From the IMG/VR virus record IMGVR_UViG_3300021401_000028, positions 1 through 31,764 of that record: a stretch of DNA of 31,764 nt. One strand, written 5' to 3'. The position numbers were made by a program, and so were the translations under genes. The DNA comes from a virus. Below are positions 1-31,764 of this stretch, piece by piece; positions within the stretch are counted from its first letter, which is position 1, and every line of letters begins with the position of its first letter. Below the pieces are notes generated by a model, which was not told the DNA's origin, did no database searches, and was given only the letters and a program-made list of their open reading frames with translations.

Positions 1-717
1 GGCGCGATCCCTGATGGTCGCTACGCCGCCAAGATCATCGCGGTGGAGCGGAAAGAGGGCAAGGAATCCGGGGAGCCGTATTTGGAGCTAACGTGGGAAG
101 TCACCTCCAAGAAGTGCAACGGCCGGGAGGTTCGGTTCGATAACTACTCGCTGCAGCCCCAGGCGCTCTGGCGGCTGAAAGGCATGCTGGAGGCGATGGA
201 AGTCGAGATCCCGGACGGTGAGCAGGACATCGACTTCGACGACCTCATGGGCAGCGAGACCGAGTGCATTATCGAGGTGACCGGCCAGCCCTCGCCGGAT
301 GGCGACAAGACCTACGCCCGCGTCACCGGGCACGCGCCGCTGTCGGACGGGGACACCGTGGACGACGACGCAGAGGACGAGAAACCCGTACGCCGCAAAC
401 CTGCGAAGGATGAAGACGAGGACGACGAGCCGCCGAAACGCCGCAAGCCCACCGCGAAAGACGACGACGAAGATGAGGACGAGGATGAGCCTCCGAAGCG
501 TCGCGCGAGCAAAAAGGACGACGATGACGAGGAGGAAGACGAGGACGAGAAGCCCTCCAGCAAGAAGGTCAAGAAGGGTGCTAAGGTGAAATTCAAGGAC
601 GAGAAAAACAAACTCACCAAGGGCGTGATTGACAGCATCGATGGAGACACCGCAGTCGTCACCTCCGATAGCGGAGATTACGAAATAAGCATCGACGAGT
701 TGACCGTCGTAGGTTGA
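1..717 (+). CDS. Single-stranded-DNA-binding-like protein (DUF669-like), N-terminus cut by window edge
   Basis: The reading frame is open from base 1, so the start lies outside the window. The GTG at 43 falls inside the domain (the residues before it read IPDGRYAAKIIA) and is unlikely to be the start. The first ~110 residues resemble phage DUF669/SSB-like proteins made next to helicases: a 'G-Y/R-A-KI' strand, then YLELTWEV, then a helix with ALWRLKGMLEAM. The next ~70 residues are low complexity, with Asp/Glu runs alternating with PPKRR/KKV basic patches in about three imperfect repeats. The last ~45 residues (GAKVKFKDEKNKLTKG onward) look like a small KOW/Tudor-type beta barrel. A likely role is binding ssDNA and recruiting replication partners through the acidic tail, as other SSBs do. 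The family assignment is from sequence resemblance only; the tail and C-terminal barrel are what is seen directly. Confidence 0.6.
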   Translation, partial: GAIPDGRYAAKIIAVERKEGKESGEPYLELTWEVTSKKCNGREVRFDNYSLQPQALWRLKGMLEAMEVEIPDGEQDIDFDDLMGSETECIIEVTGQPSPDGDKTYARVTGHAPLSDGDTVDDDAEDEKPVRRKPAKDEDEDDEPPKRRKPTAKDDDEDEDEDEPPKRRASKKDDDDEEEDEDEKPSSKKVKKGAKVKFKDEKNKLTKGVIDSIDGDTAVVTSDSGDYEISIDELTVVG

Positions 718-832
718 CCGTCATCGGTTGATTAGTCACCAGAGTCCCGCCCCGCGGCGTGAGTCCCAGCCATCAGACCCCACGGGGCGCTCTGGTGTTA
801 CGGGCAGCCGCGGGGTCTGGGCTGAGAACCTT
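718..832 (+). promoter_or_regulatory. Structured non-coding leader before the helicase, with competing stems
   Basis: These 115 bases separate two genes in an otherwise overlapping cluster. They hold three perfect inverted repeats. Stem A pairs 737-744 (CACCAGAG) with 790-797 and continues inside with 749-754 (GCCCCG) and 783-788. Stem B pairs 750-758 (CCCCGCGGC) with 807-815. Stem C pairs 774-781 (CAGACCCC) with 812-819. B cannot form together with the inner part of A or with C. A and C together would make an H-type pseudoknot ending 13 bases before the helicase ATG. This is the layout of an attenuator or translational leader, but an origin or protein-binding site is also possible. No clear sigma-70 promoter is seen. 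Confidence 0.45.
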
Positions 833-2194
833 ATGAAGTTGAGAGGTTATCAAAACGAAGCCGTAGCCAAAGCGCTCAACCTCATGCGCGAAGGAGGTGG
901 TTTTGGGCTATGGATGGAAATGCGCACGGGCAAGACCGTCACCGCGATAAAAATCGCTGACACTGTGCAGCCCGCGCACCTGTGGATCATCTGCCCCAAG
1001 GCCGGTGGTGCGGCGCCCGAGGTGTGGTGGCGCGAGATCGGCAAGTGGATGAAGCTCCATAATGGGTTGGATAACACCCAGATCCGCGTTGAGAATTACG
1101 AGCAGTGGGTCAGCAAACGCCGTGCGGTGTACAAGGAGGCCAAAGCCGTCCGCGACCTCATGGTCATCTGCGATGAGTCGCACTACACCAAAGCCCGTGG
1201 CACAGCCCGCTCCCGCGTCGTACGGCGCCTGGGCAAGTACGCCCGCTGGCGGCTGGCGCTCACGGGCACCCCCATCGCACAGGGGCCCCAGGACGCTTGG
1301 GCGCAATTTAACTTCATTGATCCTGAGATTTTCGGCAAGTTCGATAACACCTACGAAGATCCGAAAACCCAGAAAGTCATCCTGGAAGAGGGTTTCGAGG
1401 GCCGCTACCTGATTCGCGGCGGGTACAACAAAAAGGACGTCGTCGGTACCCGCAACGAGGAGGAGTTTTACGCGAAGTTCCATGCGCATTCCTACCGCAA
1501 GACGCTGCGGGAGGCCCGCGACAAGCCGTTGATGCTCAAGTACACGACCGTCCCCGTGGAGCTGAAGAAAGCGACCCGCATCGCCTACGAGGAGCTGAAA
1601 CAGGACCTGATCACGGAAGTCAACAAGACTAAAGTCCGTGTCAAGAACGTGTTGGCCAGTCTCACCAAGCTGCAGCAGATCACGGGCGGCAGTGTGCTGG
1701 TCGCCCCTGAGGTGGAAGGTGAGAAGCCGACGCTATTGGATATCAGCCGGGAGAAGCTCTACGAGCTGACTCGCCTCATCCGGCAGACCCAAGCGGAGCA
1801 CCCCGGCAAGTTCATTGTAATTGCGCGGTTCATTCACGAGATCGACCGCATCGCCGCCGAAGTGCGCCGGCTGGGATACAGTGTCGCGGTGGTACGCGGC
1901 GGGGAGCCCTACGATGGCAAGTTCCGGGAAGACTGCATCGTCTTGCAGATCCAGTCGGGTATCGCGGTGGATATGTCACAAGCGAGTTGCATAATCTGTT
2001 ACTCAATTGACTTCTCGATGATCAATTTCGAGCAGGCACGCTTTCGCATACTTGACTTTGAGAAGCCGATCGGGCATTACTACTTTATTAGCGCTATTGA
2101 CACCATCGACGAAGACATCTATTTAGCGATAACAAGAAAGCGCGGCGTGGCTAAATTGATCTGCGACGTTTATAGGACGAGGAAAGCAGCATGA
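833..2194 (+). CDS. SF2 (SNF2/DEAD-like) DNA helicase
   Basis: This 453-residue protein carries the classic superfamily-2 helicase motifs in order: a Q-like LRGYQNEAV at the N-terminus, Walker A in EMRTGKTVTA (near residue 30), Walker B DESH in VICDESHYTK (near 115), motif III LTGTPI (near 145), and a motif VI-like QARFRI near residue 410. It would use ATP to remodel or unwind phage DNA in replication or recombination. ATG 833 is chosen because LRGYQNEA directly follows it. The frame stays open upstream to a TTG at 728, but that stretch is Arg/Pro/Ser-rich, full of inverted repeats and not protein-like. The Shine-Dalgarno at 833 is weak (TGAG), so translation may depend on the structured leader. 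The stop overlaps the next gene in ATGA. Confidence 0.9.
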   Translation: MKLRGYQNEAVAKALNLMREGGGFGLWMEMRTGKTVTAIKIADTVQPAHLWIICPKAGGAAPEVWWREIGKWMKLHNGLDNTQIRVENYEQWVSKRRAVYKEAKAVRDLMVICDESHYTKARGTARSRVVRRLGKYARWRLALTGTPIAQGPQDAWAQFNFIDPEIFGKFDNTYEDPKTQKVILEEGFEGRYLIRGGYNKKDVVGTRNEEEFYAKFHAHSYRKTLREARDKPLMLKYTTVPVELKKATRIAYEELKQDLITEVNKTKVRVKNVLASLTKLQQITGGSVLVAPEVEGEKPTLLDISREKLYELTRLIRQTQAEHPGKFIVIARFIHEIDRIAAEVRRLGYSVAVVRGGEPYDGKFREDCIVLQIQSGIAVDMSQASCIICYSIDFSMINFEQARFRILDFEKPIGHYYFISAIDTIDEDIYLAITRKRGVAKLICDVYRTRKAA

Positions 2195-2619
2195 GCGAGA
2201 TAAAACGGTATAATTTGGCGCCCTGCAGTGCGGGGATTCTGGAGACGGCCAACCCGGACGGATCTTGGTGCTGTTGGTACGACGTCGAAGCACTCCAGAA
2301 AGAGCTGCAGGAGATGACCGGGAAGGCCGTCGCCGCTGTCTGGCTAATCCCCGAGGACATTATTACGGATGAGCTTCGAACCCTCGCGCAACGGGCGCGC
2401 GACGTGTTCTCGGGGGAAGATCAACGCACCATCGTGAGGTTGCGCGATCAGGTGGCGCGTCTGCAGGATGCTTTGGAGCATGCGCTGCGCCCGCCACAAA
2501 ACGGGGTCACTGGAGTGTACGGAGTGCGCTCTGACAGCGACGTTCGATTCGCTCTGATGATCACGCGGCTGTCACGATTCGAAAACGGCGGTATCGAGGT
2601 TGAGGTGCGTTTGCCATGA
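2191..2619 (+). CDS. Hypothetical protein, 142 aa
   Basis: I do not recognise this gene. It starts at ATG 2191 inside the helicase stop codon (ATGA), so it is probably translationally coupled to the helicase. The N-terminal half has two Trp-containing strands (DGSWCCWYD) and PEDIITDELRTLA. Residues ~75-100 (DQRTIVRLRDQVARLQDAL) form a likely amphipathic or coiled-coil helix. No Cys/His cluster or catalytic signature is visible. Position suggests a replication accessory role; this is inference. Confidence 0.7.
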   Translation: MSEIKRYNLAPCSAGILETANPDGSWCCWYDVEALQKELQEMTGKAVAAVWLIPEDIITDELRTLAQRARDVFSGEDQRTIVRLRDQVARLQDALEHALRPPQNGVTGVYGVRSDSDVRFALMITRLSRFENGGIEVEVRLP

Positions 2620-2963
2620 ACGACACCGAGCCGCGTCGCATCCGCAAGATCATCCGCGAGCCCATTGACGCAGGCATACGAGAGCTGTTCGAAAGCCCAA
2701 AACACTATGTTGAGGAGCCGGTAAAACCGTTCCCGAAACCACCGCGCACGCGCAAGACGCTCACCTACGCCCTCACCAAGCCGCGGCCACAGGAAGGCTA
2801 TGTGACGCTCACCGAGCTTGCCTCAGAACGAGGCATTCAGGCGCAGCTCGCGCGTCTTTGGGTCGCGCGTGCCAACATCGCTAAGCCCGACTCCCGTTGG
2901 TGGTGGAAGGAAGGCGGTCGCGAGTTGAAGCGCGTCCGTAAAGCACTGGGGCTGCCCACATGA
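2616..2963 (+). CDS. Putative winged-helix/HTH DNA-binding protein, 115 aa
   Basis: It begins at ATG 2616, overlapping the preceding stop. The first ~55 residues are basic and Pro-rich (RRIRKIIREP, KPFPKPPRTRK). The C-terminal half (GYVTLTELASERGI, then LARLWVARANIAKP, then a Trp-triplet and Arg/Lys-rich helix) reads like a small helix-turn-helix of the kind that matches 'TLTELA-x-G' to a recognition helix. A DNA-binding role is therefore plausible: regulation of early genes or handling of replication DNA. There is no specific family match. It overlaps the next gene in ATGA. Confidence 0.65.
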   Translation: MNDTEPRRIRKIIREPIDAGIRELFESPKHYVEEPVKPFPKPPRTRKTLTYALTKPRPQEGYVTLTELASERGIQAQLARLWVARANIAKPDSRWWWKEGGRELKRVRKALGLPT

Positions 2964-3115
2964 TCTGGCAAGTCATTGCGGGCATTGTGGCGGGGCTGTG
3001 GACGGGCTACATGATCGGCAGCGCCATTGGGCAAACTCGGGGTTACCAGATCGCCGCACGGGATTTCTGCCTCGGTTGGAACAGCGTTACGATGGAGAAA
3101 CGCCCGCGTGTCTGA
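2960..3115 (+). CDS. Small membrane protein, 51 aa
   Basis: ATG 2960 overlaps the preceding stop (ATGA). The 51-residue product begins MIWQVIAGIVAGLWTGYMIG, one hydrophobic segment of about 20-24 residues, followed by a short basic tail ending EKRPRV. Its stop (3113-3115) overlaps the GTG start of the nuclease gene at 3108. It is probably an inner-membrane peptide. Its place between DNA-metabolism genes gives no specific role. The overlap architecture on both sides supports it as a real gene. Confidence 0.6.
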   Translation: MIWQVIAGIVAGLWTGYMIGSAIGQTRGYQIAARDFCLGWNSVTMEKRPRV

Positions 3116-3545
3116 AAGCTCCTTTTGGCGGTATTTATCGAAGTTGCTCCCCAAAGAGGGACACTTCACCCGCATCGAGGCACATGACACCGCAGTGGGG
3201 TTTCCCGATATCCACTACACCCTGAACGGCACCTCCGGGACAATCGAACTCAAGGACGCAAAACGACCCGGTGCCAAGTACCCGTTCAAGGGGGAAAGCG
3301 GATTGCGCAGGAGCCAAATTACCTGGATGCAACAGGAAATCGACATAGCGCAAGGGTTGGTTTTCCTGGGGTTACAATGCGGCAACCGGGTTTATTTGTT
3401 GAAAGCGGACCTGTATTACGATGAGTTGCACCGTATGACAGAAGAAGACATTGCGCGGGTTGCCGCGGTACACTGGGTTAAAGGACCTCGCAAGCTCGTT
3501 GTTTTTGGTAATCGCTTACAAGAAATATTGAGTGGTGCGTTGTGA
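3108..3545 (+). CDS. VRR-NUC / PD-(D/E)XK-type nuclease
   Basis: With GTG 3108 as start the protein has 145 residues and begins VSESSFWRYLSKLL; a GGAG at 3094-3097 is well spaced. The core follows the VRR-NUC pattern: Glu near residue 24 (RIEAHDT), G-F-P-D at 31-34, and IELKDA with Glu47 and Lys49, then S-x-x-Q-x-x-W (SQITWMQQE). The metal-binding Asp/Glu/Lys set of PD-(D/E)XK enzymes is thus complete. Phage VRR-NUC proteins are structure-specific nucleases, often acting on branched DNA or junctions next to SF2 helicases, which fits this neighbourhood. An open frame reaches back to 3027, but it overlaps the membrane-protein gene almost fully and adds non-conserved sequence. It ends in a GTGA overlap with the next gene. 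Confidence 0.8.
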   Translation: MSESSFWRYLSKLLPKEGHFTRIEAHDTAVGFPDIHYTLNGTSGTIELKDAKRPGAKYPFKGESGLRRSQITWMQQEIDIAQGLVFLGLQCGNRVYLLKADLYYDELHRMTEEDIARVAAVHWVKGPRKLVVFGNRLQEILSGAL

Positions 3546-3958
3546 TCACCAAAGAACCCGCAGACAAAACGCTCCGCGTGCAACTCGATGCACTCAACGC
3601 AGGGGTTGTCGCCGCGTTAGCCGCGCGCAAGGCGTGGATGGACGCGCGCATGGAAGATTTTTCCAATTTCAAAGTTGGTGACGAGGTGTACGACGCCAAA
3701 ACGGGAGCACTACTAGGGGTAGTTTCGAAATTATACCGCTACTGGGGCAACCGTGACCCCCGGTACGATACCCAAATGTCGATAGAAATAGAATACCTAC
3801 AAGACGGTACAACTAACTGCTATGACAACAGTTCGCGTCATGCGGGAGTTGGTCCGTCGTTTTGCACCCGCGAGGAAGCCCGATCCGCCACTAAGAGTCG
3901 CGCGGAGTACCTCGCGTGGGAAGCGCGCGGCTCCAACTGGGAAGAAGTCTTCAAGTGA
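3542..3958 (+). CDS. Hypothetical protein, 138 aa
   Basis: It starts at GTG 3542, overlapping the nuclease stop (GTGA). Residues ~1-40 are an Ala-rich helix (LDALNAGVVAALAARKAW). Then FKVGDEVYDAKTGALLGVVSKLYRY resembles an SH3/KOW-type strand pair. The C-terminal third is polar with one Cys (SFCTREEARSAT) and an SRAEYLAWEA helix. I do not recognise the family. The KOW-like piece recalls the end of the protein at 1-717, but this could be chance. Confidence 0.65.
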   Translation: MITKEPADKTLRVQLDALNAGVVAALAARKAWMDARMEDFSNFKVGDEVYDAKTGALLGVVSKLYRYWGNRDPRYDTQMSIEIEYLQDGTTNCYDNSSRHAGVGPSFCTREEARSATKSRAEYLAWEARGSNWEEVFK

Positions 3959-4206
3959 TCCTCCATATCCCCAACACCGTGTTTGTGCCGTTCGAGTGGA
4001 ACGGTAACCATTGGGTCAAGCGTGACGATCTGCCGCGCTTCAAAGAGCCCGAGGAAGCCGCACAGTATTTGCTCGACAACCCAACTGTCAGCCGGCGTGA
4101 TGGCAAGCCAGTATTCTTGCAATGGCGCGAGCACCACGAAAGCGCGCTGATTCATGAATACTTGCGTGGTGTGGGGACTCCAGAGTGGTTAACATTGAGA
4201 CACTGA
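3955..4206 (+). CDS. Hypothetical protein, 83 aa
   Basis: GTG 3955 overlaps the previous stop (GTGA), the usual junction here. The frame is open to 3916, but starting there would overlap the upstream gene by 43 bases for no gain. The product begins VILHIPNTVFVPFEWNGNHW and has the DLPRFKEPEEAAQYLLDNP helix, then SRRDGKPVFLQWREHHES. It is a small globular protein of unknown role, without recognisable motifs. Confidence 0.6.
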   Translation: MILHIPNTVFVPFEWNGNHWVKRDDLPRFKEPEEAAQYLLDNPTVSRRDGKPVFLQWREHHESALIHEYLRGVGTPEWLTLRH

Positions 4207-4207
4207 C

Positions 4208-4226
4208 GTGCCGGCTGGCCCGGCAC
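4208..4226 (+). other. Intergenic hairpin in the early cluster
   Basis: GTGCCGG (4208-4214) pairs perfectly with CCGGCAC (4220-4226) around a 5-base loop, directly after the stop at 4206. No T-run follows, so it is not a canonical terminator. It may be an RNA processing or stability element in the polycistronic message. Confidence 0.45.
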
Positions 4227-4235
4227 AGCAAGAGG
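4223..4235 (+). repeat. 13-base direct repeat, copy 1 (second copy 4354-4366)
   Basis: GCACAGCAAGAGG occurs here and again at 4354-4366. Each copy supplies the purine-rich ribosome binding site for the gene that follows (GTG 4244 and ATG 4372). The two copies delimit a 131-base unit holding exactly one small gene. Confidence 0.6.
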
Positions 4236-4243
4236 ACCAAAGC

Positions 4244-4375
4244 GTGAACGACAATTACGACAAGGACAAATTTCATCGCGGACCTGACACGCAGCAGATC
4301 CGCCGGGCGCAGATCAAACAGCGCGCGCAGTGGATCGCGAGTTTGCGTCGGGCGCACAGCAAGAGGGTGAAATGA
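4244..4375 (+). CDS. Very small basic protein, 43 aa
   Basis: GTG 4244 follows AGAGGA (4231-4236) at good spacing and opens a 43-codon frame ending in TGA 4373-4375, which overlaps ATG 4372 of the next gene. The product starts VNDNYDKDKFHRGPDTQQIR and continues as an Arg/Lys/Gln-rich helix ending HSKRVK. It could bind nucleic acid or an acidic host protein, as many small early phage proteins do, but no function is visible. Support comes from the ribosome binding site, the ATGA overlap and the flanking direct repeats. Confidence 0.5.
   Translation: MNDNYDKDKFHRGPDTQQIRRAQIKQRAQWIASLRRAHSKRVK
4354..4366 (+). repeat. 13-base direct repeat, copy 2 (first copy 4223-4235)
   Basis: Identical to 4223-4235. 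It lies at the 3' end of the 43-aa gene and carries the AAGAGG ribosome binding site of ATG 4372. Confidence 0.6.
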
Positions 4376-4566
4376 AAAGTCCCGCTACGGAATTACGACA
4401 GGCGCGCAAGGTTTACGATAACGCGCATCATCAGTGGGTGTTAGCGCAACAAAAACTGCGGTACGCCAAAGATCGGTTAGAGGCGGCCCGGCGCGCAGTG
4501 GACGGCAAGCCGCCAGAGGCACCGAGCTTCTCGCCAAACTTCGACGAACGGAATGGCATCCGATGA
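4372..4566 (+). CDS. Small helical/coiled-coil protein, 64 aa
   Basis: ATG 4372 overlaps the preceding stop (ATGA) and has AAGAGG a few bases upstream. An open frame reaches 4330, but that would lie inside the previous gene. Most of the protein (TELRQARKVYDNAHHQWVLA, then QQKLRYAKDRLEAARRAV) is one long charged helix with heptad-like Leu/Ala spacing. It then ends in a Pro-rich tail. Probably a small oligomerising protein; function unknown. Confidence 0.6.
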   Translation: MKSPATELRQARKVYDNAHHQWVLAQQKLRYAKDRLEAARRAVDGKPPEAPSFSPNFDERNGIR

Positions 4567-4594
4567 TCGCCCGTATCGCGCAGGAGAGCAGCCA

Positions 4595-4846
4595 GTGAGT
4601 GAGCCCCTATACCGGAAACGGACGATCAGCGCCGAAAGCCTGCTCGGCACTCAGTTTGAGCCCAGCACGGACGGATGGTGTAAGCATTGTCATTGGGCGC
4701 AGATAGCTCATTTTATTCGCGCATCTGATGGGGCGTTGCTCTGTCAGAAAGACGGGGAAGTCTTCGCCGTAGCGTCAGTCTGTCCCGCCTGCGGACCGAC
4801 AGACCAGCCGTGTGAGCATTGTCCGACTGCTAGCGATTTCCTTTGA
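4595..4846 (+). CDS. Small zinc-binding (Cys-rich) protein, 83 aa
   Basis: GTG 4595 is preferred: GGAG (4583-4586) is nine bases upstream and the start reads VSEP, as does the gene at 4873. An ATG in frame at 4553 would add 14 residues. The protein has CKHCHW near residue 28, a single Cys in ALLCQKDG, then CPAC and CEHC close to the C-terminus. These four C-x-x-C-type pairs are enough for one or two zinc ribbons. Many phages make such small zinc-finger proteins among early genes. The partner or nucleic acid bound is unknown. Confidence 0.65.
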   Translation: MSEPLYRKRTISAESLLGTQFEPSTDGWCKHCHWAQIAHFIRASDGALLCQKDGEVFAVASVCPACGPTDQPCEHCPTASDFL

Positions 4847-4872
4847 TCCGACCGAGCGCCCTGAGGTGAACC

Positions 4873-5100
4873 GTGAGTGAGCCGGACTGGAAGGATGTCG
4901 CATCGAAACTGCTGGAACACGCCGAACACCGTCCAGGCTGTGCAAGCTTTAATCCTTGGAGAACACTGGCGTGTACTTGCGGTTTGGGCTCACTCGCGGT
5001 CCAGATCCAGGCAGCTCAGAAACGTATCGCCAATTGGCCTGAGGATGTGCGCATTGCAATGGGCTTGGCCCCGATCGAGCGCCCCGCGCCAAAGGTGTAG
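4873..5100 (+). CDS. Hypothetical protein, 75 aa
   Basis: GTG 4873 has GAGGTGA upstream (4863-4869). The product begins VSEPDWKDVASKLLEHAEHR. It has three cysteines (GCASFNPW, LACTCGLG) that might form a small metal site, then a QIQAAQKRIANWPEDVR helix. It ends RPAPKV, the same coding sequence for APKV-stop that ends the next gene (see repeat at 5086). Function unknown. Confidence 0.65.
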   Translation: MSEPDWKDVASKLLEHAEHRPGCASFNPWRTLACTCGLGSLAVQIQAAQKRIANWPEDVRIAMGLAPIERPAPKV

Positions 5101-5101
5101 A
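5086..5101 (+). repeat. 16-base direct repeat, copy 1 (second copy 5329-5344)
   Basis: GCGCCAAAGGTGTAGA is found here and at 5329-5344, 243 bases (81 codons) apart. Each copy encodes the last residues APKV and the stop of one gene and offers AAAGGTG as the ribosome binding site of the next. The two copies bracket exactly one gene. Confidence 0.65.
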
Positions 5102-5343
5102 TGATGGAAGGTAGCCAGCGCTTGCCGCCATGGAAGCAAGGTCCCTTGGGCGAGTGGTCCATCGTGGGCATGAACCATTACAACCTGAACGGCGAGCGGC
5201 GGTTGCTTGTGGCGATGACCAAGGGATCGTGTTGCATCAAGGAGGAAGGCAAGGACGACGAGTTTTTGTGGAATCGGTTGTGTCATCAGGCATGGAAAGC
5301 TGAGGACGCGTTGATCAGCAAGCCATTGGCGCCAAAGGTGTAG
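5101..5343 (+). CDS. Hypothetical protein, 80 aa
   Basis: It starts at ATG 5101 directly after the previous TAG (a second ATG at 5104 is equally possible). It is a small globular protein with several Trp (PPWKQGPLGEWSIVGMNHY), a Cys pair (GSCCIKEEG) and a C-terminal helix with HQAWKAEDALIS. It ends LAPKV through the 16-base repeat shared with the previous gene. The family is not recognised. Confidence 0.6.
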   Translation: MMEGSQRLPPWKQGPLGEWSIVGMNHYNLNGERRLLVAMTKGSCCIKEEGKDDEFLWNRLCHQAWKAEDALISKPLAPKV

Positions 5344-5344
5344 A
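5329..5344 (+). repeat. 16-base direct repeat, copy 2 (first copy 5086-5101)
   Basis: Identical to 5086-5101; it spans the end of the 80-aa gene and supplies AAAGGTG upstream of ATG 5347. Confidence 0.65.
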
Positions 5345-5346
5345 GC

Positions 5347-5529
5347 ATGAGTAATTACATTGTCGTGAAGACAGCAGGACATCCGAAGGCGACTTTGGGT
5401 TTTTGGCCGCGATCTGCCTGCGGTGAAATACTCGACGGAGTTGGCTTCAACCATGGGGGTGAAGGCGGCTGGGTGATTTCATTCAAGGATCTTGAGCGAC
5501 TGTACAAGACCCGCTTTGGCTGCCCGTGA
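5347..5529 (+). CDS. Hypothetical protein, 60 aa
   Basis: ATG 5347 follows the previous stop by three bases and uses the AAAGGTG of the repeat. The product is short and beta-rich (NYIVVKTAGHPKATLGFW, GGWVISFKDLERLYKTRF). No recognisable motif. Last but one gene before the convergent junction. Confidence 0.6.
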   Translation: MSNYIVVKTAGHPKATLGFWPRSACGEILDGVGFNHGGEGGWVISFKDLERLYKTRFGCP

Positions 5530-5541
5530 GCCGCAAGCGCG

Positions 5542-5712
5542 ATGAGCGAGACAAAGCCCGAGGATTTCGAGACCGCCATCTGGAACGCATGGGCGCAGTT
5601 GTTTATCACTACTCAGGAAGCAAACGAGGCTATCGACAAATATCGTGCCGGTGGGTTTGCCGCCCCTGCTCAGCCGCAAGGAGAGCCTACGGACCCCCCA
5701 TCGTCGGCATGA
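5542..5712 (+). CDS. Small acidic protein, 56 aa, last gene of the plus-strand cluster
   Basis: ATG 5542 opens a 56-codon frame ending in TGA 5710-5712. The product begins MSETKPEDFETAIWNAWAQL, continues with a helix TTQEANEAIDKYRA and ends in a Pro/Gln-rich tail. Its composition is ordinary and it shares the 'MSE' start coded ATGAGCGAGA with the gene at 2191. A longer overlapping frame (GTG 5526 to 5795) is Arg/Ser-rich and runs 109 bases into the oppositely coded gene, so it is judged a shadow. The ribosome binding site is weak. Its last 26 bases overlap the end of the convergent late gene. Confidence 0.5.
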   Translation: MSETKPEDFETAIWNAWAQLFITTQEANEAIDKYRAGGFAAPAQPQGEPTDPPSSA

Positions 5713-6331
5713 TCGTCCGATCCGTGTTAGCGTTCACAACCCCGGTCAAGTTACGCGTAGCCGGCGCGATTCCTGAGGATGCCCGCAGTGACTGAGCCGC
5801 CTGTTGCACTACAGGATGTTGCATGGCCTCTCGCGAAGCTCGCAATGTCGCGGCTGCGGACGAGGCATCGTTGTTGGCTAAGTGGGAGAGCGCATCCTTT
5901 ACCGCGCTCATCGCCCGCTCGCCTAAGTTGATGACCGCGCCGCCGTCCGCGTAACACTTCTTGGCTCGTCCGCCCATTTTCGCTTTGAGCTTCGGCAGCT
6001 TCACTTTCGCTCCCGCCATGTGCTCGTCGATGTTGTGCATCGTGTCCATGAGGGGCACTTTGGGCATGCGCGCGCGTCCCGCAGTTCCCATCGGAGTTGC
6101 CAAGTGCGGCATGGTAGACCGCATTCCCATGGGGTTACCCACGAGAGAGGCGAGAGGCGAGATCGCGCCACCGGCTGCATGTTTGTGTTGCATAGCGTGA
6201 CTCAAGAGGGCGGAGCCCTTATCGCTTTGGTTGAAGTCGTGGGACACTTTTGCGGACGGGCACGAGGCGTAACCCGCGCCGTGCGCGCAGGCTGCAAAAA
6301 AGCGCGCTTGGGGTTCCGAGCGGGAGGGCAC
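5687..6331 (-). CDS. Conserved phage protein ('PSKS-x-Q-R-F' type), 214 aa
   Basis: GTG 6331 shares one base with the preceding stop (TAGTG) and has AAGGGG upstream. The N-terminus (PSRSEPQARFFAACAHG, then KVSHDFNQSDKG) matches a pattern seen in many phage and prophage proteins, 'PSKSP-Q-R-ME-aAH ... V-eF-aaDKG', whose function is not established. The middle is Met/Pro-rich and contains YADGGAV, one copy of a motif found in other late proteins here. The C-terminal third is Ala-rich and helical. It is the last gene of the late operon and probably a minor virion or ejection-associated protein. Confidence 0.65.
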   Translation of the reverse strand: MPSRSEPQARFFAACAHGAGYASCPSAKVSHDFNQSDKGSALLSHAMQHKHAAGGAISPLASLVGNPMGMRSTMPHLATPMGTAGRARMPKVPLMDTMHNIDEHMAGAKVKLPKLKAKMGGRAKKCYADGGAVINLGERAMSAVKDALSHLANNDASSAAATLRASREAMQHPVVQQAAQSLRASSGIAPATRNLTGVVNANTDRTIMPTMGGP

Positions 6332-9201
6332 TAGTGTGCCCCTTGTGCGACGGGTTGCGCGGGGGCCTCAGTGCCGCCGCTGCCCCAGTTGATGAGCTTA
6401 CGCGCCGCCGTGCCTTCACTAGCCAGCTTGGCAGCCCCCATCGGCGCGATCATGGAGGGGTCCGTCGCGATGTCCGCGATAGTGTCTCCTATGCCCTGAG
6501 CAGGCGCTACGCCCCCCGCCTGCTGCAACCGCTGGCGGAGCTGCCCGAGTCGCTGCGCGGCCGCGCTGGACCATGAGGGGTCGATCGAGTCCCAAAACTG
6601 GGGGTTGCTCTTGCCGGGGAGGTACTTATCGACCGTCTTGGCGAACTGCACCAGATTGTGAGGCGCCGCTGTGAGCGCATCCAAAGCCCCTGCGGGCGTT
6701 CCGCCCTGCGAGGAGGTCCAAGCCCGCCCCCCAAAGGCCGGCTGCCCCTGGGCGTCCAATCCGTAGACCAGGGAGGCCAGATTGGTGGCGACCCGCGCTC
6801 GGTGCTCGGCGTTGGGGTCGGTGCCGCTCGGGTTGTCGAGCCGACGCGCCGCGTCCGCCAGTTTGCGGATTGAGGACTGGGTGTCGTCGACGGAGCCCCC
6901 ATCCGCCATCGCCTGCCGCCGCGTGAGGAACCCCGGCTGCAACGGAGAGATTTCGTTAGGGCCGGGACCCGCGGGGGGTGCGGTAGCCGGCGCCTGCGGC
7001 CCCTCCGGGGCCTGGATGAGGGGTACCTTGGGGGCGCGGTCCCCCACCGCCGTCGCGCGTGCCGCGCGCTCTTGCGCAAGCTGGTCCAAGTATTGCCCGA
7101 TCTTCTCGATCAGCTCGACCCGGCCCCCACCCGCATAGTCGGTGTGGACAGCGGGGTCTGCCCCCTGCGGGTTGTCAATCTGCTGATTCTCGATCTGCTC
7201 CCGCCCCGCCTGGATTTCCCGCCGGGGGTTGTCGATGAAGTACTTGCGTAACGCCGCGACCGCATCCCCGACCGCCCCGCCGATTCCGGGGGAGCCGGGA
7301 GAAGAAGAGTTGCGCACCGGGCCGCCGTCCGCGAGTTGTTCGGGCGCCCCAGGGGTCAGCAGCTCCTGTAGGGAACGCGTGATGTCCTGGAAAGAAGGCG
7401 TAACGCCTCCGCCCGCCGCATACCCGCGCTCGCGTCGCTCAAGAGCCGCCCGCAACCGCGCGATGGGGTCCCCGATGTTGCCCCCCGGCCCCTCAACACT
7501 CAAATCTCCCGCGACCTTGCGCAATCGGTCAGCCGCTTGTTGGTTACGAAAGTTGATCTGCGCATCCGAAGGCCCCGGCAGGCCCATCGGCGCGGTCTCG
7601 AGTGCCCCCGGGGGTGTACGCATGTTGGGGCCTTTCGGGGACTGCGGCGCGGGGCGATACCCTGATTGAATGCCCGCGATCGGCTTACCCTGCGTGCCGC
7701 CCTGCTCCAACACATTCTCGAACGGGACCGTTGCGGCGTTCTGCAGCGCGGGCGCTACGGGCTGCTGCGGCGTCAACGAGAAATCACCCCATTTCTGCGG
7801 TTCTTGGAAATCCACCGGCTCCGCGGGACGTTCCGGCGCCCCCTGAAGATGCTCGCGGAGAGCGGCAAGTTTAGCAGCCGCGGGATGCTGCGCGCCTGCA
7901 GCCTGCACATCAGGCGAGAGTCCCAACTGCTCCAAGTTGCTGGCCGTGCTCGCACCGCCGCCTGCGTTCACCGTGTCGGGTGCAGGCAGGTAGCCCCCGA
8001 ATTTCGGCGCGGGGGGTTGTGGCGGAGGCGAGAAGCTGTACGCATCCCGTGCGGGGAACATTTGATTCGCGTTGGCTACGGCAACATCCGGGTCGCCCGT
8101 AAGCGCGCGGCGCGCAAGCGACCCCAGCGCGGGGCGCAACCACGTTGAGGGGTTCTTCAGGCTGATATCCGCAAAATCGCGGGAAACGCTAGGAGGGCTA
8201 TACCGAGCCGCAGCGGACGGCAGCGTCGCCACTTCTGGGTGCGTGCTCGCAAAGTCCGCGAGCAGCTTGGTCCCGCCGTCCAACAATTGAGGGTCAGCCC
8301 GCTGCACGCGAGCCAGCACCTGCAGATCCACATCATTGCCGCGTAGCGCGTTTTGAATCGTAAAATTCTTGGCAAGCGTCTTGCGCGCATCCCAGAATTG
8401 TTCCGGGGTCACGTCCGCACCGGGGGGGATGCTGGAGCCGATGTGCCCCTCGATCGCACGGGCCATGTCGAGCTGCGCTCGCCCGAGTTGTTGATTACTG
8501 ACATCCTCGGAGGCGACGTTGGTAAAGCCCTCCTGCCGAAGCCCTCGCATCTCATTCACGACTTCCTGACCCGTGAACATCTTTCCCGGCGCGAGCAACT
8601 GCTGCCGTAGCGCCTCAATCTGCGCCTGCGCCTGCGGACTGCCCGCAGACATGCGCCCGGTGCTGGGAAGTCCCGCACCCATGACGGCCTGTTGCGCCTC
8701 CGGGTTGAGCGGGCCTACCGGTAACGCCTTCGCGACCCGGTCATACACCGAGTTAGGCTCACGACGCGCATCCGCGATGATGTCCTGCGACAGGTGGGGC
8801 AACTGGGCGCCAGGAATCCCCGCCTCGTTGGCGGCGATCGTACGGCTGACCTCCATTGTATGTTGCTGGAGCGCCTCGCGTCCTGAGTCCCCCGCGAGGT
8901 TGCGCATGAGGGGGCGATCTTCCGCTGTCCGCAGACCGGCTTTTTCCCACAACGGGGCTTCCAGCTTCGCGCGCTCCGCGAGTTGCGCAATCGAGTCCCG
9001 CAACGCGGGAAATTTGGCGGCAAGCAGCGCGCCTGCGCCCCCCGCGACGCCCAGCCCGATTTTACCCGCAGTAGACAGTCCTTCATCGGGAGTGACGCTC
9101 GCACCTGCAGGGGGTTTAGGCGCGGAGTTGTCCACCCCGGCCACGTGGGCTGCCTGCAGCAGTTCCTCGTCCGTCATCGTATCGTAGTTAGGCTCTGCCA
9201 T
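6331..9201 (-). CDS. Large ejection-type virion protein, 956 aa
   Basis: ATG 9201 follows the previous stop by one base. Residues 1-30 include a small helix (MTDEELLQAAHV) and 46-64 are an Ala/Gly hydrophobic stretch (GKIGLGVAGGAGALLAAK), a possible membrane-interacting segment. Residues ~100-360 are mostly helical; 390-590 are Pro/Ala-rich and probably disordered. Four motifs of form x-A-x-G-G-x-V occur: YAAGGGV at 594, LADGGPV at 623, YAGGGRV at 689 and MADGGSV at 765. Size, composition and position after the tail genes resemble podophage internal/ejection proteins that enter the cell with the DNA. There is no lysozyme or polymerase signature. Confidence 0.65.
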   Translation of the reverse strand: MAEPNYDTMTDEELLQAAHVAGVDNSAPKPPAGASVTPDEGLSTAGKIGLGVAGGAGALLAAKFPALRDSIAQLAERAKLEAPLWEKAGLRTAEDRPLMRNLAGDSGREALQQHTMEVSRTIAANEAGIPGAQLPHLSQDIIADARREPNSVYDRVAKALPVGPLNPEAQQAVMGAGLPSTGRMSAGSPQAQAQIEALRQQLLAPGKMFTGQEVVNEMRGLRQEGFTNVASEDVSNQQLGRAQLDMARAIEGHIGSSIPPGADVTPEQFWDARKTLAKNFTIQNALRGNDVDLQVLARVQRADPQLLDGGTKLLADFASTHPEVATLPSAAARYSPPSVSRDFADISLKNPSTWLRPALGSLARRALTGDPDVAVANANQMFPARDAYSFSPPPQPPAPKFGGYLPAPDTVNAGGGASTASNLEQLGLSPDVQAAGAQHPAAAKLAALREHLQGAPERPAEPVDFQEPQKWGDFSLTPQQPVAPALQNAATVPFENVLEQGGTQGKPIAGIQSGYRPAPQSPKGPNMRTPPGALETAPMGLPGPSDAQINFRNQQAADRLRKVAGDLSVEGPGGNIGDPIARLRAALERRERGYAAGGGVTPSFQDITRSLQELLTPGAPEQLADGGPVRNSSSPGSPGIGGAVGDAVAALRKYFIDNPRREIQAGREQIENQQIDNPQGADPAVHTDYAGGGRVELIEKIGQYLDQLAQERAARATAVGDRAPKVPLIQAPEGPQAPATAPPAGPGPNEISPLQPGFLTRRQAMADGGSVDDTQSSIRKLADAARRLDNPSGTDPNAEHRARVATNLASLVYGLDAQGQPAFGGRAWTSSQGGTPAGALDALTAAPHNLVQFAKTVDKYLPGKSNPQFWDSIDPSWSSAAAQRLGQLRQRLQQAGGVAPAQGIGDTIADIATDPSMIAPMGAAKLASEGTAARKLINWGSGGTEAPAQPVAQGAH

Positions 9202-9202
9202 C

Positions 9203-10636
9203 TCATGGCGCTCCCGTCTGCGCGGCTTGCTTATCCTTGATCATCTGGACCAGGGCTGCGCGTTGTTCAGCGGTCATCGCATCCGAGGGGTGATCGTACC
9301 CGAAAGCCGCCCGCGTGCGGGGGGCCAAAAAACGTGTGCGAAAGTCCGTTGGTTTGGAGGGCAAGTTCTGGTAGGCGTATTCGGTCCCCTCGACCTGATC
9401 CTGCAGGAACTTCATATATTTCTGTACTGCCCCGCTAGCTTGTTGTGGGGAAGTGCTAGTCGAGAAGTTATGCGCGAATTCCTGCCGCTCCGTGACGCCG
9501 CCGCCGCCTGGCACAATAGACTTCGCGATCTCATCCCCCAGAATGGGCGCTACCGCTTGGATATTGGTAGGGTCCGCATCTCCTGCCCACGTCTTGATTT
9601 TGTTCTTGACGTAGTTAACTCCTTGCAAATCGTGGTTGTCCAGAGCATGTACCAGATCCATATAGTCGGACAAGTGCGCTGTGACGCGATTGGTGCTGAC
9701 CAACGCGGTACCGAGCTTACCCCCCGGAGCGAAGTCGTTCTCCGCTTTTTGCTGGCTCTTCAACAGTTGACTATTAGCCAGGATCTGCGCATCCGTCTTG
9801 CCCTCGCTTGCCGCGCGTTGCGAGATGTACCCCATGATCTCATTGACCATCGCGGGGTTGCGGGAATACCCCGAAGGCAACGCGTGGGTGCTGTTCCAGA
9901 CTTGGTACAGATAGTCTTTAGTGGAATCATCAATAGGGCCAATCGCGCTTGCGCCACCGGCTTTAGGCGCGACACTGGGAGCGCCGTACGGTTTGATATT
10001 CCCTGTGGAGGAGTCCACCACGAACATTTGTTTGCCCGGAGTCGTCCCGTCCGGCATCGTGACGTCGTGCTCCGCAAGTGTGTAGTGAGCTGCAGGCGTT
10101 GCGGGTTTCTGCGGCTGCGCAGTCGCCTTGATGGCCGTATTCAACATAGAGCCCTGCGTACGCTCCTGCAATTCCTGCAGAGCTAGACGGGCTTGCAGCG
10201 AGGACTTGTCGACCCCGGAAAGTTTCTCCGCAAGTCCAGTGTCCTCATCGCCCTGCTGTTGTTGGAACTGCTGATTCTGCTGGCGCCAGTCCGCGACCGC
10301 ACCCGCCGCCTTGCTCCACTGGTCCGGCACGCCATGCGCGGACGGAGACAGCATCGCCTGGGCGAACCGCAGCCCCAAAACGCTCGGGTCCATTCGCTGG
10401 GAAGCCAGCCGCGTACGGGCCTGTCGCAAAACGTTGCGAGCCTCTTCCGCGTTCGCATCGAAGTCCTGCAGCAGCGACGCCTCGCCCTTGGTGTCGACGC
10501 CTTCCGGGTGTTGCTTGAGGTAGTTCTCACCCCACGCGCGCCCCTCCGGGGACACTGCAGGGGCTTGCAAGGAGGCGAGCGCGCCTTGTGGGGGCGCGTC
10601 GGTGTCGTCGGGCGTGTCGGTTGTATCCACCATCAT
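9203..10636 (-). CDS. Ejection-type virion protein, 477 aa
   Basis: The start is ATG 10636 in an ATGA overlap; ATG 10633 would remove one residue. The N-terminus is acidic (DTTDTPDDTDAPP). Residues ~60-170 are strongly helical and Gln-rich (DWRQQNQQFQQQQGDED). The centre has a short strand-rich segment (HYTLAEHDVTMPDGTTPGKQ) like linkers in internal core proteins. The C-terminal half is again helical. No enzymatic motif is visible. By position, size and helix/Gln-rich composition it is probably one of the internal proteins released during DNA ejection. Confidence 0.6.
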   Translation of the reverse strand: MMVDTTDTPDDTDAPPQGALASLQAPAVSPEGRAWGENYLKQHPEGVDTKGEASLLQDFDANAEEARNVLRQARTRLASQRMDPSVLGLRFAQAMLSPSAHGVPDQWSKAAGAVADWRQQNQQFQQQQGDEDTGLAEKLSGVDKSSLQARLALQELQERTQGSMLNTAIKATAQPQKPATPAAHYTLAEHDVTMPDGTTPGKQMFVVDSSTGNIKPYGAPSVAPKAGGASAIGPIDDSTKDYLYQVWNSTHALPSGYSRNPAMVNEIMGYISQRAASEGKTDAQILANSQLLKSQQKAENDFAPGGKLGTALVSTNRVTAHLSDYMDLVHALDNHDLQGVNYVKNKIKTWAGDADPTNIQAVAPILGDEIAKSIVPGGGGVTERQEFAHNFSTSTSPQQASGAVQKYMKFLQDQVEGTEYAYQNLPSKPTDFRTRFLAPRTRAAFGYDHPSDAMTAEQRAALVQMIKDKQAAQTGAP

Positions 10637-11913
10637 GCCGCCTTACGCAGGTGTTCCAGTGCACTACGGGGTTTACGCTTCGCGAACCGGCGGGTTGGGC
10701 CGCCGCGAGCGCCCCCGCCGGACAGCGCACTGCCCACCGCACCCGAGTTGAGCCCCGCGTAGGTGCCAATTGCCTGATTCAGCGGGGACGCTCCGGTGCT
10801 CGGGGCGTAGGAGGTCTGCGCAGTGGTGGACATCCCCGGCGTGTTGGTGGGATTCGCGGTGCCGCCGATCATCTGCGACAGCCACGAGGCCTGCTGATAC
10901 GGGTATTGCTGTTGGTTCAGGAAATCCTGATACCCCAAATTCAAGTTTTGCTGGTTCTGCGTCTGTTGCTCCTGTCCGACCGTGTCCAACGCCCCGGCCC
11001 CTTGCAAGCCTAAATTCTGGCCGGTCTGTGCAAGTGACCCGAGAGTCCCCGCACCTTGTAGCCCCAGCACCCCTTGCTCGTACCCGAGACCGCCACCGAT
11101 TTGGCCCAGTGAGCCCAACGCACTAGCGCCTTGCACGCCCAACGCGCCTTGCTGACCCGCGACGCCCGCCTGCGCGGTACCAATCCCCGCTTCCTGTTGC
11201 GCGCCCGCTAACCCCGCACTCTGCGCTTGTTGATAGGCCTGACTCAGCGCGGCATCCCCGGTTGATTGGATGCTTTCCGCCAACTGGTTCGCGCCCTGAG
11301 TCTGCGCCCGCAAGTCCGCTGAGGAGCCCGACTGCCCCGCAGCCGCATATTGCTGTTGGATGGACGGCTGCAACTGGTTCTGCCAGAACTGGCCCGCCTG
11401 GGTCTCCGCCGCTCCAATTACATTCTGTGCATACGGGTTCATCTGCGCTGCAGTCGGGTTCAACGCGCTGTTGATCATCCCCTGCGACTGGCCCAACGTG
11501 TCGAGTGCGCCCCCATAGCCGGTGTTCGCAGTGCCCAACGCGCTTTGGATACCCTGCTGCGCCTGGGGCAAGTATCCCAACGCTCCCGAGATCGCAGACG
11601 GGTCGGCTGAGGACGCCGCGAGCTGCTGTGCCTGACTGACGGGAGCTTGGTACTGTCCCTGCAGGCCTTCTACGGTGCTCGCCGCGCCCGTCTGGTCTGT
11701 CGTCTGCGGCGCGATACGCGGACCCCCATACGTCTGGTACGGTGTCGCCGCCAAGGAGTTGGCTTGCGCCAAGACACCTTGCGTGTACTCCTGCAGCCAC
11801 GTGGGGACATTAGTGGTGTTCTGACCGTAGTTCGTGCCCTGCGCGGGCGTTGTCCCTTGAAACAGGAACGCCAGCGGGCTGCCGCTACTGGAGGAGCTGG
11901 CCGGACTGGTCAT
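10633..11913 (-). CDS. Gln/Ala/Gly-rich virion protein, 426 aa (ejection-protein type)
   Basis: ATG 11913 overlaps the previous stop (ATGA). Residues ~40-60 (TWLQEYTQGVLAQANSLA) and the segment NPYAQNVIGAAETQAG near 160 resemble a common podophage structural protein type in which 'NPY-x-x-VI-x-A' precedes a Gln-rich helix and 'AAGQSGSSADLRAQ'. Residues 210-330 repeat GALGVQGASALGSLGQIGGG-like units, so the protein is built of Gly/Ala/Gln repeats. The C-terminus is basic (RRFAKRKPRSALEHLRK). It is likely an internal or tail-tube-extending protein. Confidence 0.65.
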   Translation of the reverse strand: MTSPASSSSSGSPLAFLFQGTTPAQGTNYGQNTTNVPTWLQEYTQGVLAQANSLAATPYQTYGGPRIAPQTTDQTGAASTVEGLQGQYQAPVSQAQQLAASSADPSAISGALGYLPQAQQGIQSALGTANTGYGGALDTLGQSQGMINSALNPTAAQMNPYAQNVIGAAETQAGQFWQNQLQPSIQQQYAAAGQSGSSADLRAQTQGANQLAESIQSTGDAALSQAYQQAQSAGLAGAQQEAGIGTAQAGVAGQQGALGVQGASALGSLGQIGGGLGYEQGVLGLQGAGTLGSLAQTGQNLGLQGAGALDTVGQEQQTQNQQNLNLGYQDFLNQQQYPYQQASWLSQMIGGTANPTNTPGMSTTAQTSYAPSTGASPLNQAIGTYAGLNSGAVGSALSGGGARGGPTRRFAKRKPRSALEHLRKAA

Positions 11914-13916
11914 GATTTACCCCCCAGGTACGCCGCGGGAGGCTTTGCTTTCATGAACTGTTTGCCTTTGACGAGCTGCTTCCCCGCGTGCTTGCGGACG
12001 CGCGCGCGGAGCTGGTCCAGGGCGCGGGCGCCTGCTTCGTTAGACCCATTGCCCAGTGTGGATACCGTACCCGCGTCCATGACGTATTCCCCGCCGGAGA
12101 GTTTCGCGTCGACGTCATCCGAGGTACCATCACCCGCACCGGGGTCAGGAACATAACTATCCCCTTGCTGAGAGTCGAATGTGCCCCCGCGCGCCTGCAA
12201 TTGCGGCCGGGGCGCCGTGACAGGTTGAATCGTGGACATCGCGGGCGCGCCACCTTGCGGGGGCAACGTATTAGCCCCTGTCGCAGGCGTAGGAGTCGCC
12301 GCGCCTGTTCCTGGGGAGACCCCCGGCACCGTGGGGAGCTGATTGTTGCTGAAAAAGCTCTGCTCAGGGCCTTGGCCGTAGGTGTACCAATTGGCCACGT
12401 TAGGCTGCGTATACGAACGGTTGTTCGTCGGAGTCGCGATCGATGGGATCGACCCGTACCCTGCCGGCGTCGCGGGTGCGGATGCGGGCTTGTTGCCCCC
12501 GAGTAGTGCGGACAGGAGCGGAGCTAGCGCCCCGTACTGTTGCACAAGCTGGCCTACAGATGAGCCGCCAAGAGCGCCTCCTGATCCGCCCCCGGAGCCG
12601 CTAGTGCTGCCTAAGCCCGGAATGCTGCTGGGGAGTTGGAATGCGGAGTTGGAATTCTCCTGCAAGCCGCTCGGCACAGGGTTGGAGTTTTCGTTGACCG
12701 GGTTGCCATTAGCATCATACGCCGGGGTGTTGTTCTGTAGCGCTTGTTGCAGTCCCGCTTGATCCGTGGGCAACGTCACGCTGCTATAATCCACTGGGGG
12801 CGGGGCGGGCGAATAAGTGGAGTACGGGTTAGTGTACCCGGTGTAGTTGATATAACTACCCCCATCCGAGAAGTGCCGTTTGCGGTTCGCGAATGAGCCC
12901 TCATACAACTTGCGCAGCCGCGCTTTCAGAACTTTGGGGTCTGCCTTCATGGAACCGCCTCGCGCTGCCCGGTTTGCTTGGTGCCCCGTGGGGCCTTTGT
13001 TGCCGGTCTGTTGTAAAATCTGACTCGCATCCTGGAACTGATTCGGGGTGTACTGCAAACCCCAACCGCTGCCAGGCACCATGCCTGTCTGGTACACCAA
13101 CTGTTGGATCTGTGAGGGGATCTGCCCCTGCGGCTGATTCAGCAGCCCCATCACGTTGGAGGCTATTTGCCCCTTGTCGCCACTCGCGATGGCCGACTGC
13201 AAACCGTTCTGCACGCGATTCCAATAACTCGCATCGAGCTGTACCGCAGGTTTAGAGGCACCCAGCAGGGCCGGCGCCAGCGCCATACTGAGCGGGCCTG
13301 CGGCAGCCAGTGCGGTGCCGAGGCCCGCCGCGCCCGCAGCCGAGGCGATGGGGGCCGCCATCTGCGCCGCGCCTAACCCTGCTTGTGTGTCCCCTCCAAT
13401 GCCGCCCTCCTTGAGGCCCCCGTAGAGCCCTAATGCACCCCCTGCGCCACTCAGCCCCGCACTGGCCGCGCCGCTGCTGTCCCCGAAGGCCCCCAGGTTG
13501 TTGGCCAGTTTAGCGCCCCCTACGGCGGCTCCTGCGTACCCTTGAGGGGTTCCCGACGCGATGCCTTGGTACATGCCGAGCCCCGCGCCCAAGTCCCCCA
13601 GCGCCGACCCGCTGCCGCCCCCGGAGATCCCGTTAGCAAGTGAGGCGCCTTGCCGAGCCAACCCGAGGTAGTTTGGGGATGCGCCGCCACCGCCGCCCCC
13701 CGAAACGCCTGGAGCACTTGAGGGCGCCGCCGCAGGCGGGTTCAAGGTAGCCAGTGCGGAAGACGGCGCCTGTTGCGGCTGCGCAGGGGCCGCTTGCGGT
13801 GCGGGGGACGAGGACTGCCCCGGCACATAGCCCATTAACCACGGCGCGGAGGCCTGCGGCGCCGAAGCACCCCCGTACTGGTTGGACATCTCATCCCACA
13901 AGCCAAACGTACTCAT
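11910..13916 (-). CDS. Large Gly/Ala/Pro-rich virion protein with conserved 'LSxGEYV' C-terminal block
   Basis: ATG 13916 is chosen because it forms ATGA with the preceding stop; the frame is open 11 codons further. The 668-residue product has a disordered N-terminal third (Ala/Pro/Gln, poly-Gly), an Ala/Gly-rich hydrophobic middle, and basic KARLRKLYEGSFANRKR. The last 74 residues contain GDGTSDDVDAKLSGGEYVMD, then STLGNGSNEAGARALDQL and an Arg/Lys-rich end. This 'S-D-x-I/V-x-AKLS-GEYV ... V-x-LG-GS-x-x-GA' block is widespread in phage late proteins; I know no proven function for it. FSDGGSY and QARGGTF resemble the GG motif of neighbouring proteins. Probably an ejection or tail-interior protein. 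Confidence 0.65.
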   Translation of the reverse strand: MSTFGLWDEMSNQYGGASAPQASAPWLMGYVPGQSSSPAPQAAPAQPQQAPSSALATLNPPAAAPSSAPGVSGGGGGGASPNYLGLARQGASLANGISGGGSGSALGDLGAGLGMYQGIASGTPQGYAGAAVGGAKLANNLGAFGDSSGAASAGLSGAGGALGLYGGLKEGGIGGDTQAGLGAAQMAAPIASAAGAAGLGTALAAAGPLSMALAPALLGASKPAVQLDASYWNRVQNGLQSAIASGDKGQIASNVMGLLNQPQGQIPSQIQQLVYQTGMVPGSGWGLQYTPNQFQDASQILQQTGNKGPTGHQANRAARGGSMKADPKVLKARLRKLYEGSFANRKRHFSDGGSYINYTGYTNPYSTYSPAPPPVDYSSVTLPTDQAGLQQALQNNTPAYDANGNPVNENSNPVPSGLQENSNSAFQLPSSIPGLGSTSGSGGGSGGALGGSSVGQLVQQYGALAPLLSALLGGNKPASAPATPAGYGSIPSIATPTNNRSYTQPNVANWYTYGQGPEQSFFSNNQLPTVPGVSPGTGAATPTPATGANTLPPQGGAPAMSTIQPVTAPRPQLQARGGTFDSQQGDSYVPDPGAGDGTSDDVDAKLSGGEYVMDAGTVSTLGNGSNEAGARALDQLRARVRKHAGKQLVKGKQFMKAKPPAAYLGGKS

Positions 13917-14143
13917 AGCGGCACACACTGCACGAAGCGCTCGGCCCACACGCGCCAGTCCGTGAACGCCTTCGGGTTAGGGGGACAGAAAGAGGCCACC
14001 GCAGGGATAGACACGGTAGCGTAGGCCCACTCCTGCCAGTCCTCACTTCGAGGGCGCAACACCACAGTAGGGGCCAACGTCGCCAGCGTCAGGTTCACCG
14101 CATCCGTCCACTCGTGGAGCGCCAGGTAACGGGGGTCGATCAC
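13913..14143 (-). CDS. Small virion-operon protein, 76 aa
   Basis: GTG 14143 overlaps the upstream stop (GTGA) and the gene ends in ATGA with the next. The frame is open to 14266, but that lies inside the gp10-like gene. The product begins VIDPRYLALHEWTDAVNLTL and is rich in Trp (EDWQEWAYA, TDWRVWAERF). The small size and 'HEWTDAV' start recall small tail-associated proteins found after gp10-like genes, but the family is not certain. Confidence 0.6.
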   Translation of the reverse strand: MIDPRYLALHEWTDAVNLTLATLAPTVVLRPRSEDWQEWAYATVSIPAVASFCPPNPKAFTDWRVWAERFVQCVPL

Positions 14144-15702
14144 TTGGTGTATCTCCCGTCCGTCTGCTCGATGTGCGCTAGCGTATTCCCCAGCGTGTAG
14201 TCCCCGCCTACGGTGTTGCTTTCGATCTGGAACGCCAACAGGCGCGCATTTTGTTTCAAGTAGCACAACTGAGTGTCGGATGTAGTAACCACCCCCGGTA
14301 TTGTTACTAGGGGTGATTGATCTTGCGTCACCCGCGCGTTGGCGCGGGAGAACACTGATATCTTAAGGTCTGTCGCGGCGGAGCCTACCGGAGTCAAGTC
14401 CGGCTCGATGAGGTCCACCCGATAGTTCTTGTCCTTCGGAGGGTTAGCCGTGATGGGCGAAATCTCCGCTGTCTTGAAGTAGGAGCGGATCGGAAACACA
14501 CTCCCCGAGGCGACCTTATCCAACCCCGTCTCATGCTGCCACAAGGTGTACCCGGTCGTGGTCTGCACCAGATCGGTGAAATAAGGCTTGTTGAATACGC
14601 GCGGGGAGGTCCCCGAGGAACGGCTGCCCCCTCCCGTACCCGTGGCATCCGGCAAAGGCGTGTCATACCACGTATTCAAGTACGTGTTGAATATCAAGGC
14701 CCAGTTGCACTCGGTGGCCCCAAACAACGGCGCGCACCACCATATCTCCCCGAAGGACTGCACCTTGATTGAGAAAACCTTCTGGCGCTGCGCGAAATTC
14801 AGGTTCTTGAAAAACCATTCAACGTTGAGCGCGTTGGGCAACTCACGCACAATGCCGTTGAACATCGAGAAGTGGTCAACCTCGGGCCAATAGTAGATAC
14901 CATCGAACTCGACAATGGCTTGCGACGACAACACCGATACCTCGGACGATACGGTGTTGAAGTTAAAGGGTATTCCCGCCAGCAACGAGGGGTTGTACGT
15001 CATGACGACCAGATCGCCCAGCGTCCAGAAAATCGCGGCGGGGCCCCCTGAGCCGTTGCGCAAGGGGAGCCCCTTGACCACTTTCTGGTCCGATACGAAC
15101 GCGGAATTAAACCCCGTGCCGGTTGCGATATTGTTGATCTGGGAGACGTCGATTCGTCCAAAGTTGCTGTACCCGATCAGGTACGGCGCGATCGAGACGA
15201 TACCGCCGCTGACATTGGGCATGCCGCTGGCGACGAGCGGGCTGACCGCAGCGGCGGGGCCGTAGAATATCGGAGTCTCCACCGCGTTGGTGATGTCGCT
15301 TAGATTCTGGCCCGGATTGCCAACAATGGTCGTCTGCCCCGTCGCGGTGTTGTAGAACTGGTCCAGCATCCACAGGTTGTTGGCATTCGGGGTGAACCCC
15401 GATGCCGGAGTACGGTCCCCCTGAGACCCTGGGTTGCCGAACTGGTCCGATTGCACTTGTTGGATAAAGCTTTGCGAGCCGATGTGGATGTAGTTCGTGC
15501 CGCCATAGAAATACGCATCCATGCCCCGCACAACTTCCGGCAGTTGGGAGGTGATGGACTTGTAGCCGGCGATTTTGCGCGGTAGCCCGCGACGGTTGAA
15601 CCGCACCCACAGCCCATCCTTGTACTCGTCGCCTTCGAAAAGCGTGCCGTCCCGCTTGATGCCGGGTTTGGAGACGATACGAAAAGGCTCAGTCGTTGAC
15701 AC
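14140..15702 (-). CDS. P22 gp10-like tail-hub / packaged-DNA stabilisation protein
   Basis: The 520-residue product begins VSTTEPFRIVSKPGIKRDGT and continues FEGDEYKDGLWVRFNRRGLP, the 'PGI-RDGT-F-Y-DG-W-RF-RG-PRKI-GY' start typical of the P22 gp10-like family. Members form the tail hub that plugs the portal channel and holds packaged DNA. The rest is beta-strand and Trp/Tyr-rich with repeating blades (DLVVMTYNPSLLAG, EIWWCAPLFG, WALIFNTYLNTWYD). The GTG start has GGTGGA upstream and follows the previous stop directly. It lies downstream of fibre genes and upstream of ejection proteins, fitting a short-tail assembly module. Confidence 0.75.
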   Translation of the reverse strand: MSTTEPFRIVSKPGIKRDGTLFEGDEYKDGLWVRFNRRGLPRKIAGYKSITSQLPEVVRGMDAYFYGGTNYIHIGSQSFIQQVQSDQFGNPGSQGDRTPASGFTPNANNLWMLDQFYNTATGQTTIVGNPGQNLSDITNAVETPIFYGPAAAVSPLVASGMPNVSGGIVSIAPYLIGYSNFGRIDVSQINNIATGTGFNSAFVSDQKVVKGLPLRNGSGGPAAIFWTLGDLVVMTYNPSLLAGIPFNFNTVSSEVSVLSSQAIVEFDGIYYWPEVDHFSMFNGIVRELPNALNVEWFFKNLNFAQRQKVFSIKVQSFGEIWWCAPLFGATECNWALIFNTYLNTWYDTPLPDATGTGGGSRSSGTSPRVFNKPYFTDLVQTTTGYTLWQHETGLDKVASGSVFPIRSYFKTAEISPITANPPKDKNYRVDLIEPDLTPVGSAATDLKISVFSRANARVTQDQSPLVTIPGVVTTSDTQLCYLKQNARLLAFQIESNTVGGDYTLGNTLAHIEQTDGRYTK

Positions 15703-16320
15703 TTAAGTCCACCGTATGACGACTTTGCCGTTGCCGCCCACCAAACCGGGGCCCCCGCTGGCGCTACCGCCCGCGCCGCTGGCATTGCCGTTGACTCCGT
15801 TGACGCCAGCTACTCCGGGTATGGCCGCACCTCCAGGGCCAGTAGAACCCAGTGTGCTGCCGTTGGAGCCTCCGGTGTTGGCTTGGGTACCGCCAGATCC
15901 TGCGGCGCCCGCGGTGGCCGATGTGCCTCCTGTGCCATTGCCTCCTATTCCTCCCGCGCCTGGATTGGTGGAAATGGTAGTGATGGCGAACGTGCCGCTG
16001 GATACGGTAGTCGCAGTACCGGGGTTGCCAGTAAACCCGAGACTGCTTTGAGCTGCGCCGCCTGCGCCGATAGTCACACTGATAGTCTTGCCTACCTGTC
16101 CCGCGACTGAGTAGCTGGACCGACCGTAACTTCCAGTTGCTCCGCTTGCCCCTCCTACTGTTGTATTGGCCGCACCACCGCCGCCATTTCCGGCCCATGC
16201 CTCGATCTGTGCGTTACTCGCATTAAGTGGGATCGCGACGGACTGCGTAGTGGTGACCGTTTGCGTAAACGGCACGAAAGGGCCAACACTACCGAGCATG
16301 ATACCGAGAATACCTGTCAT
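15703..16320 (-). CDS. Glycine-rich protein, probable tail-fibre-tip adhesin
   Basis: ATG 16320 overlaps the tail-fibre stop (ATGA), so the two are coupled. The 205-residue product has a ~45-residue N-terminal region (TQTVTTTQSVAIPLNASNAQ, then IEAWAGNGGGG). A long Gly/Ala/Thr/Asn-rich domain follows, in which Gly stretches (GAGGIGGNGTGGTSATAG, GAGGSASGGPG) alternate with short hydrophobic links, and it ends GGNGKVVIRWT. Gly-rich domains with this closing strand occur in phage receptor-binding proteins; in T-even phages such as S16 the gp38 adhesin uses a polyglycine-II sandwich and is encoded right after the fibre gene. The same arrangement here suggests host-receptor recognition. It is not a proven homologue of gp38. 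Confidence 0.6.
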   Translation of the reverse strand: MTGILGIMLGSVGPFVPFTQTVTTTQSVAIPLNASNAQIEAWAGNGGGGAANTTVGGASGATGSYGRSSYSVAGQVGKTISVTIGAGGAAQSSLGFTGNPGTATTVSSGTFAITTISTNPGAGGIGGNGTGGTSATAGAAGSGGTQANTGGSNGSTLGSTGPGGAAIPGVAGVNGVNGNASGAGGSASGGPGLVGGNGKVVIRWT

Positions 16321-19300
16321 GAGAGCGTCCCGCCCGAGATATACCCCGCAGACGCGCCTACAAATTCAATCGTGCACAAGCCGATAGCGGCCATCGTGCG
16401 GCTTCCGCTGGTAACCCCGGTGCCGTTAGCCCAATACAACGTAAAGCTAACCCCCTGTGAGATAGTAACGTTGCCCGCCGCAGCGTTGGTGCGGACCACT
16501 ACAACATCACCGTCGCTGAATACCCCGTTGGGAACCGTAAGGGTAAACCCCGTAGACATCCCAACAACCTTGCCCTTATCTGAGTTTACCAGGGTATAAT
16601 TACCCGCCTGCCCGTTGGACGGGGTACCCTTGTACCCCAACTCGAACAGGTTCGTGCCGTCGTTGCCGAATACGACGCCGTCGCCGCGTATCTTGAACGA
16701 AGTTAAAGAAGCTGCGGCATTCAGTACTACTAGTGCGTAGTCAGACGAGTTGGTTCCCGCTTCGACTATACAGCCAAATGAAGAGCTAGCGGTGTTAGGC
16801 GCGACTACCGCTAAACCTTCGCTGCCTGCAACCGTATTAATGAATACCGCATGGCCACTGCTGGGCGCTGCGACGGTAATATTGCCGGTGGCATTCCACG
16901 AAAGGGCGGAAGTTCCAGCTAACACCGAAGAAGTACCGTACCCCAACGACCACGTATTAGCCGCAGTGTTTGAGATTAGACCAAAGTCCGCTCCCGCGCT
17001 GTTTATCGCTACACAAGGGAGTCCATTGTTGGTGACCTGTACCCCGCCATTGATAAGATTTAACGCCAACGCACCTGCCGCGGCGGTTGCGGATAGCGCG
17101 ACTCCGCTACTAGGTGCGTTGATAGCTACATTGCCTGCGGGCTGAATCTGCAGAGCCGTACCGTTGTTGACTCCGAAATCAAGGACGGTAGACGCGCCAC
17201 TAGCCGCTAGGTTGAAGAAGTTAGTATTTGCTTGTATAAGGCCGTATTTGGTGCCCGCAGAAGACCACGTAACACGCGTGTCCCCTGCGGTGTTGTTGAA
17301 CTTGAAAAATTCATCCCCAACGCCTGCCCCGACGAATTGTCCAGCTACCCCACCCGCAACGGCTGTGACCCCTAAAGTAATACCGCTAGTAGGCGCGTTT
17401 ATCGTGACGTTACCCGTCGCGGAGATCTGGGTTGACACCCCCGTGTTGACGCTAACCTTTAACGTCGTCGATGCGCCAACCGCAGAAAGGTTAAAACTGT
17501 TAGTTACTGCTTGAATAGTGCCGTATTCTGTGCCCGCAGAAAACAGCCCCAACCGAGTATCGCCCGCAGAGTTATCCAATTGTACAACTTCAACCCCAGA
17601 GCCGCTGCCTATGGCTTTTATAGCCGCAGACGCCGCCGCTGCGTTGACCGTTTCGGCAATACCGCTGGCAGGAGCGCTGATCGTGACGTTGCCAGCGCCA
17701 TTGATCTGAAATATTTGCGCTCCTGCCTGAGACCTAACTAAGACGGCGTTGTCGCCGCTGTTCGTGCCCGCTACTATGTTGAGACCAAACGAAGTCCCTG
17801 CCGCCAAAGCAGTTGTCTGGGCAGAAAGAGCAAAACTAGACGCGGCGCCATTGACCACAACACCATTGGCCGTAGCGTTAACCGTCAACGCGGTGCCGCT
17901 AGAGGGCGCACCTACCGTGACATTTCCCGCATTTGCGACTGTGAAGCCACCCCCCGCAAACCCCGCCAGTACCGCGCCGTCTCCTCTGACTTGGAAATAG
18001 TTGTGCGCTGCGGTGGTGTCCTGCACTAGCAACCCATAATCTCCCGTGTTTGTCCCTCCGCGTATGCTGACCCCGAAAGACTGACTGGCTGTATTGCTAG
18101 TGTTAACCACTATAGCGTTGTTGTTAGTGGCGCTTGTGACCAACAAGGCGTTCCCACTGGTAGGCGCGTTGATGCTCCAAGAGCCTGTAGAGCTAATGAC
18201 CCCGCGCTGTAGCCCCGTCGTAGAAAACCCCAGCGAATCAACCCCTGCCTTGTACAAGCCCATCTGGGTATCCGAGGCCCAGGCCAGCCCCGGAGATGCC
18301 GCGGAGCCGTCCGCGACCAATGTAGTGCCGCCCGCACCTCCCGAGACCGCACTGATGATATTCAACCCGTCGCAATACAAAATGACTCGGGTCGACTGCG
18401 GCACGACGAACGTGCTACCTGCACCGCCCGCTGAGATCGTGAGAGTAAACGCGCCGGTAGTTTCGTTATCGATCCAGTACTGTTGAATCGACGCGGGCAC
18501 CTGCACCGTCGTATTGCCGGCCAACGCCCCCGTGAACTTATACGAGATGCGGTTGAGCTGCGCACCTGTCAATACGACCGTGCCGGAAGCTCCTGCGAGG
18601 CTGATGGTGACGAAGTTGAACGAAGAGGCGACCGACTGCCCGAACCCCATCGTAAAGAGGTTAATACCGTCGCTCGCCAGAATGCACGAGTCATTCGGAT
18701 TGAAGGACTTGCTGGCACTCCCGTCGATAGTCCCCCCAGCGGGGGACAGTGTAAGAACCCCGGTGCCCGAGTTCTTGATGTAACAAAACCAATCCGACCC
18801 CACGGTAGCCGGCGCGGGCGCCGTGAACGTGCCACCAGACCCGCCAGTCCACTCCACGCACGCCGCACGATCCGTGTTCTGGATCGCATAGTTGGCCGCC
18901 TGCGGGTTGATGACGATCCGCTCATTTAGCGTCGTCGAGATTGCCTTGAGCCCGTTGCCCGCAAGCGCTCCCGCATTCGCATTGGAGACGCCCGCACCGT
19001 ACTGGAATACCCGCCACGTCCCTTGCAGCGTGGAGTTGTCCGAGATGTAAATTTGCCACGCCTGCCCGGAGGCGACCGCCATCAATGTGTTGCCCTGCGC
19101 GTCCAGCACTGAGAACGTATTGGCGCCTACGTTGTTGAATAACGCGCAGTACCCCGTGCCGACTTGTCGAGCGTCCGACAACTGTAACGTGAGGCCGCCT
19201 ACGGTCGCGGTGACGTCGATAATCTCCGCGGTAGCCGGAGAAGTAATATTGGATTCCAGCGGCCAACCCAGCACCGTGTTGACGGAGATGCTCAGCGCCA

Positions 19301-19367
19301 AGTACGTAGGATTCGCCGGGGCTACGAGGCTGCCCCCAAACACGGTCTGATAGATGCTACCGGCCAT
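16317..19367 (-). CDS. Tail fibre / receptor-binding protein built of repeats, 1016 aa
   Basis: ATG 19367 has GAGGA upstream. Residues 1-~250 would form the virion-attachment part (beta-rich, with repeated cysteines). From ~395 the chain is made of beta units each opened by 'GN-[VI]-T-[IV]-x-AP-[STA]-SG': residues 396, 481, 559, 652, 745 and 828. Two longer modules are duplicated: 599-648 with 692-741 (NSAGDTRLGLFSAGTEYG versus NTAGDTRVTWSSAGTKYG) and ~425-464 with ~858-897. The C-terminal ~100 residues (SGFTLTVPNGVF ... ISQGVSFTLYW) resemble a fibre tip fold. No catalytic spike or chaperone domain is seen. It probably forms a trimeric fibre, with the coupled Gly-rich protein at its tip. Confidence 0.75.
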   Translation of the reverse strand: MAGSIYQTVFGGSLVAPANPTYLALSISVNTVLGWPLESNITSPATAEIIDVTATVGGLTLQLSDARQVGTGYCALFNNVGANTFSVLDAQGNTLMAVASGQAWQIYISDNSTLQGTWRVFQYGAGVSNANAGALAGNGLKAISTTLNERIVINPQAANYAIQNTDRAACVEWTGGSGGTFTAPAPATVGSDWFCYIKNSGTGVLTLSPAGGTIDGSASKSFNPNDSCILASDGINLFTMGFGQSVASSFNFVTISLAGASGTVVLTGAQLNRISYKFTGALAGNTTVQVPASIQQYWIDNETTGAFTLTISAGGAGSTFVVPQSTRVILYCDGLNIISAVSGGAGGTTLVADGSAASPGLAWASDTQMGLYKAGVDSLGFSTTGLQRGVISSTGSWSINAPTSGNALLVTSATNNNAIVVNTSNTASQSFGVSIRGGTNTGDYGLLVQDTTAAHNYFQVRGDGAVLAGFAGGGFTVANAGNVTVGAPSSGTALTVNATANGVVVNGAASSFALSAQTTALAAGTSFGLNIVAGTNSGDNAVLVRSQAGAQIFQINGAGNVTISAPASGIAETVNAAAASAAIKAIGSGSGVEVVQLDNSAGDTRLGLFSAGTEYGTIQAVTNSFNLSAVGASTTLKVSVNTGVSTQISATGNVTINAPTSGITLGVTAVAGGVAGQFVGAGVGDEFFKFNNTAGDTRVTWSSAGTKYGLIQANTNFFNLAASGASTVLDFGVNNGTALQIQPAGNVAINAPSSGVALSATAAAGALALNLINGGVQVTNNGLPCVAINSAGADFGLISNTAANTWSLGYGTSSVLAGTSALSWNATGNITVAAPSSGHAVFINTVAGSEGLAVVAPNTASSSFGCIVEAGTNSSDYALVVLNAAASLTSFKIRGDGVVFGNDGTNLFELGYKGTPSNGQAGNYTLVNSDKGKVVGMSTGFTLTVPNGVFSDGDVVVVRTNAAAGNVTISQGVSFTLYWANGTGVTSGSRTMAAIGLCTIEFVGASAGYISGGTLS
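16854..18182 (-). repeat. Tandem coding repeats in the tail-fibre gene
   Basis: Six units whose first residues read GN-V-T-I-x-APxSG (fibre residues 396-838) recur every 78 to 93 codons. The best-conserved pair is exactly 93 codons apart. They are diverged at DNA level, so no long exact repeat is expected. Confidence 0.6.
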
Positions 19368-19370
19368 TAG

Positions 19371-20033
19371 TTAGTCCTCGTTGCGCACGGCCGCGCGATC
19401 CACCGACCGCATGAGATCTTCTTTCTCTAGGTTCGAGACCGCTTCCTCGTACAGGGGCTGCCACGTCGCCATGCGCCCATCATTCTTCACGAACGGCGTG
19501 CACTCCATCAACGTGCGGTACATCAACGTCTCAGGCGCGTAGTCCGTCCAGAAGTTGGTTTGGTTGGATGCATCCAACAACTGCGGCAACCCGTAGTACA
19601 GAATCTGCCACGGGTAGCTGACGGGGGGCGTGGGCACGATGAGCCAGTGCGCGTAGTCGTAGTCGGCGTAGAACTGAGGCTGCCCCGTCTGGGTCAGATC
19701 CGGCCAGTAGCTCAAGCAGTACTCGTACTGACGTGCGAACATAGGGGTAGCGGAGTTCTGTGCGGGGTCAGCCGGGGTCGCAATCCCGAAGTTCATCGAG
19801 ATCGTACGACGCCAGCCGTTAGGTTTCGGGTACACCGCATTGCCCGCCGCGAGCGCGCCCACAATCGGGATGTTCATCCCCAGGATTTTTACCCGCCGCG
19901 CGATGGCTCTTTCCGCCTCGTTGATCAGAAACGGAAAGAGCCCAAAAACAACCGGGTCAGTCGTGCCGCTCCCACGCTCCAGGTAGGCCTGAAGATTGGT
20001 GATCAGCGAGTTGAAAGTGAGCGCGACTGGCGT
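19371..20033 (-). CDS. Adaptor/tail-completion-type phage protein with a non-canonical start (ACG)
   Basis: The first ATG in frame is 19877, but coding-type sequence continues 52 codons upstream (TFNSLITNLQAYLER, then FPFLINEAERAIARRVKILG). It includes the N-terminal 'AYLER ... LI-AE-R-AR-LK-LG' helix pair that I expect in this podophage family; the rest (RQYEYCLSYWPDL, FYADYDYAHWLIVPTPP, YYGLPQLLD) also fits. Between the in-frame TAA upstream and 19877 there is no ATG, GTG or TTG. ACG at 20033-20031 lies eight bases after GGAGG and is the best placed start, giving 220 residues. A base substitution or sequencing error ATG to ACG would look the same. Starting at 19877 would delete a conserved region. 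The gene is part of the head-tail connector set; family from resemblance. Confidence 0.65.
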   Translation of the reverse strand, partial: TPVALTFNSLITNLQAYLERGSGTTDPVVFGLFPFLINEAERAIARRVKILGMNIPIVGALAAGNAVYPKPNGWRRTISMNFGIATPADPAQNSATPMFARQYEYCLSYWPDLTQTGQPQFYADYDYAHWLIVPTPPVSYPWQILYYGLPQLLDASNQTNFWTDYAPETLMYRTLMECTPFVKNDGRMATWQPLYEEAVSNLEKEDLMRSVDRAAVRNED

Positions 20034-20037
20034 AGAG

Positions 20038-20271
20038 CTACCCTCCCGCGCCGTTTACGGAAGCGACCTGTTGAGCCAGTGCGGGCACATCGGGAGCCTG
20101 CGGGGGACTCGGCTGTGGTTGTGCCGGCTGCGCCCGCGACTGCATCAAGGCGGCTTTCGCCTGCTGCACCTCATTAATCACCTGCGCCAAGGGCATGAAC
20201 TCCCCCCACAAGGGGTAACTGCGCGACATGAGCAAGGCTTCGATGTTGGTTAATGTCTGTAGTGAAAGCAT
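20038..20271 (-). CDS. Small Gln/Pro-rich protein, 77 aa
   Basis: ATG 20271 has AGGACG upstream. Residues 1-45 form a helix-rich domain (TLTNIEALLMSRSYPLWGEF, then PLAQVINEVQQAKAALMQ), followed by a Gln/Pro linker and a short helix ending NGAGG. It ends just before the ACG-started adaptor gene, and its last codons contain that gene's GGAGG. Unknown role; probably a virion assembly or packaging-associated peptide. Confidence 0.6.
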   Translation of the reverse strand: MLSLQTLTNIEALLMSRSYPLWGEFMPLAQVINEVQQAKAALMQSRAQPAQPQPSPPQAPDVPALAQQVASVNGAGG

Positions 20272-20280
20272 GTTTTCGTC

Positions 20281-20841
20281 CTAGGGTTGTTTAGCAATAG
20301 AGGCGATGGTTGCATCTTTGGCTTGGCCACTTTCGCTGCCGCCAAAATAGAATGCGGTAGCCTGCTTCGCCTCGGAAGACAGGTACCCGAAAATCGTCCC
20401 GAAAAAAAGCCCTGCCTCACCGTTCAAGAGCAGCGTTGCGCGATCGGGCCACGCGAAAAGCCCAATGATCATCCCAAGCGTTACAGTTAAAAACCCCACA
20501 ATCAGCAGCCACGCGAGTCGCCCAGCGGTGGGGTCCTTGGTAACGATCTGCATCTGCCGTGCACTGGCAACGTCGTCAAAGGCTAGCTTGTCCCGCGCGA
20601 TTCCTAACTGTACCAGCGTCTCCGCATGCTCATTGTCGGCTTGCTTCAACGCTAGAAGTTGCTCGGGGGTTGCGTTAAGCAGCCCCGTCTCGATTGCTTT
20701 CGGGTCGTTCGTCCCGAATATCTTTTTCATGAGCGGATCAACCAGTGGCGCGAACGGCCCCGCCGCCGTGTCCGCGATCGTCGGCGCCACTGTTTTCAAA
20801 ACCTGCCATGCCCCCGAGGCGATGCTCGTTAGCACACTCAT
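20281..20841 (-). CDS. Holin of the 3TM type (GTA/Holin_3TMs-like)
   Basis: ATG 20841 shares its A with the endolysin stop (TAATG). The N-terminal ~100 residues are soluble and helical (DPKAIETGLLNATPEQLLAL, then HAETLVQLGIARDKLAFDDV). Then follow hydrophobic segments at ~108-128 (LAWLLIVGFLTVTLGMIIGL), ~140-152 (GLFFGTIFGYLSS) and a shorter ATAFYFGG one, ending SGQAKDATIASIAK. This 'A-x-FYFG-S-x-G-x-KDATI' ending is characteristic of the 3TM holin family found in phages and gene transfer agents. It would open the inner membrane at lysis time for the endolysin encoded just upstream. Confidence 0.7.
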   Translation of the reverse strand: MSVLTSIASGAWQVLKTVAPTIADTAAGPFAPLVDPLMKKIFGTNDPKAIETGLLNATPEQLLALKQADNEHAETLVQLGIARDKLAFDDVASARQMQIVTKDPTAGRLAWLLIVGFLTVTLGMIIGLFAWPDRATLLLNGEAGLFFGTIFGYLSSEAKQATAFYFGGSESGQAKDATIASIAKQP

Positions 20842-21278
20842 TACAACACCCCGTCCAAAAATAAGGCTTTTTCAAGTTCCCGACGTCGCTTTAGCCCTTT
20901 GTCTTCAACGCCATTGATGTGGTCGAAGCTCAAGATATGCTCGCCCGCGACGATCCACTGCTTCGCGGTGAGCGCATCGTGCAGCCCGGTCGCCTTCGCG
21001 AAGTTGCCAACCCCGATGTTGTACGCCAGCGAGACGAGCGCATCGAACTGGTGCTGCGTCAGAATAGCCCCGAGGATGCTCACCACGACGGACGCCTCCG
21101 CGACGTCCTCCTTGATCCACTGCAGCGCAATCTCAGGCGTGCACGTCGTAGTCTCGGTGACGCCTTTAGTGTGTCCCCAACCTGCTGTCCACGGCTCATG
21201 TGGAAACTTCCGATACGGTTTGTCGCGGTACTCTTCGAGGAACTGCAGCAGCGCGATACCGAGGGGACTGATGTTCAC
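20841..21278 (-). CDS. Endolysin, GH24 lysozyme
   Basis: The 145-residue product has the lysozyme pattern: catalytic Glu (E15/E16 in LLQFLEEYRDKPY), then WTAGWGHT with the catalytic Thr31, and downstream LTQHQFDALVSLAYNIGVGN and a GEHILSFDHINGVEDKGLKRRRE ending. This is a normal GH24 length and layout. The Asp usually 9 residues after the Glu (Asp20 in T4 lysozyme) is not seen: Y-R-K-F stands there. Some phage endolysins tolerate other residues at this place. There is no signal peptide or SAR segment, so it depends on a holin. The holin candidate follows directly. Confidence 0.85.
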   Translation of the reverse strand: MNISPLGIALLQFLEEYRDKPYRKFPHEPWTAGWGHTKGVTETTTCTPEIALQWIKEDVAEASVVVSILGAILTQHQFDALVSLAYNIGVGNFAKATGLHDALTAKQWIVAGEHILSFDHINGVEDKGLKRRRELEKALFLDGVL

Positions 21279-21284
21279 AGAACT

Positions 21285-21494
21285 CTACCGGCTCAAGACG
21301 TGATGCATGGGGACGTGCCCCGCAACAAAAAACACCAGCGAAACGAGCAGCACCAACCCAATGATGGCCCACACAACGGGCTGAATCCCCGCGGGCACCA
21401 CCGGCATGATCAAGGTGCGGATGATCCAGTACGCCACGGAAAAAACGACCACGACTACCAGAAACCAAACAATCCACATTAGGTCAAAGTCCAT
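21285..21494 (-). CDS. Small two-TM membrane protein, possible holin
   Basis: The 69-residue product has two hydrophobic segments: LMWIVWFLVVVVVFSVAYWII (residues 5-25, read in two pieces) and VVWAIIGLVLLVSLVFFVAG (40-59). A turn with PVVPAGIQP lies between them. The tail is short and basic. Small two-TM proteins with a 'P-V ... I-x-VI-LV' middle are widespread in phages beside endolysins. Class II holin or antiholin is plausible, given that it precedes the endolysin. Confidence 0.55.
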   Translation of the reverse strand: MDFDLMWIVWFLVVVVVFSVAYWIIRTLIMPVVPAGIQPVVWAIIGLVLLVSLVFFVAGHVPMHHVLSR

Positions 21495-21497
21495 AAG

Positions 21498-22016
21498 TTA
21501 CTCTCTTAGTTCGTGAGGTTTAGGAACGCCTACCAACACAGGAAACAGCTCATCGGTGTTGCCCGCTTCCAGGCGGTTACGCTCCACAATGAGCAACAGC
21601 AGTTGCGCCGCGTTACGCTCCAGGGGCGAGATCCTGGCCGCTCGGTCGTTGCTGCGCTCATTCATCAACCCTCTTAAATCTTCCTCCTCTTCTTGAGTGA
21701 GTGTGTTGGGCGGCCCCACCTTAGCCAGCAGCACATCGGTGTCGGGCGTGTGATAGTGCGTCAGGGACTTCACCAGCATGGACGCCATCGCAGCCGTTAG
21801 TGGCTGGACTGCGACACCCAGCATTTGCAACTGCCCCTGCTGCACCGTTAACTGCTCCTGCAGCGCCTTTATCGTTGCCGCGTTCTTCGCCGCGACCGCA
21901 TCTGATTTGCGTCGCCACCGCCAGTACGCCGAAGCTAAAAAAGTCAACCCAGCCCCGAGGACGAGTTCCACGCCGTTTACAATAAACGGGCTGACCGGGT
22001 TGACAAGCTCACTCAT
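21498..22016 (-). CDS. Membrane-anchored coiled-coil protein, 172 aa
   Basis: An N-terminal transmembrane segment (GVELVLGAGLTFLASAYW, ~15-32) is followed by RWRRKSD and a likely coiled coil (residues 38-66, ATIKALQEQLTVQQGQLQML). Then comes a polar, Glu-rich region with heptad-like Leu (SPLERNAAQLLLLIVERN). One N-terminal TM plus coiled coil is the plan of an i-spanin (Rz-like), but no lipoprotein partner is recognised here, so this is tentative. The Shine-Dalgarno is weak. The gene follows a 140-base gap holding a hairpin and the start of an oppositely oriented endonuclease. Confidence 0.5.
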   Translation of the reverse strand: MSELVNPVSPFIVNGVELVLGAGLTFLASAYWRWRRKSDAVAAKNAATIKALQEQLTVQQGQLQMLGVAVQPLTAAMASMLVKSLTHYHTPDTDVLLAKVGPPNTLTQEEEEDLRGLMNERSNDRAARISPLERNAAQLLLLIVERNRLEAGNTDELFPVLVGVPKPHELRE

Positions 22017-22097
22017 GCGTTACGACTACTCAGTCACGACGTCGTAGTGGGCGGGTAAGACGTGAATAAGCTGCGGCCCTGATGGTAATATAGCGAA

Positions 22098-22125
22098 GCC
22101 CGAGCACGCTTGAACATGCTCGGGC
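22098..22125. other. 9-bp hairpin in the divergent gap before the plus-strand endonuclease
   Basis: GCCCGAGCA (22098-22106) pairs perfectly with TGCTCGGGC (22117-22125) around a 10-base loop. It lies in the leader of the endonuclease on the plus strand (ends 32 bases before its ATG) and between genes of the late operon on the minus strand. No T-run follows on either side, so a terminator is only possible. A leader hairpin also precedes the other endonuclease. Confidence 0.5.
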
Positions 22126-22156
22126 CTCTGGCCAACCACCCTAGAAAGGAGGGCTT

Positions 22157-22645
22157 ATGGCTCGCAAAGATATTACAGGACATCATTTTGGTCGTCTCAC
22201 TGTTCTATATCGCAATACCGCGATAGTCGACAATCGAAACTCTAGTTGGGTTTGTCGCTGCGATTGCGGAACTGTAAAAAGCATCAGCCGAACTTGCCTT
22301 GTGAGCGGCGATACCCAAAGTTGCGGTTGCTATCGTAACGATCGAATTCACGAAACCCTCTTCAAATACGGCAGCAAGACGTTACCAGAATATAGACTGT
22401 GGTCATCAGCAAAAAGACGTTGTACTAAGATAAACGACCCCCGCTGGGCCTATTATGGTGGCCGCGGCATTCGTATGTGCGACGAGTGGATGCAATCATT
22501 TGCCGCTTTTTACACGCATATGGGGCCTCGGCCAGCCGGTCTAACCCTCGATAGGATCGATAACAATAAGGGATATGAACCCGGCAACTGCCGCTGGGCC
22601 ACCCGCTCCCAGCAGAATAAAAACAGACGTCCATTCAAGACTTGA
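22157..22645 (+). CDS. HNH homing-type endonuclease, opposite orientation in the late operon
   Basis: The 162-residue protein starts DITGHHFGRLTVL and has CRCDCG at 33-38 plus SGDTQSCGC at 50-58, the usual Cys-rich N-terminal module. A typical phage HNH nuclease domain follows: EYRLWSSAKRRC, YYGGRGIRMCDEW (99-111), GPRPAGLTLDRIDN and EPGNCRWAT. Conserved Asp132, Asp135, Asn136 and Asn144 are present. Such genes are mobile and cut homologous DNA lacking the insert. It is the only plus-strand gene in 26 kb of minus-strand genes, has one of the best ribosome binding sites in the window (AAAGGAGG) and looks more AT-rich than its surroundings. Nothing indicates an intron. Confidence 0.9.
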   Translation: MARKDITGHHFGRLTVLYRNTAIVDNRNSSWVCRCDCGTVKSISRTCLVSGDTQSCGCYRNDRIHETLFKYGSKTLPEYRLWSSAKRRCTKINDPRWAYYGGRGIRMCDEWMQSFAAFYTHMGPRPAGLTLDRIDNNKGYEPGNCRWATRSQQNKNRRPFKT

Positions 22646-22653
22646 CGCGCATT

Positions 22654-22845
22654 CTAACAACTGTTGGCCTGAGAGATCGCCGAGACCAGGGCGTCACAAT
22701 CGGCCTGTGTACGCGCATCCGGCCCCTTCGCATCGATCGCGTCGACTGCGGTCTTGTTGGTCGGTGATAGATGCGCGTACAAGCACGGATCAGTGACCGC
22801 TACCAGTAGCACCTTTGCCTTCTGAATTACTCCGCCCGCTCCCAT
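22654..22845 (-). CDS. Small protein, 63 aa, overlapping the upstream membrane-protein gene
   Basis: ATG 22845 has AGGAG at good spacing and lies inside the last 56 bases of the preceding gene in another frame. The product begins GAGGVIQKAKVLLVAVTDPC; the early hydrophobic stretch is weak for a signal or TM. There are three Cys (residues 21, 48 and the last). An overlapping small gene after a one-TM protein recalls Rz/Rz1 pairs, but no lipobox is seen, so I do not call it a spanin. The plus-strand endonuclease ends eight bases away. Confidence 0.45.
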   Translation of the reverse strand: MGAGGVIQKAKVLLVAVTDPCLYAHLSPTNKTAVDAIDAKGPDARTQADCDALVSAISQANSC

Positions 22846-23194
22846 TGCTCTTCTCCTGTTTGAACGATTCTTGGTCGAGATTGCCCTGTGGTCCACGCGT
22901 GTAGTCTCCCGGCAGCACCAACCCGGAGCGATGCGCGACCACGGTCCAGTCATCAAGTTTCAATTCTACCATGCGGTATTGGCGCTCCAGCAGGTCATAG
23001 TGACGGGCCTGCGCGGTGCGCTCCGCGATATCGATGCCCATCACTACCCCGCAGGCACCGATGATCGCGACCAGCAACACAACCACAATCAAAGTCGATC
23101 CACCCAGATCGATACGGACGATGTTGACGTGCGCAGAATCTGAAGCCTGTACGGATTCATCCTCGCAGTGCTCCGGGTTGTTCACGACTTTCAC
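22790..23194 (-). CDS. One-TM membrane protein, 134 aa
   Basis: GTG 23194 overlaps the previous stop (within ATGTGA). An open frame upstream to 23392 lies inside the preceding gene and is discarded. Residues ~32-54 (LGGSTLIVVVLLVAIIGACG) are transmembrane. The helix RHYDLLERQYRMVELKLDDW follows, then VAHRSGLVLPGDYTRGP, resembling a small phage membrane-protein type found near lysis genes ('EYR-L--DD----R-GL--PGD---GP'). The C-terminus is Ser/Gly/Asn-rich. Possible lysis accessory; role unproven. Confidence 0.55.
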   Translation of the reverse strand: MKVVNNPEHCEDESVQASDSAHVNIVRIDLGGSTLIVVVLLVAIIGACGVVMGIDIAERTAQARHYDLLERQYRMVELKLDDWTVVAHRSGLVLPGDYTRGPQGNLDQESFKQEKSNGSGRSNSEGKGATGSGH

Positions 23195-23709
23195 ATACCG
23201 CCGCCCCGATCCAAACGTTTCGTGTTCTCGTCCGTCTGCTTCTCCACCCGGTCTACCCGGCGGTCGTTGCTCGTGATGTACGCGTCGATCTTCGTCGCCA
23301 GAGAGCCCACCAGCACGATCGTGGTCGCGGTGGTCGTGATCGCTCCCGCAATCAGGAGAACTCCCACTCCCATAATCAGCTTGTTCAACCATTTTGGGGG
23401 TCCCCCGGATCTGCCCGAGTTGTGGATTCGTATGCCTGGCTCTTGCTCCCGCGCGATGCGGTGAATGAAGCGCTCCAGGTCATCCGAGGTCAGCGGCGGC
23501 CGGTAGTCTGGATCGGGTCCCCGGTCCTGTATCGCCGCGAGTGCGGTCTTGGTCTCTTCCTCGCACTTTCTCGATTGGTCCAGATAAACAACCGCTTTGT
23601 GCCACAGCTTTTCAACCTCTACCCGGATGATGTGCAATACCGTTTCTTCACAGTCTTGCCCGCTGGGCGGTACCGAGACGCCCCCCGAGGCGAATATTTC
23701 TCGATTCAT
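23191..23709 (-). CDS. Membrane protein with C-terminal charged helix, 172 aa
   Basis: ATG 23709 has AGGAAGGG upstream; the open frame to 23850 is discarded as it lies in the previous gene. The N-terminal ~105 residues are soluble (EETVLHIIRVEVEKLWHKAV, then LTSDDLERFIHRIAREQ). A TM segment follows (WLNKLIMGVGVLLIAGAITTTATT, ~107-135) and a helix SNDRRVDRVEKQTDENTKRL. Proteins of this plan (soluble head, one TM, coiled-coil tail) are frequent in phages just before lysis genes. No function is recognisable. Confidence 0.55.
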   Translation of the reverse strand: MNREIFASGGVSVPPSGQDCEETVLHIIRVEVEKLWHKAVVYLDQSRKCEEETKTALAAIQDRGPDPDYRPPLTSDDLERFIHRIAREQEPGIRIHNSGRSGGPPKWLNKLIMGVGVLLIAGAITTTATTIVLVGSLATKIDAYITSNDRRVDRVEKQTDENTKRLDRGGGM

Positions 23710-23723
23710 AACACCCTTCCTGG

Positions 23724-24011
23724 TTATCCCTGTTGGTTGGCAAGCAAAGCAGTATCCTGCGCGGCGAGCGCCGCGGGCACCGCCACAGACGTATCCGGGC
23801 GCACGAACGGCAAGTTGATTTCCTCGGTCTCGCGCGCGGGCAGGCGCCACGGGTCCAGCACGTCCAAGTCGTCCTTACACACCATGAGGCCCGGAGAATT
23901 GGGGTCGGAAGACAACTCCGCCAAAGGGAGCTTGGCGCTGCACCGGCCGCACAACCCCACGCCCAATGTTGGCTCACCGGTAGTATCGACGAAGTAAGCG
24001 GGGGACCTCAT
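23724..24011 (-). CDS. Zinc-ribbon-like virion-operon protein, 95 aa
   Basis: ATG 24011 overlaps the adaptor stop (ATGA). Cys21-x-x-Cys24 (GLCGRCSAKLPL) and Cys45 with two Asp and an Asp-Pro (VCKDDLDVLDPWRLPARE) match the small phage zinc-ribbon type, 'CxxC ... W/G-L-M-V-C-x-D-C/D-D-P--P'. It is regularly next to head-completion genes. Here the fourth Cys is replaced by Asp. The C-terminus is Ala-rich. A structural or assembly role next to the gp4-like gene is likely, not shown. Confidence 0.55.
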   Translation of the reverse strand: MRSPAYFVDTTGEPTLGVGLCGRCSAKLPLAELSSDPNSPGLMVCKDDLDVLDPWRLPARETEEINLPFVRPDTSVAVPAALAAQDTALLANQQG

Positions 24012-25099
24012 CGTGTGTACGCCCTGATGTTAGGCCGCATCATGATCGGTGAGCCGTCTGTCTCGGACGCCCACGCCTCCGCCCAACGGTCCTTGTCCTC
24101 CTGTAGCAGGGCCGCTTTATCCCCATCGCTCATACTCTTGGCGATCTCCGGGATCATAGACATGAGGTCCTTGGCCAAGCGCGTGAGGATTGCTAGGAAC
24201 CAGCGCTGCGGCACCTCAATAGTCTGCGTCAACGTACCCACATCCTGGATATAGCGCTGCACGTACATCACAATCTGTGAGAACGTGAACTGCAACTGCG
24301 GTGAGGGCCACAGGGTCAGCGTCGGCTGCGGGATGCTCTTGTTGTACCAGAACTGTAGCGGCCTGCCTGTGAACCACTTGTTGGGCAGGTTCGAGTAATC
24401 GTCACGGTTGATCTTCGCAATCGGGATTTCCTGCGGAGCCGCCCCCGTCACGAACTCCGTGACATTAAGCGTGGTGCCGCCCGAGGCCTGCAGCCGCACG
24501 TACAACACGCCACTTTCTGGAATCCCCTCAACGTCCGTCCAAAACCACTGCCCTGCAACAGTTGCAAGTGCCGGGTTGGAGTACACCGTCGTGAACGTGA
24601 CTCCATCCGTAGAAGTCTGGATCGCTATATTCCATGTCGCACTCGCGTTGGGGAGGATGCCGAAGACGACCGGTTGACCCACCGCGGGGAATTGCACTTG
24701 GATGTAACCATTAGGGGCGGTCTGCGTACAAGCGGTGTTGAGATTGTTGTCGAACGCGTTCGCGGCGGTGCCGCCCACTGAACTGGTGTACACAATGTTA
24801 GGCGCGGGAAGCTGAAGCTGCGTGACGCTACGCAGGTTGGCATTCAAGATGTCGACGGTGCCAAGGGGCGCGAGCACATCCTGTGTCGCATCATAGAGGG
24901 GCAGAATGACCTTCTGCTGAGCCCACAGCGCGATACCCTTGCTCGCGAGCGTCGAGAGTGCGAGGTACAGGAGGTCTTGCGCAATCGCGATGTACTCTGG
25001 GGTGATCTTCTGCGGCGGGAGCTGCCCACGACCAAACGCCCGGTCGATGAGCTTGCCCGAGTTGAAAACTGTGGTGCTAATGGTGCCGGATGTCGTCAC
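24008..25099 (-). CDS. P22 gp4-like tail adaptor with inserted discoidin-like domain
   Basis: GTG 25099 is chosen for AGGAG five bases upstream; the frame is open to 25129. The N-terminal ~90 residues (ITPEYIAIAQDLLYLALSTL, KVILPLYDATQD) and the C-terminal half (RPLQFWYNKSIPQPTLTLWP, MYVQRYIQDVGTLTQTIEVPQ then RWFLAILTRLAK) fit the gp4/tail-accessory-factor type, which joins portal and tail hub. Between them, residues ~95-220 look like an F5/8 type C fold: SSVGGTAANAFDNNL, NGYIQVQFP, QTSTDGVTFTTVYS, LYVRLQASGG. Such domains bind sugars. An insertion in an internal adaptor is unusual; exposed outside the tail ring it could add binding or stability. Confidence 0.65.
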   Translation of the reverse strand: MTTSGTISTTVFNSGKLIDRAFGRGQLPPQKITPEYIAIAQDLLYLALSTLASKGIALWAQQKVILPLYDATQDVLAPLGTVDILNANLRSVTQLQLPAPNIVYTSSVGGTAANAFDNNLNTACTQTAPNGYIQVQFPAVGQPVVFGILPNASATWNIAIQTSTDGVTFTTVYSNPALATVAGQWFWTDVEGIPESGVLYVRLQASGGTTLNVTEFVTGAAPQEIPIAKINRDDYSNLPNKWFTGRPLQFWYNKSIPQPTLTLWPSPQLQFTFSQIVMYVQRYIQDVGTLTQTIEVPQRWFLAILTRLAKDLMSMIPEIAKSMSDGDKAALLQEDKDRWAEAWASETDGSPIMMRPNIRAYTR

Positions 25100-25273
25100 G
25101 CGCTCTCCTAGAGGAAAGCGCGCCTGCACGGTCGCGGCACACTAGCGGGGAACCCGCCGAACCCGAGCCTAGCGGCTTGAACTTTGCGTTACAAGAGGGC
25201 CACGGCATCCTTGCCCCATGGCTCCTACCCGTATAGACGCCACAGCAGCATAAATGACGTAGGCAAACCGAAA
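25100..25273 (-). other. Largest non-coding gap of the late operon
   Basis: This 174-base stretch is the longest gene-free part of the minus-strand operon apart from the endonuclease site. It holds the adaptor's AGGAG (25105-25109) and a short GCGGG-GAA-CCCGC hairpin (25146-25158). CTAGCGG appears twice (25142-25148 and ~25170-25176). A weak promoter-like pair (TTGTAA, 17 bases, TAGGCT) on the minus strand is not convincing. It may be an internal promoter or processing site, but nothing is certain. Confidence 0.3.
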
Positions 25274-26062
25274 CTATTTTTTCGCCCTGCCGCCCTTGGC
25301 ACGCCCCATCGGCGCGGGGGCCGGCCCTGGCATGGGCATCGGGCGCCGCATCGGTAACGCGGGGCGGCCAGGCAACCCCTGCGGACGCATCGCCATACGG
25401 CCTAGCGCGCCCTGTGGCGGCGCCTGGAGCGCGCCCATGCCCATCGGGGGCCCGCCCATCGCCAGCTTGTTCACGGTGCCGCCCGTGGCGTACAGCGCGC
25501 CTCCCGCGTTCTTCTTCACCGGGGCTTTGGTCTTACCCCCCCGCTTGTAGTCGGGGCCGCCCGCCGGAACGTGTGTCGAATTGTGGACGTGGCCGCCTTC
25601 AGCGAACGCTTCCGCTTTCTTCTCGTGCCCACGATACGACTTGGTGCTGGTCGTGATCTTGCCGCCCTTCGCATGGTGATGGTGGTGCACATGGAAGTGT
25701 CGCGCGGGGCCGCCTTTCTTGAAGCCCGAGCGCAACGGGGTCGTGCCGCCCGCCTCCTGCAGCTCGTCCGTGATCGGAGTCGACCGCTGCACCAAGCCGT
25801 GATCCTCCCCGTATGTGTGGAAGTCCCGCACGCCGCCTTTCTCGTGCAGTCCGTGGACGTGATCGCGCGCCTGAGGCACCGGGCCGCCGGCTGCGCGGCT
25901 CACGGGGACCGGCACCTGCATGGGAGCGCCCTGCGCGCCCGCGCGGGTTGTCGCGACCGGGTTCTTTTGGGGAAGCTGCGTCGGGCGTCCGTCCCATACG
26001 GCATTGCCGTTCCAGTTGTGGTGCCCCTGGATCATCCGGGTGCTGTCTTTGAAGTCGGACAT
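25274..26062 (-). CDS. His/Gly/Lys-rich virion protein with repeated GG motifs, 262 aa
   Basis: ATG 26062 has GAGGA upstream. The protein is low complexity. An N-terminal ~60 residues (STRMIQGHHNWNGNAVWDGR) is followed by repeats in which a double glycine recurs every ~10-25 residues: RAAGGPV, HEKGGVR, QEAGGTT, KKGGPAR, HAKGGKI, FAEGGHV, PAGGPD, YATGGTV, LAMGGPP, RAKGGRAKK. Residues ~120-130 have a run of His (HFHVHHHHH), possibly metal-binding. The C-terminus is Pro/Met/Arg-rich. I do not recognise a fold. It lies among virion genes and shares its motif with ejection proteins, so it may enter the capsid. Confidence 0.55.
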   Translation of the reverse strand: MSDFKDSTRMIQGHHNWNGNAVWDGRPTQLPQKNPVATTRAGAQGAPMQVPVPVSRAAGGPVPQARDHVHGLHEKGGVRDFHTYGEDHGLVQRSTPITDELQEAGGTTPLRSGFKKGGPARHFHVHHHHHAKGGKITTSTKSYRGHEKKAEAFAEGGHVHNSTHVPAGGPDYKRGGKTKAPVKKNAGGALYATGGTVNKLAMGGPPMGMGALQAPPQGALGRMAMRPQGLPGRPALPMRRPMPMPGPAPAPMGRAKGGRAKK

Positions 26063-26071
26063 ACGTGTTCC

Positions 26072-27283
26072 TCAGTTGATCGTTGCTGCGCCTACCGTCG
26101 CGGTGATGGGGCCCGTGGTCACCACCGCCTGTACCCGCCACGTACGCGGCAAGGGCCAACTGACTGCCGCGTTAGCCGCCGCGACGACCCCAGGGTAGAC
26201 CGCCAGCGTGGTGAAGCCTGTCGTGGCGAGGGTTCCAGTAATAGCCCCGGGGATAGTGTAGTACTGCCCCGAGACGACATCCTTACCCTGGATCGCCAGG
26301 GTATACGCCCCCGCAGCGTCTACTGTCGTGTTGATACCCGCGATGACTCCACGCCCATTCGTGTTGGTTTGATCCCCACTGTTGACGGTCCCCGTACCCT
26401 GCGCGGTGAGGGTCAGCACCGCCGCATTGGCGTCACTATTGGATCGCTGCGGCTCGTAGACGAACCCGTTATATAAGCTTTGTGTCACACTCGTGTGCGA
26501 GGTATCACCAAGACTCACGCCGTTGACCTGAAGGGTAGGCGCGGTGACTGCACTGTTTGAGATGACTTGGAACAATACCGGCAAAAGATTGTTGTCGGGC
26601 CCGGATGCGCCCGTTTGAAACTGCGCAACGACGTTATCCTTGTCGTCAATCGCCCAATAGGAGATATCTCCGCGAAAGTACACGAAATACTTGTGCGCGT
26701 TGGTATCGGTCGGGGCATACCCCAGATTAGTCAGATCCGCGATTAAAACGCGCGTCCCCGTCTGATACGTCACCGCAGCCAAGTGACCCGCAGTCGTCTC
26801 TTCGAAACACACACAGTTGGTGATCGGCGCTGCAATTGTCGGGGTTGCCGCGGAGGTCCCTAAGCCCCAATCCGCCAACCCAGAAGTACCCCCCAGGGCA
26901 GGAATGACGTTCAATTGCGTTTTGAACAGCAAATAGCCCGGATCGCTGGGGGAGAAGCTCCCCGCGCCGTTGGTCAACAACGAAGTCAGTTTCGAGAACC
27001 CGTTAACCGTCGTCCCACCACTCAGCACCGAGGCGCCCACCGCGTTGGTCGGTGCCACTCCGCCCGCCCCAGAAGTCGGGGTCCACCGGTTAATCGTGTC
27101 GAGGGTCGCGTTCGAGAACGTGTCGAGGAACAACTGCGAGGCGGGGTTCTCGACCCGCAGTTCCCCCAAGGGGCTCACCGTAGCGGCTTGTCCGTAGACA
27201 GGCCCCAGCACAGTAACCGGCGAGGCACCGACTGCCGGCAGCGTCATAAGCGCCGCCAGCAGCAATACAAGTAACTTCTTCAT
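26072..27283 (-). CDS. Beta-rich structural protein with N-terminal signal peptide, 403 aa
   Basis: ATG 27283 starts two bases after the upstream stop and has AGGGA at good spacing. The first ~20 residues, MKKLLVLLLAALMTLPAVGA, are a near-perfect Sec signal with an A-x-A-like cleavage site near VGA-SP. The mature part is rich in beta strands (FLDTFSNATLDTINRWTPT, FKTQLNVIPALGG, YFVYFRGDISYWAIDDKDN) and has a lectin/LamG-like feel; the C-terminal ~90 residues form another beta domain. It lies in a row of virion genes. A signal peptide in such a gene is unusual: it might be exported to the host envelope or be cleaved during assembly. Function unknown. Confidence 0.6.
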   Translation of the reverse strand: MKKLLVLLLAALMTLPAVGASPVTVLGPVYGQAATVSPLGELRVENPASQLFLDTFSNATLDTINRWTPTSGAGGVAPTNAVGASVLSGGTTVNGFSKLTSLLTNGAGSFSPSDPGYLLFKTQLNVIPALGGTSGLADWGLGTSAATPTIAAPITNCVCFEETTAGHLAAVTYQTGTRVLIADLTNLGYAPTDTNAHKYFVYFRGDISYWAIDDKDNVVAQFQTGASGPDNNLLPVLFQVISNSAVTAPTLQVNGVSLGDTSHTSVTQSLYNGFVYEPQRSNSDANAAVLTLTAQGTGTVNSGDQTNTNGRGVIAGINTTVDAAGAYTLAIQGKDVVSGQYYTIPGAITGTLATTGFTTLAVYPGVVAAANAAVSWPLPRTWRVQAVVTTGPITATVGAATIN

Positions 27284-27285
27284 AG

Positions 27286-27918
27286 CTAGATCCCTGCGAG
27301 ACCTGCTTGCGTGACGATGAGCGCTACAGTACCGGTACCCGAGTTGGTTAAAAGACGTAAAGCCCGTACAGCTTGCGTCAACTGCACGACTTGGTTCGTG
27401 GTTTGTGCAAGCAAGCCCGCGACCGTGTTCCAATTGAACGGTCCAGCGCCACCAAAGACGTTGTCCATGGTGTACTGGACCGTGTAGTTCGCTGCCCCAG
27501 TCAGCTCCGTCGCCAGCGTGATGTTGATCTGGTTGACGTATAGGTCAATCGGGATCTCCTGAGAAGATCCCGTCGTGACCGTATCGGCGGTCACGTTTGT
27601 CCCGACCGCCGCGCTGACCGCGATACTCGTGATCGTCTTGTAGTTGAGGACAGAGCTGACCGTGTTGGCGTTGGGTCCAGCAAGCACCTCGCTGATGACC
27701 CGTCCTTGTTGGTCGGTTCCGGTGAGGGTGAAATTGACCGCTGAGAGGTTGCCGGCGGAAGTTAAGCCCACCGTGCGCTGGGTGTCCAACGTTGCGACCC
27801 CGCCCGAGGCGAGCGTGCCGTTGATGAGCAGGTTTCCAGCACCCGCGGTGGTCTGCAACGCCGCGATGGCGCCTACCGCAGCGGCGACCATCGTACGAGT
27901 GACTGTTACAGGGCGCAT
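27286..27918 (-). CDS. Virion structural protein, 210 aa
   Basis: ATG 27918 has AAGGAAAA upstream. It starts with a short Ala-rich helix (TMVAAAVGAIAALQTTAG). It continues as Thr/Val-rich strands (LSAVNFTLTGTDQQGRVISE, KTITSIAVSAAVGTNVTAD) and ends with a helix NQVVQLTQAVRALRLLTN and VALIVTQAGLAGI. Composition and place after the capsid genes are typical of beta-rich head or tail accessory proteins. No specific family is assigned. Confidence 0.6.
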   Translation of the reverse strand: MRPVTVTRTMVAAAVGAIAALQTTAGAGNLLINGTLASGGVATLDTQRTVGLTSAGNLSAVNFTLTGTDQQGRVISEVLAGPNANTVSSVLNYKTITSIAVSAAVGTNVTADTVTTGSSQEIPIDLYVNQINITLATELTGAANYTVQYTMDNVFGGAGPFNWNTVAGLLAQTTNQVVQLTQAVRALRLLTNSGTGTVALIVTQAGLAGI

Positions 27919-27930
27919 AGGGGGTTTTCC

Positions 27931-28716
27931 TTAGAATGGCGGAGTCTGGGTGAAGTTCAAGCGGTCCTTCAAACCGTACCAGTAATCTATCTGCAACGCC
28001 CGAGCAGCCGCCGTCGAGGGGTTCACCCCAGACAAAAACGCGAGCAGCGTGGCGCCGGGGAAGTTAGCCGGGGCCAGGATCGAGCCTCGGGCGCTAGCAG
28101 TGATGCCCGAGGTCACTCCGAACGGCGGAGGAGCCACCTCCCACACAATGCGCCCGTTGGGTGCGGATGCGTACAAAGCGCCGTCCCAATACCACCCGAG
28201 GGTTGCAAAGCCACCTCCAATCAAAGTGGAGCCACACGCTACCGTAGTGACCACACCCGCCACCGCGACGTTGATGCTGAGCACGCCCGCATTGGTCGAG
28301 GAGAACCACACCCCATCGGTAAGCTGGCCGCCCGTGAACGGCGTCGCGGTGACGTTCGTGAGCCCCGCGAGCACCAACCCCAGCACATTATCGATTGAGA
28401 CGAGTTGGCGGAAGAAGGTACGCAACCCCGCCTTGATCATGAAATGCCCCTGCTTCTGCAGCGAGGTCGCCGTCGATGCCGCCGCGTTGATGCTGATTAT
28501 CCCGCCGTCCACGTTAGGCTGCGTGATCGCAGCCCCGGCCCCGGAAAGCGTAAAACCGCCAGTCGTACCTGGGGCTACTGGGCCGAAGTAGTCGTCGAAA
28601 TCATTGAAATAGTTGTGGTTCTTGGTCCAGTCATCCACCGGCTGATCTGAGAACAGCTCGCTATCGCGAGTGTTGTTGGTGCCGAACTGAATACGGCTAA
28701 CCTGAAGATCAAACAT
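27931..28716 (-). CDS. Virion structural protein, 261 aa
   Basis: ATG 28716 follows the previous stop by 12 bases. The N-terminal ~60 residues include acidic/aromatic NHNYFNDFDDYFGP. The middle (GGIISINAAASTATSLQKQG, FMIKAGLRTFFRQL, GLVLAGLTNVTATPF) has the strand pattern of concanavalin/LamG-like virion proteins; the end is LQIDYWYGLKDRLNFTQTPPF. It is most likely a capsid- or tail-associated protein; function not assigned. Confidence 0.6.
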   Translation of the reverse strand: MFDLQVSRIQFGTNNTRDSELFSDQPVDDWTKNHNYFNDFDDYFGPVAPGTTGGFTLSGAGAAITQPNVDGGIISINAAASTATSLQKQGHFMIKAGLRTFFRQLVSIDNVLGLVLAGLTNVTATPFTGGQLTDGVWFSSTNAGVLSINVAVAGVVTTVACGSTLIGGGFATLGWYWDGALYASAPNGRIVWEVAPPPFGVTSGITASARGSILAPANFPGATLLAFLSGVNPSTAAARALQIDYWYGLKDRLNFTQTPPF

Positions 28717-28728
28717 GTTCGATCACCT

Positions 28729-29016
28729 CTAACTGTGGAATTCCATGAAGGATACGAGTCCGCTAGGCCCTACCGCCTGCGCGTACACCGCATCCTGCGT
28801 GGGGATGTCGTAATTGATCCCGCCGTTGTTGGTCCCAAAAGGGGGGTAACCCGTCGCCGCCCCTGGCGCGGTGTCCGCGATAAAAATCGGAACACTGCTC
28901 ATGATCGTAAGCTTGCTACGCGTCGCTCTGGCCGCCGAAATCAATACCCCGCCCGTGCTCGCCACCGCAACCTGTCCGGTGACGATCGTAGTCGAGGTGT
29001 CGGTGATGGAGGCCAT
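28729..29016 (-). CDS. Small virion structural protein, 95 aa
   Basis: ATG 29016 starts directly after the previous stop. It is Ser/Thr/Ala-rich and all beta by appearance (DTSTTIVTGQVAVASTGGVL, RSKLTIMSSVPIFIAD), ending SGLVSFMEFHS. The size and pattern are like small decoration or head-fibre base proteins. No homologue is named. Confidence 0.55.
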   Translation of the reverse strand: MASITDTSTTIVTGQVAVASTGGVLISAARATRSKLTIMSSVPIFIADTAPGAATGYPPFGTNNGGINYDIPTQDAVYAQAVGPSGLVSFMEFHS

Positions 29017-29112
29017 CTAGTGCACCGAATGAGGCACCCCGCCAAAGACGTAGGTTCCCGGCGCGGGGACGAAACCGCGCGAGGGCTGTACGCGTAGGGC
29101 GGGGCGCCGCAT
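29017..29112 (-). CDS. Possible 31-aa protein between endonuclease and structural genes
   Basis: ATG 29112 is four bases after the endonuclease stop and the frame ends right before the next ATG at 29016. The product begins MRRPALRVQPSRGFVPAPGT and ends VFGGVPHSVH. No clear ribosome binding site is present. It fills an otherwise empty 96 bases and ends exactly at the next start, which is why it is listed. It could be a remnant of sequence flanking the endonuclease insertion. Confidence 0.35.
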   Translation of the reverse strand: MRRPALRVQPSRGFVPAPGTYVFGGVPHSVH

Positions 29113-29116
29113 AGTT

Positions 29117-29809
29117 TTAATCGAACCGCTCCAGATACGCGACTGCTTCGCGCAATCGTTTCTTGGAGTGCCTGAAAAATCCGAGCCCGCGGTTGCAGAG
29201 CTGACAGAGCAACCCGCGGGCGCCGCTACCCTGGTGGCAATGATCAACTGCGAGTCTAACAACCTTGCCGTTGATCTCCATGTTTTCCTTGCGCTTGCAG
29301 ATCGCGCAGCGGTGGTTCTGCTCCTTGAGCTTTTGCTCATACCACTCCAGCGTGACTCCGTACATCCGCTTGAGGTCCATGTTGCGGAAGTAGTCTGGAT
29401 TCTCTTTGCGAGCTTTCCGCTGCCAGTCCCGCATGTACTCGCGTTTGTCCTCATACCCTTCTGCGCTGAGCTTAGGCGCTGACCAGTACCAATTACCGGG
29501 GCCAAACAACTTGTTCTCATCTCGGCGGTGAAACATCGCCCGGTGAGGGCCTTCCGGGCGCTCCTTGACCTCGTTAGCGAACGCCCAAAAATCCTTGAGC
29601 CACTCAGCACAGACGATATCTCGACGCTGTCGTCGCAAGCTGCACCAAAACACATATAGCGGGTGCTTCTCACGTGCGCCCCAATCCTTGGGACGAGTTT
29701 GCTCCGTCGTCCCATGGCGCTTCCACCGCATGTAGTGTGTGTTGCAGTAGCCACTAGCCCATACCGTCTTTGTGCAATTGATAACTGAACAGCGTTGCGT
29801 AGACCGCAT
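29117..29809 (-). CDS. Endonuclease VII-type homing endonuclease with degenerate N-terminal HNH domain, 230 aa
   Basis: It comes right after the major capsid gene. The C-terminal part (residues ~148-205) is a clear endonuclease VII fold: MYGVTLEWYEQKLKEQ, CAIC (168-171), AVDHCH (188-192), then RGLLCQLCNRGLG (199-210). The two C-x-x-C pairs bind zinc; Asp189, His190 and Asn206 are active-site-type. The N-terminal ~115 residues have a small Cys cluster (CSVINC, then CNTH). A stretch (HPLYVFWCSLRR, EWLKDFWAF, ERPEGP, HRRDEN, GPGNWYW) aligns by eye to the HNH domain at 22157, but with HRRDE in place of DRID, so that half may be inactive or only bind DNA. Probably mobile and not part of the virion. 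Confidence 0.85.
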   Translation of the reverse strand: MRSTQRCSVINCTKTVWASGYCNTHYMRWKRHGTTEQTRPKDWGAREKHPLYVFWCSLRRQRRDIVCAEWLKDFWAFANEVKERPEGPHRAMFHRRDENKLFGPGNWYWSAPKLSAEGYEDKREYMRDWQRKARKENPDYFRNMDLKRMYGVTLEWYEQKLKEQNHRCAICKRKENMEINGKVVRLAVDHCHQGSGARGLLCQLCNRGLGFFRHSKKRLREAVAYLERFD

Positions 29810-29816
29810 AACCGAA

Positions 29817-29839
29817 CCCCGTTGTTTTTATTAACGGGG
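29817..29839 (-). promoter_or_regulatory. Hairpin covering the ribosome binding site of the capsid-linked endonuclease
   Basis: On the coding (minus) strand, CCCCGTT and AACGGGG form a perfect 7-bp stem with a 9-base A-rich loop. The GGGG of the 3' arm lies seven bases before the endonuclease ATG and is the only Shine-Dalgarno-like sequence. The stem would therefore limit translation of the endonuclease from the abundant capsid message. It lacks a T-run, so it is not a standard terminator. Confidence 0.5.
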
Positions 29840-29854
29840 TCCAGTTTAACCCGG

Positions 29855-30856
29855 CTAGCACATAAAAGACACCGCCATGTGTCCAAAATGCGCTACCGCC
29901 GCGAGCACACCCCCCAGCAAGCTTGCTCCTGCCACGGCTAATCCCGGCGTGCCCCAGAGGCATCGTGGGTCCGTAAAACCTGGGATAAAACGTTCTGTCG
30001 CCTTATAGCGCATAGAGTCGGTTTCGAAATCACCCTCCATGCTCTTTTCCAGCGTCCGGCGCATCGCGAGCTTCAGGCCCTGCCGCACGTCGGTCTGCAC
30101 GAACCATGCGGTCTGCGAAGTGAGACGCGCGATGTTGGCCTGCCCCTTGGGCAGGAGGCCCAATGACTTGATCGGATTGACATCGTTGTTGGCCGTACCC
30201 GCGCGCAGCACGCTCTTGAGCAACACTTCACCCTGCATCACGTTCGAGGGCGACGTGACCAACTGCAGCGGGGTCAAGCGGATGCGCTTGCCGTTGTTGT
30301 CCACCGCGTTGCGGATCTGAATCAACATCTGCTCAAGCGAAGTCTGCGAGAGGGCTGCCGCCGTGATGAGCTGGTTCGAGAACGAGCCGGCCGGAGGCGC
30401 CAGCGGATGGTTGGTCGCGATCAGTGCCACGCCATCGCCGCCGGGGAAGGACGCATTGAACCCGTTGTTGATCACGTTCGCGCACAGGGTTTCCTTGGTC
30501 TCGACCAACGACTGCGCCAGATGCTCCGCGTAGATGGTGCCGATCTTGATGTGGTCGCCATCCTCCACCAGCACCTTGGTGAGCGCGAATGCCAAGCCGA
30601 ACACTGCGTACAGATAGCGCTGTATGAACAGCACACCACCCGACTGGTACGTTACCGGGGTGCCATCGGGGAGTGCGGGAGCCGCACCCATGCCGAACAA
30701 CACCGGTTCCTCGTGGTAGTTGCGGGGCGTGCCGCGGAACTCGCGGAAGAGCATCTTCCACTCATCCGCGCGTTGATCATAGATACCGTCGAAAGTCTCG
30801 TTGAGGATCGGCTCAACGACTGAGCGGAAGTCAGTACTCCGCATGGGAAGGGCCAT
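29855..30856 (-). CDS. Major capsid protein (Mu gpT-like podophage type), with hydrophobic C-terminal extension
   Basis: ATG 30856 has AGGAG upstream. The 333-residue product follows the podophage capsid pattern: DFRSVVEPILNETFDGIYDQ, YQSGGVLFIQRYLYAVFGLA, then LTKVLVEDGDH. Next come CANVINNGFNASFPGGDGVALI, here read in two parts (CANVINNGFNA and SFPGGDGVALI), then TNHPLA, LKSVLRAGTANNDVNPIKSL, AWFVQTDV and FTDPRCLWGTPG. Members form the HK97-fold shell. Relatives normally end right after the G-x-PG; here 27 more residues (LAVAGASLLGGVLAAVAHFG onward) make a TM-like tail. A TAG one base out of frame (29940-29938) would end the protein after GTPG, so a one-base indel may have produced the tail. 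The endonuclease gene follows. Confidence 0.85.
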   Translation of the reverse strand: MALPMRSTDFRSVVEPILNETFDGIYDQRADEWKMLFREFRGTPRNYHEEPVLFGMGAAPALPDGTPVTYQSGGVLFIQRYLYAVFGLAFALTKVLVEDGDHIKIGTIYAEHLAQSLVETKETLCANVINNGFNASFPGGDGVALIATNHPLAPPAGSFSNQLITAAALSQTSLEQMLIQIRNAVDNNGKRIRLTPLQLVTSPSNVMQGEVLLKSVLRAGTANNDVNPIKSLGLLPKGQANIARLTSQTAWFVQTDVRQGLKLAMRRTLEKSMEGDFETDSMRYKATERFIPGFTDPRCLWGTPGLAVAGASLLGGVLAAVAHFGHMAVSFMC

Positions 30857-30886
30857 AGTGGTCTCCTAGTAGGTTGCGGAGTTAAG

Positions 30887-31573
30887 TTAGTACGGGACGC
30901 CCGGCAGCGGCAGATCCTGGTGAAGCGCAATCTCAACAATGACCTGCGTGAACGCATCCCCAGGGTTGTTGTCGATCTGCTGCGCGAACCCCACAATGCG
31001 CAACTGGTTGAGAAACGTCGGGTTATTGAGCGTGTTGCTCATGTTAGCCGCAGTGGTATCCAACCCCACCGTGGAGAACCCGGTCGTTGCGTTGCCGTTG
31101 CTAGTACCGTTCGCGGTGAAGGACGCCAAAGTTCCCATGGAAGGGACGGACGCGGTTGGGGTAGCTGCTACCGGCCCGTTAGCCTGAATCTGGTACCGGA
31201 TGCGCGGGTCGCGCGTGATCCACGCTACGGTCTGAGAACCGGCGAACGGCACCGTACCCGCCGGCCAGAAGTTAGATACCGCACGTCGTCCGGTCGCGAG
31301 GGTGAACTCAACCCCTTGGAACGAGCCCAACAGCTTGTTGGCCAGTGTGGGGGTCGCAGTGGACGCGCCTTGTGCGGCTATCAGCACGATATTCGACGTC
31401 GGAGTGACCGTGTCGATACCGATAGGCGCATTCATGAAGATGTTGTTAGCGTAGCCACTTGCGATGGTGTAGCCGCCAAGGGGCTGAGCACCGCCAGAGC
31501 CGAACGCAGGCCGGACTATGCCGGATTCGTGAGCAACGGGCGCTAGCCCATACGGGTTATAAGCAAGTGACAC
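30887..31573 (-). CDS. Capsid-associated structural protein before the capsid gene, 228 aa
   Basis: GTG 31573 has GAGG nine bases upstream. The protein starts VSLAYNPYGLAPVAHESGIV, then GGYTIASGYANNIFMNAPIG. This pattern, 'N-YGL-PV ... Y-IASGYA--I--GD/AP', then 'F-GVEF' and 'FWPAGTV ... Y' in the middle (SFQGVEFTLATGRRAV, SNFWPAGTVPF), is that of a phage protein commonly encoded just before the major capsid gene; its virion role (decoration or assembly) is not clear to me. It ends HQDLPLPGVPY. Separate from the capsid gene by 30 bases. Confidence 0.65.
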   Translation of the reverse strand: MSLAYNPYGLAPVAHESGIVRPAFGSGGAQPLGGYTIASGYANNIFMNAPIGIDTVTPTSNIVLIAAQGASTATPTLANKLLGSFQGVEFTLATGRRAVSNFWPAGTVPFAGSQTVAWITRDPRIRYQIQANGPVAATPTASVPSMGTLASFTANGTSNGNATTGFSTVGLDTTAANMSNTLNNPTFLNQLRIVGFAQQIDNNPGDAFTQVIVEIALHQDLPLPGVPY

Positions 31574-31605
31574 GGTAGGAGCCTCACAGATGAGATAGTC
31601 ATCCG

Positions 31606-31764
31606 CTAGCTCTCCAACTCTTCAGATTCGCAGAAGTTGGGAGCATCGCGGGCCTTTCCCAAATCCTCTGTGCCAGGGTCCACTACCGGGGCTTTCATAC
31701 GCCCGCCACGTTTCGCAGCCTGGGCTGCGACCTCCCCCGCCTGAAGCGCTTCGTTGTACATCTT
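31606..31764 (-). CDS. Partial gene at the right edge, C-terminal 52 aa
   Basis: An open minus-strand frame runs from the window edge to TAG 31606-31608. The visible 52 residues read KMYNEALQAGEVAAQAAKRG, then GRMKAPVVDPGTEDLGKARD and end SEELES: a helix, a basic patch and an acidic end. The position just before the capsid genes would fit a scaffold or portal-side protein, but the part seen is not enough to name it. Confidence 0.5.
   Translation of the reverse strand, partial: KMYNEALQAGEVAAQAAKRGGRMKAPVVDPGTEDLGKARDAPNFCESEELES

Follow-up and report, generated by a model that had tools for sequence, protein, structure and literature searches.

A conserved candidate RNA element follows SSB and annealing protein genes in several unrelated phage lineages

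Introduction

Post-transcriptional control of the dosage of single-stranded DNA-binding proteins (SSBs) in phages is, to our knowledge, known in few cases. Structured RNAs have been described between or beside other phage genes: T7-type intercistronic RNase III sites are stems with an asymmetric internal loop that lie between phage genes, and the DUF2800 and DUF2815 RNA motifs are phage-gene-associated candidate cis-regulatory RNAs from comparative genomics. As for SSBs, gp32 of phage T4 binds a pseudoknot in its own leader (PMC535899; PMC3014915), and M13 gp5 represses the gp2 mRNA, which exemplifies an SSB acting on the mRNA of another gene (PMC535899). Cluster K mycobacteriophages carry ESAS, 17-bp consensus repeats with a spacer of 4–13 bp, which occur in many copies per genome together with a SAS (PMC3203893).

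The element described here resembles the T4 gp32 and M13 gp5 systems in being a structured candidate RNA in phage replication genes that is linked to an SSB. The T4 gp32 operator is found in the SSB gene's own leader and consists of a pseudoknot followed by UUAAA repeats, whereas our element lies 3′ of the SSB gene, lacks a conserved pseudoknot and has one core across unrelated SSBs. Neither the 5′-leader location nor the conserved pseudoknot of a T4 gp32-type operator was found. SAS/ESAS are likewise inverted repeats near phage start codons with unknown function (PMC3203893), but the present element occurs in one or two copies per contig, has covarying arms that flank an apical part of 16–52 nt, and is not accompanied by SAS; the few copies and the distant, covarying arms exclude it from the cluster K SAS/ESAS. 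Unlike T7-type RNase III sites, it has invariant core letters and a short stem. The DUF2800 and DUF2815 motifs likewise lie beside phage genes of these kinds, but the present element matches no Rfam 15 family in the member loci scanned.

Results

Anatomy of the element

The window, i.e., the whole stretch of 31,764 nucleotides that was analysed (IMG/VR record IMGVR_UViG_3300021401_000028), is a viral contig. It contains one copy of the element, with its structured core at 744–822 between a DNA-binding protein gene and a helicase gene (Table 1). The DUF669 protein encoded upstream combines an SSB-like domain with an acidic tail and a small domain at the C-terminus; its stop codon (715–717) lies ahead of the element, at 26 nt from P0. 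The element consists of a 4-bp base (P0, GUCC/GGGC) that includes a conserved U.G pair, an asymmetric internal loop (across members, 5′ CG opposite 3′ NNU or RRAU), a helix (P1) of 9–15 bp and a free apical part. Positions 744–822 show the features that define the family, namely the GUCC/GGGC base, the CG/NNU or RRAU loop and a P1 of at least 9 bp. At the 3′ end of the window's DUF669 gene (700–727), we also observed a 14-nt imperfect tandem duplication (TTGACCGTCGTAGG, 700–713; TTGACCGTCATCGG, 714–727), which is absent from the relatives that were read and probably shifted the DUF669 stop codon of the window upstream.

Table 1. Coordinates of the element and its neighbouring genes in the window.
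Feature	Position	Strand	Basis or remark
Upstream gene, DUF669 protein, cut by window start	1–717	+	Pfam DUF669, E 2.3e-11; orthologues in relatives
Whole element as covariance-model match	742–826	+	R1 and R2 models
P0 5′ strand, GUCC	744–747	+	Pairs with 819–822; GUCC in 46/46 members
Internal loop 5′ side, CG	748–749	+	CG in 44/46 members, CU in 2
P1 5′ strand (repeat 2)	750–758	+	Covarying helix with 807–815
Apical region, variable	759–806	+	Local fold in window; unalignable across members
P1 3′ strand	807–815	+	Covarying helix with 750–758
Internal loop 3′ side, UCU	816–818	+	RRAU in most members
P0 3′ strand, GGGC	819–822	+	Invariant in 46/46 members
Spacer, UGAGAACCUU	823–832	+	Weak GAG Shine-Dalgarno-like motif; 10 nt from P0 helix to ATG
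Downstream gene, SNF2/DEAD-type DNA helicase	833–2194	+	phrog_62, E 4.7e-71; Pfam SNF2-rel_dom

One of three inverted repeats is conserved

A first-pass annotation of the spacer at 718–832 had reported three perfect inverted repeats, all of which are present. Repeat 1 pairs CACCAGAG (737–744) with CTCTGGTG (790–797) and is extended by GCCCCG (749–754) with CGGGGC (783–788), repeat 2 pairs CCCCGCGGC (750–758) with GCCGCGGGG (807–815), and repeat 3 pairs CAGACCCC (774–781) with GGGGTCTG (812–819), ending 13 nt before the ATG at 833 as had been noted. Of the dinucleotide shuffles of 718–832, 0.05% contained three or more perfect inverted repeats of at least 8 bp, and 2.75% had one that reached 9 bp or more. 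The folding energy of this region is unremarkable or mildly low (z −1.65, with 10 of 200 shuffles equally low). In pseudoknot-free predictions for the window, the fold with P0 and P1 (−53.5 kcal/mol) and the repeat-3 fold (−53.7 kcal/mol) are iso-energetic, so competition between them is possible in this sequence; the repeat-1 fold is predicted at −48.9 kcal/mol. P1 was dominant (probability of at least 0.86) in 15 of the 16 other members examined, and the competition thus looks private to the window sequence.

In eleven contigs, we found helicases that are 59–78% identical to that of the window, with a DUF669 gene upstream. In most close relatives, the spacer that follows DUF669 contains AGTCCC-n-(arm)...(arm)-NNU-GGGC, where the arm corresponds to repeat 2 altered on both sides and the interior cannot be aligned. 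Compensatory changes in related phages, on which the first-pass annotation had staked its claim, were therefore found for one of the three pairings (repeat 2), while repeats 1 and 3 were not conserved. This compensatory substitution bears out the proposed selected RNA structure between the two genes. It does not extend to the pseudoknot of repeats 1 and 3, both of which are absent from the relatives, nor to a switch between mutually exclusive stems, as repeat 2 alone is conserved and P1 dominates nearly everywhere. The neighbouring genes overlap as had been described (2191 versus 2194, and 2616 versus 2619). The spacer had also been called non-coding, and in the window a frame from the TTG at 728 is in fact open into the helicase. 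Relatives carry a stop in that frame directly before the helicase ATG (e.g., TAG-AAC-ATG in L003), so the spacer is not conserved as protein, and a coding extension from TTG 728 was ruled out.

In loci L008, L010, L002 and L075, a small gene lies between the element and the helicase, which indicates that the element stays with DUF669 rather than with the helicase. The more distant relatives L011 and L078 lack the element in the corresponding place, and L007, a close relative, has an unrelated long stem there. The GTTACCCC stem shared by L007 and L075 was considered as a second family and set aside, with too few copies to claim one. Extra long stems were also seen beside the element in the same spacer in L054 (3664–4015), L032 (2820–2900) and L075 (after the element), and one of those in L054 has three G.U pairs. 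In L002 and L012, a truncated second helicase start (MQLRPYQLECANKALALMQSEGG...) is found upstream of a small gene and the complete helicase; this is a trace of partial duplication or recombination at the junction.

A family in unrelated phages

We scanned IMG/VR with sequence patterns and filtered the matches for the stem, which yielded copies of the element in unrelated phages. We list 46 distinct copies, all in viral contigs, and further copies were also seen. Members are 54–92 nt long, and the spacing of their arms is not phased. Tandem copies were observed in L224, L324, L325 and L351; those in L224 lie among tRNA-like fragments (about 2100–2450). As the scans required the core letters, the invariance of the core is partly a product of the search, and the P1 filter favours paired arms. 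Across 29 aligned sequences, all from lineages other than that of the window, 98.4% of the cells were paired, compared with 41–45% after sliding (99.2% were paired in an earlier sequence set). Double changes were found in 77 cells, compared with 23.1 ± 3.8 in shuffles (0 of 500 reached this number).

Two covariance models were built from sequences other than the window. Model R1, from which the window, L003/L005 and L269 had been left out, matches the window at 33.2 bits (E 2.4e-6) and also finds other copies of the family. Model R2, built from the 29 sequences of other phage lineages, recovers the held-out window at 24.6 bits (E 2.1e-4) and matches the rest of the window's lineage at 21–43 bits. 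Within the window, positions 742–826 are the sole convincing match. In addition, the contigs of L284 and L285 were retrieved by SSB protein similarity alone and carry the element just 3′ of the SSB gene. Selection by the search alone does not explain the held-out recovery by R1 and R2 or these two copies. The architecture, with an invariant P0 and internal loop, a compensating P1 and a free apex, is conserved in several phage lineages that are unrelated to one another.

In the member loci scanned, the element was matched by none of the Rfam 15 families, at gathering or permissive thresholds; the sole overlap was mir-345, on the wrong strand and with 14.3 bits (E 2; gathering score 65). ARAGORN found no tRNA gene in the window or in ten loci. 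A true tRNA was identified by Rfam in L367 alone, where the element (1464–1548, minus strand) lies directly 5′ of the tRNA gene. An intrinsic terminator was rejected, as GGGC is followed by purine-rich A/G sequence without an immediate U run. In bacterial genomes, a helicase search was empty, and a first pattern scan gave, among the matches listed, only chance-like matches after the stem filter. The strict pattern was found in none of 1190 bacterial genomes from three phyla, so the element appears to be phage-borne. It was absent from seven cultured relatives of the SSB proteins, and no similar element is described in the literature searched, the coverage of which was incomplete. Cis-acting mRNA structures of phages are already known; the motif, its association with SSB genes and its position at the stop codon are new as far as tested.

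The element tracks the stop codon of the upstream gene

A median of 5 nt separates the stop codon of the long upstream frame from P0, and in 30 of 42 cases the distance does not exceed 13 nt. Typically, the element starts 0–13 nt after the stop of an SSB or annealing gene (DUF669, Gp2.5/Enc34-like or Sak4-like); some of the longer distances belong to second tandem copies or to frames that continue in +1. Upstream genes include Gp2.5-like SSBs (phrog_112 and phrog_7011) and a Sak4-like annealing protein (phrog_124). The copy in L370 follows a DUF669-type protein that is related to that of the window and matches SSB families (phrog_6015). Proteins of unknown function lie upstream in L224, L293, L328, L348, L354, L357, L343 and L345; an Enc34 SSB is present in the module of L224. 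The downstream gene differs among phages, and the element follows the SSB/annealing-type gene regardless, which does not fit its earlier designation as a helicase leader. In about half of the members, the next start codon lies 10–15 nt after GGGC with a Shine-Dalgarno sequence in between. Across all members, the distance to the next start varies widely, so control of the downstream gene would not be uniform.

The end of the SSB gene has a further peculiarity in five loci (L269 and L339 on the minus strand, L284, L285 and L364). Their SSB frame terminates in CTT-TGA or CTT-TAG, beyond which the +1 frame stays open up to a DDDIPF*/DDEIPF* tip that ends 4–13 nt ahead of the RNA element. This arrangement suggests a probable prfB-like programmed +1 frameshift, which would yield an SSB form with an acidic protein-interaction tip. 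It was absent in the relatives checked. In the record of phage RIO-1 (NC_021300, genes 22/23, locus L316), gene 23 is noted as resembling the C-terminal part that the SSB lacks, another hint of frameshifting in an SSB gene of a phage.

RNA or DNA

The first ten positions of P1 contain 449 Watson-Crick pairs, 8 G.U, 1 A.C and 2 other combinations among 460 cells, a count that is biased towards G.U because the stem filter admits G.U and excludes A.C. The U.G pair of P0 is kept in 46/46 copies; the stem filter has no bearing on it, but the search had fixed its letters. For the apical part, where the stem filter likewise plays no role, the plus strand gave the better fold in 31 cases versus 13 (p 0.0096), and all copies with clear flanking genes are in the sense orientation. 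The element is therefore likelier to act as an RNA on the coding strand.

Discussion

The element probably controls the expression of neighbouring genes on one message. We tentatively favour, at somewhat under an even chance, a cis-acting intercistronic mRNA element that would adjust termination and re-initiation or shield the upstream 3′ end. It would act in cis on a polycistronic mRNA: with the spacing common among members, about 4 nt, the 5′ strand of P0 would be covered by a ribosome that terminates at the upstream stop, and this ribosome would halt against P1. Judged by typical ribosome footprints, the start of P1 would lie near the leading edge of the terminating ribosome. The next Shine-Dalgarno often starts within a few nucleotides of P0, and the element might set re-initiation or coupling, such that downstream translation is uncoupled from, or metered relative to, the abundant SSB. 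A possible added role would be shielding of the SSB message or upstream frame from 3′ decay. As the same core follows unrelated protein families, its reader would be expected to be the ribosome or another conserved host factor (e.g., a host RNase) rather than each SSB. Simple coupling does not explain the tandem copies in L224, L324, L325 and L351. Also difficult to reconcile with intercistronic control are the copies that follow proteins of unknown function, the 26 nt between stop and P0 in the window, the uneven distances to the next start, and L007 and L011, in which an unrelated stem or no element is found.

Intercistronic RNase III sites and REP elements provide comparison cases for another explanation, in which the element is cut by host RNases or blocks them, and the SSB message would last longer than the remainder of the operon. 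The anchoring at the stop of the preceding gene instead of the start of the following one, the strong GC stem, the tandem copies and the unrelated stem that L007 carries at this position are consistent with such a stabiliser or processing site. We regard it as unlikely but a serious contender, as a structural role alone needs no invariant letters in P0 and the internal loop, and P1 is short for RNase III. The association with SSB genes and the T4 gp32 and M13 gp5 precedents (PMC535899; PMC3014915) would fit a translational operator, to which excess SSB binds to repress the downstream replication gene. One invariant core serves unrelated SSB families and non-SSB genes, however, which makes repression by SSB less likely here; the element is also 3′ of the SSB gene instead of in its leader and has no conserved pseudoknot, and we consider this operator improbable.

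Processive antitermination by a put- or EAR-like RNA acting on host RNA polymerase in the replication operon would be compatible with a common host target, the sense orientation and one to two copies per genome. The location inside operons and tight against stop codons makes this reading very unlikely. About as improbable is a DNA element such as a replication origin, cruciform or recombination site, the first of which had been among the initial suggestions. Its location in replication modules and its inverted repeats speak for it, but the stems hold G.U and almost no A.C on the transcribed strand, the U.G pair of P0 is conserved, the plus strand folds better, copies are always sense where flanking genes are clear, and neither the unphased arms nor the variable length agrees with it. 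Least probable of all is the original model of a helicase leader in which mutually exclusive stems and a pseudoknot switch helicase expression: the window sequence itself has two iso-energetic folds, but the relatives lack repeats 1 and 3, P1 prevails in 15 of the 16 other members examined, and four loci (L008, L010, L002 and L075) have another gene after the element.

Returning to intercistronic control, we propose, as a conjecture that falls short of even probability, that the element represents an undescribed RNA class in unrelated phages. At the stop of SSB/annealing genes, the ribosome or a conserved factor of the host would recognise it, and the dosage of replication proteins would be set in this way. 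Searches for the element in cultured phages are made easy by the covariance models and the 46 listed sequences. It forms a compact, testable RNA family that is tied to the SSB genes of otherwise unrelated phages, and, being shared, it would suggest that these phages exploit one host target in common.
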